From: Kribbella amoyensis
GTDB taxonomy: Bacteria > Actinomycetota > Actinomycetes > Propionibacteriales > Kribbellaceae
Direction of reading: 5' to 3'
DNA: 64,000 nucleotides
Assembly: GCF_007828865.1 (NCBI RefSeq)
Contig: NZ_VIVK01000001.1
Coordinates: 124,001-188,000, forward strand
Part shown: piece after piece, positions 1 through 64,000 of the stretch
Position numbering within the stretch: position 1 is the stretch's first letter
Layout of the letters: every line of letters starts with the position of its first letter
Notes under the pieces: model-generated
Told to the model about the DNA's origin: nothing
Seen by the model: the letters and a program-made list of their open reading frames with translations, nothing else
Databases searched by the model: none
Position numbers and translations under genes: made by a program

Positions 1-2
1 TG

Positions 3-263
3 CGGATAGCCGTCAACGTCGAAGCTCAAGTGGGCGGGATCCGCTACGCCGGCGGCGATGACCAGGACGTGACGTACGTACCAGGAGTCGCCAGCCAGCG
101 TGACGAGATGTTCTATGTCTACGCAACGCACGGTGAAGCATGGCCAAAGGATTCCGAAGTCAGCATCGAGCAGGTGCGACAGGCGGTACGGGAGTTCATC
201 GAAGGCGATGGCGCACGGCCAGAATCGTTCAAGTGGCGGCTGTGGCCGGAGGGGGTGCGTTGA
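3..263 (+). CDS. Imm1-like immunity protein, 3' part
   Basis: Open reading frame that enters from the left edge and stops at TGA 261-263, so the N-terminus is missing; about 86 residues remain. The visible part has the layout I associate with Imm1-family immunity proteins: a beta-rich stretch with RYAGG and a VYATHG segment, then a helix VRQAVREFIEG followed by the RPESFKW ending. Imm1 proteins neutralise polymorphic toxins delivered to neighbouring cells. The codons are less strictly G/C at third positions than in the genes from 1.4 kb on, which fits acquired DNA. No toxin gene is visible downstream. The family call rests on recalled motif order and is not certain. Confidence 0.5.
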   Translation, partial: RIAVNVEAQVGGIRYAGGDDQDVTYVPGVASQRDEMFYVYATHGEAWPKDSEVSIEQVRQAVREFIEGDGARPESFKWRLWPEGVR

Positions 264-928
264 ACGCCTGGCCGTCCCGCGTGGACCCTCCCGGGGGATG
301 AGACAAGCCCACGCGTGAGGCATCTTCCCGCTACGCGCCAAACCGATGCACGTCCCGCGTCAGCCGTTTGAACCGCGCACATTATTGTCAGCCCGCCCCA
401 ATATGCTGTGCCGAGGCGCCACCCCCTCAGGAATGTCATGCGTCGGCGGACTGGCCGACTCGTGTTTCGTAACCCGTCCTACAACTCTTTCGCGGCGGGT
501 TTCACCTCAGCTCCAATGGCCGCCCACAGTTCTCGTCGCTCCAGGTGCGGGTTTCCCAGCTCCGCTTGTAGTGGGCATGCCCGCCTGTACCGCGCGAGCT
601 TGAGGAACTGATTCATCTCGCGAGCTGATCGGCCGAACTCCCAACCGCAGAGCCCGTGCTGACTTCCCCTTGTATCAGCGCCGCTCTTCTCGCCAAGCGT
701 CAGCCTGCGCGAGGCTTCATCGTATCCGTGCGACTCGTTGCGACGTGGACCTCGCCAGTCGACGCCCGAGCAAAGGTCAGCGAACTCGGCCGTCGATCAG
801 GACCCCGACGGCCGGGTACGGCTCGACTGAGTTATCCACAGATCCGCAGATAGTCGTTGCCCCCCAGTACGAGACGATGGCGATCCTGATGAAGCGCGCT
901 CGGTACGCCGCAGAATCTGCGTGGGTCA
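264..928. other. No supportable gene; relic zone
   Basis: About 665 bp between the immunity gene and the recombinase relic. All reading frames are short and lack the G/C third-position bias of the neighbouring genes, and I recognise no protein motif, RNA or repeat. It reads as decayed accessory DNA. Confidence 0.6.
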
Positions 929-1149
929 ATCTTCTGCTCTGGATGCCACGGCCACATGGTCTACACACGCAACACCGGTCGCGGAGGCACGTTTGAGTAC
1001 TCGGCGAGGACGGCATCGTCGATCAAGCGATCTTCGACGAACCGTTCACGGCCCTTCTTGACCAGATGACCTCTCAGACGCCTCCAATGGCCGCCTCAGC
1101 CGCGTCCAGACCAACCCAGGGCGATCCGGGCGCGGATCCCTCCAGATGA
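929..1149 (+). pseudogene. Serine recombinase relic (zinc ribbon plus C-terminal tail)
   Basis: Frame 2 from 929 to 1000 encodes a zinc-ribbon fragment of large serine recombinases: a Cys-x-x-Cys at 935-946 followed by HMVYTRNTGRGGTFEY. The match to this family's zinc ribbon is strong, including the YTRN and GGTFEY elements. Around 997-1003 the reading shifts to frame 1, which continues GEDGIVDQAIFDEPFTALLD and stops at 1147-1149; the EPFTALL motif resembles the extreme C-terminus of the same family. The catalytic N-terminal domain and the coiled coil are missing, so this is an internally deleted, frameshifted remnant. It marks a former mobile element beside tRNA-Ala. I am confident of the zinc ribbon and less so of the tail. 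Confidence 0.6.
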
Positions 1150-1194
1150 CGGACACACCACCCCTGCCGACGGTCCGACATCCCCGGGCAACAC

Positions 1195-1219
1195 AAAACC
1201 CCGGCGGGATCCGCCGGGG
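1195..1219 (-). terminator. Intrinsic terminator after tRNA-Ala
   Basis: Perfect 9-bp inverted repeat 1199-1207 / 1211-1219 with a 3-nt loop. Read on the minus strand it is followed by TTTTGTGT, a classic rho-independent terminator about 25 nt past the tRNA 3' end. Confidence 0.85.
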
Positions 1220-1241
1220 TCGGGTGTGAATAAGACACTTC

Positions 1242-1317
1242 TGGTGGAGCTGAGGGGATTCGAACCCCTGGCCTCTTCGTTGCGAACGAAGCGCGCTACC
1301 AACTGCGCCACAGCCCC
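1242..1317 (-). tRNA. tRNA-Ala (CGC anticodon)
   Basis: A 76-nt cloverleaf on the minus strand including an encoded CCA (1244-1242). The acceptor stem is GGGGCTG/CAGCTCC with a G3-U70 wobble, the alanine identity element. The anticodon stem CTTCG/CGAAG carries the loop TTCGCAA, giving anticodon CGC, which reads GCG. The T arm is GTTCGAATC. It is followed by an intrinsic terminator and is transcribed away from sepX. Confidence 0.95.
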
Positions 1318-1407
1318 AGGCTTGTCGCCATTGTTCCTTGGCGACCGCGAAACTCTAACACGCGAGAGGCGGTGGTTCGAAATCCATTCTGCCCGGCCCC
1401 GGACAGA

Positions 1408-1443
1408 CCGCTGCCCGCCGACCAACGGGCCGGCGGGCAGCGG
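1408..1443 (-). terminator. Stem-loop downstream of sepX
   Basis: Perfect 13-bp inverted repeat 1408-1420 / 1431-1443 with a 10-nt loop, beginning 20 bp after the sepX stop. There is no U tract, as is common for actinobacterial terminators. Confidence 0.6.
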
Positions 1444-1462
1444 GGTGACGATGGGTGGAGGG

Positions 1463-2296
1463 TCAGTCGCCGACGGCGCGCTTGATCTCCGGTTCGACGG
1501 GCTCTTCGACCACCGGGTCCGGGACGACGGGGGCGTCCTCGAGCTCGGTCGGTTCGACGATGCGGGCGGACGAGAAGACCTCCGGGCCGGAGAGGTTGAT
1601 GGTGCGGACCGTGCGGTCCGGGGCCTTCTCCTTGTGCACGTACGTGGGCAGCGTCACGGGGACCGGGTCCCACAGCGCTTCCGACGACACGGGCGCGGTC
1701 GGCTTCTTCTCCGGTACCACGGGCTCCGGGGCGGCCGGCAGCTTCACCTCGACGGTCATCTCGTTGTCGGGTGAGGTCACCGGTGCCGTCGCCGGGCCGC
1801 GGTCGTGCCGGGCCTTGGCGCGGGCCTGGCGCTCGGCCGCGAGGGCGGCGCGTTCGCGGGCCTGCCGGCGGAGCTGCACGCGGGTGATCACGACGAAGGC
1901 CACGATCAGCCCGGCCGGGATCGCGACGCTCCACCAGAGCAGGATCTTCAGTCCGGCGAGGGCGACGACCGACAGCAGCGAAAGGGTCAGGATCGACAGC
2001 ACCCGCCGGCGGCGCATGGCGGCCACCCGGCGGGCTCGGTTCGGGACGTACTTCTTCGGCGGCGGCGGCTCCGCGTCGGGAACCACATCGGCCGGGACGT
2101 CTGCCGAGCCCGGGGGTCGAACCACGTACTTCGCGCGCGACCCGTCCTGGCGGGAAAGCACGCGCGCGTTCTCCGACGAGTACGCCGCCACCGAGCGGCG
2201 CCGGCTGGCCTCGTCGTTGCGCTTCAGCAACATCGGGACGAGGTAGGCGGCCCACGCGGCGACGATCGCCACATAGATCAACCCTGTCGTCCCCAT
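1463..2296 (-). CDS. sepX: SepX/GlpR-like divisome membrane protein
   Basis: 277-residue membrane protein. It opens with a hydrophobic segment at residues 4-23 directly followed by RRND, the signature start of the actinobacterial SepX (also called GlpR) family, in which a single-pass segment ends in VPM(W/L)L(R/K)R. A second hydrophobic stretch lies around residues 98-140, and the C-terminal half is acidic and proline-rich. In Streptomyces SepX stabilises the division septum with SepF and FtsZ; that role is transferred from the family. Start ATG 2296 has no Shine-Dalgarno, but a TAGCGT -10 element lies exactly 6 nt upstream, suggesting a leaderless mRNA. The gene follows the Moco operon but has its own promoter. 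Confidence 0.75.
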   Translation of the reverse strand: MGTTGLIYVAIVAAWAAYLVPMLLKRNDEASRRRSVAAYSSENARVLSRQDGSRAKYVVRPPGSADVPADVVPDAEPPPPKKYVPNRARRVAAMRRRRVLSILTLSLLSVVALAGLKILLWWSVAIPAGLIVAFVVITRVQLRRQARERAALAAERQARAKARHDRGPATAPVTSPDNEMTVEVKLPAAPEPVVPEKKPTAPVSSEALWDPVPVTLPTYVHKEKAPDRTVRTINLSGPEVFSSARIVEPTELEDAPVVPDPVVEEPVEPEIKRAVGD

Positions 2297-2302
2297 GCGA
2301 CG

Positions 2303-2308
2303 ACGCTA
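2303..2308 (-). promoter_or_regulatory. -10 element of leaderless sepX promoter
   Basis: TAGCGT on the minus strand, 6 nt before ATG 2296. No convincing -35 box is seen. Confidence 0.4.
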
Positions 2309-2394
2309 AGACCCAGGGGGGTCCACGTCGGGTACGTGAGACGGTGTGTCGCAAGAAGACTCGTGTGACTGGTGTGAATAGCCACGCTCTGTGG

Positions 2395-3012
2395 TCAACG
2401 CAGTCGCGCTACGAGACCAGGACCGACCTCTTCGGCGTTGAGGGCGAAGATCCGGTGATCGCGCCAGTCCCCGTCGATGTGCAGGAACCGCGGCCGCTCC
2501 CCCTCGTACCGGAAGCCGAGCTTCTCCACGACGCGCAGGCTCGCCTTGTTCTCCGGCCGGATCGCGACCTCGATCCGATGCAGGCCGAGCGTGAACCAGC
2601 AGTGGTCCGCCGCGAGCGCGACCGCGGTCGGCACGATCCCACGGCCCGCGTACTGTTCGTCGACCCAGTACCCGAGGTTCGCCCAACGCGCCGAGCCGTA
2701 GGTGATCCCGGACACGGTCAGCTGGCCGACCAACGGCCACTTCGCCTTCGGACCGAGGCCGGCGGCACCGCCGTACGTGATGACGAACGGCAGCATCCGC
2801 CCGAACCGCGCTTGCCGGTTCCAGTCGCGTGCCATGGCGCGGAACGTTCGCGCGCCGTCCTCGGCACCAGGCGGCTGGGTCGCGTCCCACGGCCGCAGCC
2901 AACTCACGTTGCGCTGGCGGGCCGCGCTCCACTCGGCACCGTCACCGGCACGGAGCGGACGGAGCCCGACCTGTCCGTGCTGCAGTTCGACGGGCCAGTG
3001 GATGATTGCCAT
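2395..3012 (-). CDS. GNAT N-acetyltransferase, RimJ/RimL type
   Basis: 205 residues with the RimJ/RimL layout: an early LRPLRAGD strand, a Trp-rich loop (SWLRPWDATQP), the acetyl-CoA binding region GYWVDEQYAGRGIV (R/Q-x-x-G-x-G/A-type loop) near residue 120, and the late strand V.KLGFRYEG. Such enzymes acetylate protein N-termini or small amines; the substrate here is unknown. ATG 3012 overlaps the mog stop by 4 bp (ATGA), so it is the last gene of the Moco operon. I recall an acetyltransferase beside the Moco genes at this position in Mycobacterium and Streptomyces too, so the association is probably old. Confidence 0.85.
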   Translation of the reverse strand: MAIIHWPVELQHGQVGLRPLRAGDGAEWSAARQRNVSWLRPWDATQPPGAEDGARTFRAMARDWNRQARFGRMLPFVITYGGAAGLGPKAKWPLVGQLTVSGITYGSARWANLGYWVDEQYAGRGIVPTAVALAADHCWFTLGLHRIEVAIRPENKASLRVVEKLGFRYEGERPRFLHIDGDWRDHRIFALNAEEVGPGLVARLR

Positions 3013-3500
3013 CAGCCCTCATCCGTCCGGGGATGGTCGCCTCCGGCAACTTGTTCGACCGCGTGCCGGAGGATCGGCTCGAGCACGGTGAGGCCGTCCT
3101 TCACGCCGCCGCGCGAACCGGGCAGGTTCACGATCACGGTGCCGCCCGCGACACCCGCGACCCCCCGGGACAAGGCGGCGGTCGGTACGCCCTGCGCGAT
3201 GCCGTACGCGCGGATCGCCTCGGCGATGCCCGGGATCTCCCTCTCGATCACCTCAGTGGTCCGCTCGGGCGTCTCGTCCGTCGGTGAGATCCCGGTCCCG
3301 CCGGTCGTCACCACCACCTGGTACGCCGCGTCGACCGCGGCCAGCAACGCCGTCCCGACGGGGGCGCCGTCCGGGACGACCTGCGGCCCGTCGGTCTCGA
3401 AGCCCCACGAGGTGAGCCGCTCGGCGATCAACGGCCCGGTGGTGTCGGAGTACACACCCGCGGCCGCGCGGTTCGAGATGCTGATGACGAGGGCTCTCAC
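3012..3500 (-). CDS. mog: Molybdopterin adenylyltransferase, Mog/MoaB family
   Basis: 162 residues, the normal size for stand-alone MoaB/Mog proteins. The binding motif TTGGTGISPTD around residues 69-79 and the PGSRGGVKDGL segment near the C-terminus mark the MPT-binding fold. It adenylates molybdopterin before MoeA inserts molybdate, in the cytosol. The GTG start at 3500 overlaps the moaC stop (GTGA) and the stop overlaps the next start, so the gene sits inside a chain of translationally coupled genes with moeA and moaC. Confidence 0.9.
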   Translation of the reverse strand: MRALVISISNRAAAGVYSDTTGPLIAERLTSWGFETDGPQVVPDGAPVGTALLAAVDAAYQVVVTTGGTGISPTDETPERTTEVIEREIPGIAEAIRAYGIAQGVPTAALSRGVAGVAGGTVIVNLPGSRGGVKDGLTVLEPILRHAVEQVAGGDHPRTDEG

Positions 3501-4063
3501 GGTCGCTCCCAGTGGCCGGTCTTCCCGCCGTCCTTGGTCTCCACCCGAACGTCGGACAGCACCGCGGCCGGGTCGATCGCCTTGATCATGTCGATGACGG
3601 ACAACCCGGCCACCGTCACCGCGGTGAGGGCCTCCATCTCGACGCCGGTCCGGTCGGTGGTCTTCACGATCGCCTCGATCAGCACCGCGTCGTCGGCGAC
3701 CTCGAGGTTCACCTTCACCCCGGTCAGCGCGATCGGGTGGCAGAGCGGGATCAGGTCCGGCGTCCGCTTCGCGCCCATGATCCCGGCGATCCGGGCCACC
3801 GCGAGCGCGTCGCCCTTCGGTACCCCCTCGCCGCGCAGCGCCTCGATCACCTCCGCCGCGACGTAGACCTTGCCGGAGGCAACGGCGCGGCGGGCCGACT
3901 CGGCCTTCGCCGACACGTCCACCATCCGGGCCGCGCCGGCCGCGTCCACATGCGTCAGCCCACCCGCCCCGGCCTCGTCCCGCCCGGCCCCGGCCGCCGG
4001 CTCCGCACCGGCCGTCGGGTCCGCACCAGAAGTCGGCCCAGGCCCAGTACCAGCGTCGGTCAT
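3497..4063 (-). CDS. moaC: Cyclic pyranopterin monophosphate synthase MoaC
   Basis: 188 residues from ATG 4063, chosen because it overlaps the moeA stop as ATGA; an earlier in-frame start at 4087 would run into moeA. The first 35 residues are Gly/Ala/Pro-rich and vary in the family. The core starts at LTHVDAAGAARMVDVSAK and contains LIPLCHPIAL (substrate pocket), a VEMEALTA strand and MIKAIDPA with its catalytic lysine and aspartate. MoaC turns the MoaA product into cyclic pyranopterin monophosphate. No moaA is visible in the window. Confidence 0.93.
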   Translation of the reverse strand: MTDAGTGPGPTSGADPTAGAEPAAGAGRDEAGAGGLTHVDAAGAARMVDVSAKAESARRAVASGKVYVAAEVIEALRGEGVPKGDALAVARIAGIMGAKRTPDLIPLCHPIALTGVKVNLEVADDAVLIEAIVKTTDRTGVEMEALTAVTVAGLSVIDMIKAIDPAAVLSDVRVETKDGGKTGHWERP

Positions 4064-5286
4064 CCGGTCTCCTCGTCCAGCAGCCACAGCTCCACCTGGT
4101 CGCCGGCCCGGACGGAGGTGACGTCCTCGGGCACCACGATCAGCGCGTTCGACCGGCTCAGCCCGCCGAGCAGGTGTGAGCCGTGCCCGCCGACTGTACT
4201 GGCCATCCAGCCCTCGTCGCCCGGCCTGGCCGCGGCGCGGACGAACTGGCGCCGCCCGGCCGGCGAGGCGAACCCGTCCAGCGAGATCCCCTGCACCGGC
4301 GTCCGGCGGTACGGCATCGCACCCATCAGCTTGCGCAGCGCCGGCCGGACGAACACCTCGAACGACACGTACGCCGAGACCGAGTTGCCCGGCAGCGTGA
4401 AGATCGGCACGTCGTCCTCGCCCATCACGCCGAACCCCTGCGGCTTGCCGGGCTGCATCCCCACTTCGGGGAAGTCGATGGTGCCGAGCTTGGTCAGTAC
4501 CTCCTTGACCACGTCGTACGCGCCCTTGCTGACGCCGCCCGTGGTCACCAGTACGTCGGCCCGGACCAGCTGGTCGGACAGCGTGTCCATGATCTTCTTC
4601 GGGTCGTCGTCCACGATCCCGACCCGGTAGACCACGGCCCCCGCCTGCCGAGCGGCGGCGGCGAGCGTGTAGCTGTTCGCGTCGTAGATCTGCCCCTCGC
4701 CCAACCGGGCCCCCGGCTCGCGCAGCTCGGCACCGGTGGACACCACGACCACACGGGGCCGCGGGCGGACCGTCACGCGAGCACGGCCGACCGCGGCGAG
4801 TACGGAGATCTGGCGTGGACCCAGCACGGTGCCGGAGTCCAGCACCTTGTCCCCCGCTCGCACGTCCTCACCGGCCCGGCGCACCGAGGCTCCCAGCGCG
4901 GGCTGCTGCGCGATCCGTACGTTCACGGTGCCGCCGTCGGTCCACTCCACCGGTACGACGCTGTCGGCGCCGCGGGGCATCGGCGCGCCCGTCATGATCC
5001 GCACGCACGTCCCCGGCGTGACCACGATCGGCTCGCTCCGCCCGGCCGCAATCTCGCCGACCACCGGCAGGGTGATCGGGTTGTCCGGGTCGGCCCCGGC
5101 CAGATCGCCCGCCTGCACGGCGTACCCGTCCATCGCCGAGTTGTCGAAGCCCGGCAGGCTCACCGGGGAGACCACGTCCTCGCAGAGCACCAGGCCGAGC
5201 GCCTCCATCAGCGGCTGCTCGAACGGCGGCAGGGCCCGCACCCGGCCCAGGACTACTTCCAGATGCTCGTCAACGCTCCGCTTCAC
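4060..5286 (-). CDS. moeA: Molybdopterin molybdenumtransferase MoeA
   Basis: 408 residues from GTG 5286. This start is preferred over an upstream one because it overlaps the stop of the preceding GNAT gene as GTGA and gives the usual MoeA beginning (VDEHLEVVL...). Domains: N-terminal linker with NSAMDGYAV, domain II around GEIAAGR and IMTGAPMP, the MoCF-binding domain with VVVSTGAEL and TTGGVSKGAYD, and the C-terminal beta domain with LPGNSVSAY. It inserts molybdate into adenylylated molybdopterin. Part of the overlapping chain GNAT-moeA-moaC-mog-GNAT. Confidence 0.93.
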   Translation of the reverse strand: MKRSVDEHLEVVLGRVRALPPFEQPLMEALGLVLCEDVVSPVSLPGFDNSAMDGYAVQAGDLAGADPDNPITLPVVGEIAAGRSEPIVVTPGTCVRIMTGAPMPRGADSVVPVEWTDGGTVNVRIAQQPALGASVRRAGEDVRAGDKVLDSGTVLGPRQISVLAAVGRARVTVRPRPRVVVVSTGAELREPGARLGEGQIYDANSYTLAAAARQAGAVVYRVGIVDDDPKKIMDTLSDQLVRADVLVTTGGVSKGAYDVVKEVLTKLGTIDFPEVGMQPGKPQGFGVMGEDDVPIFTLPGNSVSAYVSFEVFVRPALRKLMGAMPYRRTPVQGISLDGFASPAGRRQFVRAAARPGDEGWMASTVGGHGSHLLGGLSRSNALIVVPEDVTSVRAGDQVELWLLDEETG

Positions 5287-5762
5287 GCTTGTGACTCTAG
5301 TCGTTCCGGATGCGCTCCCCAGACCATCCTCACGTCCGGTGCCCGCTCCTCGTTCGCGGCTCCGTCGGTACGCCGGACCTCGGTGAAGCCGTGCTGCCGG
5401 TAGAACCGCTGAGCGCGCAGGTTGCTCTGGAACGTCCACAGCGCGAGGCCACCGGGACGGAGGTCCTTCGCCAGGTCCACCAGGGTCGAGCCGATCCCTT
5501 GTCCGGCGGCGTCCGGGTCCACGTACAACTGGTCCAGGTCGTCACCGTCGAGCGTGAGCACGGCCACGATCCGGCCGTCGTCGAGCGCGACCCAGGTCTC
5601 TCCGTCCGGCAGCAGCACCTCGGCGAACCAGGTGGCGACCTGGTCCTCGGTGTGGATCGCCGGCGGTAGCTGCGCCCCCTCGGCATGCCGGGACCGCCAC
5701 CAGAGCGCGGCGGCCTCGTCGGTGTCGTACGGCTCCATCGGCCGGATCAGCAGATCGTCCAC
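5283..5762 (-). CDS. GNAT family N-acetyltransferase
   Basis: 159 residues. The acetyl-CoA motif is clear: LYVDPDAAGQGIGSTLVD (Q-x-x-G-x-G/A), followed by LWTFQSNLRAQRFYRQHGF, the usual C-terminal helix and strand. The substrate is unknown. GTG 5762 is preceded by GGGGGAG at good spacing. It lies 57 bp after the uridylyltransferase stop and overlaps moeA by 4 bp, so it links the two parts of the operon. I infer no specific role in cofactor synthesis. Confidence 0.85.
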   Translation of the reverse strand: MDDLLIRPMEPYDTDEAAALWWRSRHAEGAQLPPAIHTEDQVATWFAEVLLPDGETWVALDDGRIVAVLTLDGDDLDQLYVDPDAAGQGIGSTLVDLAKDLRPGGLALWTFQSNLRAQRFYRQHGFTEVRRTDGAANEERAPDVRMVWGAHPERLESQA

Positions 5763-5819
5763 GCCACTCCCCCACGGTTAGGCCGTCAGTACTCTAACCA
5801 ACGGACCGCCCGCCGAGGC

Positions 5820-7208
5820 TCAGCCGCGCAGCTCACTTCCGTCGGCGACCTGGAGCCTGGTACCGGTCGGCGCGGTCACCTCGACGTCGCCGACCACGAC
5901 CACGTCCTTGCCGAAGGCAACGTCACCGTGGACCGCGAGCCGGTCGGCGCGGACCAGCGACGGCGGGCCGGCCGGGAACCGGGTCTCGAACTCGGCCAGC
6001 ACCTTGAAGTGGTCCGGGTCCAGGTCGACGTACGGCTCGTCGCCCTCGTGCGTCGTGGTCAGCTCACCCGAGTCGGCCAGCTCGTACACGTCGGAGCGCA
6101 GCACCAGCAGGTCGTTCGTGGTCTTCACCGGCTTGAACCGGCTCCGGTCCACCAGCACCGCCTGGGAGCCCTCGAACGTCTCGATCGCGGTCCCCATCCC
6201 GGTCTCCAGCTGGATCACCTTCGGCGAGGACGGGTCGGCCGGGTCGAGGGTCTTGTGGTTCACGATGATCGGCAGGCCGAGGACGCCGTCGTGCCCGGAC
6301 ATCAGGTCGGCCAGCCGGTCCAGGTCGATCCACAGGTTGTTCGTGTTGAACGTCCGGTGCCGGCTCACGTCCTGGAACGAGCCGGTGTCGTCAGGGTGGA
6401 CCTGCGCGCTGTCCCGCAGGATCAGCCGGCCGTCGGACTTGCGGACCGCGACATGGCCACCCTTGCGGTCGGACCTGGTCCGCCGGCACACCTCCATCCC
6501 GAACGGGACGTCGTGCTCGGCCATCCAGGCGGCGATCCGGCCGTCCGGCGTCGCGCCGAGGTTGTCGGCGTTGGAGATGAACGCGTGCCGGAAACCACGC
6601 TCCCGCAGCGCGTCCAGGGCGCCGGAGGCGACGAGCGCGGTGAACAGGTCACCGTGGCCCGGCGGGCACCAGGCCAGCTCGGGGTCGGCCGGCCACTCCG
6701 CCGGGGTCAGGTCGGCCTCGAGGAGCTTGGGCTCCATGTTCTGCCGGAAGTCCAGCGGCAGTCCGTCGACCGGGAGCTCGGCGTACTCCCCGAGGATGGC
6801 GAGCGACTCCTCCCGGGTGCGGAACGAGTTCATCAGGACGAGCGGCAGCGGCACGTCGTACGCCTTGCGGGTACTGAGGATCTGCCGGGCGATGATGTCG
6901 AGGAAGCTCAGCCCGTCCTTGACCGGCAGCGCCGACTTCGGTCCGGTCACGCCCATCGAGGTGCCGAGGCCGCCGTTGAGCTTGATCACCACCGTCTCGG
7001 CAAGTGCGGCGCGGACCGCGTCGGGGGCCGGGTCCAGGTGATCCAGGTGCGGCAGGTCACCGACCGGGTCGATGTCGTCCTCGCGGATCGTGCCCTGCTG
7101 ACCCGACTCCAGCAACCGGTAGTAGTGCGAGAAGACCTTGATCGCGACCTCGGCCGCTCCGGCCGCCCGCATCTTCTCCTGTGCCTGACGTAGCCCCGCC
7201 TCACTCAT
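5820..7208 (-). CDS. UTP-glucose-1-phosphate uridylyltransferase (UDPGP family)
   Basis: 462 residues. It belongs to the eukaryote-like UDPGP family rather than the short bacterial GalU family: KLNGGLGTSMG near residue 76 is the nucleotide-binding loop, followed by PLVLMNSF, CPPGHGDLFTAL (substrate loop) and ISNADNLGA. It makes UDP-glucose for glycans, trehalose and wall polymers. ATG 7208 gives the normal N-terminus; an in-frame start further upstream would intrude into the divergent promoter of the folate cyclo-ligase gene. A TAGTCT -10-like box lies 8 nt before the ATG, so the transcript is leaderless or nearly so. It is the probable first gene of the Moco operon. Confidence 0.9.
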   Translation of the reverse strand: MSEAGLRQAQEKMRAAGAAEVAIKVFSHYYRLLESGQQGTIREDDIDPVGDLPHLDHLDPAPDAVRAALAETVVIKLNGGLGTSMGVTGPKSALPVKDGLSFLDIIARQILSTRKAYDVPLPLVLMNSFRTREESLAILGEYAELPVDGLPLDFRQNMEPKLLEADLTPAEWPADPELAWCPPGHGDLFTALVASGALDALRERGFRHAFISNADNLGATPDGRIAAWMAEHDVPFGMEVCRRTRSDRKGGHVAVRKSDGRLILRDSAQVHPDDTGSFQDVSRHRTFNTNNLWIDLDRLADLMSGHDGVLGLPIIVNHKTLDPADPSSPKVIQLETGMGTAIETFEGSQAVLVDRSRFKPVKTTNDLLVLRSDVYELADSGELTTTHEGDEPYVDLDPDHFKVLAEFETRFPAGPPSLVRADRLAVHGDVAFGKDVVVVGDVEVTAPTGTRLQVADGSELRG

Positions 7209-7264
7209 GCGACATAAGACTAGTCGGCGGGGCCGGGGTGCGGCCGAGCGCGTGGCGTGCTTCA

Positions 7265-7270
7265 TAAGAT
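7265..7270 (+). promoter_or_regulatory. -10 element of leaderless folate-ligase promoter
   Basis: TAAGAT, 6 nt upstream of GTG 7277, in the 68-bp divergent interval shared with the uridylyltransferase gene. There is no Shine-Dalgarno sequence. Confidence 0.45.
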
Positions 7271-7276
7271 CGCATC

Positions 7277-7837
7277 GTGACGTCCTCCAAGGCTGCTCTC
7301 CGGCAGTCACTGCTCGCGGCCCGCCGTGCCCATCCCGGTGGAAAGGGCTTGCTCGACGCGGCCCGCACCACCACCGAGATCCGGCAGGCGGATCGGATAG
7401 CCCTGTATGTAGCCCTCGGCCCGGAGCCGCAAACGGGGGCGCTGATCGACTGGCTGCTGGCCGAGGGCAAGGAGGTGCTGCTGCCGATCCTGTACGCCGA
7501 CAACGACCTCGGCTGGGGTCTCGCGCCGGGCGCGGCCGACCTGGTCCCGGGCCGGCTCGGACTGACCGAGCCGCCGATCGACCTCGGCGAGTCCGCGATC
7601 GGCACCGCAGACCTGGTGATCTGCCCGGCCGTCGCGGTGGACCGTACCGGGGTCCGGCTGGGCCGCGGCGGCGGTTCGTACGACCGCGCGCTCGCCCGGG
7701 TACCGGCCGGGGTACCGATCTGGGCAGCCGTGTACGACAACGAGGTCCTCGACTCGGTCCCGGCGGACCCGCACGACCAACTCGTGCACGCCGCGCTCAC
7801 CCCGACCCGGCTGATCCGGCTGAGGTCATCCGGCTGA
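7277..7837 (+). CDS. 5-formyltetrahydrofolate cyclo-ligase
   Basis: 186 residues, typical of the 5-FTHF cyclo-ligase (MTHFS) family, which recycles 5-formyl-THF to 5,10-methenyl-THF with ATP. The strand IALYVALGPEPQT, the substrate loop VLLPILYADNDLGWG and the hallmark ATP-binding motif RLGRGGGSYDRAL near the C-terminus are all present. It is divergent from the uridylyltransferase gene. The 30-bp gap to the phosphotransferase suggests partial co-transcription, although that gene also has a -10-like box of its own. I recall the same enzyme next to the Moco/FmdB region in Mycobacterium. Confidence 0.92.
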   Translation: MTSSKAALRQSLLAARRAHPGGKGLLDAARTTTEIRQADRIALYVALGPEPQTGALIDWLLAEGKEVLLPILYADNDLGWGLAPGAADLVPGRLGLTEPPIDLGESAIGTADLVICPAVAVDRTGVRLGRGGGSYDRALARVPAGVPIWAAVYDNEVLDSVPADPHDQLVHAALTPTRLIRLRSSG

Positions 7838-7867
7838 GATCACGGAGCGTGCTGGCAGGATGGTCCG

Positions 7868-8800
7868 ATGACAGCCAGCACCGAACGAGCCGCCCGCGCC
7901 GACCACGCCGTCCGAACCGCCGCGGCCGCAGCCAAGGAGCTCGGCCTGACCGTCACCGACCCGACCGTGCTGTACGACGTGTTCTCGGTCGTGGTCCACC
8001 TGAAGCCGTCGCCGGTGGTGGCCCGGATCCCGGCTGTCCTGCCGGGCTCGTCGCTCGCTCCGGCGCTCGCCGTGAAGCGCCTGCAGAAGGAATTGGACCT
8101 GGCCCGGTGGCTCGCCGACCAGGGGCACCTGGTGGTCACGCCGACACCGCTCGTCCCGCTCCGGCCGGTGCAGCGCGACGGGTTGTCGATGACGTTCTGG
8201 ACGTACGTCGAGCACGACAAGTCCGCGGCACCCGACTACGACCACGGGACCGCGCTGTCCGCCGAACTGCACGCCGTACTCGCCGGGTACCAGGGTGAGT
8301 TGCCGTGGATGCCGGCGCTCGACTCAGTCCCCGAGGTACTGCGCGACTTGCCGCGGGACACCGCGCTGCTCGAACCGGCCGACTACGACCGCATCGAGAA
8401 GGAGTGGGCGACCTTGGAGCCGGTAGTGATGAGCCGGGCCGGGTTCGAGCAGCGGTTCCCCGCTGCGCGGGTGCAGCCGATCCACGGCGACGCACCGGCG
8501 TACAACGTGATCCCCACCGCGGACGGCGTGCTGTGGTCGGACTTCGAGGACGCGGGACTCGGCCCGGTCGAGTGGGACCTCGCCGGATTCGGTCCTGAGC
8601 TCGCCGCGAAGTACGACGAGGCGGCCGCGCGGCTGGGGCGTCCTGGGCACGACCAGCAGATCCTGCAGGTGATGGATACCGCGCGGACGCTCCAGTTCAT
8701 GGCGTGCCTGCCGTTGGTCCCGCAGCTGCCGGAGCTCGCCGAGGGGTTGAAGATGACGATCGACGCGTGGCGGGACACGCCCTTCGCGGGAGGGTTGTGA
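7868..8800 (+). CDS. Aminoglycoside phosphotransferase-family kinase
   Basis: 310 residues with the APH/choline-kinase fold. The catalytic loop IHGDAPAYNVI (H-G-D..N) is near residue 213 and the metal-binding aspartate is in WSDFEDAGLGP. The N-lobe carries VVVHLKPSPVVARIP as the nucleotide-binding strands. Small-molecule substrate unknown; many actinobacterial members are not resistance enzymes. ATG 7868 has no Shine-Dalgarno but a CAGGAT box lies 6 nt upstream. The stop overlaps the next start (TGATG), so the hydrolase downstream is probably coupled to it. Confidence 0.85.
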   Translation: MTASTERAARADHAVRTAAAAAKELGLTVTDPTVLYDVFSVVVHLKPSPVVARIPAVLPGSSLAPALAVKRLQKELDLARWLADQGHLVVTPTPLVPLRPVQRDGLSMTFWTYVEHDKSAAPDYDHGTALSAELHAVLAGYQGELPWMPALDSVPEVLRDLPRDTALLEPADYDRIEKEWATLEPVVMSRAGFEQRFPAARVQPIHGDAPAYNVIPTADGVLWSDFEDAGLGPVEWDLAGFGPELAAKYDEAAARLGRPGHDQQILQVMDTARTLQFMACLPLVPQLPELAEGLKMTIDAWRDTPFAGGL

Positions 8801-9861
8801 TGTTCGAGTCGTTCGTGGAGCAGGGCGCCGTCTCGGGTGTGGTCGCGTTGCGTAGCCGGGACGGTGAGACGTCGGTCGAGGTGCACGGGCGGTCGGCGGT
8901 CGACGGTGTGCCGCTTCGGCGGGACAGCGTGTTCCGCATCTCGTCGTTGACGAAGCCGATCGTGGCGGCCGCGGCGATGACCCTGGTCGACTCGGGCCGG
9001 CTTCGCCTGGACGCGCCGGTGGACGAGCTGCTTCCGGAGCTCGCGGCGATGCGGGTACTGCGGCAGCCGGACGGGCCGATCGACGACACGGTGCCGCTGG
9101 CGCGTCCGATCACCGTGGAGGATCTGCTGACGCACCGGCTCGGTCTGGGCGAGACGGATCATCCGGGTCTGCGGGCGCTGGAGGCGGAGCTGGAACTGCG
9201 GACGTTCGGACCACCGAAGCCGCGGACTCCGTGGGACCCGGACGAGTGGATGCGGCGACTGGGGACGATGCCGCTGCAGTACCAACCAGGTGAGCGGTGG
9301 CTGTACTCGACCGGTTCGCATGTGCTTGGCGTCCTGGTCGCGCGGGCCGCGGGGAAGGGGTTGGAGGAGTACCTGAGGGAACGGTTCTTCGGCCCGTTGG
9401 GGATGACGTCGACCGGATTCACCGCGACCGACCTCGGTCGGCTGACCACTCTCTACGCTGACGGTGAAGTACTCGACTCGGCGGTGGGGAGTCAGTGGGC
9501 GGAGCCGCCGGTGTTTCCGGACGCGGGTGGTGGGCTGGTGTCGACGGCGGACGACTTCCACGCGTTTGCGGCGATGTTGCTTGCTGGGGGCAACGGGATT
9601 CTCTCGCCGGCCGCGGTCGAGCTGATGACGACCGACCACCTGACCGCGGCGCAGCGGGAAGCGGCGACCGCGTTCCTCGACGGCGACGGCTGGGGCTTCG
9701 GCGTCTCACCGAGCGCGGACAGCTACGGCTGGGGCGGCGGACTCGGCTCGCTCTGGACGAACGCGCCCGCACCCCGGACCGTCACCCTCGTCCTCACCAC
9801 CCAAGCCCTCTGGACCTGGCCACCCGAGCTCTTCGCCGCCGTCGTCGACCCGTCCTGGTGA
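8800..9861 (+). CDS. Beta-lactamase-fold serine hydrolase (class C/EstB type)
   Basis: 353 residues without a signal peptide. The nucleophile motif S-x-x-K is SLTK near residue 48 and the second motif Y-S-T is in RWLYSTGSHVLG near residue 169; the third motif region is GWGGGLGS near the end. This is the family of D,D-peptidase-like esterases and transesterases (EstB, LovD), so an esterase or peptidase in the cytosol is likely, while antibiotic resistance is not implied. Start ATG 8800 overlaps the previous stop (TGATG). Its 3' end contains a 13-bp tandem duplication GTCCTGGTGAACC at about 9854-9879 that spans the stop codon. Confidence 0.85.
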   Translation: MFESFVEQGAVSGVVALRSRDGETSVEVHGRSAVDGVPLRRDSVFRISSLTKPIVAAAAMTLVDSGRLRLDAPVDELLPELAAMRVLRQPDGPIDDTVPLARPITVEDLLTHRLGLGETDHPGLRALEAELELRTFGPPKPRTPWDPDEWMRRLGTMPLQYQPGERWLYSTGSHVLGVLVARAAGKGLEEYLRERFFGPLGMTSTGFTATDLGRLTTLYADGEVLDSAVGSQWAEPPVFPDAGGGLVSTADDFHAFAAMLLAGGNGILSPAAVELMTTDHLTAAQREAATAFLDGDGWGFGVSPSADSYGWGGGLGSLWTNAPAPRTVTLVLTTQALWTWPPELFAAVVDPSW

Positions 9862-9894
9862 ACCGTCCTGGTGAACCGGCCGGACGGGTGACGG

Positions 9895-12423
9895 TCAGCG
9901 GTTGGGTTTGGTGAAGGTGAGGGTGTGTTCCCGTTTGGCCTCGACCGCGCCCTTGGTGAAGGCCCAGGGCAGGGTTTCGCCCTTGACCCAGAGGTCGGTC
10001 TGGTCCGTGTAATTGTCGGTGAAGGCGTGGCCGGAGACGCCGGTCAGGTTGATCCAGCGCGACTTGTCGAAGTCGGCCAGGTCGACCACCATCCGCATCG
10101 ACGGCGTCGCGGTCACGGCGTACCCCTCGGCCGCGTTCCACGAGGTCGCGTTGACGATCGACGCGCCGCCGCCCAGCTCGTACGGGCCGCGGTTGAACAG
10201 CCGGTCCACCACGCCGATGCCGGACTTGCCCAGCGTCTGGTTCGTCAGGGTCAGCTTGTGCAGCCGGCCCCACTGCCAGTTGTCCGGTTCACGGGCCATC
10301 TTGGTGGTGATCTCGGCCCGGGCGTCCACCAGCGCCTCGCGCAGGATGTCGTCGCGGCTCTCCCGTTGCGGGGTCCGCAGGTCGTCCCACCAGGCGTTGT
10401 TCGGCTGGACCAGCAGGTTGCGGACCACCTCGAACCAGCGCGACCCGCCGTCCGGCCAGGCCGACTCCGGCAGCTGGTCGTGGAAGGTCAGCGCGAGCAG
10501 GTTGCGCCAGACGATGTTGAAGTACGCCGCCGGAGCCGAGTCGGCCGGCTGGGTGAAGTCCCAGCCACGCAAAATGTCCTGGCCGGCCTTGTCGAAGTCG
10601 TCCTCGATGCCGATCCGGAGCAGGTACGGCACCAGCGTCTCGGCGTTGCGGTTCTTGGTGTCCAGCTGGATCGAGGCCATCTTCTCGGCGTCCAGCTTGC
10701 CGGCCGCCCGGATCCGCTCGAGGATCTGCTGCGAGCGGTACCCGTAGTCCCAGTCGTTGGTCAAGTTGTACTGGTACGACTTCGGCACGACCGCCTGGTT
10801 CGCGGTGACGATCACGCCGTCGGCCGGGTCGAACTCGGTCGGCATCGCCTCGAACGGGATGTACCCGGCCCAGTCGAACTTCGGGTCCCATCCGGGCGCC
10901 GGCCAGTCCCCGGTACCGACCCGGCGGAGCGGGACCTTGCCGGGCGCCTGGTACCCGATGTGGCCCTCGCGGTCGGCGTAGACCAGGTTCTGCGAGGGGA
11001 CCTCGAACAGGGTGGCCGCGGTCCGGAACGCGGTCCAGCTCTGCGCCCGGTTGAGCGCGAAGATCGCGTCCGCGGTCCGGCCCGGGGTGAGCGCGGTCCA
11101 GCGCAGCGAGATCCCGTACGGGGCCGAACTCTTGCCCTTCGCGGCCAGGGCGCCGGCTTCCTTGGCGTCGTCCTCGATATCGGAGATGAGCGGGCCGTGC
11201 CGGGTCTCCCGGACGGTGATCTTCTCCTCCTCGTCCTGGCCGGCCACCTTGAACGTCTCGGTCCGGGTCCGCAGCGGCTCGACCTTGCCGTTGTAGAGGA
11301 CGCCGTTGCCGGTGATCCGTTCGAGGTACAGGTCCATCACGTCGGGGTTGAGGTTCGTGAAGCCCCAGGAGATCGCGCTGTTGTGCCCGATCACGACCCC
11401 CGGCAACCCGGAGAAGCTGAACCCGGACACGTCGAACGGGCACTGCACGCTGAACTTGTTGCAGTGCAGCCCGACCTGGGACCAGATCCCCGGCATCGTC
11501 GCGCCGAGGTGCGGGTCGTTGGCGAGCAGCGGCTTGCCGGTGGTGGTGTGCTCACCGGACACGACCCAGGCGTTCGACCCGATCCCGTCGCCGCGGCCGA
11601 GCAACGTCGGCAGCGCCTTGGCCACCTTGTCGACGCTGTCGAGCGACTTCAGCAGGTCCTGGGTGAGCATCGCGCGGCCGGGCGCCTGGCTCTCCACCGG
11701 CGTGGTGGTGAACTTGCCCTTGGCCACCGTGCCGCCGGGCAGGATCGGCTCGTTCCGCTCGTACGGGTACGCCGGGTAGAGCGAGTCGATGGTGCGAGCG
11801 GGCATCGTCGCGGCCAGCTTGGTCCGGGTGATCTCCTCGGTCATGTTGCCGCCGAGGTCCCACGCCATCGCCTTCAGCCAGGCCAGCGAGTCCGCCGCGG
11901 TCCACGGCTGCGGACGGTAGTCGGTCCCCTTCAGCGAGAGCACGGCGTACTCGAGGCTGAGGCCGGAGCCGGAGTGCCCGTCGAGGTACGCGTTCACGCC
12001 GCGGGCGTAGTCGTCCAGGTACTGCCGGGTGGCCGGGCTGAGCAGCCCGAGCTCCTTCTCGGCGATCCGCCGCCAGCCGAGGGTCCGGACGAACTTGTCG
12101 GTCGCCAGCGCGTCGCGGCCGAACAGCTCGGAGAGCCGTCCAGACGTCACGTGCCGGCGGAAGTCCATCTCGAAGAACCGGTCCTGAGCGTGCACATAGC
12201 CCTGTGCCGCGAACAGGTCGGCCGGCTTGTCCGCATAGATCTGCGGGATGCCGTTGGCGTCGCGGACCACCTCGACGTCCGCGTCCAGACCCGCCAGCTC
12301 GATGGTCCCGTCGTAGCTCGGGAACGAGTGACGGACCACGAAAACCCCGGTACCGGCCACCACCAGCAGCAGGGTGGCGAGCACGATACCGCTCAGGATG
12401 ATGACTCGAAGCAGCCGACGCAC
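9895..12423 (-). CDS. Penicillin acylase family protein (S45 Ntn-hydrolase)
   Basis: 842 residues. A hydrophobic signal or anchor segment spans residues 7-29. The alpha-chain region follows (LAGLDADVEVVRD, QGYVHAQDRFFEMD). The autoprocessing site is GSNAW with Ser283 as the new N-terminal nucleophile of the beta chain, and LANDPHLG follows 20 residues later, both diagnostic of S45. Such enzymes cleave acyl amides; in actinobacteria many act on acyl-homoserine lactones or cyclic lipopeptides. The substrate is unknown. Probably exported or membrane-attached. Start GTG 12423 has no Shine-Dalgarno, but TAAGTT lies 6 nt upstream, so the mRNA is probably leaderless. Confidence 0.92.
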   Translation of the reverse strand: MRRLLRVIILSGIVLATLLLVVAGTGVFVVRHSFPSYDGTIELAGLDADVEVVRDANGIPQIYADKPADLFAAQGYVHAQDRFFEMDFRRHVTSGRLSELFGRDALATDKFVRTLGWRRIAEKELGLLSPATRQYLDDYARGVNAYLDGHSGSGLSLEYAVLSLKGTDYRPQPWTAADSLAWLKAMAWDLGGNMTEEITRTKLAATMPARTIDSLYPAYPYERNEPILPGGTVAKGKFTTTPVESQAPGRAMLTQDLLKSLDSVDKVAKALPTLLGRGDGIGSNAWVVSGEHTTTGKPLLANDPHLGATMPGIWSQVGLHCNKFSVQCPFDVSGFSFSGLPGVVIGHNSAISWGFTNLNPDVMDLYLERITGNGVLYNGKVEPLRTRTETFKVAGQDEEEKITVRETRHGPLISDIEDDAKEAGALAAKGKSSAPYGISLRWTALTPGRTADAIFALNRAQSWTAFRTAATLFEVPSQNLVYADREGHIGYQAPGKVPLRRVGTGDWPAPGWDPKFDWAGYIPFEAMPTEFDPADGVIVTANQAVVPKSYQYNLTNDWDYGYRSQQILERIRAAGKLDAEKMASIQLDTKNRNAETLVPYLLRIGIEDDFDKAGQDILRGWDFTQPADSAPAAYFNIVWRNLLALTFHDQLPESAWPDGGSRWFEVVRNLLVQPNNAWWDDLRTPQRESRDDILREALVDARAEITTKMAREPDNWQWGRLHKLTLTNQTLGKSGIGVVDRLFNRGPYELGGGASIVNATSWNAAEGYAVTATPSMRMVVDLADFDKSRWINLTGVSGHAFTDNYTDQTDLWVKGETLPWAFTKGAVEAKREHTLTFTKPNR

Positions 12424-12429
12424 GGACCA

Positions 12430-12435
12430 AACTTA
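12430..12435 (-). promoter_or_regulatory. -10 element of leaderless penicillin acylase promoter
   Basis: TAAGTT on the minus strand, 6 nt from GTG 12423. Confidence 0.45.
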
Positions 12436-12610
12436 GAGAATGCCGCCCCGCACCCCAAATGCAGATACCGGCCCCTTACCCTCCGTACTCGTTCGGGGCG
12501 GCCGAACTCCTCCCTCCGGCGCGCTCGCGGCGATCCGGTCCAGACCGGGCCGGCAGCGGGGACGGACCTCGGGTGGAGCCGGTCCGGAGCGTCCACGACC
12601 CGGCGCCGAG

Positions 12611-12640
12611 TTGGAATACTTCCGCCGTCTGGCGCATTAT
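12611..12640 (+). promoter_or_regulatory. Promoter of the fmdB/ruc-like gene
   Basis: TTGGAA (12611-12616) and CATTAT (12635-12640) with an 18-bp spacer, a sigma-A-like promoter. The CIRCE operator starts at the last base of the -10 box, a position suited to repression. Confidence 0.5.
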
Positions 12641-12666
12641 TAGCAGTCGAGTAGTAGGAGTGCCAA
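12640..12666. promoter_or_regulatory. CIRCE operator (HrcA binding site)
   Basis: Half-sites TTAGCAGTC (12640-12648) and GAGTGCCAA (12658-12666) separated by exactly 9 bp. The HrcA consensus is TTAGCACTC-N9-GAGTGCTAA, so each half has a single mismatch. It lies between the -10 box and the start of the FmdB/Ruc-type gene. In Mycobacterium the ruc gene (Rv0991c) is, as I recall, in the HrcA heat-shock regulon, which makes the match functional rather than accidental. Confidence 0.8.
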
Positions 12667-12685
12667 CGGCTCGAAAGGGACAGAC

Positions 12686-13045
12686 GTGCCGACGTACCAG
12701 TACCAGTGCACCGATTGCGGCGAGGCTCTCGAGGTCCGTCAGAGCTTCACCGACGACGCCCTGACCGTGTGCCCGAACTGCGAGGGCTCGCTCCGCAAGG
12801 TCTTCAACGCGGTCGGCGTGGTCTTCAAGGGCTCCGGCTTCTACCGCAACGACAGCCGCTCGACGAGCTCCAGTTCGTCGCCCGCCAAGTCGGACAGCAA
12901 GAGCGCGAGCTCCTCCAGCTCGTCTTCCTCTTCGTCGTCCTCCTCCTCGGACTCCGGCTCGTCGTCCTCCTCGTCCTCTTCTTCGTCGTCGACGTCCTCG
13001 TCGTCGTCCTCGTCGAGCGGCGGCAGCAAGACCAGCGCGGCCTGA
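12686..13045 (+). CDS. FmdB/Ruc-type zinc-ribbon protein with serine-rich tail
   Basis: 119 residues. Residues 1-45 form an FmdB zinc ribbon: C-x-x-C (CTDC) and C-x-x-C (CPNC) about 22 residues apart, followed by LRKVFNAVGVVFKGSGFY. Residues 55-119 are almost only Ser with a few Asp, Lys and Gly, and must be disordered. This matches the mycobacterial redox-regulated chaperone Ruc (Rv0991c): zinc ribbon plus disordered tail, same neighbours (mscL, folate ligase, Moco genes) and an HrcA-type operator upstream. Inferred role: holding chaperone activated by oxidation of the four cysteines. Start GTG 12686 follows AAAGGGA. The serine tail is encoded by mixed TCC/TCG/TCT/AGC codons. Confidence 0.85.
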   Translation: MPTYQYQCTDCGEALEVRQSFTDDALTVCPNCEGSLRKVFNAVGVVFKGSGFYRNDSRSTSSSSSPAKSDSKSASSSSSSSSSSSSSSDSGSSSSSSSSSSSTSSSSSSSSGGSKTSAA

Positions 13046-13099
13046 CCTTCCGCTCTCCGGGCCTGTGGACAACGGGCCCACCTCGCCAGGCGAAACTCG

Positions 13100-13105
13100 T
13101 ACTTT
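13100..13105 (+). promoter_or_regulatory. -10 element before SAF-domain gene
   Basis: TACTTT, 7 nt upstream of ATG 13113; no Shine-Dalgarno is present. Confidence 0.4.
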
Positions 13106-13112
13106 CCCTGGC

Positions 13113-13739
13113 ATGAAGCGTTCAGACTCTTTCCTCCGTACCGTCGTCCGAGCCGCCCGCTGGCACCGCCGCCTCCTGTCCGGCGTGGCCGCGGCCGCTG
13201 CCGTCTACTTCGCCCTCGGCGCCCTGGCCCCACCGCAGGCCCCGACCGTCGCCGTCCTCGCCGCGGCCCGCGATCTGCCCGGCGGCACGAAACCCACGCC
13301 CGCGGACGTTCGCACCATCCGCCTCCCACCCGCCGTCGTTCCCACCGGTGCGCTCCGCCCAGGCACGACCACCACCGACCGCATCCTGGCGAACCCGGTC
13401 CGAGCCGGCGAACCGCTCACCGACGCCCGCTTCCTCACCCCGACAGCACTTCCACCGGGCCTGGTCGCCTATCCCCTCCGCCTGGAGGATCCTGCCCTCG
13501 CGCCCCTCCTTCACCCCGGCGACCACCTCAACCTCTACGCCGCCACGTCCACCTCGACCGACACCGCCACCCAGGTCGCCAGCGGAGTCCGCGTGCTGGC
13601 GCTCCCCGCTCCCACGGCGCGCACCACGGCCACGGGCACCCTTGTCGTCCTCGCAGCCACCCCGGCGACGGTCGCTCGCCTGGCCCAGGCGAGCACGAAT
13701 TCACGGATCACCGCCGCCCTCGCCCCGGACACCAGTTGA
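13113..13739 (+). CDS. SAF-domain (CpaB/RcpC-like) membrane protein
   Basis: 208 residues. A transmembrane anchor spans about residues 19-40 after an Arg-rich N-terminus, followed by an extracytoplasmic SAF domain (VAVLAAARDLPGGTKPTPADV, then AGEPLTDARFL) and a second beta-rich part as in CpaB/RcpC. CpaB proteins assemble Flp/Tad pili, but no pilus genes are nearby and single SAF proteins of this size are common in actinobacteria. Function therefore uncertain. ATG 13113 is preceded by a -10 box at leaderless distance. It follows the FmdB/Ruc-type gene by 67 bp and precedes mscL. Confidence 0.7.
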   Translation: MKRSDSFLRTVVRAARWHRRLLSGVAAAAAVYFALGALAPPQAPTVAVLAAARDLPGGTKPTPADVRTIRLPPAVVPTGALRPGTTTTDRILANPVRAGEPLTDARFLTPTALPPGLVAYPLRLEDPALAPLLHPGDHLNLYAATSTSTDTATQVASGVRVLALPAPTARTTATGTLVVLAATPATVARLAQASTNSRITAALAPDTS

Positions 13740-13786
13740 GCCGAGCCCGCAATGCGGCGGATCCTCACAGAGCGAACGGGTCCCGG

Positions 13787-13792
13787 TACAAT
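13787..13792 (+). promoter_or_regulatory. Possible -10 box for mscL
   Basis: TACAAT, one base from consensus, about 108 bp before the mscL start. No good -35 box is seen. The intervening leader can form a small CGGAC/GTCCG hairpin. Confidence 0.35.
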
Positions 13793-13900
13793 CCGCTACC
13801 GCGCGGCGTGCTCCCTCGCCAGCCTGCGGACGGGCCCTTAGCTTGTCCGGAGTAAACCCCGTGGGTCCGCCCCGGGCCCTGGACCACGAAGGGCACACAA

Positions 13901-14311
13901 ATGCTCAAGGGCTTCAAAGAGTTCCTGATGCGAGGCAACGTCCTCGACCTGGCGATCGCGGTCGTCATCGGTACCGCGTTCGCGACCGTGGTGAAGACCG
14001 TGGTCGACAACCTGGTCTCGCCGCTGGTCGCCTCGATCGGCGGGACGAACGTGAACGGCCTCGCCTTCCACATCGTCAAGGGCAACGACAAGTCGCTCGT
14101 CGACGTCGGCGCGATCATCAACGCCTTCATCGTGTTCTTCCTGACCGCGGCCGTCGTCTACTTCGTCCTCGTCGTCCCGATGAAGAAGATCCAGGAGCGC
14201 CGCGCGGCCGCCGCCGGCACCACCGCCGAGGAGGATGAGCCCGAGCCGCTGACCGTCGACCAGCAGTTGCTCACCGAGATCCGCGACGCGCTCGCCGCCC
14301 GCCAGCGCTGA
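13901..14311 (+). CDS. mscL: Large-conductance mechanosensitive channel MscL
   Basis: 136 residues, normal size. The N-terminal amphipathic helix and first membrane helix (GFKEFLMRGNVLDLAIAVVI) carry the near-invariant RGN and the pore-lining small residues. A periplasmic loop follows, then the second membrane helix (AFIVFFLTAAVVYFVLVVP), and a charged C-terminal helix ends in LLTEIRDAL. MscL opens as a pentamer under membrane tension to release solutes on osmotic downshock. ATG 13901 follows GAAGGG. The gene ends at a bidirectional stem-loop shared with the convergent acetyltransferase. Confidence 0.96.
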   Translation: MLKGFKEFLMRGNVLDLAIAVVIGTAFATVVKTVVDNLVSPLVASIGGTNVNGLAFHIVKGNDKSLVDVGAIINAFIVFFLTAAVVYFVLVVPMKKIQERRAAAAGTTAEEDEPEPLTVDQQLLTEIRDALAARQR

Positions 14312-14326
14312 CAACGCCTCGTACGG

Positions 14327-14350
14327 CCCAGGCTGGCCGCTCAGCCTGGG
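14327..14350. terminator. Bidirectional stem-loop between mscL and GNAT
   Basis: Perfect 9-bp inverted repeat 14327-14335 / 14342-14350 with a 6-nt loop between convergent genes. No U tract. Confidence 0.6.
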
Positions 14351-14363
14351 CAGCCCCGGCCGG

Positions 14364-14843
14364 CTACTCCGCCGGGTACTGCATCCACGTGTACTGAATC
14401 GGTTGCTGCTTGTTCCACTCGGCGGCCAAGGTTTCCGCGACTTCGTGGAAGCCGGCTCGGTGGTAGGTGCGGATCGCCGGGACGTTGTCCGGGCGGACGC
14501 GGAGGAAGATGTCGGTCAGCCCGGCCGTTCGCGCCGGGACCAGCAGCACCTCGACGAACGCCGGTCCCAGACCCTTCCCGCGGTACTCCGGCGCCAGGAT
14601 GATCCGGGCCAGCTCGACCTCGTCCTCCTCGGCGTCGAGCCACAGTTCGGCGTACCCGATCGGGCGCTCGCCGTCGTGGTACAGGTACGGCCGGATGTCG
14701 TCGTCGGCCTTGCGCCAGGTGGGGAGCAGGTCCGGCGGGAACGGGTACTCCTCACGCCCGCACAGCAGAGCAACCTCCTGCGCGGTGGTCGCCCACGTCG
14801 CCACGAGCTGGGCGTACCGCGGGTCGAACGGCCGGAGCTCCAT
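14364..14843 (-). CDS. GNAT family N-acetyltransferase
   Basis: 159 residues. The central motif ARIILAPEYRGKGLGPAFVE (R-x-x-G-x-G/A) binds acetyl-CoA, and the RVRPDNVPAIRTYHRAGFHEV ending is typical of the fold. The N-terminal third has a W-rich loop (VATWATTAQEV) seen in a subgroup resembling aminoglycoside 6'-acetyltransferases, but the substrate is unknown. ATG 14843 lies 8 bp after the stop of the small acidic ORF, so the two probably form one transcript. Confidence 0.85.
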   Translation of the reverse strand: MELRPFDPRYAQLVATWATTAQEVALLCGREEYPFPPDLLPTWRKADDDIRPYLYHDGERPIGYAELWLDAEEDEVELARIILAPEYRGKGLGPAFVEVLLVPARTAGLTDIFLRVRPDNVPAIRTYHRAGFHEVAETLAAEWNKQQPIQYTWMQYPAE

Positions 14844-14851
14844 CGGCCAGG

Positions 14852-14995
14852 TCAGCCGTGGTGGGGCGGGACCTCGCGGAGGATGCGCTCGTCGTCCTCG
14901 GTGGCGCCGAAGTCGTTGTCGCCCCAGGTGCGCGGGTCGTCGTCGCGGGTCTGGTCGGGCAGCAGCGGCTCGTCGTCCTCGTACGGGCTCGTCAT
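14852..14995 (-). CDS. Small acidic conserved protein (47 aa)
   Basis: 47 residues, strongly acidic: it begins MTSPYEDDEPLLPDQTRDD and contains WGDNDFG and the ending LREVPPHHG. Short acidic proteins ending in a (R)(D/E)-x-PPH-like motif are frequent in actinobacterial genomes, with no known role that I can name. The start ATG 14993-14995 has no Shine-Dalgarno but a TAATCT -10 box lies 7 nt upstream, which supports a real, leaderless gene. It is followed after 8 bp by the acetyltransferase. Confidence 0.6.
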   Translation of the reverse strand: MTSPYEDDEPLLPDQTRDDDPRTWGDNDFGATEDDERILREVPPHHG

Positions 14996-15058
14996 GCCGT
15001 CAAGATTACGTGAGCCACCCAGCCCGGAGCAGGGTCGGTCCTGCCCCGGGACGCGCGG

Positions 15059-15754
15059 TCAGTCCTGTCCCGGGATGCGCGGCAGGTTCTGCTGCTGCCC
15101 GCCTTGCCCGCCCTCGAGCTGGCCCTGCCCCTGGCCCGGGCCGACCTGCGGGTTCGCGGCGGCCTGGAGCAGCGGGGCGATGCCGGGCTCGGTCCGCCAG
15201 CGTTCGGCGCCGAGCACGGTCCAGGACGTGAGCACGGAGAGGGTCGGGGTGGCGAGTCCACCGATCTGGAGCGGCTCGGCGTTCTGGAAGCCGAAGGTGA
15301 TGGTCCAGTTCGCCGGGTCGGGATAGAACTCCTGCACAGCGGTGTAGTAGAAGCTGAGCCAGCCGCGTTGCTGCAGGTGCGTCATCAGCCGGTAGTTCGT
15401 GGCGATCAGCTGTACTTCCTGCAGGTCGCGCCACATCAGCTGCATGTCACGCCGCGCCGCCGCCTTCCGGCCGGCGTTCACCGCGGCGTTGGCGGCCATC
15501 AGCCCGAGCACCATGCCGGGTTTGCCGAAGAAGAATCCCCCACTCTGCGTGTACTGGCCACTGCCGCCGTAGAGCCGCGAGTAGTGGACGGAGGTCTGCA
15601 GATAGGCCGTCTCGTTAGGCTCCAGCACGAGCCCGTACAGCGGGATCGTCTGCGGTGTGTTGCCGCCCATCAGCCAGCGTGCCCAGTCCTGGCCGAGCTG
15701 CCACTCCTCGCGTTCCCGGCGAGCGAGTTCGGCGGCGTCCTTCCTCTTGCCCAC
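15059..15754 (-). CDS. Conserved hypothetical protein
   Basis: 231 residues. Start GTG 15754 is set by the upstream GAAAGGAC; a longer in-frame opening would run across the divergent lipoprotein gene. The N-terminus is a charged helix (KRKDAAELARREREEW). The middle has Tyr- and Gly-rich segments (YSRLYGGSGQYTQSGGFFFGKPG) and a small Ala-rich helical stretch (VLGLMAANAAVNAG), then an alpha/beta part with Trp pairs. The last 35 residues are Gln/Gly-rich and probably disordered. I do not recognise the family and assign no function. No signal peptide is visible. Confidence 0.65.
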   Translation of the reverse strand: MGKRKDAAELARREREEWQLGQDWARWLMGGNTPQTIPLYGLVLEPNETAYLQTSVHYSRLYGGSGQYTQSGGFFFGKPGMVLGLMAANAAVNAGRKAAARRDMQLMWRDLQEVQLIATNYRLMTHLQQRGWLSFYYTAVQEFYPDPANWTITFGFQNAEPLQIGGLATPTLSVLTSWTVLGAERWRTEPGIAPLLQAAANPQVGPGQGQGQLEGGQGGQQQNLPRIPGQD

Positions 15755-15953
15755 GTCCGTCCTTTCTCCGGTTGCAGGCGGCATTCTCCCACTTCCACCG
15801 GGTGAACAGCGCGCGGCGGTTACAGATCTGCTGCTTTTGACACTCGATCGATGCTGTGACCAGATAGAGGCTGCGCCGTGACACGACTGCCACGATCGGC
15901 GAGACGTCGGTCCCTCATGATGGGTGTCCTTGCCAACCCGGAAGGACCGAGTC

Positions 15954-16562
15954 GTGAGTGCATCAAGGACACGGGGCCTCATCGGGGCGTCGATCGGCGT
16001 GGCTGTTCTCGCCCTCACCGCCGCCTGCGGTGACGAGAGCTCCGCCCCGCCCGCCGCCCAGCCCACCCAATCGCCGACCACCCCCGGCACCTCTCCCACC
16101 GCCACACCGCCCACCCCCAGCGGTACGCCGAGCACGGACTGCCCCGAGACGATCACGGCGGTCCGCCAAGCGGTCACCAAGGCCACCTGGGGCAAGGGTG
16201 AAGCCAAGTCCAAGTTCGCGCCCGTCAGCGTGACGATCTGCCAGTACGACGCCCAGGCGACCGGCCAGGCGTACGCGACGGTCATGACCAAGCGACAGGG
16301 CGCGCAAGCCGCCGCGCTGTTCGCCCTGGTCAACGCGGCCCAGCCCGCGAAGGCGAAGCCGAACTACTGCACCAAGGAGCTCGGCCCGACCTACGTCCTG
16401 CGGTTCACCGACAACGACCGAGGCGTTCTCTCCATCACCGCCGAGGCGTACGGCTGCCGCCAACTGGTGGCCACCTCGTTCGAGGGCCAGGGCAAGCCTG
16501 GCGAACTGCCCGCGCCCCGGACCGTCACCCCCGAGCTGATCAAGTCGCTCGGCCTGCGCTGA
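15954..16562 (+). CDS. Secreted lipoprotein, DUF3558-like
   Basis: 202 residues. A signal peptide with lipobox LTAAC places the lipidated Cys near residue 25, so the protein sits on the outer face of the membrane. A Pro/Thr/Ser-rich linker (to about residue 60) leads to a domain with four cysteines that begins DCPETITAVRQAV and continues VTICQYD, NYCTKEL and AYGCRQLV. This cysteine-bearing layout resembles DUF3558-type lipoproteins. Start GTG 15954 is preceded by GGAAGGA at 8 nt; an earlier GTG at 15924 lacks this. Divergent from the hypothetical at 15754. Confidence 0.75.
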   Translation: MSASRTRGLIGASIGVAVLALTAACGDESSAPPAAQPTQSPTTPGTSPTATPPTPSGTPSTDCPETITAVRQAVTKATWGKGEAKSKFAPVSVTICQYDAQATGQAYATVMTKRQGAQAAALFALVNAAQPAKAKPNYCTKELGPTYVLRFTDNDRGVLSITAEAYGCRQLVATSFEGQGKPGELPAPRTVTPELIKSLGLR

Positions 16563-16753
16563 CCCCGCACCGGACGAGCACCCCGAAGCCGTCCGGTCCG
16601 TGGGTCACCACCGCCCACCTCGCGGGTCCCTCAGGTTGACCCGCGGGGTGGGCGGCTCGGCCCACTCCCCTTTTCCAGCCGCGTCCGTTCTGTGCTTGTC
16701 CAGGCGCCGGATCCACCGCACGCTGATCGGCAACACCGTTCCGGGAGCGTGCG

Positions 16754-18112
16754 ATGCGATCACTCCGCCTACTGATGGCGCTGCTGCTTGTCTGTCTCGT
16801 CGCCGCGTGCTCGTCCCCAGCCGAATCGGCTGCTCCCGAACGCTGCGACGGCATCACCGGCTTCACCTGTACGACACTGCGCGTCCCTCTGAACCACCGT
16901 GATCCCGGCGGCCGGCAGCTCGAATTGGCCGTCGCCGCTGCCGACAACGTCGACGCACCCCGCGGTGTACTCCTGATGCTCACCGGCGGCCCCGGCCAAC
17001 CAGGCGTACCTCTCCTCTCCCGGATCCGCGCGGAGCTCGACCCCGCCGTACTCCGCGAGTACCGGCTCGTCATGTTCGACCAGCGCGGTACCGGGCAACG
17101 CGGGATCAACTGCCCCGAGTTGCAACGGGCAGTCGGCGGTTCCGACTTCCTCAGCGTTCCTCCTGCTGCCGTGGACGCGTGTGCCCGCGTACTCGGCTCC
17201 GACCTCGACTACTACGGCACGCCCGACACGGTCGAGGACATCGAACTCCTGCGCCGCTCCCTCGGTACGGACAAGCTCACGCTCAACGGCACGTCGTACG
17301 GGAGCTTCACGGCAGCGCAGTACGGCCTGAAGTACCCGTCGAACGTCCGGTCGCTCGTCCTCGATTCCGTAGTCCCGCACCGCGGGTTCGACCCGTTCGG
17401 GGTAGACCTGATGAAGCACACCGGTGACGTACTCGGTGCTGCGTGCCGGCGCGACTCGTCCTGTACTACGGATCCTGTGGCCGACCTGGCCTGGCTGGTA
17501 CGGCACGGTGAGCTCGACGGGCTTCCGCTGGACGGGACCAGCATGCTCGAGTCCCTGGCGATCCTCAGCCTCAACTCCGTGAACCCGTCGCTCAAGGGCA
17601 TCCCGAAGGTGCTGCACGACGCGCGGAACGGTGACACGGCCGCGTTGAAGGAGCTGTTCCAGGAGGCGTCGAGCCGCGGCGCGCAGTACGACGAACTGTC
17701 CGCCGGACTCCACATGGCGACGCTCTGCTCGGACCTGCGCTTCCCCTGGTCCGCGGGTACGCCTCTGTCCGAGCGACCAGCCGCGCTGGAGGCCGCAGTG
17801 AGGAAGCTGGACCCGGCGAAGCTGTACCCGTACGACGTGCGCACCGCGCGGAACCAGCTGATCGTGGACGGGTGCCTGCGCTGGCCGTCGACCCGGGCGT
17901 CGGCATACCCGGCTCAGCAGGAGCTGCTCCCGCGGACGTTGATCCTGCACGGCACCGACGACCTCTTCTGCCCGCCGTCCTGGGCGGAGTGGGAGCGGGA
18001 CCACGCCCGCCAGGCACAGCTGGTCGTCGTGCCGGGGAGCGGCCACAACGTCCAGGGCAGCCGTTCGAATCCCACCGGAAAGGAGCAGGTCAGGGCGTTC
18101 TTGCTGGCTTGA
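16754..18112 (+). CDS. Secreted alpha/beta-hydrolase (tripeptidyl aminopeptidase-like)
   Basis: 452 residues. A lipoprotein signal peptide with LVAAC (Cys about 19) is followed by the alpha/beta-hydrolase core: oxyanion region LTGGPGQPG, then FDQRGTGQRG, the nucleophile elbow GTSYGS, an acidic residue in HGTDDLFCP and the histidine in GSGHNVQG. The layout and the extra C-terminal cap match the S33-type tripeptidyl aminopeptidases of Streptomyces, which trim peptides outside the cell. ATG 16754 follows GGGAGC. A secreted S1 protease gene lies nearby, consistent with a nutrient-scavenging role. Confidence 0.88.
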   Translation: MRSLRLLMALLLVCLVAACSSPAESAAPERCDGITGFTCTTLRVPLNHRDPGGRQLELAVAAADNVDAPRGVLLMLTGGPGQPGVPLLSRIRAELDPAVLREYRLVMFDQRGTGQRGINCPELQRAVGGSDFLSVPPAAVDACARVLGSDLDYYGTPDTVEDIELLRRSLGTDKLTLNGTSYGSFTAAQYGLKYPSNVRSLVLDSVVPHRGFDPFGVDLMKHTGDVLGAACRRDSSCTTDPVADLAWLVRHGELDGLPLDGTSMLESLAILSLNSVNPSLKGIPKVLHDARNGDTAALKELFQEASSRGAQYDELSAGLHMATLCSDLRFPWSAGTPLSERPAALEAAVRKLDPAKLYPYDVRTARNQLIVDGCLRWPSTRASAYPAQQELLPRTLILHGTDDLFCPPSWAEWERDHARQAQLVVVPGSGHNVQGSRSNPTGKEQVRAFLLA

Positions 18113-18158
18113 GATGTAACTGTGCGCGAATCTCTGCAGCACCCTGCGTGGCTCGATG

Positions 18159-18171
18159 CGTCTAATAGACG
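18159..18171. promoter_or_regulatory. Palindrome in the sigma-factor promoter region
   Basis: CGTCTA-a-TAGACG, a perfect 13-bp palindrome 34 bp before the sigma-factor start. It includes TCTAAT, which could serve as a -10 box. A candidate operator. Confidence 0.3.
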
Positions 18172-18204
18172 TGAGGTGTTGTACGCCCAGCCGGGGAGTG
18201 GCAA

Positions 18205-18699
18205 GTGGAGTTCGAGGAGTACGCGTCCGCACGCGGGCAGGAACTGGTGCGTCTCGGGTTCACCCTCTCCGGCGACTACCAACGCGCCGAGGACCTGGCA
18301 CAGATCGCGCTGATGCAGGCGTTCCGGTCCTGGCGCCGGGTACGACGGGCGGACGACCCGCACACCTACGTCCGGCGGATCCTGGTCAACGCGTACCTGT
18401 CGATGACCCGGCGCCGGTCCTTCACCGAAGCACCCACGGCCGACCTCGACGCCGACCGGACGGTGCCCGACCCCGCCACCGACATCGTGAACTCCGACGA
18501 CCTCTGGCGAGCCCTCGCCACGTTGTCGGCCCGCGAGCGCGTCGTCCTCGTCCTGCGCTACTACCAGGACCTGGACGACCGGACGATCGCCGACCTGCTC
18601 GGCATCAAACCGTCCTCCGTGCGCGCGACCGCCAGCCGGGCGCTGGCCTCGTTGCGGAAGGCAAGGGAGTCCCGACGTGTTGACGAGAGGTTGCCGTGA
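18205..18699 (+). CDS. ECF sigma factor, SigE-family type
   Basis: 164 residues containing only regions 2 and 4 of sigma-70. Region 2: LVRLGFTLSGDYQRAEDLAQIALMQ, then RRVRRADDPHTYVRRILVN. Region 4: LSARERVVLVLRYYQDLDDRTIADLLG with the helix-turn-helix SSVRATASRALASL. This is the actinobacterial 'SigE family' of small ECF factors whose first residues are short and acidic. The start GTG follows GGGGAG. The stop overlaps the start of the META-domain membrane protein (GTGA), as in sigma/anti-sigma pairs, so that neighbour is its likely partner. Confidence 0.9.
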   Translation: MEFEEYASARGQELVRLGFTLSGDYQRAEDLAQIALMQAFRSWRRVRRADDPHTYVRRILVNAYLSMTRRRSFTEAPTADLDADRTVPDPATDIVNSDDLWRALATLSARERVVLVLRYYQDLDDRTIADLLGIKPSSVRATASRALASLRKARESRRVDERLP

Positions 18700-19295
18700 G
18701 CAAGACTGACCTGGAGGACGACCTGCGCGCGACGCTGGACCGCGCCGCCGCCTCCGTACCCCTGGCGCCCGACCTGGCCGAGCGTGCGGCGACCGGCGCG
18801 CACCGGGCCCGGCGCCGGACGTTCGCCGTCTGCGGTGCGGCCGTGGCCGGTGTCGCCGTGATCGCCGCGGCCGGCTTCGCGCTCCGCGACGGCGGTCCCA
18901 CCCCACTCCCCCCAAGTGCGGCCGGTCCGACCGTGGCCGCCGGAACCCCGACCACCGGGCCGTCGGTCCAGCAGGTGACCGGGACCTGGCGCGCGACGAA
19001 GCTGGACGGGTTCACCGCGCTGAAGACGAACCGGCCGGAGAACCCGGTCCTCACCTTCAACCCCAACGGCACCTGGGTCGGCTCGGACGGCTGCAACGGG
19101 ATCAGCGGCACGTTCAGTATCGGGCAGCGGGGCGAGTTCACCGCCAAGGTGGACGGCCAGCGCCTGATCGAGTGCGCGAACGTCCCGCACACCGCGGCCC
19201 TGCAGGTCACTAAGCGTGTCGAGGTGGACGCGAAGACGCTGCGGCTCTACGCGGCCGACGGGCGCGAAGTTGCGAACTACGCTCGCACAGGGTAG
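18696..19295 (+). CDS. Single-pass membrane protein with META-like domain
   Basis: 199 residues. Residues 1-45 are cytosolic (LEDDLRATLDRAAASV...RARRR), residues 46-64 form one membrane helix, and after a Pro/Thr-rich linker the external domain reads GTWRATKLDGF, LTFNPNGTWVGSDGCNGISGTF and ECANV, the pattern of META/HslJ domains. The gene overlaps the ECF sigma factor by 4 bp and its cytosolic head is of a size suitable for binding sigma, so a sensor/anti-sigma role is a fair inference although no zinc-binding anti-sigma motif is visible. Confidence 0.75.
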   Translation: MSKTDLEDDLRATLDRAAASVPLAPDLAERAATGAHRARRRTFAVCGAAVAGVAVIAAAGFALRDGGPTPLPPSAAGPTVAAGTPTTGPSVQQVTGTWRATKLDGFTALKTNRPENPVLTFNPNGTWVGSDGCNGISGTFSIGQRGEFTAKVDGQRLIECANVPHTAALQVTKRVEVDAKTLRLYAADGREVANYARTG

Positions 19296-19387
19296 CCATA
19301 TCTGTGTGCGGACGGTAGTCAGCACTTGACTCTGCGGATCCATGCTTGGACGATTTACCGCAGGCCGTCCACCGATTGGGGAGCTTA

Positions 19388-20680
19388 GTGCGACTCTCAG
19401 CTACCGTCCCGCTGCTCGCCGTCGGCTCCTTGTCACTCACCGCGATCCACGCGGCCGGCTCCAGCACGCCGTCATCGGCGCCCGTTTCCGTTGCTGTGTG
19501 CAACCACGCTGCCCCGTCGATCTCGGCCTCCTCGAGCCAGCGGCTGTCCCAGCCGACCAGCTCGTCGGACCCGCGTCCCCTCGGTCAGGCCCTGAGCGAG
19601 GGAGTCACGGCCGCCGTCGCCTCGATCGAACCACTGGACGCGACCGGCCGGCCGACGTCGGGCCTGCCGTACGGACTCGGCGCGGGCGTCATCGGCGTCC
19701 TCGGGTCCGAGCGCAGCGGGTACAAGGTCGTCCTCGACTCCTCGACCGACGAGAAGAAGTATCAGGCCGCCGTCGACCGGCACGTCCCGGAGGCGGGCAA
19801 GCCGATGCTCAAGGTCGAGCCGAGCTGCCGTTCCGCGGCCTCGATCGCGTCCACGTGGAAGGCGGTCGGCGCCCGCGGCTGGTCGGCCGACGCGGGCCGG
19901 ACGACCTTCGTCGCGGACCTGGACCCGGCCACGGAGGACGTGGTGGTCGAGTACGACAAGGCCACCACCTCGGCGGCCAGCGTGTCCGGATTGTCAGCCC
20001 TGCAAGGGGTTTCGGCCCGAGCCGGCGGCGTCGCCCGGACCTCCCGGCTCAACGACACCCCGAAGGGCGGCCACTGGGGCGGCGCCCGGATCACCTCGGC
20101 CTCGAAGAACTGCACCGCCGGCTTCTCCGTGGTCCGCCGCTCCACCAACACCCGCGCCTCGGTCACAGCCGGCCACTGCGGCGGCGTCGGTACCATCTGG
20201 CGCTCCGGTACGAACTACTACGGCACCACCTCGGTCCGCACCAACTACCCCGACTACGACCAGTCCCTGCTCACCGGCAGCTCGTACGGCCCCAAGATCT
20301 GGACCGACGGCCCCGGCGACTCCGCGGACACCCGCACCGTCAAGGGCGGCGGCGACCCGTCGATCGGCGCGTCCGTCTGCCAGTCCGGCTCCTTCAGCAC
20401 CTCCCTCTGCGGCATCACGGTGCAAAGCCTGAGCGCGAAGTACTGCGACACCGACGGCTGCACCACGTACGTCATCCGAGCCACCCGCAGCGGCCAAACA
20501 GCCATCATCGGTGGGGATTCGGGCGGCCCGGTGTACTCCCGGCCCTCGTCCACGACGGCGACCATCCGAGGGATCGCGTTCGCTGGATCCGGATGCTCGG
20601 CCGGTAGGTGCACGACGCTGTACGCGGAGAGGTACAAGTCGATCTCAGGCCACCTCGGCGTCACCGCGCTCACGGGCTGA
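19388..20680 (+). CDS. Secreted S1-family serine protease
   Basis: 430 residues from GTG 19388, chosen because GGGGAG precedes it and it gives a clean signal peptide (RLSATVPLLAVGSLSLTAIHAAG). A pro-region of about 180 residues follows, then the chymotrypsin-like domain: ASVTAGHCG holds the catalytic His, NYPDYDQSLL the Asp, and IIGGDSGGPVY the Ser. Three cysteine pairs fit streptogrisin-type disulfides. It is an exported endopeptidase, probably autoprocessed. A stem-loop lies 13 bp after the stop. Confidence 0.88.
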   Translation: MRLSATVPLLAVGSLSLTAIHAAGSSTPSSAPVSVAVCNHAAPSISASSSQRLSQPTSSSDPRPLGQALSEGVTAAVASIEPLDATGRPTSGLPYGLGAGVIGVLGSERSGYKVVLDSSTDEKKYQAAVDRHVPEAGKPMLKVEPSCRSAASIASTWKAVGARGWSADAGRTTFVADLDPATEDVVVEYDKATTSAASVSGLSALQGVSARAGGVARTSRLNDTPKGGHWGGARITSASKNCTAGFSVVRRSTNTRASVTAGHCGGVGTIWRSGTNYYGTTSVRTNYPDYDQSLLTGSSYGPKIWTDGPGDSADTRTVKGGGDPSIGASVCQSGSFSTSLCGITVQSLSAKYCDTDGCTTYVIRATRSGQTAIIGGDSGGPVYSRPSSTTATIRGIAFAGSGCSAGRCTTLYAERYKSISGHLGVTALTG

Positions 20681-20692
20681 GCAGGTCGAGAT

Positions 20693-20710
20693 CCCCAACC
20701 CTGGTTGGGG
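20693..20710 (+). terminator. Stem-loop after the S1 protease gene
   Basis: CCCCAACC (20693-20700) and GGTTGGGG (20703-20710); 7-8 bp stem, tight loop, no U tract. The rest of the 260-bp gap to tRNA-Arg shows nothing else that I can support. Confidence 0.4.
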
Positions 20711-20940
20711 GCGCGTCCAGCCCAACCAGCTTGATTCGTGCCAGCCGGGAGCCCCGTGATCCCGACAACCAACCCACCCGCGATCGGCGCCCGCCGTGAT
20801 CCGGAGCCTGCCCGATCTCCCCCGAGGTAGTCCGTCAGGTTCCAGCGGACCGTGAAACCAGCGCAACCACCCCGGGTTCACGACAGCCGGTCACCGGTGT
20901 CCGCTAGGCTGTCCCCGGTCGACCTCTCTGGTCCCAGTGC

Positions 20941-21016
20941 GCCCCCGTAGCTCAGGGGATAGAGCGTCGGTTTCCTAAACCGTGCGTCGCAGGTTCGAAT
21001 CCTGCCGGGGGCACCA
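20941..21016 (+). tRNA. tRNA-Arg (CCT anticodon)
   Basis: A 76-nt tRNA with acceptor GCCCCCG/CGGGGGC, D arm GCTCAGGGGATAGAGC, anticodon loop TTCCTAA (anticodon CCT, reading AGG) and T arm AGGTTCGAATCCT, with CCA encoded at 21014-21016. The first base pair of the anticodon stem is a T-T mismatch. Confidence 0.93.
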
Positions 21017-21111
21017 AACAATGTGGGCCCTGACCAGGCAAAACGTCCCGGGCCTTCCTTCGAAGGCTCGAGACGTGTACCCAAAGATGCACCCCGTCCG
21101 GAGGCAGTGTG

Positions 21112-21167
21112 GACGGGCGCCACGTTGGCTCGGGTCAGGGACGGGCGCCACGTTGGCTCGGGTCAGG
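21112..21167. repeat. Two tandem copies of a 28-bp unit
   Basis: The 28-bp unit at 21112-21139 (starting GACGGGCGCCACGTTGG) is repeated exactly at 21140-21167. The second copy includes the stop codon of the small secreted protein gene. It lies 96 bp past tRNA-Arg and looks like a recent duplication. Confidence 0.85.
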
Positions 21168-21576
21168 GGCGGGGGACTGAGTGCCAGGCCAGTTCGGTGA
21201 CGGTGCCGTTGGGGGCGACGTTGTTCAGGCTTACGCGTACCGAGGTGGCGCCGCCTACCACGTCGGCGTTCACGTACAGGTGGACCTCCTCGACCTTGCT
21301 GTAGCAGGTCACTTGGCTGTAGGTGGTGTCGAGGAGCTTCGAACCGCTGTAGCTCTTGGCGATCGTCTGACGGCAGCCGCTCGTCTCCAACGCCCGCTGG
21401 ACGCCGTCGACCATCGCCGCCCGGTTGTAGAACGTGATCGTCCCCTTGGTGTAGGTGGCGCCGTAGGGTGCCTCGTAGGGGGCAGTCGGGTAGGCCGTCG
21501 AAGCTGCCTGGGCGGTTCCGGCGACGGTCGTGAGGATCGCGAGCAATCCGGTACCAGCGGCAAGAGACTTACGCAT
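21163..21576 (-). CDS. Small secreted protein of unknown function
   Basis: 137 residues from ATG 21576, preceded by GGAGCAGG. A clear signal peptide (RKSLAAGTGLLAILTTVAGTAQA) is followed by a roughly 110-residue mature domain with two cysteines, several tyrosines and beta-type alternation (EEVHLYVNADVVGG, SVRVSLNNVAPNG). I do not recognise the family. It should be exported by Sec. The 3' end has been touched by the 28-bp tandem duplication, which spans the stop codon; the reading frame is intact. Confidence 0.7.
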   Translation of the reverse strand: MRKSLAAGTGLLAILTTVAGTAQAASTAYPTAPYEAPYGATYTKGTITFYNRAAMVDGVQRALETSGCRQTIAKSYSGSKLLDTTYSQVTCYSKVEEVHLYVNADVVGGATSVRVSLNNVAPNGTVTELAWHSVPRP

Positions 21577-21726
21577 CGAGTCCTGCTCCTTCGAGTCGTC
21601 CAGCACATCGTCGGAGGGATTCTGCCTCGTCGCCCCGTGCCACAGAACCCCTTTGCAGCTTCTGGCAGCAGGGCGATCAGCTGGGTGGACCTACGCCTAC
21701 TCCCAGGCGAAGCCGTCGGGCCGAAG

Positions 21727-23079
21727 TCAGGGGGCGCTCTGGGGTGGCTGCGGGGATGTCGAGACCGGTTTCTGTCCCTTTTGCATCAGGGCCGCCAGCG
21801 CGCCGGAGCCGGTGACGGCGAGGTAGGACGAGAGGACGGCGACGGCTACCGGGGCGAGTTGGAGTACCCCGATCTGGGTCGTGAGGGCGGCCAGGACGAT
21901 CAGGGAGAACGGGGCCGCGATGAGCGCGCCGAGGATGGCGGCGAACATCGTGGCGAACGCGAGCCCTTCGGGGATGCCCGGGATCAGCAGGTGGGTGGCG
22001 ACGCCGGCGGTACCTCCGATGAACAACATCACCAGGATCGGGCCGCCGATGAAGCCGGTCGACTCGCAGATCGCGAAGGTCAGCATCTTGACGAACAGGA
22101 CCGCAAGGACCAGGCCGGTTCCGAGTGCCGCTCCGTCGTCGATCACGGTCTTGAGTTGATCGGTTCCGGTGAACATCGTCAGCGGCAGAGCGACTCCGAT
22201 CAGGCCGAAGGCGATCCCGCCGAGGGTGGAGCGAAGGATCGTCCGCTCGGCCAGCGGAGCGGTGAGCCTCTTCATCAGTCCGGCCACCGCGAGATGCACC
22301 AGCGCGAGTACCCCGGCGGCGAGACCGAGGGGAACGGCCGCGGCGAGCTGCCAGTTCTCGTACTCGAAGGCCGGCAGTTGGTAGATGTCGACGAAGGTGC
22401 TTCCCGCGATCGGGTAGTAGACCGCGAACGCCACCGTCGAGGACACCAGCGCCGCGATCAGGGTGTCGCCGAGGCGCGCGAGCTTCGGGCGTGCGACCTC
22501 GAGTACCAGGCTGGTGGCGAGGATCGGGGACGACAACAGGCCGCCGAACGCTGCCGAGATTCCGCTGAGCGTGTTCGTCGCGGTGGCCTCGGCGTCCAGC
22601 TTTCGGCGGACCGACAGCCAGCTCCCGAACCCGCCGCCCAGCTTCCCCAGCGCGTCCTCGGGTCCGAGGCTCGCTCCACCGACCAGCGACACTATCGAGA
22701 CGGCGACCGCCTGCAGGACCGTCGGCGGCTCGACCCGCTCGTCCCGGAGCTCCTGGATCGTGCCGGGCAGCTTGGCCGGGACCCGGAGCACGCGCCGCAG
22801 TACGCCGACGAGCACCCCGGCGGCTCCGGTCACCGCCACCCACCAGAGGTGGCCGGAGAACCAGTCCGGGTTCGCCGGCAGGGTGAACCAGAGCTCCGTG
22901 CCCCCTTGGACCAGCCCGAGGAAGACCAGCGCGATAACGGCGAGGACGACCCCGAACAGCGCCGCATAGCCGATGTTCGTCCAGAACCCGCGGGATCGGT
23001 TCAGCGCCACGAAACCGGGAGTTGATTCTGTTTCCCTGCTCACCCTCCACACGATCTGGGCGGGCGAGGACGTTCGCAT
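21727..23079 (-). CDS. ClC-family chloride channel/antiporter
   Basis: 450 residues, about 11 hydrophobic segments. ClC landmarks are recognisable though divergent: SLVGGASLGPEDALGKLGGGFGSWL replaces the usual GREGP selectivity helix with G-P-E-D, TLSGISAAFGGLLSSPI follows as in other ClCs, and FAICESTGFIGGPILVMLFIGGTAG corresponds to the second conserved G-x-F-x-P helix. It moves chloride or other anions across the cytoplasmic membrane; channel or exchanger cannot be told. Start uncertain: ATG 23079 and GTG 23043 both have GGAGG placed too close. Confidence 0.82.
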   Translation of the reverse strand: MRTSSPAQIVWRVSRETESTPGFVALNRSRGFWTNIGYAALFGVVLAVIALVFLGLVQGGTELWFTLPANPDWFSGHLWWVAVTGAAGVLVGVLRRVLRVPAKLPGTIQELRDERVEPPTVLQAVAVSIVSLVGGASLGPEDALGKLGGGFGSWLSVRRKLDAEATATNTLSGISAAFGGLLSSPILATSLVLEVARPKLARLGDTLIAALVSSTVAFAVYYPIAGSTFVDIYQLPAFEYENWQLAAAVPLGLAAGVLALVHLAVAGLMKRLTAPLAERTILRSTLGGIAFGLIGVALPLTMFTGTDQLKTVIDDGAALGTGLVLAVLFVKMLTFAICESTGFIGGPILVMLFIGGTAGVATHLLIPGIPEGLAFATMFAAILGALIAAPFSLIVLAALTTQIGVLQLAPVAVAVLSSYLAVTGSGALAALMQKGQKPVSTSPQPPQSAP

Positions 23080-23130
23080 CCTCCGCCCGGAGTGATTCGG
23101 CGGCCACTCGCGGCGGCTTGGTGGGCTCGG

Positions 23131-23712
23131 TCAGTCGTTGAGCAGGCCACGCAGGGCGAGGTCGGCGACTGCTCGTAGTTGTTCGCGGGTGCGGCCGGCC
23201 GCTGCTTGGACGGCGATACCGTCGGTGAGAGTGTGGACGAGCTGAGCCAGGGTTGCGGCGTTCGTTCCTTGGGGTAGATCGGGCGCCTTTTCGAGGCGGC
23301 GACGCAAGGCTGCCTCGCCGATCTCGCGTCGGCGGACCGCGTCGTCACGGACAGGCCTGGCGTCGGGACCGCAAGCGTGCACGCTTTTCACGGTGAGACA
23401 GCCGCGCGGGGTGTCCTTGCCGGCGACGAGTTCGATAGTGCCGAACACAAGACGTTCGACGACGCCGCGGATGGTGGGCTCGTCGAGTGCGTCGACCGCA
23501 AACGCACCGGGGCTCGCGAAGTAGCGGTCGAGCACCTTCGCGAAGAGTTGCTCCTTGTTGCCGAAGACCGCGTACAGGCTGGGCTTGTTGATGCCCATCG
23601 TGGCGGTGAGTTCGGCGAGCGAGGTGCCTTCGTATCCCTGCTGCCAGAACAGTTCCAGCGCGCGGTCGAGCGCCGTGTCGGGATCGAACGACCGCGGGCG
23701 TCCGCCGGGCAT
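23131..23712 (-). CDS. TetR/AcrR family regulator
   Basis: 193 residues from ATG 23712, set by the upstream GGAGG. The N-terminal helix-turn-helix reads GYEGTSLAELTATMGINKPSLYAVFGNKEQLF, typical of the family. The C-terminal domain has the GCLTVKSVHACGP cysteine-bearing stretch common in the YcdC/TetR_C subgroup. Divergent from the Gfo/Idh/MocA oxidoreductase gene, with two palindromic operators between them, so it probably represses itself and that enzyme. The ligand is unknown. Confidence 0.88.
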   Translation of the reverse strand: MPGGRPRSFDPDTALDRALELFWQQGYEGTSLAELTATMGINKPSLYAVFGNKEQLFAKVLDRYFASPGAFAVDALDEPTIRGVVERLVFGTIELVAGKDTPRGCLTVKSVHACGPDARPVRDDAVRRREIGEAALRRRLEKAPDLPQGTNAATLAQLVHTLTDGIAVQAAAGRTREQLRAVADLALRGLLND

Positions 23713-23730
23713 CGCCACCTCCGCAGATTT

Positions 23731-23744
23731 GTACCTAACGGTAC
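23731..23744. promoter_or_regulatory. Candidate TetR operator 1
   Basis: GTACC-taac-GGTAC, a perfect 5+4+5 palindrome 19 bp before the tetR start. Confidence 0.55.
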
Positions 23745-23781
23745 TTTACCTCTTGCGCGAACCTGGTGCGGTCCAGTTGAA

Positions 23782-23793
23782 TACCAATCGGTA
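23782..23793. promoter_or_regulatory. Candidate TetR operator 2
   Basis: TACC-aatc-GGTA, the same half-sites and 4-bp spacer as operator 1, 22 bp before the oxidoreductase start. Confidence 0.55.
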
Positions 23794-23814
23794 CAAATCA
23801 GGAGAGGGCGGGCA

Positions 23815-24926
23815 ATGATCAGAGTCGGCGTCGTCGGAGCCAGCGGTTGGGCGTCGGGTACGCACTTGCCCGCGCTCACCCATCTGCCGCAGTTCCGGGT
23901 GACCGCGGTTGCGACCACCAATCAGGCCAGCGCCGACCGCGTGGCCAAGGAGTACGGCGTTCCCTATGCGCTGTCCGAAACCGAGGCGCTGGCCGGCCAT
24001 CCCGAGGTCGACCTGGTCGTCGTGGCCGTGAAGGCACCGGCGCACGCCGGGGTCATCAACGCTGCCCTCAAGCACGGCAAGCACGTCGTGTCGGAGTGGC
24101 CGCTGGGTGTGGATGTCGAGCAGGCTCGCGCCCTGGTGGAGATGGCCGAGGCGGCCGCTGTCCAGCATGCGGTGGTCCTTCAAGGCCATCACTCACCCGA
24201 CGCACGCTTCGTGGCGGATCTGGTCGCCGACGACCGGATCGGCCGGCTCGACGTGGTGATCATGGTCGCCGACGGCGATCCGTTCGGGGGCGCGACGATC
24301 CCAGCCGAACTCGCCTGGTCCCTGGAGCCGTCCGGTGGCACCTCGATTCTGCCGATCATGGCTGGACACTTCCTGGCCACGCTGGAACGTATCGCCGGGC
24401 CGCTCGCCGAGGTCCGAGCGCGCCTGCCACGCGCCGGCGAGTACGTGCGGGTCGCGGGCACGGGAGAAGACGTCGTCAACCACAACCCGCGCCACGTGCT
24501 TCTCGCGGGCACCTGGCCGGGGGCGCCGAGGTTTCTGTTGCCGTCCTTGGCGGAGACCGTCCGAGCCGGATCGGATTCTCCATCGAACTCGTGGGCGCCA
24601 AGGGACAGTTGACGATCACCCCCAAACATCGCGGGGCGTACATGCATTGGACGGACTGGGATCTGGAGCTCGACGGCGAGCCCATCACGGTGCCGGACCG
24701 CTACTACACCGCACCACCCGGAATCCCCGTCGGCCCGGCGGCACGGATCGCGGCGCTCTACCAGGAGTTCGCCCACGCGCTCGAGGAGAAGCGGCGAGCC
24801 CGCCCCGACTTCTTCGACGCCTTGCGACTGCACAATCTCCTTGCCGCCACCCAACGATCGGCGGCGACCGGCACAGCGGAGGTCTTGCTCTCCGAGGATC
24901 CGGTGCGGACAAGGCCGGCTTCGTGA
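23815..24926 (+). pseudogene. Gfo/Idh/MocA oxidoreductase with frameshift
   Basis: ATG 23815 (behind AGGAGAGGG) opens a Rossmann enzyme: VGVVGASGWASGTHLPAL binds NAD(P), then ATTNQASADRVAKEYGV and the HVVSEWPLGVD motif (E-K/W-P of the family). After HVLLAGTWPG the frame shifts: the open frame ends at 24612 with unrelated residues, whereas the neighbouring frame continues GAEVSVAVLGGDRPSR and runs to 24926 with the normal C-terminal domain (GFSIELVGAKGQL). The join is at a run of five G, 24519-24523; one extra G would restore one 370-residue protein. It is either a sequencing error or a recent inactivating or phase-variable mutation. Divergent from its likely TetR regulator. Confidence 0.8.
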
Positions 24927-24945
24927 CGGGCGACGAGGTTCGGCG

Positions 24946-26658
24946 TCACTGCGCGCGGTAGGCGTCGCGGGCTTCCAGGGCGGTGGTGAAGTAGTGGTCG
25001 GCGCCGATCTTTTCGGTGAGGCCGAAGTGGTCGAGTTGCCGGCGGACGTCTTCGTTGGCTGCTGCTACCGCGAAGACGATGCCGCGTTGTTTCAGGCGGT
25101 CGGCCAGTTCAAGCAAGGTTTGGGCGCCGGTGTAATCGACGTCGTCGATGGCGTCGGCCTCGAGGACCAGCCAGCGGGGCGGGTCGGGGACGGTGACGAG
25201 GGACATCACCTCGGCCGACAGGCGGGCCGCGTTGGCGTAGAAGATGCCGACGCCGAAGCGGTAGATGACGAGGCCTGGTTCGGTCGTCCTGCCGGGTGCC
25301 GCCTTCGTCAGCTTCATCTGGCCGCGTTCGTCCCAGGTCAGGACGGTGTCGTGAGGGGCGTAATGGCGTCTGACGTGGGCGACGAGGGACAGGAACATCG
25401 CGAGCACGATGCCTTGCTCGACGCCGACCATGACCACGACCACCGTGGTCAGGACCGCGACCCAGAACTCGTCGCGGCGCAGGGCGTACACCTTGCGCAG
25501 ACTGTTGACCGCGATCAGCTTGAGGCCGATCAGGAACACGACGGTCGAGAGCACCGCGTTCGGCAGATATTGGAGTGGTTCGGTGAGGAGCAGGAGGACG
25601 ATCGCGACCACGGCCGCCGTGGTCAGTTGGGCGACCTGGGTGCGGCTCTTCGCCTCGTCGACCATCTCGGTCTTGGTCGGGCTGCCGTTGACGACGAAGG
25701 TCCCGGTGAAGCCGGCCGTGACGTTCGCGAGTCCGAGGCCGAAGAGGTCGGTGTTCTCCTCGAAGCGGTCACCGTACTTGTCGGCGTACGCGCGGGAGGT
25801 GGCCGCGCTCTGGGCCAGGATCACGAAGAACATCGAGAGCGCGGTCGGCAGCAGGCGTACCGCGTCGGTCCAGCTCACGCCGCTCGGCAGGCCGATGCTC
25901 GGGAAGCCGCTCGGGACCGGGCCGAGGACCGCGATGTCGTGCGCCTGGAATTCGAGGGTCCAGCTCAGCGCGATCATCCCGACCACGGCGGCGAGACCCG
26001 CCGGAACCACCTTCACCCAGCGCCCGAACACGACCAGGACCGCGAGCGTGGCCGCCGAGACGAGCGCCGTCTGCCACGAGGCGGCGTCGACGTCGGCCAG
26101 GGTCTTGACCAGCTTGGTCAGGTCGCCGCTGAAGAACGCGCTGTCTGCTCTCTTCTTCGGGATCCCCAGCATCCCGCCGATCTGCCCGGCCGCCACCTGG
26201 AACCCGACACCGGCCAGGAACCCGATCAGGACCGTCCGGGAGAGGAAGTCGGCCAGGAAGCCGAGCCGCGCGACCCGCGCCAGCCACAGCAGCCCGCCGG
26301 CCAGCAATGCGCTCAGCCCGGCGAGACTCACCCACTCCGGTGAGGCCGGCTGCACACTCGACATGCCGAGCGCGGCGATCCCGGCGTACATGACCGCGGC
26401 GGTGGCCGAATCGGCCCCGACCACCAGGTGCCGCGAGGAGCCGAACACGGCGAACGCGACGACCGGGATCAGCATCGTGTACAACCCGGTGATCACCGGC
26501 ATCCCGGCGATCTCCGTGTACGCCATCACCTCCGGGATCGCGAGCGCCGCCAGCGTGATCCCGGCGACCACGTCCCGCCGGAGCCAGGCCCGGCGGTACG
26601 GCCGGATTCCCTCGAACAGCGTGATGTACCGGCGGTTCCGGAGGTTCTTCGGCAACAT
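24946..26658 (-). CDS. SulP-family anion transporter with STAS domain
   Basis: 570 residues. About 11-12 membrane helices span residues 25-430, beginning DVVAGITLAALAIPEVMAYTEIAGMPVITGLYT, the SulP signature region (quoted here as family pattern; key residues are the Pro and the GLY). A C-terminal STAS domain follows (VIYRFGVGIFYANAARL, LVLEADAIDDVDYTGAQTL). SulP proteins carry sulfate, bicarbonate or similar anions. The start lies 21 bp after the stop of the PPK2 gene, so both are probably one operon, linking anion uptake with polyphosphate or nucleotide metabolism. Confidence 0.92.
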   Translation of the reverse strand: MLPKNLRNRRYITLFEGIRPYRRAWLRRDVVAGITLAALAIPEVMAYTEIAGMPVITGLYTMLIPVVAFAVFGSSRHLVVGADSATAAVMYAGIAALGMSSVQPASPEWVSLAGLSALLAGGLLWLARVARLGFLADFLSRTVLIGFLAGVGFQVAAGQIGGMLGIPKKRADSAFFSGDLTKLVKTLADVDAASWQTALVSAATLAVLVVFGRWVKVVPAGLAAVVGMIALSWTLEFQAHDIAVLGPVPSGFPSIGLPSGVSWTDAVRLLPTALSMFFVILAQSAATSRAYADKYGDRFEENTDLFGLGLANVTAGFTGTFVVNGSPTKTEMVDEAKSRTQVAQLTTAAVVAIVLLLLTEPLQYLPNAVLSTVVFLIGLKLIAVNSLRKVYALRRDEFWVAVLTTVVVVMVGVEQGIVLAMFLSLVAHVRRHYAPHDTVLTWDERGQMKLTKAAPGRTTEPGLVIYRFGVGIFYANAARLSAEVMSLVTVPDPPRWLVLEADAIDDVDYTGAQTLLELADRLKQRGIVFAVAAANEDVRRQLDHFGLTEKIGADHYFTTALEARDAYRAQ

Positions 26659-26679
26659 CCCGGCCGCCCGATGTCGCGG

Positions 26680-27447
26680 TCAGAACAGCGTCGGGACTGA
26701 CCTGGGGGACGTGCTCGGCTCGACGTAGCCGGCGCGTTCCTGGCGCTCCGGGAGTTCGATGTCGCGCGGGACCAGCGGCGTGTACGGGATCTGGCTCAGC
26801 AGGTGGTTGATCAGGTTGAGCCGGCCGCTCTTCTTGTCGTCGGTGTGCACGACGTGCCAGGGCGCCCAGGCGGTGTCGGTCGCGGCGAACATCGCGTCCC
26901 TGGCCCGCGAGTAGTCGAACCAGCGGCTGTAGGACAAGAGGTCCATGTCGGACAGCTTCCAGATCTTCCGCGGGTCCTCGATCCGGCTCTCCAGCCGCCG
27001 CGTCTGTTCCTCCGGGCCGACCTCGAGCCAGTACTTGAGCAGCAGGATGCCCGAGTCGACCATCGCCTTCTCGACGGACGGCACCTGTTCGAGGAACCGG
27101 TCGGTCTCGTGCGGCGTGCAGAAGCCCATCACCCGCTCGACGCCCGCCCGGTTGTACCAACTGCGGTCGAAGATCACCACCTCGCCCGCGGCCGGAAGAT
27201 GCGGCACGTACCGCTGCAGGTACATCTGCGACTTCTCCCGCTCCGTCGGCGCGGGCAGGGCGACGACCCGGAACACCCGAGGGCTGACCCGCTCGGTGAT
27301 CCGCTTGATCGTGCCTCCCTTGCCCGCGGTGTCCCGGCCCTCGAACACGACGCAGACCTTCGCGCCGGAGGACTTGATCCACTCCTGCAGGGCGACGAGC
27401 TCGCCGTGCAGCCGCCGCAGCTCCGGTTTGTACTCGCTGTTCTTCAT
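26680..27447 (-). CDS. ppk2: Polyphosphate kinase 2 (PPK2) family protein
   Basis: 255 residues from ATG 27447; a longer opening exists but adds low-complexity sequence with no homologous look. Walker A is FEGRDTAGKGG (about residues 35-45), Walker B is VIFDRSWYNRAGVERVMGF with Asp94, and the lid region is DPRKIWKLSDMD. PPK2 uses polyphosphate to phosphorylate NDP or NMP, or the reverse. The single-domain size fits class I/II enzymes; direction cannot be read. First gene of a likely operon with the SulP transporter. Confidence 0.92.
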   Translation of the reverse strand: MKNSEYKPELRRLHGELVALQEWIKSSGAKVCVVFEGRDTAGKGGTIKRITERVSPRVFRVVALPAPTEREKSQMYLQRYVPHLPAAGEVVIFDRSWYNRAGVERVMGFCTPHETDRFLEQVPSVEKAMVDSGILLLKYWLEVGPEEQTRRLESRIEDPRKIWKLSDMDLLSYSRWFDYSRARDAMFAATDTAWAPWHVVHTDDKKSGRLNLINHLLSQIPYTPLVPRDIELPERQERAGYVEPSTSPRSVPTLF

Positions 27448-27711
27448 GTCAGCCCCGGGTGTCGCCCGCGCCGAACGGACGGGACACCCGGCCCCTTCTG
27501 GCTCGACGATCGATCCCCGGCCGCGGGCCGGCATCCTCCGAACCGGGTGACACCTGCCGGATCACGGGAGGAGTTTGCACTGACAAACCGGCTCAAGTGT
27601 TCCTAGTGCCCCGGGGACGAGCGGGATAGGGAGGTTTTCCGATGTCCCGGCCCACCTCAGAGGCGCAGGGTCGAGGCTGCAAGGAAGCCGCCCAGCGCCT
27701 GGAGGAAATGG

Positions 27712-28959
27712 ATGCCGACGACCGACGCCGAGACGGCGGGGCCGCCGCGGTTCCGGGATGCGCTGCGCGGGTTGCCGGCCCGGGTCTGGATCATCAGTCT
27801 CGGGATCCTGGTCAACCGGGTCGGCAACTTCCTCCCGGTCTTCATCGTCCTGTACCTGACCGGGCGCGGGTACTCCGCCGGGGCCGCGGGGTTCGTGCTG
27901 GGGGTGTCCGGCCTCGGCAACGTGCTCGGCAACGCCGTCGGCGGCTCCCTGACGGACCGGATCGGCCGGCGCTGGACCATCGTGCTCTCCGCGGTACCGA
28001 CCGCCGGGCTGACCGCGATCGTGCCGTTCGCCGGACCGTTCCCGGTCATCGTCACGGTGGTCGGCCTGATCGGCGTGACCTCGCAGATCTACCGGCCGGC
28101 CGCGGCCGCGGTCCTGGTGGACTCCGTGACGACCGACCAGCAGCGGCTCGCCGCGTTCGCGGTGTTCCGGTTCGCGATGAACATCGGTGCCGCGCTGGGT
28201 GGCGTCATCGGCGGAATGCTGGCGAGCACGTCGTACGTCGAACTCTTCCTCGGCAACGCCGCCGCCTGTCTGCTGTTCGGCGTGGTCATCGCGATCCTGC
28301 TCCGGGACGCGCCGCAGTCCAAGACCGGAACGGGCGCTCCCGCAGAGGACGAGGCGAAGGCGGGGTACCGGCAAGCACTCCGCGATCGAGCCCTCCTGCG
28401 GTTCCTGGTGATGACCCTGATCGCCGAGTTCGTCTACATCCAGTCCACCGTCGGCCTGCCCCTGCACGTCAGCGACGTCGGGTTGAGCGCGCGCGACTTC
28501 GGCCTGCTCATCGGGCTCAACGGTCTCGTGGTGCTCGCCCTGGAACTCCCCATCACCGGCCTGGTCTCCCGGTACCGGCTGGAGTACGTCCTTGCTGTCG
28601 GCAACCTCCTGATCGGGATCGGGCTCGCCCTGACCGGGTTGACGACCACGATGACCCTGTTGGCGATGACGGTGCTGCTGTGGACGTTCGGCGAGATGAT
28701 GTCCAGCTCCGTCGCGAACGCGTACCTGGCCGGCCTGACCCCACCCCGGATGGTCGGGCGGTACCAGGGCCTGTACTTCACCGCGTACACGGCCGGTACC
28801 GGAGCCGGCCCCCTCATCGGCGGCAGCGTGTACGCCCTTGGCCCCTGGGCACTGTGGATCCTCGTCGCCGCGGCAGGGATCCTCGCCGCATACCTCTGCC
28901 TGCCACGGCGCCGCGGTCGTCTCAGCCGAGCCCGATGGACTGGTGTTCAGGGTCGATGA
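27712..28959 (+). CDS. MFS transporter
   Basis: 415 residues, 12 predicted membrane helices. The motif-A loop between helices 2 and 3 is GGSLTDRIGRRWTIV, a textbook MFS signature, and a weaker copy occurs after helix 8. A central cytosolic loop (DAPQSKTGTGAPAEDEAKAG) separates the two halves. Drug or metabolite exporter; substrate unknown. ATG 27712 follows CTGGAGGAA. The last about 12 codons overlap on the opposite strand with a small ORF (28922-29020). Divergent from ppk2 across a 264-bp gap in which I see no clear operator. Confidence 0.9.
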   Translation: MPTTDAETAGPPRFRDALRGLPARVWIISLGILVNRVGNFLPVFIVLYLTGRGYSAGAAGFVLGVSGLGNVLGNAVGGSLTDRIGRRWTIVLSAVPTAGLTAIVPFAGPFPVIVTVVGLIGVTSQIYRPAAAAVLVDSVTTDQQRLAAFAVFRFAMNIGAALGGVIGGMLASTSYVELFLGNAAACLLFGVVIAILLRDAPQSKTGTGAPAEDEAKAGYRQALRDRALLRFLVMTLIAEFVYIQSTVGLPLHVSDVGLSARDFGLLIGLNGLVVLALELPITGLVSRYRLEYVLAVGNLLIGIGLALTGLTTTMTLLAMTVLLWTFGEMMSSSVANAYLAGLTPPRMVGRYQGLYFTAYTAGTGAGPLIGGSVYALGPWALWILVAAAGILAAYLCLPRRRGRLSRARWTGVQGR

Positions 28960-29020
28960 CGGCGACGACGCGGACCTGGTCGGGGCTGTCGAGGACTCGG
29001 CGTACTGCGGGGTCGAGCAT
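28922..29020 (-). CDS. Small ORF (32 aa) behind the epimerase gene
   Basis: ATG 29020 stands 8 nt after AAAGGAG, which itself follows the stop of the epimerase gene directly. The 32-residue product has a balanced soluble composition (LDPAVRRVLDSPDQVRVVAV). It overlaps the end of the convergent MFS gene. Good ribosome-binding context is the main support; no family is recognised. Confidence 0.4.
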   Translation of the reverse strand: MLDPAVRRVLDSPDQVRVVAVIDPEHQSIGLG

Positions 29021-29033
29021 GGCGGTACTCCTT

Positions 29034-29945
29034 TCAGCGAGCGTTGTCGGTGCGCCAGGCGACGTAGTCGGCAACGGCCTTGGTGAGGTCGTACGCGGGG
29101 GTGAATCCGGTGTCCTCGGTGAGCCTGGTGATGTCGAGGTACGGGTTGTCGCCCGGGCTGGTCCGGCCCGGAATCAGGTCAAGGTGGTACCCGGCCGCCG
29201 CCAGCGCTTCGGCGAACTCGCGGTTCGTGTAGGGGCGGCCGCTGGAGACGTTGTACGTGTCGTACCGCAGGGTCGGCGCCGTGGTCAGCAAGGCGATCGC
29301 GCGACCCGCGTCGGGCGCGTAGCAGCTGTCGCCGCCGTCGTCCGCGGACAACGGCTGCGGTGACTCCCCACGGAGTACGGCGCTGAGGTACGGCGGGAAG
29401 TAGAAGAACTGTGATTCCGGGTCGACCAGCGGGCCCCAGATCGTGCCGATGCGCAGGACCACCGGTTGTACGCCGGTCCCCTGCAGGCTGTGCGTGGTCA
29501 GCGGTTCCACGGCCTTCTTGTACGCGATGATCAGGTGCGGCAGCTCCGCGGTCGGCAGCGCGAGCCCTTCGTGCCAAGGGATCTCGCCCTGGCCGAGGTA
29601 CACGCCGAGGCTGCTCGCGACGGCGAACCGGCGGACACCCCAGGTCCGCGCGGCGTCGAGCGCGTTGAGCAGGCCGGCCAGGTCCGTCCGGAAGAAGTCG
29701 ACCGGACTCCCGGCCGGGATCGAGCCGGCCAGGTGGACGATCTCGGTCACGGCGTACCGATCGGCGAGGGCGAGGAACGCGGCGCGGTCGGTGACGTCGA
29801 GGGACTCCACGGCGACCCGGCCGGCCAGGAACGACGGGACCTCGGCGCGCCGGTGGGACGTGACCACCACCTCGTGGCCGAGCTCGACGAGGGCGCGGGC
29901 CGTGTGGGCGCCGATCATGCCGAGGCCGCCGGTGACGAGGATCAT
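29034..29945 (-). CDS. NAD-dependent epimerase/dehydratase (extended SDR)
   Basis: 303 residues. The Rossmann glycine motif is VTGGLGMIGAHTARAL, the acidic/cofactor region DVTDRAA and HLAGSIPAG follow, and the catalytic pair is in LIIAYKKAVEPL (Y-x-x-x-K). The C-terminal half binds a nucleotide sugar in classical members (FLAGR, YNVSSGRPYTNREFAEAL). The substrate is unknown. Its ATG overlaps the stop of the DHFR-like gene by 4 bp and it is the distal gene of an AraC-FAD oxidase-reductase-epimerase set. Confidence 0.88.
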   Translation of the reverse strand: MILVTGGLGMIGAHTARALVELGHEVVVTSHRRAEVPSFLAGRVAVESLDVTDRAAFLALADRYAVTEIVHLAGSIPAGSPVDFFRTDLAGLLNALDAARTWGVRRFAVASSLGVYLGQGEIPWHEGLALPTAELPHLIIAYKKAVEPLTTHSLQGTGVQPVVLRIGTIWGPLVDPESQFFYFPPYLSAVLRGESPQPLSADDGGDSCYAPDAGRAIALLTTAPTLRYDTYNVSSGRPYTNREFAEALAAAGYHLDLIPGRTSPGDNPYLDITRLTEDTGFTPAYDLTKAVADYVAWRTDNAR

Positions 29946-30547
29946 CGGAGCACCTCGTAGTGGAGGTGGGTGACGCCAGGGGCCGGGATCACCTCGATCA
30001 GGCGCAGCCGGACGTGCTTCGGGACCTCCTGGAAGAAGCTGCGGCCACCGCCGAGCAGGATCGGGACCTGGTGCAGGATCACCTCGTCGACCAGGTCGGC
30101 GGCCAGCGCCGACGTCAGCGCGCCGCCACCCATGATCGCGACATCCTTGTCCCCGGCAACCTTGCGGGCCGCCGCGACCGCGTCCTCGATGCCCGTGGTG
30201 ACCAGCGTCTGCTGCTCGCTGATCCCGGCCACCGGCCCGTGGCTGAGGACGAACAGCGGCGCCGTCGGATGCGGTGCGCCGCCGCCGAAGTTGCTGGAGT
30301 GCTGGTACGTGGTACGGCCGGCGACCGTCGCTCCGACCCGGCTCGCGGCAGCGTCGAAGAAGCGGGCGCTCGGCTCGCTCAGCTTGAACCCGTTGAACGT
30401 CTCGCTCGGGGTGTCGCCGTCCATGTACCAGTCGAAGAGCATCGGGGCGTCGCCGAGACCGCGGCCGAACTCCTCCACGCCGTCGGGGGTCCGCCCGCTG
30501 ATGTAGCCGTCGACCGAGACGGCGTGGGCGCTCAGGACCTTGCTCAT
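29942..30547 (-). CDS. RibD C-terminal/dihydrofolate reductase-like protein
   Basis: 201 residues of the RibD_C fold: it starts SAHAVSVDGYISG, contains VGATVAGRTTY, the NADPH-binding strand DVAIMGGGALTSALAADLVDEV and ends ILLGGGRSFF. Stand-alone members of this family reduce unknown pteridine- or flavin-like substrates; true folate reduction is not implied. ATG 30547 has GAGGAGA in front. Overlaps the epimerase gene by 4 bp. Confidence 0.87.
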   Translation of the reverse strand: MSKVLSAHAVSVDGYISGRTPDGVEEFGRGLGDAPMLFDWYMDGDTPSETFNGFKLSEPSARFFDAAASRVGATVAGRTTYQHSSNFGGGAPHPTAPLFVLSHGPVAGISEQQTLVTTGIEDAVAAARKVAGDKDVAIMGGGALTSALAADLVDEVILHQVPILLGGGRSFFQEVPKHVRLRLIEVIPAPGVTHLHYEVLR

Positions 30548-30565
30548 CGTTCTCCTCAGTTCTGT

Positions 30566-31840
30566 TCAGATGGCTTGCGGGAAGTCGAAGAAGCGATCCG
30601 GGTCGTACGTCCGCTTGACCACTCTCAGCCGTGCGAGGTTGCCCGCGTGGTACGCCGTGGGACCGTCGTCGAGTGCGGCGTCGGGGAAGTTGGGATAGAC
30701 GCGTCCCGATCCGTCGCGGTGAGCGATCGCCCAGGACGCGTCGATCCAGGGATCGTCCGTGGAACCGACGTGATCGAGCAGGAAGCGTTCGTTGCGATGG
30801 GCAAACGCCGTGGCGTCCTCGGCGACCCGGTTGTACGCCCCGCCCATCGCCGTGAAGCTGAGCTCCCGGCGGCTCTTGCTCGGCGTCCCCACCTCGGCGA
30901 GCAACGACGCCGCATCGCTCAGGGGTCGCGAGAAGAACTCGGACCTCGATCGCATCACGCGCTCCTCCGGCGGGTCGGAGAAGCTGCTCTTCAAACGGTG
31001 GTACGGCATCGCCGGGACCAGGTCGACCTGATCGACCAGCTCCCGCAGCAACGCGCGGGTGGCGGTTTCGTTCAGCAGACTGGCACCGAAGAGCCTGGTG
31101 CGCAGCGGCTCACCTGGCTCGGCGATCAAGGCGAGATCGACGGTGAGTTCGTCGGGCGCGTCCGGGGCCCAGGTCTGCCAGGCCGCGACGAGTTGCTCGA
31201 CGTCATCTCGCGGGTACGCCTCGATCCGGCACGCCGTCGGCTCGGCGATGGTGGCGAACCGCAACGACGTGACCACGCCGAACTGTCCACCTCCCGCGCC
31301 CCGAAGCGCCCAGAACAACTCGGCCTCGTGGTCCTCGTCGCACTCCACGATGCGACCGTCCGCGAGTACGACCTGCGCCCTGACCAGGCGATCGCACGTC
31401 AGCCCGTACTTCCGGCCGATCAACCCGATCCCGCCGCCGAGAGTGAGCCCGGTGATGCCGACTGTGGCACCGCACCCGGCCGGGAGCGCACGGCCCGCGG
31501 AATGGAGTCCCGAGTACACCTCAGCCAGGCGGGCGCCGGCTCCGATCGTGGCGATCCCGTCGGGGTCCACCGAGAGACCGTTGAGGTTGGAGAGGTCGAG
31601 CACGACCCCGTCGGTCGACGAACGGCCTGCGAAGCAATGCCCGCCACCCCGCGGTACAAGGCGGAGGTTGCTGCTTCTCGCGGAGGAGATCGCGCGCACC
31701 ACGTCGGCGACCGAGGCGCACCGCACGACGTATTGCGGCCGGACGTCGCCGTACCTGGGGTCGACCGGCCGACGAACCAGGTCGTAGCCCGGCGATTCAG
31801 GGCTGTACAGCTCGCCGTCGAGCAGGTCCAAGTCGGTCAC
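30566..31840 (-). CDS. BBE-like FAD-binding oxidoreductase, bicovalent FAD predicted
   Basis: 424 residues of the PCMH/berberine-bridge family. The FAD domain shows VPRGGGHCFAG with His68, the usual 8-alpha-histidyl attachment site, and YGLTCDRL with Cys149 in the position of the second (6-S-cysteinyl) bond, so a bicovalent flavin is predicted. LTLGGGIGLIGRKYG lies between them. The C-terminal BBE tail is FFDFPQAI instead of the common N-x-N-I. Such enzymes oxidise sugars, alkaloids or phenols with O2. Start GTG 31840 is preceded by TAAGTT at 7 nt, suggesting a leaderless mRNA. AraC-type regulator just upstream. Confidence 0.87.
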   Translation of the reverse strand: MTDLDLLDGELYSPESPGYDLVRRPVDPRYGDVRPQYVVRCASVADVVRAISSARSSNLRLVPRGGGHCFAGRSSTDGVVLDLSNLNGLSVDPDGIATIGAGARLAEVYSGLHSAGRALPAGCGATVGITGLTLGGGIGLIGRKYGLTCDRLVRAQVVLADGRIVECDEDHEAELFWALRGAGGGQFGVVTSLRFATIAEPTACRIEAYPRDDVEQLVAAWQTWAPDAPDELTVDLALIAEPGEPLRTRLFGASLLNETATRALLRELVDQVDLVPAMPYHRLKSSFSDPPEERVMRSRSEFFSRPLSDAASLLAEVGTPSKSRRELSFTAMGGAYNRVAEDATAFAHRNERFLLDHVGSTDDPWIDASWAIAHRDGSGRVYPNFPDAALDDGPTAYHAGNLARLRVVKRTYDPDRFFDFPQAI

Positions 31841-31894
31841 GAGGACGAACTTACGAGCACCGGGCCGGCGGCTTCTTGAACGAATCGCGCACGC

Positions 31895-32857
31895 TCAGAC
31901 GCGAAGCGGCGGCCTACTCCGTCCGGCGAGGAACGGCCGGTAGGAGGCGGAGTGCTCGTGCCCGCAGAGGCACTGGTCCCCGCTGCCGCCGAGCAACTGC
32001 CGAGGCGTGAGCCCGGTCAGACGGAGACATTCCCGGCTGAGATGCGCCTGGTCCGAGTACCCCGCGTCGATCGCGAGCCCTGCCATCCCGTCCGCACCGC
32101 GTCGCCCCGTCGATCGCGCTCCCGCTTGCGCCAAGGCGAGGAACCCCTGGAACCGGAGAGTGCGCTGCAGGACCTTGGGAGTCACCCCGATCGTCTGCAG
32201 ACAGCGGCGACGCAGCTGGCTGGCGGAGAGCGCGAGGTGTGTGGCCAGGTTGTCGATGTTCACCGGATGCCAGGGCATCAACGCCTGTACCGCTTCACCC
32301 ATCAGCGGGTCGACCGGGGTGGTCCGGCGGTACTCGTGGAGGAGGTGGTTCTGGAGTGCGGCGAGGGCCAGTTCGGGGGACTTGGCGAGCGCCATCGCCT
32401 CGACGAGCTGAGCCGACGGCCAGAGATCGGTGAGGTCGATGCGCTGGTCCACGAGGTCGTCGAGCATCACGGGCAACGGGGGTGCGGTCCCCGGATGGAA
32501 CCGGACGCCGACGATCGTGGTGTGCGGCGGGACCACCTCGACCTCGGGTCCGGTCAGCGGTCCGACCAGTTGCGGTGAGCCGCCGAGGGGGCAATGCAGT
32601 TCGACGCCGCCGGTCGGAAGATTCCGCTGCACGTACGCCGTAGCCGCGGTGCGCTGAATCCAAACCGTCCGCACCACACCCGCGAGCCCAGGCACAGGCG
32701 GACTCTCGACATAAGCCTCGGCGACACCCACCCTCGCACTGAACAACCGCCCCCTGCCCACCGTCAAGCCCAGGTCGATCTCTGGAGCTCTTGTCGTTGG
32801 TTCTTGCTCGCTGGCGCCTTGTTGGACGACTGACCTGCTACAACACGCCAGGCGCAC
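31895..32857 (-). CDS. AraC-family transcriptional regulator
   Basis: About 320 residues as drawn, but the first 45 are doubtful: several in-frame GTG codons follow (one begins VGVAEAYVESPP, where the usual N-terminal domain starts). The sensing domain (VPGLAGVVRTVWIQRTAA) is of the DUF6597 kind. The C-terminal DNA-binding domain has two helix-turn-helices: LATHLALSASQLRRRCLQTIGVTPK and IDAGYSDQAHLSRECLRLTGLTPRQ. It lies 54 bp upstream of the FAD oxidoreductase in the same direction and probably regulates that group. Confidence 0.8.
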   Translation of the reverse strand: MRLACCSRSVVQQGASEQEPTTRAPEIDLGLTVGRGRLFSARVGVAEAYVESPPVPGLAGVVRTVWIQRTAATAYVQRNLPTGGVELHCPLGGSPQLVGPLTGPEVEVVPPHTTIVGVRFHPGTAPPLPVMLDDLVDQRIDLTDLWPSAQLVEAMALAKSPELALAALQNHLLHEYRRTTPVDPLMGEAVQALMPWHPVNIDNLATHLALSASQLRRRCLQTIGVTPKVLQRTLRFQGFLALAQAGARSTGRRGADGMAGLAIDAGYSDQAHLSRECLRLTGLTPRQLLGGSGDQCLCGHEHSASYRPFLAGRSRPPLRV

Positions 32858-32906
32858 AACAACCCGCTACCCGCGTCGTGGCCCACCGCACCGCGCCACC
32901 TCTTGA

Positions 32907-33284
32907 TCAGCCGAAGGACTCCGGGCCGAAGCGCCCCCACGCCACCAGCGCGGCGAGTCCGAGGATGGTCAGGTTCGCCACGATCGGCGGGTGCTCGTGC
33001 CGGCGGAGATGGGTGATGCCCGCGCCGATCATCAGCAGCACCACGCCGACGGCGGCCAGCGGGACGAGGATCGGGGCGACGCCGAGGGTCGCGGGCAGGA
33101 TCAGGCCGAGCGCGGCGAGGAGTTCGACGGCGCCGATCGCCTTGACCGTACCGGGATCGAAGTCCTCGGCGAATCCGAAGCCCGCGGCGACCAGCTTGTC
33201 CTTCGGCTGGATCAGCTTCACGGTGCCGCCGGCGAGAAACGCAGCGGCGAGTAGGCCTGCGATGATCCACAGTGCGAGGTTCAT
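32907..33284 (-). CDS. DoxX-family membrane protein
   Basis: 125 residues with four hydrophobic helices: LWIIAGLLAAAFLAGGTVKL, then ELLAALGLILP, ILVPLAAVGVVLLMIGAGI and LTILGLAALVAWG. The GTVKL and G-x-x-E-L-x-x-A-x-G-L motifs are those of DoxX-like proteins, quinone-linked membrane proteins of unclear activity. ATG 33284 follows AGGAAG. It is divergent from the ECF41-type sigma factor, and ECF41 factors are known to sit beside single membrane or redox genes that they control, so DoxX is the likely target. Confidence 0.85.
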   Translation of the reverse strand: MNLALWIIAGLLAAAFLAGGTVKLIQPKDKLVAAGFGFAEDFDPGTVKAIGAVELLAALGLILPATLGVAPILVPLAAVGVVLLMIGAGITHLRRHEHPPIVANLTILGLAALVAWGRFGPESFG

Positions 33285-33359
33285 GGGGTCTTCCTGTTCA
33301 CGCGAAACGGTCGTCGGTCGGCAGTACGACGGCGCAGCTCGGCGGAATGTCAGGCGGCC

Positions 33360-33384
33360 TCACAGTTCGGACGGCGGTTTCGTC
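33360..33384 (+). promoter_or_regulatory. Possible ECF41-type promoter for sigJ
   Basis: TCACA (33360-33364), 16 bp, then CGTC (33381-33384), resembling the ECF41 promoter TGTCACA...CGTC as I remember it. 37 bp before the sigma-factor start, suggesting autoregulation. Confidence 0.3.
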
Positions 33385-33421
33385 GGGAGGGGCGAGGGCA
33401 CCTGCGAGCAGAGGGAACACG

Positions 33422-34336
33422 ATGACCAGAGGATCCGACGAACCCGGCCTGGCCGCGATCATGAGTGAGCGGCGCCAGCTGATCAACCTGGCCTACCGCA
33501 TGCTCGGCTCGCTGGCCGAGGCGGAGGACGTGGTCCAGGAGACGTACGCCCGCTGGTACGCGATGTCCCGGCCGCAGCAGGAGGCGATCGCGTCGCCCGG
33601 TGCCTGGCTGACGACCGTGGCGAGCCGGATCTGCCTCGACGTGCTCGGCTCGGCGCGGGCACGACGGGAGCGGTACGTCGGTGAGTGGATCCCCGAGCCG
33701 CTGCCCGACCGGACCGAGCTGGCCACGTCCGGCAGCACCGTGGACCCGGCCGATCGCGTCACCCTGGACGAGTCGGTGAACATGGCGTTCCTGGTCGTGC
33801 TGGAGGCGATGACCCCGGCCGAGCGGGTCGCGTTCATCCTGCACGACGTGTTCCGGTACCCGTTCGCCGAAGTGGCCGAAATCGTCGGGCGGACGCCGGC
33901 CGCGTGCCGTCAGCTGGCCTCGTCGGCGCGGCGGCGGCTGGGCGGGTCGGAGGGTCCGGTGACCGTGACCCCGACCGCCGAGCAGGCCGGGATCGTCCGG
34001 GACTTCAAGCAGGCCTGGGAAGCCAAGGACATCGAGGCCCTGATCGGTCTGCTCGATCCGGACGCCACCGCGGTCGCCGACGGCGGCGGCGTGGTCAGCG
34101 CGTACCTCGACCCGATCGTGGGCGCCGGTGGAATCGCGCGCGCGTTCGTGGACATCGTCAGCGGCGCCCCCGACCTGCGGATCCGGGAACGCGTCGTGAA
34201 CGGTCAGCCCGGACTCACTGCCGAGCTCGACGGCGTCACCGTCGTGGTGATCGCGTTCGACGTCACCGGCGAGCGGATCCGGCGGATCTGGGCGGTCCGC
34301 AACCCGGAGAAGTTGCGCCCCTGGCTCGGGAGCTGA
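33422..34336 (+). CDS. sigJ: ECF41/SigJ-type sigma factor with SnoaL-like extension
   Basis: 304 residues from ATG 33422 (behind AGAGGGA). Regions 2 (LAYRMLGSLAEAEDVVQETYARW) and 4 (LEAMTPAERVAFILHDVFRYPFAEVAEIVGRT) are followed by a roughly 110-residue SnoaL/NTF2-like domain that is the hallmark of ECF41. Within it the two conserved signatures are present: DGGG in ATAVADGGGVVS and the terminal NPEKL in WAVRNPEKLRPW. In ECF41 this extension replaces a separate anti-sigma factor and tunes activity. Divergent from doxX, the probable target. Confidence 0.92.
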   Translation: MTRGSDEPGLAAIMSERRQLINLAYRMLGSLAEAEDVVQETYARWYAMSRPQQEAIASPGAWLTTVASRICLDVLGSARARRERYVGEWIPEPLPDRTELATSGSTVDPADRVTLDESVNMAFLVVLEAMTPAERVAFILHDVFRYPFAEVAEIVGRTPAACRQLASSARRRLGGSEGPVTVTPTAEQAGIVRDFKQAWEAKDIEALIGLLDPDATAVADGGGVVSAYLDPIVGAGGIARAFVDIVSGAPDLRIRERVVNGQPGLTAELDGVTVVVIAFDVTGERIRRIWAVRNPEKLRPWLGS

Positions 34337-34354
34337 GCCGTCTACGATGACCCG

Positions 34355-35188
34355 ATGACTTCGGGGCCGGACCACCGTCAACAGGAATTGCTGGATCGCT
34401 GGCTCCCCGGGGCCGAGGTGGTGCACAACCACAGTTGGGGCCTGGTCGGCACCACTGTGCTCGAGCTCTTCCACGAAGGCGCGCGGTACATCGCCAAGGC
34501 CGGCGACGAGCGCGACACCCATATCGCGCGCGAACTCCGGGCCCATCGCCGCTGGCTCACCCCGTGGACGACGCTGGGCCGCGCACCCGAGTTGGTCGAG
34601 GGCGACGACGACGCCAAGTTGCTCGTGACGCGGTACCTCCCTGGGGTCCTGGTCGAGGGCAACGAGGCCGAGCAGGTGGCCGATACCTACCGCCAGGCCG
34701 GGGAACTCCTTGCGTTGCTGCACGCGCAGTTCGCGGTCGAGGACGCGGAATTCGAGGCACGGGCGCAGGCACAGTCGCTGGCCTGGTTGGACAAACCGCA
34801 CCGGATCGCGCCCGACCTCACCGACCGGCTCCGCGCGGAGGTGGCGTCCTGGCCGACGCCGCCGGCCACCCTCGTTCCGACGCACGGTGACTGGCAACCG
34901 CGGAACTGGTTGACCGACGACGGCGTCGTGACCGCGATCGACTTCGGCCGGGCGGATCTGCGGCCCGCGATGGTGGACTTCGCCCGGCTCGCGGTCCGCC
35001 AGTTCCGGCTCGACCCTGCGTTCGAGGCCGCGTTCCTGGCCGGGTACGGCGCGGATCCGCGGGACGGCGCGGCCTGGTACCGGCATCGGGTCCGGGAGGC
35101 GATCGGGACCACGGCCTGGGCGTACCAGGTCGGCGACGAATCCTTCGAGCAGCAGGGGCACCGGATGATCGCCGAGGTGCTCAGCTAG
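34355..35188 (+). CDS. APH-family phosphotransferase
   Basis: 277 residues. N-lobe: VLELFHEGARYIAKAGDERDT with the ATP-anchoring lysine; catalytic loop PTHGDWQPRNWL (H-G-D..N) near residue 175; metal-binding AIDFGRADLRP. The Trp after HGD and the small size fit a group of actinobacterial kinases of unknown substrate. A TACGAT -10 box lies exactly 6 nt upstream of ATG 34355, so the mRNA is probably leaderless, although the sigma-factor gene ends only 18 bp earlier. Its end overlaps the convergent dehydrogenase by 8 bp. Confidence 0.85.
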   Translation: MTSGPDHRQQELLDRWLPGAEVVHNHSWGLVGTTVLELFHEGARYIAKAGDERDTHIARELRAHRRWLTPWTTLGRAPELVEGDDDAKLLVTRYLPGVLVEGNEAEQVADTYRQAGELLALLHAQFAVEDAEFEARAQAQSLAWLDKPHRIAPDLTDRLRAEVASWPTPPATLVPTHGDWQPRNWLTDDGVVTAIDFGRADLRPAMVDFARLAVRQFRLDPAFEAAFLAGYGADPRDGAAWYRHRVREAIGTTAWAYQVGDESFEQQGHRMIAEVLS

Positions 35189-36191
35189 GCAGTTCGACCA
35201 CCACGTGCGGCGCGAGTGCCTGAAGGAAGTCGGCCGCGTCGAACATCGCACCGGCCGACGCCACGCCCGTCGTCCGCGTCTTCCCGGCCAGGATCCGCTG
35301 GACCGCCTCCACCGCCAACGGCGCGGTGACCGCGTAGATGTCCTGACCACGGGCCGTCGCACGCCGAACCACGTCACCGGCACGGACGACCACGTCCACC
35401 ACGAACGTCTGGTCGGACCGGCGGTCGTCGTCCACCGCTGTCGGTGCCGGGGTATCCGCGTCGGCGAGGTCCCGGGCCGCCTCGACCGCCATGTACGTGC
35501 GGACCTCGGGTACGTCCAGGTGGCTCGGCACCGTCACCACGTCCGCCATCGAGAACTCCGCGATCACGGCCCGCCGGCCCAGCGGTTCGGGGAAGTCCCA
35601 GTCCTCCTCGGACGCCTTGTCGTCGTGGTACTCGAGCACGCCGCCCGAGTACCGAACCCGGCGACCGGCCCGGCGTTCGTGCGACACCGCACCGGCGACC
35701 CGAGTACCGGCCGTGGGGTGCCAGCTGCTCAACCCGTAGGCCACGTGGACCTCGTCGGCTGCGGTCCACTCCCCCATCGCCGCGGTGACCAACAGGTCGC
35801 CGAGTCCGCCGAAGAACGCCATCGCCGGGACGACCGTCGTCCCCGCGTCCGCATACTCGGCGAACGTGCCCGCGTTCGCCTCGATCTCGGCCGCGACGTC
35901 GACGTACGGGATCCCCGCGCGGGCCGCCGCCTCGATCACCGGGCCCGCGGTGACCGCGAACGGGCCGGCGCAGTTCACGACCGCGGCCGCGCCGTCGAGC
36001 GCCCGGTCCAGGGACGCCGGGTCGTCGACCGACGCCGCGCGCACCTCGACCTCGCCCCACTCCGCGGCGAGCTCGGCCAGCCGGGCCGCGTTCCGGCCGG
36101 AGACGACAGTGGGGATGCCCCGCGCCAGCAACTCCGCGACGACGAACCGGCCCGTGTGTCCGGTCGCTCCGTAGACCACCACTGCACCCAT
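35181..36191 (-). CDS. Saccharopine dehydrogenase-like NAD(P)-binding protein
   Basis: 336 residues. The N-terminus VVYGATGHTGRFVVAELLARG binds NAD(P); VSGRNAARLAELA follows, then VVNCAGPFAVTAGPVIEAA, the standard saccharopine-dehydrogenase-like order also found in mycobacterial trans-acting enoyl reductases. A later FFGGLGDLL stretch lies at the start of the substrate domain. Substrate unknown. ATG 36191 is preceded by GAGGAG. It is divergent from the GlxA-type regulator at 36294, and the inverted repeat there may control both. Confidence 0.82.
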   Translation of the reverse strand: MGAVVVYGATGHTGRFVVAELLARGIPTVVSGRNAARLAELAAEWGEVEVRAASVDDPASLDRALDGAAAVVNCAGPFAVTAGPVIEAAARAGIPYVDVAAEIEANAGTFAEYADAGTTVVPAMAFFGGLGDLLVTAAMGEWTAADEVHVAYGLSSWHPTAGTRVAGAVSHERRAGRRVRYSGGVLEYHDDKASEEDWDFPEPLGRRAVIAEFSMADVVTVPSHLDVPEVRTYMAVEAARDLADADTPAPTAVDDDRRSDQTFVVDVVVRAGDVVRRATARGQDIYAVTAPLAVEAVQRILAGKTRTTGVASAGAMFDAADFLQALAPHVVVELPS

Positions 36192-36260
36192 TGCTGCTCC
36201 TCGTTCTCGCTGTCCCGCTGACACCTCGAGTCTGGCCGCGGGAGGCGCTGAAGCGTGATG

Positions 36261-36293
36261 GTCCGAAACGACACCATGCGTACACTTTCGGAC
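36261..36293. promoter_or_regulatory. Inverted repeat and -10 box at the glxA-like start
   Basis: GTCCGAAA (36261-36268) and TTTCGGAC (36286-36293), perfect 8-bp arms with a 17-bp spacer. The right arm ends at the base before ATG 36294, and a TACACT -10 box (36281-36286) lies 7 nt before the same ATG. Binding would block the promoter, suggesting autoregulation. Confidence 0.55.
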
Positions 36294-37238
36294 ATGCACA
36301 CTGTCGCCCTCGCGGCCGCCGGCCACCTGCTGCACTTCGAACTGGGCGTGGCGTACGAGATCTTCGGCAATCCCCCGCCCGACGCGCCGAGCGACTGGTA
36401 CGACGTGATGCTCTGCGGCCCTGGTCCGATCCAGGTCGGGCCGTTCGTCGTCGAGCCCGACCACGGCCTGGATCGCCTGGCCACGGCCGACACCGTGATC
36501 GTGCCCGCCTGCGCGGACGTCGACGAACCGCTCCCGTCCGACCTTGTCGAAGCAGTCCGGAAGGCCCACGATGCAGGCGCGCGGATCGCCTCGCTGTGCA
36601 CGGGCGCCTTCGTACTCGGTGCCGCGGGCCTGCTCGACGGTCGCCGGGCCACCACCCACTGGTCGCATACGGACGACCTGAGCGCCCGGTACCCGGAGGC
36701 CGACGTCGACCCGGACGTGCTCTACACAGACAACGGCTCCGTCCTCACCGCCGCGGGCAAGGCGGCCGCCGTCGACCTGTGCCTGCACCTGATCCACCTC
36801 GACCACGGCGCCACCCTCGCCAACTCCGTCGCTCGCCGGCTCGTCGTCCAGCCGCATCGCCCCGGCGGTCAGGCGCAGTTCGTCGCGACCCCGATCAAGG
36901 TGTCCGACGACCACCGCCTGGCCGGCGTCCTCGCCTGGGCCCAGCAGCACCTGGACCAGCCGCTGACGGTGACCGACCTGGCCCGCAAGGCGAGCACGAG
37001 CCCGCGCAACCTCGGCCGCCAGTTCCGCGCGGTGACCGGCCAGACCCCGCTGCAATGGCTGCTCACCCGACGCGTCCGCCGCGCCCAAGAGTTGCTAGAG
37101 GCAACAAACGACACGCTGGAGACCATCGCCCAGTCCACCGGCCTCGGCACGGCGACAACCCTCCGCCGACACTTCAAGAAGGTCGTCGGCCTCCCACCCG
37201 ACACCTACCGCCGCACCTTCCACACCACCCCCGCCTGA
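36294..37238 (+). CDS. GlxA-type AraC regulator with DJ-1/PfpI domain
   Basis: 314 residues from ATG 36294, preferred over ATG 36255 and 36276 because the -10 box and operator lie just upstream. Residues 1-165 form a DJ-1/PfpI (amidotransferase-like) domain with the nucleophile-elbow cysteine in IASLCTGAFVLGAAGLLDGRRATTHW. Residues 215-314 form an AraC DNA-binding domain: VTDLARKASTSPRNLGRQFRAVTGQTP and IAQSTGLGTATTLRRHFKKVVGLPP. Members often activate dehydrogenase or catabolic genes; the divergent saccharopine-type enzyme is the obvious candidate target. Confidence 0.9.
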   Translation: MHTVALAAAGHLLHFELGVAYEIFGNPPPDAPSDWYDVMLCGPGPIQVGPFVVEPDHGLDRLATADTVIVPACADVDEPLPSDLVEAVRKAHDAGARIASLCTGAFVLGAAGLLDGRRATTHWSHTDDLSARYPEADVDPDVLYTDNGSVLTAAGKAAAVDLCLHLIHLDHGATLANSVARRLVVQPHRPGGQAQFVATPIKVSDDHRLAGVLAWAQQHLDQPLTVTDLARKASTSPRNLGRQFRAVTGQTPLQWLLTRRVRRAQELLEATNDTLETIAQSTGLGTATTLRRHFKKVVGLPPDTYRRTFHTTPA

Positions 37239-37296
37239 CCGAGCCCCGCCGCGCCTACAGTGGCTGTCCAGTCTGCTGAGGAAAGGTCTGCCACGC

Positions 37297-38202
37297 ATGC
37301 ACGTCATCGTCGGAGCCGGACCGGTCGGTACTGCCGTCGCACGCCTGCTGGCCGGTCGCGGGGAGCCGGTACGGGTGGTGACGCGGAGCGGGAGTGGGCC
37401 CGAGCTACCAGAGGTCGAGCGGGTTGCAGGTGATGCCGCCGATGGCGAGGTGCTGGCTCAGCTGACCGAGGGGGCGACCACGCTGTATTGCTGTGCCGGC
37501 CCGCCCTATCACCGATGGGCGAGCGACTGGCCGCCGATCGGTCACGCGCTTGTCCGTGCTGCCGGGACGAGTGGTGCCGTGCTCGCCACCACCGGGAACC
37601 TCTACGGATACGGCGAGGTCGACGGGCCGATCACCGAAGACCTGCCATTGCGGCCGAACTCGGTGAAGGGCCGGGTCCGGGCCGAGGTCTGGAGCGAGGC
37701 ACTCGAAGCTCACGAGGCCGGCCGGATCCGGACGGTCGAAATCCGGGGCTCCGACTACCTGGGTGCCGGGGCCGTTTCGCCGTTCAGCGTGATGGTGCTG
37801 CCGAAGGTGCTGGCCGGGAAGCGTGGTTCGATGCCGGCCGACCTGGATGCGCCGCACAGCTGGACGTATGTCGGCGACGTCGCGCGGCTGCTCGTCACGG
37901 TCGCGGCCGACGAGAGCGCGTGGGGCCGGGCCTGGCACGTACCGACCGCGCCGCCGGTCTCCGTTCGCGATCTGGCCGCGCGCGCCGCGGTACTGGCTGG
38001 TGCCGCACCCGCCAAGGTGGCGGCGATGCCCGGGTTCGTGCTGCGGCTTGCGGGGGCGTTCAACCCGACGGCGCGGGCGATGGTCGAGGTGCAGTACCAG
38101 TGGCAGCGGCCGTTCGTCGTCGACTCGTCGGCCGCGATCGCCGCGTTCGGGATCGAGCCGACGTCGACCGATCAGGCGCTCCGGGAGACCGTCGACGGTT
38201 GA
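37297..38202 (+). CDS. NAD-dependent epimerase-like protein (atypical SDR)
   Basis: 301 residues. The glycine motif is IVGAGPVGTAVARLLAGRG; the rest follows the atypical extended SDR plan (TTLYCCAGPPYHRW, LATTGNLYGYGEVDGPITED, KGRVRAEVWSEAL where the catalytic Tyr is replaced, SDYLGAGA, HSWTYVGDVARLL). The missing Y-x-x-x-K suggests a binding or reductase role rather than classical epimerisation. ATG 37297 follows GAGGAAAGG. No operon partner is evident; the leader ORF at 38232 starts 29 bp after its stop. Confidence 0.85.
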   Translation: MHVIVGAGPVGTAVARLLAGRGEPVRVVTRSGSGPELPEVERVAGDAADGEVLAQLTEGATTLYCCAGPPYHRWASDWPPIGHALVRAAGTSGAVLATTGNLYGYGEVDGPITEDLPLRPNSVKGRVRAEVWSEALEAHEAGRIRTVEIRGSDYLGAGAVSPFSVMVLPKVLAGKRGSMPADLDAPHSWTYVGDVARLLVTVAADESAWGRAWHVPTAPPVSVRDLAARAAVLAGAAPAKVAAMPGFVLRLAGAFNPTARAMVEVQYQWQRPFVVDSSAAIAAFGIEPTSTDQALRETVDG

Positions 38203-38219
38203 GGCGGACCGGCGGTGGA

Positions 38220-38225
38220 TAGGCT
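38220..38225 (+). promoter_or_regulatory. -10 element before the leader ORF
   Basis: TAGGCT, 6 nt upstream of ATG 38232. Confidence 0.35.
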
Positions 38226-38231
38226 CGCGCA

Positions 38232-38264
38232 ATGAGAATTTCGACGTTCGGTGGCCGTGGATGA
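38232..38264 (+). CDS. Leader mini-ORF (10 aa) coupled to the LmeA-like gene
   Basis: ATG 38232 lies 6 nt after TAGGCT and opens a 10-codon frame (MRISTFGGRG) whose TGA overlaps the ATG of the next gene as ATGA. The next gene itself has no Shine-Dalgarno sequence, so ribosomes entering on a leaderless mini-ORF and re-initiating at the overlap would explain its translation. Inference from context only. Confidence 0.35.
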   Translation: MRISTFGGRG

Positions 38265-38968
38265 GCGGGAAGCGGCGGCGTCCGCTGCGGACCCTGATCA
38301 TCGTGCTGGTCGTGCTGGGGGTGCTCCTCGTCGGCGCGGACCGGGCGGCCGAGGCGTTCGCCGAGAACAGGCTGGCGACGACCGCGGCGCAGGAGGCCGC
38401 GCAGTACGACGTCAAGGCGGCGGACACTTCGGTGGAGATCGGTGGGTTCGGGTTCCTGCCGCAGGTCGCGCGGGAGCGGTTCGACAGCATCACGATGACG
38501 ATGCAGGACCCGACGATCGAGTCGGTCCCGGCCGAGGACCTCGTGGTCACGATGAACAGCGTGCACGTCCCACGCGCTCTGCTGACCGGCGGGGACGGAC
38601 CGATCGTGGTGGACACCGCCGACGTCCGGATCCGGGTCTCGCCGAGCACGCTGACCCGGTTCGCGGCGGTCGAAGGGCTCTCGTTGCGGACCGTCGACGG
38701 CAAGCTGGAGGCGCAGCTGAAGGTGCTCGGTGCCGAGGCGTCCGTGACCGTGCGCCCGCAGGTGGTGAGCGGCGGGCGGATCCAGCTGATCGCCGACAAA
38801 CTGCCGGGTGACGTGCCGGCCGCGGTACGCCGCGCGGTGGACCGGCTGCTGGCCCGCGGGATCCGGCTGCCACGGTTGCCGTTCGGCGCCTCGCTGAAGG
38901 AGATCTCGGTGCAGGACCAGTCGGTGGTCATCACGGCCACGGCCGCCGACCTCAAACTGCGCGGCTGA
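38261..38968 (+). CDS. LmeA-like phospholipid-binding protein (DUF2993)
   Basis: 235 residues. After four basic residues a hydrophobic signal or anchor helix (TLIIVLVVLGVLLVGADRA) leads to FAENRLATTAAQEAA, the family's conserved opening, and VEIGGFGFLPQVARERFDSI, which corresponds to its G-F-P-F-L-x-Q-V motif. The rest is a long beta-rich fold (VVTMNSVHVPRALL, LPFGASLKEISVQDQSVVI). Mycobacterial LmeA supports lipomannan elongation at the envelope. Start ATG 38261 overlaps the stop of a 10-codon leader ORF. A strong stem-loop follows 6 bp after the stop codon. Confidence 0.82.
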   Translation: MSGKRRRPLRTLIIVLVVLGVLLVGADRAAEAFAENRLATTAAQEAAQYDVKAADTSVEIGGFGFLPQVARERFDSITMTMQDPTIESVPAEDLVVTMNSVHVPRALLTGGDGPIVVDTADVRIRVSPSTLTRFAAVEGLSLRTVDGKLEAQLKVLGAEASVTVRPQVVSGGRIQLIADKLPGDVPAAVRRAVDRLLARGIRLPRLPFGASLKEISVQDQSVVITATAADLKLRG

Positions 38969-38974
38969 GCTCCC

Positions 38975-39013
38975 CGCAACAGCCCCGGCCGGCCAAGGTC
39001 CGGGGCTGTTGCG
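38975..39013. terminator. Bidirectional terminator-like hairpin
   Basis: Perfect 14-bp inverted repeat 38975-38988 / 39000-39013, 11-nt loop, between convergent genes. No U tract. Confidence 0.7.
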
Positions 39014-39022
39014 CACAACGGA

Positions 39023-39511
39023 TCAGCGGCCGCCGAAGGTCTCCAGCAGTTCCTGGCGTTCGGCATCGGTGAGGTTCGTCGCGATCAGCTTGCTCGCCAT
39101 CCCGTGGAAGCGCTCGCCCAGCCGGTCCAGGTCGCCCTGATCGGTGACGACGAACAGCGCCGACGTCCCCTCGGTCACCTGGGTCCGGATCCGCTCCAGC
39201 TGCTCCTTGGTGATGCCGACGCCTTCGGTCGCCTTGCTGATCGCGCCGATCGCGGCCCCGGCGACGCCGCCGATCACCGGGACCAGGAAGAGCGATCCGA
39301 GCAGCAACCCCCAGAACGCGCCCCAGCCCGTCCCCCGCCAGGTCTCCTCATGCGCTTGGTGCGTCGTCGGCTTCGGCTCGCCGCGCGGCCAGGACACCAC
39401 CGCGTGATCCAGGATCTTCACCAGCCCGTCCGACTGCGCGTCCTTGAGCACCCCGACCGCGCGCTCGGCCGCCAGCGGATCCTCGAACTTCCACACCGTG
39501 AACGTCGTCAT
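39023..39511 (-). CDS. DUF1269-type membrane protein
   Basis: 162 residues. Residues 1-50 form a ferredoxin-like alpha/beta part (TTFTVWKFEDPLAAERAVGVL), followed by a Gly-rich membrane hairpin (GWGAFWGLLLGSLFLVPVIGG and VAGAAIGAIS), then a second alpha/beta part (SALFVVTDQGDLDRL). This split arrangement with a glycine-zipper hairpin is the DUF1269 pattern. The function is unknown; a regulatory or membrane-stress role is only a guess. Confidence 0.82.
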   Translation of the reverse strand: MTTFTVWKFEDPLAAERAVGVLKDAQSDGLVKILDHAVVSWPRGEPKPTTHQAHEETWRGTGWGAFWGLLLGSLFLVPVIGGVAGAAIGAISKATEGVGITKEQLERIRTQVTEGTSALFVVTDQGDLDRLGERFHGMASKLIATNLTDAERQELLETFGGR

Positions 39512-39708
39512 CCCACCAGCCCCCTCATCCCCTCGGCACCCGATCTCCCACCACCACGGCGCCGTCCTCCGACGAGCGTACCGCCGCGATCGCGATCTGA
39601 TCAGCCTCTGACGACGGCAACCTGGTCATGCGGGCGCGCGGCCGGGCCGGTGGCGGCCCGATCGTCCGCACCGACCGGTACCGATCGTTGCCCGAAGCCC
39701 CTTTTCGG

Positions 39709-41016
39709 TCAGGAGGCGCGGCGGCGCTGGTCGGCCTTGGCCTCCTGATCGGTCACATCGGGATCCAGGATCGACCGCAGCCGCGCGTCCAGGTCCCGGA
39801 CGAGCTCCTCGTCGCCGGACAGGTCGTTCAGCTCGTACGGGTCGTCGTCGAGGTTGAAGACCTGCGGCTGCACGCCCGCCCCGTAGTAGCAGTACTTCCA
39901 CGGGCCGGACCGGAGCATGAATCCACCGTCGACCATGCCCTGCGCGTGGTACTCCGACAGGACCGGGCGATCGCGCGGATCGAGCAACGTGTGCCCCGGC
40001 AACGCCGGATCCACGGGCAGCCCGGCCAGGTCGCGCAGCGTCGGCAGAACGTCGACGAGGCTCACCGCGTCGGCCACCCGGCCGGGACGCCCACCGGGAT
40101 GCCGCAGCAGCAACGGGATGTGGACCGCCGGTTCGTAGAAGCACTGCTTCTGCCAGATCCCGTGATGCCCGGCCAGCTCGCCGTGGTCACTGGTGTAGAG
40201 CACGACCGTGTCGTCCGGGATCTCGGCCAGCAGCCGGCCGACCTGGTGGTCGAGGTGGCTGATCAGCGCCCAGTAGCACGCCGTCGCCTCGCGCGCCTCG
40301 TCCTCGGTGATCGGCTCGTCGTTGCGGAATCCGCGGCGCAGCGTCTGGATCACCGGGTGCTGCGCGGTGAGCTCCTCCTGCCAGGTCGGCGGCAGCTCGA
40401 CCGTCGCGGGGTCGTACAACGCCCGGAACTCCGGCGGCGCCACCAGCGGGAAATGCGGGTGCATGTACCCGACGTACAGCAGGTACGGCTCGGACCCGGG
40501 ATCGCGGAGGAATTCCAGCGCCGCGTCGGTGGTCGCCACGTCGTGCTGGGTGTGGACGTGGTCGCCCGTACCGTGTTCGGACACGTGCGAGTTGCTCTGC
40601 CGGCGCCACTCCTGCGTACGCCGGGGCGGCCGGCCGCTGTGGTCGATCCAGAACTCGAGGTCGTCGGTCAGCCGGGCGTCGAACCCGAGCGTCCGGTCCG
40701 GCCCGTTGAAATGGGTCCGCCCGGCGATCACACTCCGGTACCCGGCCTCGCGCAGGTGGTGCCCCCAGCTCCGGAACTCGGGCCCGGGCACGACCCCGTT
40801 GTCCCAGGCCCCGATCTGGTGGACGTACTGCCCGGTCAGCAACGACAGCCGGGACGGTACGCACATCGGGCTGTTCGTGTACGCGTGCTCGTACGCCGTG
40901 CCCGTCCCGGCCAGCCGGTCGAGGTTCGGCGTCAGCACCCGCGGATGCCCGGCCCACCCCGCGGCGGAACCGGTGTGCTCGTCGGACAGGACCACCACGA
41001 TGTTCGGTCGCTCCAC
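39709..41016 (-). CDS. Sulfatase, arylsulfatase/choline-sulfatase family
   Basis: 435 residues from GTG 41016, where the standard N-terminus RPNIVVVLSDEHTG starts; no signal peptide, so cytosolic. The formylglycine motif C-x-P-S-R is in NSPMCVPSRLSLLTG with Cys52 converted by the sulfatase-modifying enzyme. Metal and substrate residues are in LSDEH, YTSDHGELAGHHG and the WKYCYYGAG tail. It hydrolyses an organic sulfate ester or, like many relatives, a phosphonate. No transporter or modifying enzyme lies next to it. An upstream in-frame extension overlaps the PadR gene and is not needed. Confidence 0.9.
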   Translation of the reverse strand: MERPNIVVVLSDEHTGSAAGWAGHPRVLTPNLDRLAGTGTAYEHAYTNSPMCVPSRLSLLTGQYVHQIGAWDNGVVPGPEFRSWGHHLREAGYRSVIAGRTHFNGPDRTLGFDARLTDDLEFWIDHSGRPPRRTQEWRRQSNSHVSEHGTGDHVHTQHDVATTDAALEFLRDPGSEPYLLYVGYMHPHFPLVAPPEFRALYDPATVELPPTWQEELTAQHPVIQTLRRGFRNDEPITEDEAREATACYWALISHLDHQVGRLLAEIPDDTVVLYTSDHGELAGHHGIWQKQCFYEPAVHIPLLLRHPGGRPGRVADAVSLVDVLPTLRDLAGLPVDPALPGHTLLDPRDRPVLSEYHAQGMVDGGFMLRSGPWKYCYYGAGVQPQVFNLDDDPYELNDLSGDEELVRDLDARLRSILDPDVTDQEAKADQRRRAS

Positions 41017-41115
41017 AGACCAGCACCCTACTTCCCGGCCGGTCGACTTGGCCGGGGCGCGCATCCTGGCAGTACGGGGCGGTGGAAAGTCCCCGGCAAA
41101 CCTTGGTTGGCGCTG

Positions 41116-41130
41116 TATCGCGATATATCG
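41116..41130. promoter_or_regulatory. Overlapping palindromes, candidate PadR operator
   Basis: TATCGCGATA (41116-41125) and CGATATATCG (41121-41130) are both perfect 10-bp palindromes and overlap by 5 bp; TATCG recurs at 41137-41141. TTGGTT at 41103-41108 could be the -35 box. About 40 bp before the earliest padR start. Confidence 0.5.
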
Positions 41131-41171
41131 TCGACGTATCGCAACTGCTCTTCCAGGGAACGGTGGTCGGG

Positions 41172-41843
41172 ATGACCGGATCGGCGTACGCGGCCGGGTG
41201 GCCGTGGCAGTGGATGGCGAGGCACTGCTCCTCGCTCGAGGACTTGAAGAACGAGTGGATCGCCACGATGGGCGGACGGCAGACCCACCACGGGCACCCG
41301 TTCGGGCCGCAGTGGGGGATGTTCGGCGGACCGATGTTCGGTCCACCCTGGGGTTCCGGCGGACCCAAGGCCTGGCGGGGACCGAAGGCACGGCGGGGTG
41401 ACGTCCGGGCCGCGATCCTGGCCGTTCTCGCCGAGCAACCGATGAACGGGTACCAGCTGATCCAGGAGATCGCGGAGCGCAGCGGCGGCGTGTGGAAGCC
41501 GAGCCCTGGTTCGATCTACCCGACGCTGCAGCAGCTCGAGGACGAGGGCCTGGTCACCGCGGACGCCGAGGTTGGCCGGCGGACGTTCACCCTGACCGAC
41601 GAGGGCCGCGCGTACGTCGCCGACCACTCCGACGAGGTGTCCGCGCCGTGGGCCGCGATGACGGCGCAGGCGGACGACGACGAGAACGGCGTGAAACCGC
41701 TGCTCGGCCAGGTGGCGACGGCCCTCTGGCAGATCCTCTCCACCGGGACGCCGGACCAGCAGGCCCGGGCCCGGGACGCGCTGGCCGACCTGCGCAGAAC
41801 GCTCTACGGCATCCTCGCCGACGACGATCAGGACCGGACATGA
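41172..41843 (+). CDS. PadR-family transcriptional regulator
   Basis: 223 residues if ATG 41172 is used; ATG 41268 (191 residues) is as likely, since relatives usually begin with a Gly/Pro/His-rich tail like the one starting there (MGGRQTHHGHPFGPQ). The winged helix is complete: ARRGDVRAAILAVLAEQPMNGYQLIQEIAERSGG, then SPGSIYPTLQQLEDEGLVTADAEVGRRTFTLTDEGRAY (region 41390-41610). The C-terminal helix dimerises. The stop overlaps the DUF1707 gene (ATGA), an arrangement typical of PadR with its regulated membrane protein. Confidence 0.9.
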   Translation: MTGSAYAAGWPWQWMARHCSSLEDLKNEWIATMGGRQTHHGHPFGPQWGMFGGPMFGPPWGSGGPKAWRGPKARRGDVRAAILAVLAEQPMNGYQLIQEIAERSGGVWKPSPGSIYPTLQQLEDEGLVTADAEVGRRTFTLTDEGRAYVADHSDEVSAPWAAMTAQADDDENGVKPLLGQVATALWQILSTGTPDQQARARDALADLRRTLYGILADDDQDRT

Positions 41844-42310
41844 GCCAGTACTTCCCCACCCAGCCGAACTTCCCCTGGTCCACCCCGAGCCGGACCCGCC
41901 CAGGCACGGTCCGCATCGGTGACGCCGAACGCGACCAGGCCGTCGCGGTCCTCAGCGACCACTTCGTCGCCGGCCGCCTCACCCAGGAGGAGTTCGAGGA
42001 CCGCAGCGACCAAGCCACCCGAGCCCGCTACTCCGCGGACCTCGTCCCCCTCTTCGAGGACCTCCCGGATCAGCGAGCAGTCCAACCGGGCGTACCGTCC
42101 TGGTCCCCGGCGCTGCGCGGCGGTCAGCAGAGGTTCCGGCCAGGTCCCCCGTTCTTCTTCCTGGCCCCACTCCTGATGATCGGCCTCCTGGTCGCCACCA
42201 TCGCGGTCGCCGGCCCCTGGATCCTCTGGTTCCTCTTCTGGATAGCCCTCTTCGCCGGCCCCCTCAACCACCACCACCGCCGCCGGCGCCACCACCCGTA
42301 CCGCCGCTGA
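41840..42310 (+). CDS. DUF1707 (SHOCT-like) membrane protein
   Basis: 156 residues. The DUF1707 domain reads VRIGDAERDQAVAVLSDHFVAGRLTQEEFEDR, with the expected R-x-G-D-A-E-R and G-R-L-x-x-x-E-F motifs near residues 25-55. One or two hydrophobic segments follow (FFFLAPLLMIGLLVATIAV and WILWFLFWIALFAG), and the end is a His/Arg-rich tail of about 15 residues. Function unknown; a membrane protein controlled by PadR is likely. Start overlaps padR by 4 bp. Confidence 0.85.
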   Translation: MSQYFPTQPNFPWSTPSRTRPGTVRIGDAERDQAVAVLSDHFVAGRLTQEEFEDRSDQATRARYSADLVPLFEDLPDQRAVQPGVPSWSPALRGGQQRFRPGPPFFFLAPLLMIGLLVATIAVAGPWILWFLFWIALFAGPLNHHHRRRRHHPYRR

Positions 42311-42406
42311 CGAACCTGGCCAGCAACAAGAACGGCACCATCTGGACCGGCTTCGGTTTCCTTGGCACAGTCGATGGACTGTTCCATGACTCGTTGGGGG
42401 GAAACC

Positions 42407-43036
42407 ATGCCGAGCTGGAAAACTGTTGTGGTGGTGGGAGTACTGGCTGTCGGGTTGTCGGGGTCGGTTGCTGTGGCAAGCATTCCTGACAGCCGGGACG
42501 GGCTCATGTACGGCTGCCGGAGTGTGAGGGACGGGGCGTTGCGCCTGGTGGATGCCGAGGCCGGCCAGAAGTGCGCCAAGACCGAGCGCGCGGTGAAGTG
42601 GAACGGAGACTCGCGGCGCACCTTCGTCGTGCGGCGGAGTGCCTACAACGGAGCGACCGATCTGTCGGCCGGACCGGCGACGTTGATGAGCGTGATGCCG
42701 CCGAGGATCGCGGAGGGGACCTGGCTGCTGACGGCCAGGATCCCCGCGACGTACTCCGATCCCGGTGCGAAGATCACTTGCACCGCTCAAGGCGCGATGG
42801 GGAGCTACGGGTACGCCGGGACCTTTGAGGACACCGACTCGCTGACCGTGACCCCCGGAGCGGACAACGTGCTGGAGCTGCAGACCATCGCCATGACGAC
42901 CCGGGACTTCGACACCGACGAACTGGTTCCGATCACCGTGCGGTGCAGCGGAACAGCTCCGCCGGACGGGAACGCGATGATCGGCGAGTACCAGATCGCG
43001 TTGGTTCCGGTCCCTTCACCTGAGCTGACCGAGTGA
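42407..43036 (+). CDS. Secreted protein of unknown function
   Basis: 209 residues from ATG 42407, which follows GGGGGGAAA; earlier in-frame ATGs lack this. Signal peptide PSWKTVVVVGVLAVGLSGSVAVA. The mature N-terminus (DGLMYGCRSVRDGALRLVD...KCAKTERAVKWN) has a pattern I have seen in many secreted actinobacterial and tail-spike-like proteins: a Cys after a Gly/Tyr strand, a second Cys and a closing W-N. The remaining beta-rich domain contains one further cysteine pair. No enzymatic motif is visible. Confidence 0.7.
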   Translation: MPSWKTVVVVGVLAVGLSGSVAVASIPDSRDGLMYGCRSVRDGALRLVDAEAGQKCAKTERAVKWNGDSRRTFVVRRSAYNGATDLSAGPATLMSVMPPRIAEGTWLLTARIPATYSDPGAKITCTAQGAMGSYGYAGTFEDTDSLTVTPGADNVLELQTIAMTTRDFDTDELVPITVRCSGTAPPDGNAMIGEYQIALVPVPSPELTE

Positions 43037-43040
43037 CCAG

Positions 43041-43080
43041 GTGGTGTCCGCGCCGTCCATCGCGGCGACGCGGACACCAC
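43041..43080. terminator. Bidirectional terminator-like hairpin
   Basis: Perfect 12-bp inverted repeat 43041-43052 / 43069-43080, 16-nt loop, between convergent genes. Confidence 0.65.
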
Positions 43081-43086
43081 AGGAAC

Positions 43087-44400
43087 TCAACAGCAATGGG
43101 GTTTGCAGCAGGCGTGGTCTGGTTGGGGGCAGGCGTCTTCGGGGAGGAGGGTTCGGCCTACGCCGGGGAGTTGGCGGGCTTGGGCGACCAGGGCTTCGGC
43201 TGCTTGGTGGGCGTTTTCGCCGGTGACTGACATGCGCCCCGCTACCAGGCCGGCCACCAGCGGGGTGGCGAAGGAGGTGCCGCTCCAGCGGGCCATGCCT
43301 CGGAAGTGGCGGACTTCGCCTCGGTACGGGGGTTCGGTGCAGGTGAAGTCGCCGTGCAGGTAGGCGTTGATCAGGTTCTCGCCCGGGGCGTACACGTCGA
43401 CCCAGCCGCCGTAGTTCGTGAAGGACGCGCGGTGGTTGAGGTCTTCGGCGAGGGCTCCTACGGACAGCGTGCTGGGTGAGGCCGCGGGGAAGAAGTACTC
43501 GCGGTCGCCGTCGTTGCCCGCTGCCGCCACCAGGAGCACGCCCTTCAAGTCCGCAAGGCGTTCCAGGAAGACGTCGAAGGCCAGCAACGTACTGCCGTCG
43601 CCCGTCTTGGCGCCTGCGGAGAGGCTGATCAGGTCCGGGTTCTCGGCGAGCCCTTCGTCGAGTTTGACCACCAGGTCGGAGCCGAACGCGGCGCCGGCCC
43701 GGTTGAGGTACGCCTTGACCACGATCTCGGTGCGCGGTGCGACGCAGCGCAGGACGCCCGCGATGAAGACGCCGTGGCCCGCGTACGGGCGGATGTTGGT
43801 GCCCGACGAGTACGGGTGCTCGTCCTCGCCGGTGACGCCCGCGAGCCAGGGCGCGTCCGTCTCGGTCCAGCCGACGTCGACGACGAGGACCTTGACGCCG
43901 CGTCCGTCGCAGTCACCACCGACGGGTGCCGGGGTCGGCGAGACGGCCGGTGGTACCTCCAGTTGTTCGGTCGCCGGGCACGGGCTCACGCTGCACGCGT
44001 AGACCAGGTGGTCCAGCCGGGCGACGCCGCGGCCGAGGACCTGGTCGACGTACGCGAGGTACCGCCGGGTCAGCGTCTCCGCCTGCGGTGCGTCGGGCGG
44101 GAACTCGAACTTCGGATCCGGCTGGAACCGGGTCAGCCCGTCGATGCTCGGGAAGTCCGTCCGCCCACCACGGAACAGTTCCCGCACCCGTGGCAGGTCG
44201 CGGTCGCGGATCAGGAAACTGCCGGTGCGATAGATGCTGTCGGCGCCGACCTCGGCCCAGCCGCGGGGCGAGACCTCCACCTCGTCGCCGAACTCCTCCA
44301 GGATCAAGGCGATCTGGGCCTGTTCCTTGGTCCGGATCTCCTTCGGCGGCTCACTCGCCGCGGCGTTGCCCTCGTCCCCGTTCGGCCTTTGTTCCGACAT
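43087..44400 (-). CDS. Cytosolic S8 subtilase with Cys-rich tail
   Basis: 437 residues with no signal peptide. The catalytic set is complete: Asp175 (VLVVDVG), His209 (YAGHGVFIAG), Asn296 for the oxyanion hole (AAAGNDGD) and Ser376 (WSGTSFATPLVAG). Residues 1-160 form an N-terminal region unlike the usual I9 propeptide. The last 15 residues (CPQPDHACCKPHCC) hold five Cys and two His, a likely metal or redox site. ATG 44400 is preceded by GGAGGGGG. It is divergent from the CHAT gene across 53 bp. Being intracellular and next to CHAT, sigma and nuclease genes, it is more likely part of a regulatory cascade than a digestive enzyme. Confidence 0.88.
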   Translation of the reverse strand: MSEQRPNGDEGNAAASEPPKEIRTKEQAQIALILEEFGDEVEVSPRGWAEVGADSIYRTGSFLIRDRDLPRVRELFRGGRTDFPSIDGLTRFQPDPKFEFPPDAPQAETLTRRYLAYVDQVLGRGVARLDHLVYACSVSPCPATEQLEVPPAVSPTPAPVGGDCDGRGVKVLVVDVGWTETDAPWLAGVTGEDEHPYSSGTNIRPYAGHGVFIAGVLRCVAPRTEIVVKAYLNRAGAAFGSDLVVKLDEGLAENPDLISLSAGAKTGDGSTLLAFDVFLERLADLKGVLLVAAAGNDGDREYFFPAASPSTLSVGALAEDLNHRASFTNYGGWVDVYAPGENLINAYLHGDFTCTEPPYRGEVRHFRGMARWSGTSFATPLVAGLVAGRMSVTGENAHQAAEALVAQARQLPGVGRTLLPEDACPQPDHACCKPHCC

Positions 44401-44441
44401 GGTGCCCCCTCCGAAACGATCACTCCCCGAGTGTCCGCGGT

Positions 44442-44447
44442 TACCCT
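44442..44447 (+). promoter_or_regulatory. -10 element of leaderless CHAT promoter
   Basis: TACCCT, 6 nt before GTG 44454. A CGATCACTC motif sits 17 bp further upstream (44417-44425), where a -35 box would be. Confidence 0.4.
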
Positions 44448-44453
44448 TTCACT

Positions 44454-47033
44454 GTGGGGACCGCAAGTGAAGGGGCACCGGAGGACTTGCTGCCATTGGC
44501 ACTGTCCCGTCCCCATGACGCCATCGCCGCCGCGCGGTCCTTCCTCGGTACGGACCCGCCGCCCGCTCCCGCGTCGATCGCGCACCAGGCCCTCGGTATC
44601 GCGCTGCGCCAGCTCGGCGAGATGCCCCCAGCCCTGAAGGAACTCCGCACCGCCGTACGCCTCGCCCGCGCGTCGCGGCAGACCGACCGCGAGGTGGACG
44701 CGCTGGCCAGTCTGGGCGCGACGCTCGGCCGTGCCGGTCAAGGCAAGGAGGCGCTGGCCACGCTCGATCTCGCGGTCGCGAACAGCCGCGGCGCCCTGGC
44801 CGGCAAGGTACTGCTCCGCCGCGCCGACGTGCTGATCGTCCTCGGCCGGCACGACGAGGCGCTCCAGGATCTTCGCGGCGCCGTGACTCGGCTGCGTCGG
44901 GCCGGCGACGTCGTGTGGGAGGCGAGGTCCCGCAACTACCGCGGCTTCACCTTGCTCGCCCGCGGCGCGACCCGGCAGGCGGAGGCCGACTTCGCGGTCG
45001 CCGAGCAGCTCTACGCCAAGGCCCACCAGGAGTTCGAGTTCGCCGAGGCCCGGCAGAACCGCGGTCTCGTCGCGTCCGCGCGCGGCGATCTGCCCGCGGC
45101 GCTCGCGTACTTCGACGACGCCGGCCGGCGTTTCGACGACCTCGGGGTCAGCTGGCCCGACCTCGCGATCGACCGGTGCGCGACCTTGCTCGCGGCCGGC
45201 CTGACCCAGGAGGCGCTCGCGGTCAGCGACGAGGCCGTGGACCGGATGACGACGGACGGCGGCCAGGAAACGAAACGGCCCGAGCTCCTGTACGCCGCGG
45301 CGACCGCGGCCCTCAGCGTCGGCGACCTCGCCACCGCCCGCGATCGGGCCGACCAGGCCCGCCGCTTGTTCGCGAGCCAGCACCGCGCATGGTGGACCGC
45401 CCGCGCCACGATGGTGCAACTGGAAGCCCGGTACCGATCCGGCGAGCGCGGCAAACGCCTGCTGGACCAGGCCACCCGGCTCGCCCAGAAGCTGGACGAC
45501 CTGAACGCCACCGACGCCCCGGCTGCCCACCTACTCGCCGGCCGCCTCGCCCTGGCCCAGCGGAATTCGGTTGCAGCAGGCAACGAACTCGCGAGCGCGG
45601 CCAAGTTCCGGCGTGGCGCTCCCCCACTCGCCCGCGGCGCCGCGTGGCTGGGTCAAGCGCTGCGGTGCGAGGCGGACGGCGATCTGCGTGGCATGCTCGC
45701 CGCCTGCCGTCGGGGGCTCGACGCGCTCGACCAGCACCGGCAGATGATGGGTGCCACCGAACTGCGTGCCCGCGCCTCGGTCCACGGCACCGAGCTGGCC
45801 CGGCTCGCCCAGGCCGACGCGCTCCGCCGGGGCGATGTCCGCAAGCTCTTGTCCTGGAGCGAACGCTGGCGCGCGACGGCCCTCGCAGTACCGTCGGTCC
45901 GGCCGATCGAGGACCAGGAGGCGGCCGCTGATCTCGCCGCGCTACGCGACGTGGTCCGCCGGTTGGAGGCGTCGAACGACATCCAGCTCGACCGGGAGCG
46001 CCGTCGGCTGGAGGACGCGATCCGGTCCCGCGCGATCCAGGCCCCGGGATCCGCGACCGACTCGACGGCCTTCGACCTCGACGATCTGGTGGCCGCGCTC
46101 GGCAAGACTGTCCTGGTCGAACTCGTCGAGGTGGACGAGGTCCTGCATGCCGTGGTCATCGCAGGCAGCCGCCTCCGACGGCACACCCTCGGCCGGCTGC
46201 AGGACGCCGAGCTCGAGGTGGAGCGCGCCCGCTTCCGCCTTCGCCAGCTCGCCCGGACCCGACCGTCGGCCGGTCCCCCGCTCGACGTCATCGGCGATCG
46301 CCTCGCCAAGGTCCTGCTCGGCGACGTCGAACTCCCCGACGACGCTCCCGTGGTCGTCGTTCCGCCCGGTCGTCTCCAGGCGCTCCCGTGGACCCTGCTG
46401 CCGCAGCTCGCGCGTCGGCCGGTGAGCGTCGCGCCGTCGGCGGCCACCTGGCTCACCGCCCATCGGCTCCCGCCGCCCCGACGTCAACGGGTGACCCTGG
46501 CCTTCGGTCCAGGGCTGCGCTCGGGTGGCGCCGAGGTGCAGAAGCTGGCCGGCAGCTATCCCGCCGCGACCCTGCTCGGTGACGGTCACGCCACCGCCGA
46601 CCAGGTACTGCGTGCGCTCGACGGCGCGTGGCTCGCTCATCTCGCGGCGCACGGGACGTTCCGGTCGGACAGCCCGATGTTCTCCTCGCTCCGGTTCGAC
46701 GACGGACCGCTGACCGTGTACGACTTCGAGCGGCTCCGGCGGGCACCGCATCGGCTCGTGCTGTCCAGCTGCGAGTCCGGGGTCGCGAAGCCGGTCGGGG
46801 CCGACGAGCTGCTCGGCCTGACCAGCAGCCTGGTCCCGTTGGGGGCCGCGGGCATCCTGGCCAGCGTCGTCCCGGTGAACGACGCGGCCGCGGTGCCGTT
46901 CATGCTCGCACTGCACGCGAACCTGCAGGCCGGCCAGTCCCTCGCCGAGGCGTTCGCCGGGGCCCGCGAGCAGGCCGACGACGACCCGTTGACGGTGGCC
47001 ACGGTCTCGTCGTTCGTGGCGCTCGGAGCCTGA
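44454..47033 (+). CDS. TPR-CHAT caspase-like protease
   Basis: 859 residues. Residues 1-450 are helical TPR-type repeats (for example LGIALRQLGEMPPALKELRTAV, LLRRADVLIVLGRHDEALQDL). Residues 590-859 form a CHAT domain, a clan CD peptidase related to caspases and separase: the catalytic His733 is in AHLAAHGTF and Cys773 in LVLSSCESG, followed by GADELLGLTSSLVPLGAAGILAS as in other CHAT proteins. The peptidase therefore looks active, with the TPRs as a sensing or docking part. GTG 44454 has no Shine-Dalgarno and a -10 box at 6 nt, so leaderless. Divergent from the subtilase; 126 bp ahead of the sigma-factor gene. Confidence 0.92.
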   Translation: MGTASEGAPEDLLPLALSRPHDAIAAARSFLGTDPPPAPASIAHQALGIALRQLGEMPPALKELRTAVRLARASRQTDREVDALASLGATLGRAGQGKEALATLDLAVANSRGALAGKVLLRRADVLIVLGRHDEALQDLRGAVTRLRRAGDVVWEARSRNYRGFTLLARGATRQAEADFAVAEQLYAKAHQEFEFAEARQNRGLVASARGDLPAALAYFDDAGRRFDDLGVSWPDLAIDRCATLLAAGLTQEALAVSDEAVDRMTTDGGQETKRPELLYAAATAALSVGDLATARDRADQARRLFASQHRAWWTARATMVQLEARYRSGERGKRLLDQATRLAQKLDDLNATDAPAAHLLAGRLALAQRNSVAAGNELASAAKFRRGAPPLARGAAWLGQALRCEADGDLRGMLAACRRGLDALDQHRQMMGATELRARASVHGTELARLAQADALRRGDVRKLLSWSERWRATALAVPSVRPIEDQEAAADLAALRDVVRRLEASNDIQLDRERRRLEDAIRSRAIQAPGSATDSTAFDLDDLVAALGKTVLVELVEVDEVLHAVVIAGSRLRRHTLGRLQDAELEVERARFRLRQLARTRPSAGPPLDVIGDRLAKVLLGDVELPDDAPVVVVPPGRLQALPWTLLPQLARRPVSVAPSAATWLTAHRLPPPRRQRVTLAFGPGLRSGGAEVQKLAGSYPAATLLGDGHATADQVLRALDGAWLAHLAAHGTFRSDSPMFSSLRFDDGPLTVYDFERLRRAPHRLVLSSCESGVAKPVGADELLGLTSSLVPLGAAGILASVVPVNDAAAVPFMLALHANLQAGQSLAEAFAGAREQADDDPLTVATVSSFVALGA

Positions 47034-47159
47034 TCATCCGGGGCGGTTTCGTGAGATCGTCGATGTATCAGGGTGGGGTACGGCGGACTCCGTGAGGTAC
47101 ATGGTCCTCGACGGACGGTGACCCGGTGACGGAGCCGCCTGGTGGGGAGGGAGCACGGG

Positions 47160-47759
47160 ATGCGGAACGACCCGGTTGTCGTTCGGCTGGTCGCCCAGGC
47201 GCGCGACGGGGACAAGGGTGCCTGGGACCAGTTGGTGGAGCGGTACGCGCCGCTGGTGTGGGCCATCTGCCGCCGGTACCGGCTGTCCGCCGCGGACGCC
47301 GAGGACGTCGGGCAGAGCGTGTGGCTGCGGTTGGTCGAGCACCTGCCCGACCTCCGCGAACCGGCCGCGTTGCCGGGCTGGGTCGCCACGACCAGCCGGC
47401 GTGAGTGTCTGCGGGTACTCCGGATGAGCAAGCGGAACGAACCGGTCGACCAGACGGACGGCCAGGACGTTCCGGATCCCGGGGCACCGGTCGACGAGGA
47501 CCTGTTGCTGGCCGAGCGCAGGCACGCCGTGCGGTCCGCGTTCGCCCAGCTGTCCTTGCGCTGCCGGCAACTGCTGTTGCTGCTGCTCGAGGACCCGCCC
47601 AGGCCGTACCAGGAGATCGGCGCCGCGTTGCGGATGCCGGTCGGGAGCATCGGGCCGAGCCGCGCCCGGTGCTTGGACAAACTGCGTCACAGCGCGACCC
47701 TCACCGCGGTGATCGGGTTCGAGCTGGAGCAGGCAGGAAGTGAGCGACATGCCCGATGA
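47160..47759 (+). CDS. ECF-type sigma factor of the CHAT module
   Basis: 199 residues from ATG 47160 behind GGGGAGGGAGC. Region 2: WDQLVERYAPLVWAICRRYRLSAADAEDVGQSVW and LPGWVATTSRRECLRVLR. Region 4: LSLRCRQLLLLLLEDPPRPYQEIGAALRMPVGSIGPSRARCLDKLR. The GSIGPSRARCL helix is that of a group of actinobacterial ECF-like factors often found with large signalling proteins. It overlaps by 11 bp the 160-residue protein downstream, an arrangement typical of a sigma factor and its regulator. It may transcribe the protease and nuclease genes around it. Confidence 0.88.
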   Translation: MRNDPVVVRLVAQARDGDKGAWDQLVERYAPLVWAICRRYRLSAADAEDVGQSVWLRLVEHLPDLREPAALPGWVATTSRRECLRVLRMSKRNEPVDQTDGQDVPDPGAPVDEDLLLAERRHAVRSAFAQLSLRCRQLLLLLLEDPPRPYQEIGAALRMPVGSIGPSRARCLDKLRHSATLTAVIGFELEQAGSERHAR

Positions 47760-48231
47760 CTGGTGGACCGACGACGACCAGCTGGTCGCCGTGCTCGCGG
47801 ACGCCCTGGACGAGGCCCGGGCGGTGCCGCCCGAGTTCGTCGAGGCGGGCAAGGCGGCATACGTCTGGCGCACGATCGACGCCGAACTCGCCGCGCTGAC
47901 GTACGACTCGGTGGCCGACGCCGAGCTGGCCGGGACTTTGCGGGCCGACTCGGCGACGCTACGGGCGCTCACCTTCGCGTCCGCGGACCTGACGATCGAG
48001 CTCGAGGTGACCGCGGACGCACTGCTCGGCCAGGTCGTCCCGGTCGAGGCGGGCCGGGTCACGGCGTACGCGGGTCCGGCCGCGGACACGCTGGACCGGG
48101 TCGAGGTGGGGACCGCCGTGATCGACGAGCTCGGGTTCTTCGTCCTGCGTCCGGTACCGGCCGGGTCCTTCCGGTTGTTGTGCCGGACCGCTTCGGGGAT
48201 CACCGCCCTGACCGGCTGGATCCACCCATGA
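47749..48231 (+). CDS. Sigma-partner protein of unknown function
   Basis: 160 residues from ATG 47749 (AGGAAG 10 nt upstream), inside the end of the sigma-factor gene. The first 50 residues are an acidic helical part (DDWWTDDDQLVAVLADALDEARAV, then FVEAGKAAYVWRTIDAELAALTYDS), the second half is beta-rich (LTIELEVTADALLGQVVPVE, VDE-like VIDELGFFVLRPVPAGSFRLLC) and recalls carboxypeptidase-regulatory-like beta sandwiches. I recall similar pairs behind this type of sigma factor in Streptomyces. Binding to the sigma factor is inferred from the overlap alone. Confidence 0.75.
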   Translation: MPDDWWTDDDQLVAVLADALDEARAVPPEFVEAGKAAYVWRTIDAELAALTYDSVADAELAGTLRADSATLRALTFASADLTIELEVTADALLGQVVPVEAGRVTAYAGPAADTLDRVEVGTAVIDELGFFVLRPVPAGSFRLLCRTASGITALTGWIHP

Positions 48232-48252
48232 GGCAGAACGTGCTGCGGCTCC

Positions 48253-48308
48253 GGACAGGTGAAGGGGCGAGGCCCTCCCTCCCTGACCTCGCCCCACGGC
48301 ACCTGTCC
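48253..48308 (+). terminator. Two-tier stem-loop before the nuclease gene
   Basis: Outer arms GGACAGGTG (48253-48261) and CACCTGTCC (48300-48308), inner arms GGGGCGAGG (48264-48272) and CCTCGCCCC (48287-48295); 18 bp in total with a small interior loop. It lies 22 bp past the sigma-partner stop: terminator or attenuator separating the regulator genes from the effector. Confidence 0.6.
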
Positions 48309-48462
48309 CCCCGACAGCCTGTGCCTACTGGTCGGAGCACCCGGGCACCGCGCTGATACATCCGGACGGAACTCTTTTTTCGATCACTCTTCCGGCCTGC
48401 GCGAACTGGTCCGACCAGGTCCGGCCGGCGTTTCACCCGCAGCTGACCCAGGGGGGCCCGCA

Positions 48463-50286
48463 ATGGAATCGACCGACGAGCTGTTCACCGCACTCCGCGA
48501 GTACGTCCGCACCGAGGGCACGAAGTACCTGAAGGATCCGAACGTCTCCTCGATCGGGATCGGGTACAAGGTGCGCGACGGCAGACCGACCAAGGAGATC
48601 TCGATCCAGTTCACCGTGGCGACCAAGGCCGAGCCGGAGGCGCTCGGTGACCTGGACACCAAGGAGCTGCCGAAGTCGATCACGATCAACGGCGTCGAGG
48701 TCCCGACCGACGTGCTGGAACGGACGTACCACCCGGACTTCCGGGTCGTCCCCGAGGCCGAGGTGAGCGACCGCAAGATCCGCCTCGACCCGATCCGGCC
48801 GGGCATCAGCGTCGGCCACCCGGCGATCACGGCCGGCACGATCGGCGCCGTCGTGTATGACACCGAGACGGGCCGCCCTTGTGTGCTGAGCAACTGGCAC
48901 GTCCTGCACGGCGAACACGGACAGCTCGGTGACGTCGTCGTCCAGCCCGGCACGTACGACGACAACCGGACCGACCGGAACCAGCTCGGCCCACTCCTCC
49001 GCTCGTACGTCGGGGTCGCGGGCGACGGCGCGATCGCGGCGATCGACGGGCGCGGCGTGGACCCGTCGATCCTCGAGCTCGACGTGGCGCCGGCCGAGAT
49101 CGGTGAGCCCGAGCTGGGCGACAAGGTGGTGAAGAGCGGCCGCACGACCGGGGTCACCCACGGCATCGTCCGGCGGATCGACACGCTCGCGAAGATCGAC
49201 TACGGCGCGCCGATCGGTACGGTCGAGGTCGGTGGGTTCGAGATCGGTGTCGACCCCGGCAAGCGGCCGGCCGACGGCGAGGTCAGCAAGGGCGGGGACT
49301 CCGGGGCCGCGTGGATCTTCAAGTCCGGCAACGGGCGCGCGACCAAGGTCCTGGCCGGCATCCACTTCGCCGGTGAGGGCACGGGCGATCCGGACGAGCA
49401 CGCGCTGGCCTGTCTGCCGCGATCGCTGTTCCAGAAGCTCGGCGTGACGCTGACGAAGCCGGAGGCGGCGGCCGTGGTCACGGGGTACGACCCGGGCTTC
49501 CTGCGGACGACGTTGCCCGTGCCCACGCTCGACCCGGCGGCCGCGGCCGACGCCGTCCAGCTGAACGGCTCGGACCGGATCGACTACATGCACTTCTCGC
49601 TGACGATGAGCCGCAGTCGCCGGTTCGCCCACTGGGTGGCGTGGAACATCGACGGCGGGTCCCTGAAGAAGCTCAGCCGGACCAACATCCCCTTCGTCAA
49701 GGACCCGCGACTGGCCGCGGACGTCCAGGTCGGCGACGAGCTGTACCGCGACAACCGGCTCGACCGCGGCCATCTGGCCCGCCGCGCCGACCTGCTCTGG
49801 GGATCCCTGGAGGACGCGACCAAGGCGAACCACGACTCGTTCTTCTTCACCAACATCACGCCCCAGATGGACGACTTCAACCAGAGCACCAAGGACGGTC
49901 TGTGGGGCCGCCTGGAGGACGCGGTGTTCGCCGACGTCGACATGGACGACCTCAAGGTGAACGTCTACGGCGGCCCGGTCTTCACCGACGACGACCGCGA
50001 GTTCCGCGGCGTCAAGATCCCCCGCGAGTTCTGGAAGATCATCACCTTCACCGAAGCCGGCACCCTGAAGGCGAGCGCCTTCCTCCTCACCCAGAACCTC
50101 GACCAGCTCGAAGCCCTCGACCTGGACGAGTTCCGCGTCTTCCAGGTCAGCCTGCCCGACCTGGAATCCCGCACCAAGGTCCGCTTCGCCCCAGAACTCC
50201 ACCAAGCCGACACAGCCCCACCCGTCCCAGAACTGGCCGGCCCCCAACCCCCACTCACCGACCTCGCCGACATCGTCTGGGGTTAG
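48463..50286 (+). CDS. Trypsin-like protease fused to NucA-type endonuclease
   Basis: 607 residues, no signal peptide. Residues 1-100 form a small domain (SSIGIGYKVRDGRPTKEISIQFTV) typical in front of Nal1-like trypsins. Residues 120-335 form the trypsin fold: His146 (LSNWHVL), Asp188 or Asp195 (GDGAIAAIDG) and Ser280 (KGGDSGAAW). Residues 365-580 form a DNA/RNA non-specific endonuclease of the beta-beta-alpha-Me fold: D-R-G-H at 434-437 with catalytic His437, and Asn464 (FFTNITPQ) for the metal. Both active sites look intact. The protein could cut nucleic acid in the cytosol and must be restrained. ATG 48463 follows GGGGGG. It closes the subtilase-CHAT-sigma group. Confidence 0.9.
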   Translation: MESTDELFTALREYVRTEGTKYLKDPNVSSIGIGYKVRDGRPTKEISIQFTVATKAEPEALGDLDTKELPKSITINGVEVPTDVLERTYHPDFRVVPEAEVSDRKIRLDPIRPGISVGHPAITAGTIGAVVYDTETGRPCVLSNWHVLHGEHGQLGDVVVQPGTYDDNRTDRNQLGPLLRSYVGVAGDGAIAAIDGRGVDPSILELDVAPAEIGEPELGDKVVKSGRTTGVTHGIVRRIDTLAKIDYGAPIGTVEVGGFEIGVDPGKRPADGEVSKGGDSGAAWIFKSGNGRATKVLAGIHFAGEGTGDPDEHALACLPRSLFQKLGVTLTKPEAAAVVTGYDPGFLRTTLPVPTLDPAAAADAVQLNGSDRIDYMHFSLTMSRSRRFAHWVAWNIDGGSLKKLSRTNIPFVKDPRLAADVQVGDELYRDNRLDRGHLARRADLLWGSLEDATKANHDSFFFTNITPQMDDFNQSTKDGLWGRLEDAVFADVDMDDLKVNVYGGPVFTDDDREFRGVKIPREFWKIITFTEAGTLKASAFLLTQNLDQLEALDLDEFRVFQVSLPDLESRTKVRFAPELHQADTAPPVPELAGPQPPLTDLADIVWG

Positions 50287-50466
50287 CGGATCGCCACCAC
50301 TCACCAAGTCCCTGATTCCGGCCGATCTGAGCGCCGCGCACGCTGAAGGGTGGTGCGGGTCGACGGGCTTGGTGAGTGGTGGACGTCCGCCGTTGTGCTC
50401 GGCAGCGATGAGTTTCGCGGGGCTCGCTCGTCCCAACGGGAAATCACCGAGCGAGAGGATGGATCC

Positions 50467-51006
50467 ATGGCCAAGCTGCTGTACTCGGTCACGATGTCGC
50501 TGGACGGCTACATCGCCGGTCCCGGCGGGGACATGTCCTGGATGACGGAGTTCTTCGCCCCGAACCCGATGATCGGCGAGCTGATCCCGGACATCGGCGC
50601 CCTGCTGGTCGGGCGGACCACGTACGACGGCGACGACCCGCACAAGGACGACGAGGGCGCCGGCAAGGCGTTCGGCGGCGGCTGGGAGGGACCGCAGTAC
50701 GTCGTGACGCACCGCGTCCCCGAGCAGGCGCCCGACGGCGTGACCTTCGTCCCCGATCTCGCGACCGGGTTGGCGCGGGCGAAGGCGGCGGCCGGGGACA
50801 AGTACGTCAACGTCCTCGGCGCGGACCTCGCCCGACAGTTGGCCCGAAGCGGCGACCTGGACGAGGTGCTGACCCTGATCGCCCCGGTCCTGCTGGGCGA
50901 CGGCACCCCGCTCTTCCACGAACCGGGCGGCCGCAAGGTCAAGCTCGAACGGATCCACCAGAGCGCGGCGCCGATGGCCACCAACCTCTGGTACCGGGTT
51001 GTCTAG
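50467..51006 (+). CDS. RibD C-terminal/DHFR-like protein
   Basis: 179 residues: LLYSVTMSLDGYIAG start, ALLVGRTTYDG, YVVTHRVPEQ, KYVNVLGADLARQLARSGDLDEV and the ILLG-type end IAPVLLGDGTPLF. Same family as the gene at 29942 but only distantly similar. Substrate unknown. ATG 50467 follows GAGAGGATGG. The gene ends one base before the stop of the convergent YCII gene, leaving no room for a terminator. Confidence 0.88.
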   Translation: MAKLLYSVTMSLDGYIAGPGGDMSWMTEFFAPNPMIGELIPDIGALLVGRTTYDGDDPHKDDEGAGKAFGGGWEGPQYVVTHRVPEQAPDGVTFVPDLATGLARAKAAAGDKYVNVLGADLARQLARSGDLDEVLTLIAPVLLGDGTPLFHEPGGRKVKLERIHQSAAPMATNLWYRVV

Positions 51007-51282
51007 TCAGTAGTCCACGCAGGCGGTGAACATCACCGGCCGGACCTCGATCGCCGGATCCGGGAGGACGCGGGCGAGTTCCACGGCGCGGTCCGGCGTC
51101 TCCACGTCGACCAGGTAGTAGCCGCGGATCGCGGTCACCTCGGCGCGGCCGACGAGTTCGGCGGTGGCCGGATCGGCGAGGGTGTGGCCGGTGATGAGTT
51201 CACCGGCCTCCCCGGCGATCCGGCGGAACCGGTCGTGGTCCTCCCGGCTGGCATCGGCTTGCAGGATCAACAGGTACTTCAT
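51007..51282 (-). CDS. YCII/DGPF-domain protein
   Basis: 91 residues, one YCII domain: KYLLILQADASREDHDRF start, GELITGHTLADPATAEL, and TAIRGYYLVDVETPDRAVELARVLP followed by IEVRPVMF. In actinobacteria such small ferredoxin-fold proteins often sit next to ECF sigma factors or DHFR-like genes. The biochemical role is unknown. ATG 51282 has GGGAG in front. Confidence 0.88.
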   Translation of the reverse strand: MKYLLILQADASREDHDRFRRIAGEAGELITGHTLADPATAELVGRAEVTAIRGYYLVDVETPDRAVELARVLPDPAIEVRPVMFTACVDY

Positions 51283-51350
51283 CGCACACTCCCGTCTCGG
51301 GCTACACCCTCTGGACGGTGCCGATCCGCCGATCTTGACATCATGGGCGG

Positions 51351-51878
51351 ATGTTCCTCACCACCGAACGCCTGACGGTCCGCCGGTTCCGGGCCGACGA
51401 CGCGGCCGTGTTCGCGGCGTACCGGTCGTTGCCGGAGGTCGCGCGGTACCAGTCGTGGGACGCGCCGTACCCGCTGGACCAGGCGATCGAGGCGGTTCGG
51501 GATTTCGCCGCCGGGGATCCCGACGCACCCGGGTGGTTCCAGTACGCGATCGACCGGGACGGCGAGCTGATCGGGGACATCGGGGTCAACCTGTACGACA
51601 ACCTGCGCCAGGCCGAGCTCGGGTTCACCCTGGACCCCCGGTACCAGGGGCAGGGGTACGCGACGGAGGCTGTCGGGGCACTGATCGACCACCTGTTCCG
51701 GCAGCGTGACCTGCACCGGATCTCGGCGGAGTGCGACGCGCGGAACGGGCCGTCCGCGCGGTTGCTGGAGCGGCTCGGGTTCCGCCGGGAAGGGCGGCGG
51801 GTGGAGAACAGCTGGTTCAAGGGCGAGTGGGCCGACGACCTGCTGTTCGGGCTGCTCGCGAAGGACAGGATCAGCTGA
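51351..51878 (+). CDS. GNAT acetyltransferase, RimJ/RimL type
   Basis: 175 residues: LTTERLTVRRFRADDAAVFAAYRS start, GDIGVNLYDNLRQAELGFTL, acetyl-CoA motif DPRYQGQGYATEAVGALI, then RISAECDARNGPSARLLERLGFRREG, the conserved late block. Substrate unknown. ATG 51351 lacks a Shine-Dalgarno; CATCAT lies 6 nt upstream. The end overlaps the convergent methyltransferase by 8 bp. Confidence 0.88.
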   Translation: MFLTTERLTVRRFRADDAAVFAAYRSLPEVARYQSWDAPYPLDQAIEAVRDFAAGDPDAPGWFQYAIDRDGELIGDIGVNLYDNLRQAELGFTLDPRYQGQGYATEAVGALIDHLFRQRDLHRISAECDARNGPSARLLERLGFRREGRRVENSWFKGEWADDLLFGLLAKDRIS

Positions 51879-52638
51879 TTCCGCGGACGGCCCAGGCCCG
51901 CGCGGTCAGCCGGATCGACCCGTCGGACTCCACCGGAAGCCTTGCCCGCAAGGCGTTCCGGACCTCGTCACGCAGGTCGTCGGTCATCGTGCTCACGTAC
52001 GCCGGGGCCGCGCCCTGGCCGCCGAGGAACGGTGCCCAGTAGTCGTCGAAGTCGCGGAACACCGTGGGGACGACGATCTCCCGGCTCTCCACCTCGGCGA
52101 ACCCGGCCTCGCCGAACATCGTCTCCAACGGGTCCGGCTTGGTGAACGGGAACCGCGTCCCCTCGTCCAGGTCCCGGTGCTCCGGATCCAGCTCGCCGGC
52201 CACGTCCCAGAAGTACTTCATCAACTGCATCCCGCCGGCGTAGTCCCACACGTACGCCGCGACGGTCCCGCCGGCCTCGCGCATCCGGCGGAGCGCGCGA
52301 GCCTTGTCGGGGACGAAGTTGAGCACCAGCCCGGACACGATCACGTCGAACCGCTCGTCCAGCAAGGTCTCCGCATCACCGACGACGAACCGGGCCCGCG
52401 CGTCGGCCGTGCTCCGGCGCGCGTACTCGGCGTACTCCGGCGACCGGTCGAGCCCGACCACCTCGGCCGGGTTCGCGGTCGCGAGGATCGTCTGGCTCAA
52501 CGCCCCGGTCCCGCACCCCACGTCGAGCCACCGCAACCCCGCCGGTTGCGCGAGCCAGCCGAGGAACTCCCGCCCGACCACCCGGCTCCACCGCCCGACG
52601 TACGGCTCGTACTTGTCGCCGCTCGACCAACGCTCCAC
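51871..52638 (-). CDS. Class I SAM-dependent methyltransferase
   Basis: 255 residues from GTG 52638. This start is chosen because TATCCT lies exactly 6 nt upstream and because relatives begin at the RWSSGDKYEPYVGRWS segment; ATG 52674 would be upstream of that promoter. Motif I is LDVGCGTGALSQTIL, post-I VVGLDRSPEYAEYA, motif II FVVGDAETLLDERFDVIVSG. Resembles the ubiquinone/menaquinone-type small-molecule methyltransferases; substrate unknown. The mRNA is probably leaderless. Confidence 0.87.
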   Translation of the reverse strand: MERWSSGDKYEPYVGRWSRVVGREFLGWLAQPAGLRWLDVGCGTGALSQTILATANPAEVVGLDRSPEYAEYARRSTADARARFVVGDAETLLDERFDVIVSGLVLNFVPDKARALRRMREAGGTVAAYVWDYAGGMQLMKYFWDVAGELDPEHRDLDEGTRFPFTKPDPLETMFGEAGFAEVESREIVVPTVFRDFDDYWAPFLGGQGAAPAYVSTMTDDLRDEVRNALRARLPVESDGSIRLTARAWAVRGIS

Positions 52639-52684
52639 GCCTGCAGGATAAGGAGCGATGGCGTGTGCGGCCATGGTTCGCGGA

Positions 52685-53617
52685 TCAGCCGGTGCGGGTG
52701 GGGAGGGCGACGCCGGTGAGCGTCTCGGCGACCTGCCAGAGCCGGGCGTTGTCGGCGGCGACGAGGGCGCGAGCCGGTGGGGTCGCGATCTTGGTAGGAC
52801 CGACGAGACCGCCGGCCTTGCTGGGGCCGTAGTAGATCCCGGGTGTGGCGGCCGGGTCGGCGATGGCGTGCAGCAACGGCTCGGTGCCCTGCTCGACACC
52901 CTGCTTGGGCAACGGGTTCAGTCGCTGCGCCAGCCGCTGGGACCAGGTCAGCCCGTCCTGGCCGAGACTGGCTCCGGCGATCATCAGGTTCGTCCGGGTG
53001 AAGCCGGGGTGGGCGGCCGTGCTGAGCAGGTTCCAGCCGCGTTCCTGGGCGACCACAGCGAGCTGCTGGGCGAACATCAGGTCGGCCAGCTTCGACTGGT
53101 TGTAGGCCAGCGTCGGGCGGTACCTGCGCTGCTCCCACTGCAGATCGCCGAACTCGATCCGGCCGAAGTTCGCCGCACCGCTGGCCATCGTCGCGACGCG
53201 GGGTGCGGGTGCCGCCAGCAGGATCGGCAGCAGTCGCAGGGTGAGCGCGAACGGGCCGAGGAAGTTGCTGCCGAACTGCAGCTCGAACCCGTCCGCCGTC
53301 GTCTGCCGGGTCGGCGGGGCCATCACGCCGGCGTTGTTCACGAGTACGTCCACCGGGCGGCCGTCGGCGACCAGCCCGTCGGCGAACGCCTGGACGGAGC
53401 CGAGGTCGGCCAGGTCGATCCGGCGGACCTCGAGCTCGGCACCCGGCTGCGCGGCGAGGATCTCGGCCCGGGCGGCCTCGCCCTTCGCGGGAGTCCGGAC
53501 CGCGAGGATCACCTTGGCCCCCGCGCCGGCGAGGCGCCGCGCGGTCTCCTTACCGGTGCCGCTGTTCGCGCCGGTGACGACGGCGAGTCGGCCGGTCTGG
53601 TCGGGGACGACGTACAT
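52685..53617 (-). CDS. Short-chain dehydrogenase/reductase
   Basis: 310 residues: NAD(P)-binding [37 protein letters not shown] and the catalytic Y-x-x-x-K in [12 protein letters not shown]. The length and the N-G-F-E-L-x-F-G-x-N block fit the retinol-dehydrogenase/WWOX-like classical SDRs. Substrate unknown. ATG 53617 follows AGGAGCAG. Divergent from a TetR gene, with two strong operator palindromes between, so it is very likely repressed by it. Confidence 0.9.
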
Positions 53618-53669
53618 GAGCTGCTCCTGGGAATTAAAAGACTGCCGGTCTGTTACGCAGCCCAAGTTA

Positions 53670-53685
53670 ACAGACCGCTGGTCCG
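53670..53685. promoter_or_regulatory. TetR operator B (imperfect)
   Basis: ACAGACC-gct-GGTCCG, matching operator C in the left half and mostly in the right half. A further half-site GGTCTGT lies at 53647-53653. Confidence 0.55.
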
Positions 53686-53691
53686 ATAACA

Positions 53692-53708
53692 ACAGACCGG
53701 TGGTCTGT
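53692..53708. promoter_or_regulatory. TetR operator C (perfect palindrome)
   Basis: ACAGACC-ggt-GGTCTGT, perfect 7+3+7 palindrome. Its last base is the first base of the TAGACT -10 box of tetR (53708-53713), so binding should block tetR transcription. Confidence 0.65.
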
Positions 53709-53719
53709 AGACTGCCGGG

Positions 53720-54385
53720 GTGACGACCTTCCTGCGAGCGCGCAACGACGAGCAGCGGGCCGAGCGGCGCCGGGCAATCCTCGCGACGGCGGCGACGATG
53801 CTGACCGAGGCACCGGTCGCACACCTGACCCTGAACGAGCTCAGCCGCCGCGTCGGGCTGGCGAAGTCGAACGTGCTCAAGTACTTCGAGTCCCGCGAGG
53901 CGGTCCTCCTCGAGCTGGGCACGACCGAGATGGACGCCTGGGCCGTCGACCTGGAGCGGGCGCTGGCTCCGCTCGATCCCCAGCAGCCCGCCGACGAGCG
54001 GGCCGCCGCACTGACCGAGGCGGTGGTGTCGACGCTGGCAGCGCGGCCGATGCTCTGCGATCTGCTCAGCGCGCAGGCCGCGGTCCTGGAGCACAACATC
54101 TCGACCGAGCTGGCGCTGCGTTTCAAGCGGGCGACGGCCGCCAACTACCAGGTCCTGCTCGGGATCGTTCTCGGCGCGCTGCCGGAGCTCGGTGACGAAG
54201 GCGCGGCGACGTTCGTCGCGACCGCGGGCATCATGGCCGGCGCGACCTGGACGCACGCCCATCCGGCCGAGGCGATCCGCGCCGCCTACCAGGCCGACCC
54301 GGCCCTCGGTCCGCTCCAGGTCAGCTTCGACCGGACGCTCCGCAGGACGCTCGACGCCACGCTCCACGGCCTTCTTCCCCGCTGA
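53720..54385 (+). CDS. TetR family regulator
   Basis: 221 residues. Helix-turn-helix: [35 protein letters not shown]. The C-terminal domain is of the kind with [12 protein letters not shown] near the end. GTG 53720 lies exactly 6 nt after TAGACT, so the transcript is leaderless. The -10 box abuts operator C, which argues for autoregulation and for joint control of the divergent SDR gene. Ligand unknown. Confidence 0.9.
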
Positions 54386-54438
54386 AACGGGCTGTTCCGC
54401 AACTCTCGGGGAATCCTTCGGCGGCTGGTTCCGGACCG

Positions 54439-54915
54439 TCACACGGCCTTGACGTACCGGTGGCAGGGCACCGGGATACTGCCGCCGTCGACCGCGGCCG
54501 GGTAGTCGAAGGCGCCGTCGTCGGTCCAGCCGCTGCGCTCGTAGAACCGGCGGGCCCGGGCGTTCCCGGTGGCCACGGCGAGCCACGCCTGCGTGTGCCC
54601 ACCAGCCCGGACCTGGCGCTCCGCCTCGGCCAGCAGCAGGCCCGCGACCCCCGAACCACGGTGGTCCCGGGACACGTACACCTGCTCGACCTCGGCGCCG
54701 GCCACGATCACGAACCCGGCGACCTCGTCCCCGGCCACGGCCACCGTGGTCTCGCCGAGCCGCTCCGGCACCCGGGTCTGGAACGACTCCGGGGTCCGGA
54801 CAGCGACCAGCTCGTCCGGGACGTGACCGAGGTGGCCGTCGCCCCATCCGGCGTACCAGATGGCGGCGACGGCGTCCGTGTCCCCGGTCCCGGCGGCCCG
54901 CAGCGTGATCGTCAT
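54439..54915 (-). CDS. GNAT family N-acetyltransferase
   Basis: 158 residues: [20 protein letters not shown] is a recognisable opening of this subgroup, [20 protein letters not shown] the acetyl-CoA motif, and [20 protein letters not shown] the late helix. Substrate unknown. ATG 54915 stands 6 nt after TACAGT, so the gene has its own leaderless promoter, although metH ends 27 bp upstream in the same direction. Confidence 0.87.
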
Positions 54916-54941
54916 GGCCTCACTGTACGGACCGCGGTGGC

Positions 54942-58547
<3,606 letters not shown>

Positions 58548-58552
58548 CTACG

Positions 58553-58642
58553 CCTCCAGAAATCTCCGGAGGCGCCCTTGCGATCAGGATGCAGGCCGAG
58601 CGTGGCGGACCCTCCGGACCCGTTGCAGCGCCTCTCGACCTG
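58553..58642 (-). ncRNA. SAH riboswitch in the metH leader
   Basis: On the minus strand, P2 pairs CAGGTCGAG (58642-58634) with CTCGGCCTG (58600-58592), 9 bp with one G-U. P1 pairs AGGCGC (58633-58628) with GCGCCT (58575-58570). The conserved TGCAACGG follows the 5' strand of P1, and GCAAGGGCGCC precedes its 3' end, all as in the known S-adenosylhomocysteine riboswitch. CCTCC (58572-58568), which overlaps the 3' strand of P1, can instead pair with the Shine-Dalgarno GGAGG (58557-58553), giving an ON switch: ligand closes P1 and frees the ribosome-binding site. SAH riboswitches are known in front of metH and ahcY genes. Confidence 0.85.
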
Positions 58643-58703
58643 GACGGTCCATGCTACCGGGTGGTGACACACGGCACAGAATCCCGGGACCAGTCGGTGA
58701 GAC

Positions 58704-59258
58704 TCAGCCCGACCGCACCTTGGTCGGTTCGATCAGGCCCTGCAGTGCCGGGGCGTACAGGTCGGCGAGCTGGTCCGGCTCGGTGCTCGCGAGCAGGCCG
58801 GTCTTGTTCACCGCGAGGGCGGCGCCGAGGCCGAGCAGGTGGGCCACGATCAGCTCGGCCCGGAGCTCGCGGTCCGGGCCGGTGAGGCGGCCGGCGAAGG
58901 CGCGGACCACCTGGTCGCGGAAGCGCTCCCGGATCAGGGCGCGTTCGTCACCGCTCCCGGCCGCGAAGACGACCCGGACGAGCAGGTCGGAACCGTTGTC
59001 CCGGCGCCAGCGGACCAGGGTCAGGACCGCGTGCCGGCCGAGGTCGGGGTTAGGGGCCGCGAGCAACAGTTCGGCCGCTTCGCCGAAGTCGGCGACGGCG
59101 TCGAACAACGACTCCTTGCCGCCGAAGTGCTTGACGATGAGCGAGGCGCTGACGTTCGCGTCGGCCGCGATCCCGCGCAACGTGACCGCGGCGTACGGCT
59201 GCCGCGCGAACGCCTTGCGCGCGGCCCGCAGGATCGCCGTCCGGCTCGCGTCGGTCAC
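58704..59258 (-). CDS. TetR family regulator of the MFS operon
   Basis: 184 residues. Helix-turn-helix: YAAVTLRGIAADANVSASLIVKHFGGKESLFDAV. The C-terminal domain carries VRVVFAAGSGDERALIRERF, a pattern of the TetR_C subgroup found beside efflux pumps. GTG 59258 overlaps the MFS stop (GTGA), so both are made from one mRNA. The two operator palindromes upstream of the MFS gene are its probable targets: a self-limiting efflux operon. Confidence 0.88.
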   Translation of the reverse strand: MTDASRTAILRAARKAFARQPYAAVTLRGIAADANVSASLIVKHFGGKESLFDAVADFGEAAELLLAAPNPDLGRHAVLTLVRWRRDNGSDLLVRVVFAAGSGDERALIRERFRDQVVRAFAGRLTGPDRELRAELIVAHLLGLGAALAVNKTGLLASTEPDQLADLYAPALQGLIEPTKVRSG

Positions 59259-60694
59259 GTCGGCCGGCCGGCTTCGGCGAGATCGGCGGCCGGGCGTACC
59301 GCTGCGCCCGGACGGCGGGCCGGGATCAGCAGGGTGAGACCGACGGCGGCCAGCGCGGCCAGGCCGGCGATCACGAACACGGTCAGGTACGCCGACAGCT
59401 TCGGCGCGGTCCGGCCGCTGTCGGTGAGCACGAGGTTCGTCAGCACGGTCGCCACGATCGCGCTGCAGACGGCCTGCCCGATCGTGCGCATCAACGTGTT
59501 CAGGCCGTTCGCGGCGGCCGTCTCGGTCACCGGGACAGCATGCATGATCAGGGCCGGAAGTGCCGAATACGCGACCGCGGTCCCGGCCGCGACCACGGTG
59601 GCCCCGGCCACGATGGCGGCCAGGTTCTCGCTGGTGAACAGCCGGACCACGTACCCCGCGGCCATCAGCGCGGCCGCGATCGCCAAGGTGAACCGCGGTC
59701 CGCGAGCCGCCGAGATCCGTGCCGACACAGGCGAAAGCAGCACCATCGCGACCCCACCGGGCAACAGGCACAACCCGCTCACCACGATCGATGCCCCGAG
59801 CCCGTACCCGGTCCACGTCGGCTCCTGGACCAGCTGGGCGGTGGACAACGAGTTGGCGTAGAACGCGAACCCGATCAGCAACGCGGCCAGGTTCGTGAAC
59901 AGGACAGCGGGTCGCGCCGAGACCCGGAGATCCACCAACGGCGTGGCGTTCCGCAACTCGTACAGCACCCACAACCCCACGACCACGAGCGCGCCGCCGA
60001 ACAACCCGAGGGTGAGGGCCGACGACCAGCCCCACGCGCTCCCCTTCGACACCGCGAGCAGCAGGCAGACGAGGAACGCGCTCAGCCCGAGTGCCCCGAG
60101 AACGTCGAACCGCCCGCTGGTCCGCAAGGTGGACTCGGGCACGATCAGCAGTACGAGCACGATGTCGAGCAGGCCCAGACCGGCGCAGATCCAGAACATC
60201 GCGTGCCAGTTCGCGTACTCCACCACCAGCGTCGCGGCCGGGATCCCGAACGCGGCGCCGACCCCGAGGGTGGAGCTCATCAACGCGATCGACGGGATCA
60301 CCCGCTCGGGCGGCAGTTCGTCCCGCAGGATGCTGATGCCCAGCGGGACGACGGCGACCGCGGCCCCCTGGAACGCCCGGCCCGTGATCAGCAGCGCCAG
60401 GTGCGAGCTGGTCGCGCAGAGCAGCGAGCCGAGCACCATCGAGGCCAGCGCGATCAGCAGGACCCGGCGTTTCCCGTACATGTCACCGGCCCGGCCGAGC
60501 AGCGGCGTGAACACCGCACCGGTCAGCAGCGTCACCGTGACCAGCCAGCTGACGTCCGCCGGGTGGCTGTTGGTGAGAGCGGGCAGCTCGGGCAGCAACG
60601 GCACGACGATCGTCTGCATCACCGAGACGAGCACGCCACACGAGGCGAGCGCGGCCAGGATCAGGCGCGGGTGGGCAGCGGGACGGACGGTCAA
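59255..60694 (-). CDS. MFS efflux transporter, DHA2-like
   Basis: 479 residues with about 14 membrane helices, as in DHA2 drug-proton antiporters. Motif A is LLGRAGDMYGKRRVLLIAL, and motif C appears in helix 5 (LGVGAAFGIPAATLVVEYANW). The start is TTG 60694, unusual, but no ATG or GTG gives a full first helix; GAGGA lies 13 nt upstream. Substrate unknown, probably an antibiotic-like molecule sensed by the TetR encoded next. Two operators lie 48 and 73 bp upstream. Confidence 0.88.
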   Translation of the reverse strand: MTVRPAAHPRLILAALASCGVLVSVMQTIVVPLLPELPALTNSHPADVSWLVTVTLLTGAVFTPLLGRAGDMYGKRRVLLIALASMVLGSLLCATSSHLALLITGRAFQGAAVAVVPLGISILRDELPPERVIPSIALMSSTLGVGAAFGIPAATLVVEYANWHAMFWICAGLGLLDIVLVLLIVPESTLRTSGRFDVLGALGLSAFLVCLLLAVSKGSAWGWSSALTLGLFGGALVVVGLWVLYELRNATPLVDLRVSARPAVLFTNLAALLIGFAFYANSLSTAQLVQEPTWTGYGLGASIVVSGLCLLPGGVAMVLLSPVSARISAARGPRFTLAIAAALMAAGYVVRLFTSENLAAIVAGATVVAAGTAVAYSALPALIMHAVPVTETAAANGLNTLMRTIGQAVCSAIVATVLTNLVLTDSGRTAPKLSAYLTVFVIAGLAALAAVGLTLLIPARRPGAAVRPAADLAEAGRPT

Positions 60695-60741
60695 GGCGGG
60701 GCATCCTCACGACGGACCGCGCGGTGGGCGTCCGCGCCGGG

Positions 60742-60757
60742 GTGAACAGCTGTTTAC
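60742..60757. promoter_or_regulatory. Efflux operator 1
   Basis: GTGAACAGCTGTTTAC, palindrome with one mismatched pair, centred on AGCT. Confidence 0.6.
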
Positions 60758-60766
60758 CCGTCCACA

Positions 60767-60782
60767 GTAAACAACTGTTCAC
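60767..60782. promoter_or_regulatory. Efflux operator 2
   Basis: GTAAACAACTGTTCAC, the same 16-bp motif 25 bp from operator 1, that is about 2.4 helical turns, near side-to-side on the helix. Confidence 0.6.
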
Positions 60783-60878
60783 CCCAGGGCCAAGTGATTT
60801 CACGAGCTGGTCGCGGCCGGTTGATTGGCCCGCGGGATCCGGGGCGAAGTGGACCAGTCCGCCGGGCCGTACGGCTTC

Positions 60879-60884
60879 TACCGT
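60879..60884 (+). promoter_or_regulatory. -10 element of leaderless small ORF
   Basis: TACCGT, 6 nt before GTG 60891. Confidence 0.4.
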
Positions 60885-60890
60885 GGCAGC

Positions 60891-60980
60891 GTGACCGAAT
60901 CCAGGCCGGCGAACCGGCCGCAGCTGCCCCTGCCGTACCTCGAGTTCCTTGCTCAGCTGGATCGGCGGTGGCGCGGATGA
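60891..60980 (+). CDS. Leader ORF (29 aa) coupled to the epimerase gene
   Basis: GTG 60891, 6 nt after TACCGT, opens a 29-codon frame with G/C-ending codons; the product contains LPLPYLEFLAQLDRRWRG. Its TGA overlaps the epimerase ATG as ATGA. The epimerase start has no Shine-Dalgarno of its own, so coupling from this leaderless ORF is plausible. The sequence looks more protein-like than the 10-codon leader at 38232 and may be a small protein in its own right. Confidence 0.45.
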   Translation: MTESRPANRPQLPLPYLEFLAQLDRRWRG

Positions 60981-61837
60981 GCCGGGTGTTCGTGGCCGGC
61001 GCGACCGGGGTGGTCGGGCGGAACCTGGTCCCGCTGCTGCTCGCGGCCGGACACCAGGTGACCGGGCTGACCCGGCGCGCATCCGACGGCGAGACGCTCC
61101 GCCGGTTGGGCGCGGAGGCGGCGGTGGCCGACGTGTACGACGCCACGCCGCTGGCCGAGGTGGTCGCGGCGGCGAAGCCCGACGTGGTGATGCACCAGCT
61201 GACGGATCTCGGCGGCGGGGACTTCCAGGCGAACTCCCGGATCCGCGAGGTCGGGACCCGGAATCTCGTGGACGCAGCGCTGGCGGCCGAGGTGGGACGG
61301 GTGATCGTCCAGAGCATCGCGTGGGTGTACGAACCCGGCGATAGCCCTGCGACCGAGGACACCCCGCTCGATCTGGAGGCATCGTCGGAGGCTCGGGCGC
61401 GGACCGTGGGTGCGGTGGCGACGATGGAGGGCATCGTGGCGGAGGTCCCCGAGTCGGTGGTGCTGCGGTACGGGCTGCTCTACGGGCCGGGGACCTGGTA
61501 CCGCGAGGGCGGTTGGATGGACGAGCAGGTCCGCGACGGTCGGTTGAAGCCGACGGCCGACATCAGCAGCTTCCTCCACGTCGCGGACGCCGCATCCGCA
61601 GCCGTTGCCGCGCTCATCTGGCCGACCGGCGTGGTCAACATCGTCGACGACGAACCAGCGCCGGCCTCCGAGTGGGTTCCGGTCTTCGCCAACTCGGTCG
61701 GCGCGGTGAGCGACAGGCCGGGCGCAGCTGCCGGTACGAGGAACGGGTGGGCGCGCGGTGCAGACAACACCCGGGCCCGCGAGCTGGGCTGGCGGCCCGT
61801 CCACCGGTCGTGGCGCGAAGGCTTCTTCGGCGGCTGA
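60977..61837 (+). CDS. NAD-dependent epimerase/dehydratase
   Basis: 286 residues: VFVAGATGVVGRNLVPLLLAAG binds NAD(P), LTRRASDGETLRRLGAE follows, then VVMHQLTDLG, VQSIAWVYEPGD and VVLRYGLLYGPGTWY. The catalytic Y-x-x-x-K is not evident (an atypical SDR, as in the 37297 gene), so a reductase-like or binding role is possible. The C-terminal HVADAASAAVAAL and ARELGWRPVHRSWREGF blocks are typical of the family. ATG 60977 overlaps the small leader ORF. It ends at a strong bidirectional hairpin. Confidence 0.88.
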   Translation: MSRVFVAGATGVVGRNLVPLLLAAGHQVTGLTRRASDGETLRRLGAEAAVADVYDATPLAEVVAAAKPDVVMHQLTDLGGGDFQANSRIREVGTRNLVDAALAAEVGRVIVQSIAWVYEPGDSPATEDTPLDLEASSEARARTVGAVATMEGIVAEVPESVVLRYGLLYGPGTWYREGGWMDEQVRDGRLKPTADISSFLHVADAASAAVAALIWPTGVVNIVDDEPAPASEWVPVFANSVGAVSDRPGAAAGTRNGWARGADNTRARELGWRPVHRSWREGFFGG

Positions 61838-61843
61838 GCACAG

Positions 61844-61891
61844 CGATCGGGCCCGGCGCTCCGAGGGGGATGGAGGAGCCGGGCCCGATCG
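61844..61891. terminator. Bidirectional terminator-like hairpin
   Basis: Perfect 14-bp inverted repeat 61844-61857 / 61878-61891, 20-nt loop, between convergent genes. Confidence 0.7.
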
Positions 61892-61916
61892 GTTGGGTCC
61901 GCTTTGTGGGGGAGGG

Positions 61917-63314
61917 TCAGCGGACCGGTCCGGTGGTCAGTTCGATGGTTTGCTGGTGCTGTTGGCCGTCCTGGCCGGTCCAGGTGACGCTCACCTTGTC
62001 GCCGGGGTGGTGCTGGTTGAGGGTGCCGGCGAGCGCGTCCGGCGAGTCGATCTGGTGGCCGTCGACCTCGGTGATCACGTCGCCCGCGCTGAGACCGGCC
62101 GCGGCGGCCTTGCCGCCGGCGAGTACGTCGTTGACGACCGCGCCCTCGCCGGAGCCGGTGTCGGCGACCGAGATGCCGAGCATCGGGGTCTCGCCGATGT
62201 GCACGTCCGACGAACCGTTGCCCGCCTCGATCTGGTCCACGATCGACAGCGCCTGGTTGATCGGCACCGCGAAGCCCTGCGCACTCCCCTGCCCGCTGCC
62301 CTGACCGTCACTCTGACCGCCATCGCCTTGGCCGAAGCCGCCGTTGCCCTGACCCGAGCCGTCACCGAAGCCGCCGTTGCCCGAGCCGTCGCCGAAGCCG
62401 CCGTCGCCCTGGCCGGAGCCGTCGCCGAAGCCCGGCTGGCCCGGGGTGTACGCGGTCTGGCCGGGGGCGCCGTTGCCGCCGTTGTTGCCACCCGAGCCCG
62501 CGGTGTCGACGCCGATCACCTCACCCGAGGCGTTCGCCAGCGGACCGCCCGAGTCGCCCGCCTGGATGTTCGCGTCGGTCGCGATCAGGCCGGTCAGGTT
62601 CTCCGGGTCGGAGCCGCCCTCGTCGGTCGCGGTGATCGCCTGGTTCAGCGCGGTGACCTGGCCCGCGGCGTAGCTCGGCTGTCCGCCGACGCCGCCCGCG
62701 TTGCCGATCCCGACCACCTGGTCACCGACCGCCACCTTCGACGAGTCGCCGGTCTTCGCCGTCTGCAACCCGGAGGCGTCCTTCAGCTTCAGGACCGCGA
62801 TGTCGTGCGCGCTGTCGTACCCGACCACGCCGGCCTGGTACGTCCTGCCGTTGCCGATGTCGGTCACGGAGATCTGGGTGGCGCCCTCGATCACGTGGTG
62901 GTTGGTGAGGATCTCGCCGTCGGACGTCAGCACGATCCCGGTCCCCGCGGCCCGTGCGCCCTCGTACCCGAGCACGGTGTTCACGTCGACCAGGCCGGGC
63001 GAGACCTGGGCCGCGACCGAGGCCGGGGTGACCACCTGCGCGAGCTTGGCCGAGTTCGCGGCCTCGTGCTGGTCGATCCCCCAGGCGAGCGAGCCGGCGA
63101 CCACGACGGCGGCCAGACCGAGCGACCCGATCAGCAGCGGCAACCGCTTCCGCCGGCGCGGCGGCTGGTGGAACGGTCCACCCGGAGCCCCGCCCCACGG
63201 ACCGTACTGAGCCGCGTACGGCGGGTACCCCGGCTGCCCGGCCGGCTGGTACGCGGGCTGTCCCTGCGGGGTTCCCGGCCCGTACTGCGGCCCGTACTGC
63301 TGCTGATCGTTCAT
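61917..63314 (-). CDS. HtrA/DegP-type membrane protease with Gly-rich insert
   Basis: 465 residues. A Tyr/Gln/Pro/Gly-rich cytosolic tail (1-50) and RRRKR precede one membrane helix (about 58-79), so the protease lies outside. Trypsin-like triad: His140 (TNHHVIEG), Asp171 (SAHDIAVLKL) and Ser255 (QAGDSGGPL). Residues about 273-346 are a Gly/Asp/Gln/Ser-rich insert built from repeats of FGDGSGQGDGG type, placed before the last strand GFAVPINQAL. A PDZ domain closes the protein (GLSAGDVITEVDGHQIDSPDAL). Envelope quality control is the family role. ATG 63314 follows AGGAG. Confidence 0.9.
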   Translation of the reverse strand: MNDQQQYGPQYGPGTPQGQPAYQPAGQPGYPPYAAQYGPWGGAPGGPFHQPPRRRKRLPLLIGSLGLAAVVVAGSLAWGIDQHEAANSAKLAQVVTPASVAAQVSPGLVDVNTVLGYEGARAAGTGIVLTSDGEILTNHHVIEGATQISVTDIGNGRTYQAGVVGYDSAHDIAVLKLKDASGLQTAKTGDSSKVAVGDQVVGIGNAGGVGGQPSYAAGQVTALNQAITATDEGGSDPENLTGLIATDANIQAGDSGGPLANASGEVIGVDTAGSGGNNGGNGAPGQTAYTPGQPGFGDGSGQGDGGFGDGSGNGGFGDGSGQGNGGFGQGDGGQSDGQGSGQGSAQGFAVPINQALSIVDQIEAGNGSSDVHIGETPMLGISVADTGSGEGAVVNDVLAGGKAAAAGLSAGDVITEVDGHQIDSPDALAGTLNQHHPGDKVSVTWTGQDGQQHQQTIELTTGPVR

Positions 63315-63441
63315 GGCTCCTGGCGCCTCCTCAACCTGTCCTGAGATCGAGTAGACCTCGGCACCCTGAGAGTTCCATCGGACCAACAGAGGAAAAGGCT
63401 GAGAATTCGCCGTGACCCCCGGCACACCGCAATTCCGGTGC

Positions 63442-64000
63442 CTAGAGCAACGAAATGGCCCCGTCGATCAGCGCGTTCACCTCGGCCGGGCACTCCAGTG
63501 CGGCCAGGTGCGCGGCGGCGGGCAGGACCACGAACTCCGCGCCCGGGATCGCCTCGGCCATCACCCGGGTCTCGGCGACTCCGAAGGTGGCGTCCTCGGC
63601 CCCGGCGACCACCAGGACCGGCGCCGTGATCCGGCCGAACAACGCCCGCTGGTCCGGCCGCCGCGGTACCACGCTGGTCACCGCGTGCCGCCCGGACGCG
63701 ATCGCCACCCGCCGGACCGATTCGTTGACCGCGGCAACCACCTCGGGTTTGTCCCGGCGCGCGGTCGGACCGAGGAACGCGTCGATCACCGGCCGGACCA
63801 GCGGTCCCCGCACTCCCCCGAGCACCCGGGCCGCCCCCGTCAGCGCGGCGTACTCGGCCCGCTGCCGGCGGCCGGCCGGGGACGCGGTCGCGTTCATCAG
63901 GACCGCGGCCCCGACCCGGTCCGGATACCGGGCCGCGAACGTTCCGCCGATCATCCCGCCCCACGAGTTGCCGACGACGTGGACGCGGTCGAGCTCCAGC
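63442..64000 (-). CDS. Alpha/beta-hydrolase, 5' end beyond the window
   Basis: The frame runs off the right edge, so the N-terminus is missing; about 186 residues remain. The nucleophile elbow is visible at the edge as VVGNSWGGMIGG with Ser in G-N-S-W-G, followed by AARYPDRVGAAVLMNATA. A later AGAEDATFGV carries the acidic residue and LPAAAHLAALECP the catalytic histidine with the usual spacing to the end. Resembles the haloperoxidase/3-oxoadipate enol-lactonase type; substrate unknown. No signal can be judged. Confidence 0.85.
   Translation of the reverse strand, partial: LELDRVHVVGNSWGGMIGGTFAARYPDRVGAAVLMNATASPAGRRQRAEYAALTGAARVLGGVRGPLVRPVIDAFLGPTARRDKPEVVAAVNESVRRVAIASGRHAVTSVVPRRPDQRALFGRITAPVLVVAGAEDATFGVAETRVMAEAIPGAEFVVLPAAAHLAALECPAEVNALIDGAISLL

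Follow-up and report, generated by a model that had tools for sequence, protein, structure and literature searches.

A lone protease-nuclease gene of Kribbella amoyensis: a candidate intracellular effector with a NAL1-like protease and a NucA/EndoG-like nuclease

What use does a bacterium have for a non-specific nuclease that it appears to keep inside the cell, joined to a protease? The question is raised by one gene in a stretch of 64,000 nucleotides (the window) from the genome of Kribbella amoyensis (contig NZ_VIVK01000001.1, positions 124,001 to 188,000). A single open frame on the forward strand, 48463-50286, encodes a fusion protein of 607 amino acids plus stop, here called P0001. A preliminary description saw in it a trypsin-like protease and a DNA/RNA endonuclease without export signal, reasoned that such a nuclease should be lethal unless held inactive, and suggested that the protease half frees it by self-cleavage or that the fusion is a substrate of a neighbouring CHAT protein. 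How much of this holds?

That protease and nuclease share one polypeptide is confirmed by the open frame, by Pfam for the nuclease and by the modelled folds of both. Endonuclease_NS (PF01223) matches residues 365-579 (E 1.3e-42; 146.4 bits against a cut-off of 23), and the same profile is found in all 53 full-length members of the family described below. The protease half matches nothing in Pfam, NCBIfam, PADLOC or, by sequence, the PDB, and indeed PADLOC and NCBIfam match nothing anywhere in P0001. The AlphaFold model (mean pLDDT 80.9, pTM 0.59) has two parts. Residues 1-336 resemble rice NAL1, which fills the top three rows (Z 27.1-27.2, 3.6-4.0 A over 303-318 residues, 21-22% identity) and is also ranked first for the model by Foldseek. 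Residues 111-331 resemble Streptomyces griseus protease B (Z 20.5), and residues 337-588 resemble EndoG/CPS-6 (Z 16.8) and the Serratia nuclease (Z 16.6). Judging from these fold matches, a bacterial NAL1-like protease, N-terminal domain included, describes more closely what had been called a trypsin fold. The Pfam profiles NAL1_N and Nal1_C do not match P0001 and appear at E up to 0.01 in one and three of the 53 members, respectively; in L154, which is related to the protease half, NAL1_N does score above its cut-off.

The gene as a whole (48463-50286, forward strand like all its parts) may therefore be read as a fusion of a NAL1-like protease with a NucA/EndoG-like nuclease. Residues 1-108 (48463-48786) would be the NAL1-type N-terminal domain, whose border is put inside the NAL1 match of 1-336. 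The chymotrypsin-fold serine protease occupies residues 109-330 (48787-49452), in accordance with matches to protease B and alpha-lytic protease over about 109-332. A linker marked by its column entropy and length variation follows (residues 331-340; 49453-49482), and then the nuclease, with a GYDPxFL start and a C-terminal tail (residues 341-607; 49483-50283), delimited by the Endonuclease_NS match, by its fold and by solo relatives that begin at the same motif. The model is least confident (pLDDT below 50) at residues 432-434, 436-443 and 466-473, the region of the nuclease active site. When the nuclease is modelled alone the same regions do somewhat better, still with low blocks of 52-69, and since the low values persist there, a shallow alignment is a likelier cause than occlusion by the protease. 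As in the preliminary description, no export signal is seen: by the Kyte-Doolittle scale, the best 19-residue segment that begins within the first 50 positions scores 0.36 in P0001 and at most 1.04 in the 53 members, so the N-terminus is not hydrophobic.

Both active sites appear intact. The protease has His146 (48898-48900) and the nucleophile Ser280 within GGDSG (49300-49302), with Asp188 (49024-49026) the likely third member of the triad from its place after His146. The nuclease has DRGH at 434-437 (49762-49773), followed by Asn464 (49852-49854), Asn473 (49879-49881) and Glu485 (49915-49917). Every one of these residues (H146, D188, S280, D434, R435, G436, H437, N464, N473 and E485) is invariant in the 53 aligned full-length members, so the preservation of His146, Ser280 and DRGH noticed earlier in one protein extends to the family, and the loss in homologues that would have counted against the idea is not what is found. 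In a wider alignment of 81 rows, which takes in the window and 80 related loci, some of them with broken frames, H146 stands in 78 (three gaps), D188 in 78 (two other residues, one gap), S280 in 80 (one gap), DRGH in 80, and N464, N473 and E485 in 79 each. Metal-dependent cleavage of DNA and RNA would be expected of an Endonuclease_NS enzyme. Asn464, put forward earlier as part of the nuclease site, is certainly conserved, but the catalytic or metal-binding asparagine is most likely Asn473 and Asn464 is probably non-catalytic, to judge from an alignment to NucA and from the spacing of 34 between H471 and N505 of LypC, a known fusion discussed below; that spacing fits the Asn of the LNQ motif in the LypC-like protein L208. 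Alignment to NucA likewise makes Glu485 the likely active-site glutamate. Both placements use the residue numbering of the Serratia nuclease and NucA. From Val274, six positions before Ser280, I presume that the protease is probably not trypsin-like in its specificity.

Is the fusion anything more than an accident of one genome? A pattern scan of a genome collection, which gives a lower bound, found 174 stretches that fit, 147 of which encode a relative, and the best 80 of the 147 were kept. In 78 of the 80 the match starts no later than residue 12 and reaches at least residue 564, with 49-78% identity in the best segment, and four phyla are represented among these best 80 (Actinobacteria, Acidobacteria, Bacteroidota and Proteobacteria, mainly the first). 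Matches of nearly full length over such a range exclude a chance fusion: this is a real, conserved and patchy family. Its patchiness is seen close at hand, for a full-length fusion is present in 4 of 38 genomes of the genus. The sequence on either side of the window's copy has no counterpart beside any of the other three, and these have no more than 69 bp in common with one another. A sample of 396 genomes of the phylum has 29 matches, of which only the window's own is full length. A nuclease query of 394 genomes of the class has 42, among them at least five NAL1-type fusions (the window's own and L176-L179), the classification leaving aside eight weaker matches of 38-43% identity. Of 72,556 plasmid records, five have a copy that spans 80% or more of the fusion, and the four plasmid loci examined differ in their surrounding genes, except for two nearly identical Rhizobium loci. 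There was no relative among 72 pattern matches on viral contigs and no full-length copy in phages, six phage records having part of the nuclease only. The gene is thus accessory, occurring patchily at unrelated sites. On a Paracoccus marcusii plasmid (L209), the match of a 440-aa protein to the fusion does not begin until residue 202, so that the protease half has apparently been cut short and the nuclease kept.

If the CHAT protease next door cut the fusion or worked with it, one would look for the two together elsewhere. In the window they adjoin on the same strand, the fusion lying 231 bp behind the gene for a 163-aa protein that belongs to the CHAT block. But homologues of the CHAT protein, the sigma factor and the 163-aa protein, sought with profiles from the genus copies over up to 10 kb (sometimes less) on each side, occur in none of the 80 related loci. 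The 163-aa protein is present in 31 of the 38 genus genomes, and 30 loci fetched for it (the window's own included) have CHAT in 28 and sigma in 30; only in the window's own does the fusion follow. In another genome of the genus (G007), block and fusion share a contig 80 kb apart, and the window is collinear with the CHAT block of that genome from 43088 to 48326 and no further, which puts the end of the block inside the gap before the fusion gene (48232-48462). What follows the 163-aa gene varies among the genus loci examined: L122, L124 and L133 share one follower, L119 and L120 another, and the remainder differ. The gap holds a GC-rich hairpin, modestly better than shuffled sequence (9 of 200 shuffles fold as well), and no consensus promoter or terminator was found in it, which tells little for GC-rich DNA. 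An operon with the 163-aa gene was considered and set aside, in view of the 231-bp gap. The block is kept in the genus without the fusion, and the neighbourhood evidence therefore speaks against the partnership once proposed. That the fusion is a substrate or partner of the adjacent CHAT protein is very improbable; cleavage by CHAT is not thereby disproved. The genus-wide block itself (43087-48231: a divergent S8 subtilase, a CHAT/TPR protein, a sigma factor and the family-less 163-aa protein), in which S8 stands beside CHAT in the genus loci examined, is perhaps a CHAT-protease/sigma module of its own.

No other neighbour takes the place of CHAT. Seven window proteins were scanned (S8, CHAT/TPR, sigma, RibD_C, two without family and the fusion). 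No neighbour gene is conserved across the 80 loci, the largest neighbour families reaching 10 and 9 of the 80 plus the window's own; a rough motif scan of the 80 found no second trypsin, and the loci examined, four plasmid loci included, have no recurrent defence genes. An S8 gene is found in 10 of the 80. In six from Saccharothrix (L012, L016, L021, L027, L029, L072) it directly adjoins the fusion and in the other four it lies further away; the Saccharothrix protein (L027) starts like an exported protein and the window's S8 does not.

Where might a cut free the nuclease? The preliminary description looked for that cut between residues 335 and 370, and this does not fit the family, since residues 341-360 are the conserved start of the nuclease (GYDPxFL...P). 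The variable linker is 331-340, the least conserved stretch measured (mean entropy 2.54 bits, where the protease averages 1.08 and the nuclease 1.03); segment 326-340 ranges from 13 to 29 residues among members, and the family alignment has no conserved cleavage site within 331-340. A cut there would give a protein like natural ones. Members of the nuclease clade begin at GYDPxFL; among them are leaderless solo frames, 268-312 residues long, whose start lies just ahead of that sequence and whose motifs are intact. Aligned with the fused nuclease, the nearest of them (L181-L183) show nothing more than gaps of a few residues, so the fused form carries no gating insertion that these relatives lack. 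Self-release of the nuclease may occur.

The solo forms also bear on the premise of lethality. EndoG/CPS-6, the Serratia nuclease and Anabaena NucA, whose fold and DRGH the window nuclease shares, are mitochondrial or secreted and are not fused to proteases. NucA carries a signal peptide, and intracellular NucA without it is reported to kill cyanobacterial cells (PMC4890671), which favours the premise. The leaderless solo nucleases weaken it. The solo nuclease of Nocardia sp. NRRL S-836 (L080), an intact protein of about 274 aa that has a start codon of its own, is 69.9% identical to the window's and has no protease match beside it. Of eight genomes that carry solo forms, seven gave no NAL1-type protease to a P0001 query; the genome of L080 gave a weak match of 27% identity. 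Solo forms may be restrained otherwise. A query for a NuiA-type inhibitor matched none of 8 genomes, but it matched none of 14 control genomes either, which leaves the negative without weight.

Has this nuclease always had the same protease? The tree puts L080 inside the fused clade (SH-aLRT 98, in a set of 5), and an AU test keeps the arrangement in which the fused rows form one clade without L080 (p 0.739; the constrained tree even scored higher). A secondary loss of the protease in L080 is thus one of two readings, neither favoured over the other. The nuclease clade includes other fusions, with a V8-like protease of the Trypsin_2 type (L135) and with a LypC-like one (L115, L116, L208). To hold all fused rows, NAL1-, V8- and LypC-like, as one clade costs 62 log units (p-AU 0.012), and to hold the NAL1 and V8 types together costs 90 (p-AU 0.0005). 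These are quick trees, built without L136, L143, L180, L192, L198, L200 and L207 (excluded for an unclear start, an in-frame stop or duplication) and without 7 of 27 picked A1 rows whose start motif the pattern missed; L184 was left unclassified. From the split of the fused types it follows that the nuclease either exchanged one protease for another or acquired a protease on more than one occasion, and this history favours a working link between the two halves.

Some related loci are more elaborate. At L129 (7562-15943), a Trypsin_2 protein, an AAA_16/STAND protein and a Trypsin_2-Endonuclease_NS fusion lie beside an Amidohydro_2 gene (by Pfam) in an operon resembling LypABC, and L130, a second genus relative, has by similarity the same operon. 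L131 (3034-12345) has two related protease-like genes in tandem, the second weakly matching the window protein, with DUF6603, S8 and Amidohydro_2 nearby. Among 11 solo loci searched with six trypsin queries, trypsin genes were found only at L166, where a NACHT/AAA_16 protein is followed by two of them, one with a fused EAD5 part; weak matches of one trypsin query on the strand opposite the nuclease in L166, L168, L169, L170 and L172 were taken to be antisense artefacts. L166 (817-9142), with a solo NucA-type nuclease, the NACHT/AAA_16 protein, EAD5-trypsin and the second trypsin all on one strand, looks like a conflict locus whose parts are separate genes and whose nuclease comes from the same clade. 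On the Sinorhizobium meliloti plasmid pCpl (L208), the fourth gene after the LypC-like nuclease, on the same strand, is annotated CHAT domain-containing.

Fusions of NucA and trypsin are, as a kind, already known: predicted in 2020 (PMC7159879) and tested, as LypC, in 2026 (PMC13236601). In the former, the System 3 of Kaur has as its core a NucA nuclease and a trypsin-like peptidase, fused or in one operon, with deployment by a proteolytic cascade predicted; it is mostly alphaproteobacterial (45 organisms), subsets having EAD1, STAND, TM or S8 parts. NucA-trypsin systems are named again in PMC8195603. The window protein likewise pairs a NucA-type nuclease with a trypsin-like peptidase, but it is the product of a lone gene, its protease is of the NAL1 type and its family is mainly actinobacterial. 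LypC, of Caulobacter LypABC, has the same layout (N-terminal trypsin-like peptidase, linker, C-terminal endonuclease) and a His/Asn nuclease site, the pair that was mutated being H471/N505; its protease is reported to be needed for lysis and its nuclease activity not (PMC13236601). LypC works with LypA and LypB, whereas no such partner was recognised beside the window gene among the seven proteins scanned, and the LypC-like L115, L116 and L208 are on another nuclease branch, the protease of L115 matching Trypsin_2.

More distant comparisons concern the link itself. According to PMC12799240, the trypsin-like domain of Hachiman switches on a pro-nuclease in vitro; for AVAST the same activation is supported by a blot and by mutants of the cleavage site. 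The pairing of a trypsin-like protease with a nuclease is common to those systems and the window fusion, but theirs is an MBL-fold nuclease, always a separate gene and with two gating insertions, while the window's is a NucA fold, fused and with no extra insertion. NAL1 of rice and maize is described as an intracellular serine protease, a plant regulator that degrades TOPLESS-like corepressors (PMC12915138); residues 1-336 share its fold, N-terminal domain included, and the aligned NAL1 chains have no nuclease part. The lone NAL1-type branch is the new part: no paper on a NAL1-nuclease fusion was found among leading search matches, a scope that excluded preprints and most subscription papers.

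I propose, with a probability of roughly 0.4, that the gene encodes a self-contained accessory intracellular effector, a NAL1-like protease with a C-terminal NucA/EndoG-like nuclease, in which a regulated protease is able to free the nuclease. The NucA-trypsin conflict systems predicted earlier would here be reduced to a single gene. The protease half would be the regulated part, switched on by a stress or invader signal; the protein would then be cut at or near linker 331-340, by the same or another copy, and the freed nuclease, starting at GYDPxFL and resembling the natural solo forms, would degrade the cell's nucleic acids, presumably killing it. This proposal draws on the conserved active sites, the two modelled folds, the lack of a leader, the patchy sites and the lack of a partner gene common across the set, and further on a nuclease clade paired with more than one kind of trypsin-like protease and also with STAND-type and trypsin proteins (L129, L166). 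It leans by analogy on System 3, on Hachiman and AVAST, on the role of the LypC protease in lysis and on killing by intracellular NucA. A stronger version, which I hold only tentatively and think doubtful, makes the gene a one-gene programmed-death enzyme whose NAL1-like protease senses the signal and cuts its own linker to free an EndoG-like nuclease, a stand-alone cassette found across phyla.

Several observations count against the effector and serve its rivals. The linker has no conserved site (HamM, by comparison, has conserved isoleucines; PMC12799240), the nuclease has no gating insertion, and solo nucleases exist without the protease. All this would be expected if protease and nuclease were two payloads acting side by side on protein and nucleic acid without gating, merely kept together by the fusion and controlled by expression or by some inhibitor. 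That is unlikely, if not much more so than the stronger version above, given that repeated pairing with trypsin-like proteases suggests a functional link, as do the tested pairs of Hachiman and AVAST (PMC12799240). Also to be counted are the LypC nuclease point mutants, which lyse normally, and the available account of LypC, which reports no self-cleavage (PMC13236601). Perhaps, then, as in LypC, the protease acts and the nuclease mainly stabilises the protein or has a side role; losing the nuclease domain destabilises LypC, and one Caulobacter homologue is without it (same paper). It would be odd in that case for the nuclease residues to be invariant in all 53 members and for the nuclease to persist alone in solo forms, and I consider this explanation improbable.

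The lack of recurrent defence genes, the low model confidence at the nuclease site and Val274, which speaks against trypsin-like specificity, weigh on the effector as well. A single gene without conserved partner, whose solo relatives have no leader, might instead encode a degradative or scavenging enzyme that acts outside after cell lysis or through leaderless export. Against this, trypsin and STAND neighbours occur at related loci, and NAL1-type proteases work inside plant cells (PMC12915138); it seems to me somewhat less probable even than a LypC-like role.

If the protease of the effector proposed here does control its nuclease, protease gating of a nuclease would here take a very simple form, a single gene that needs no sensor besides itself, and bacterial NAL1-like proteases would be tied to cell death. 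Were the stronger version true, a task that takes two genes in Hachiman and AVAST would fall to one polypeptide. Natural controls for what the protease contributes exist in the fusions with other proteases and in the solo forms (L080, L181-L183), and a family labelled only 'DNA/RNA non-specific endonuclease' on the plasmid records examined gains an identity that can be tested.
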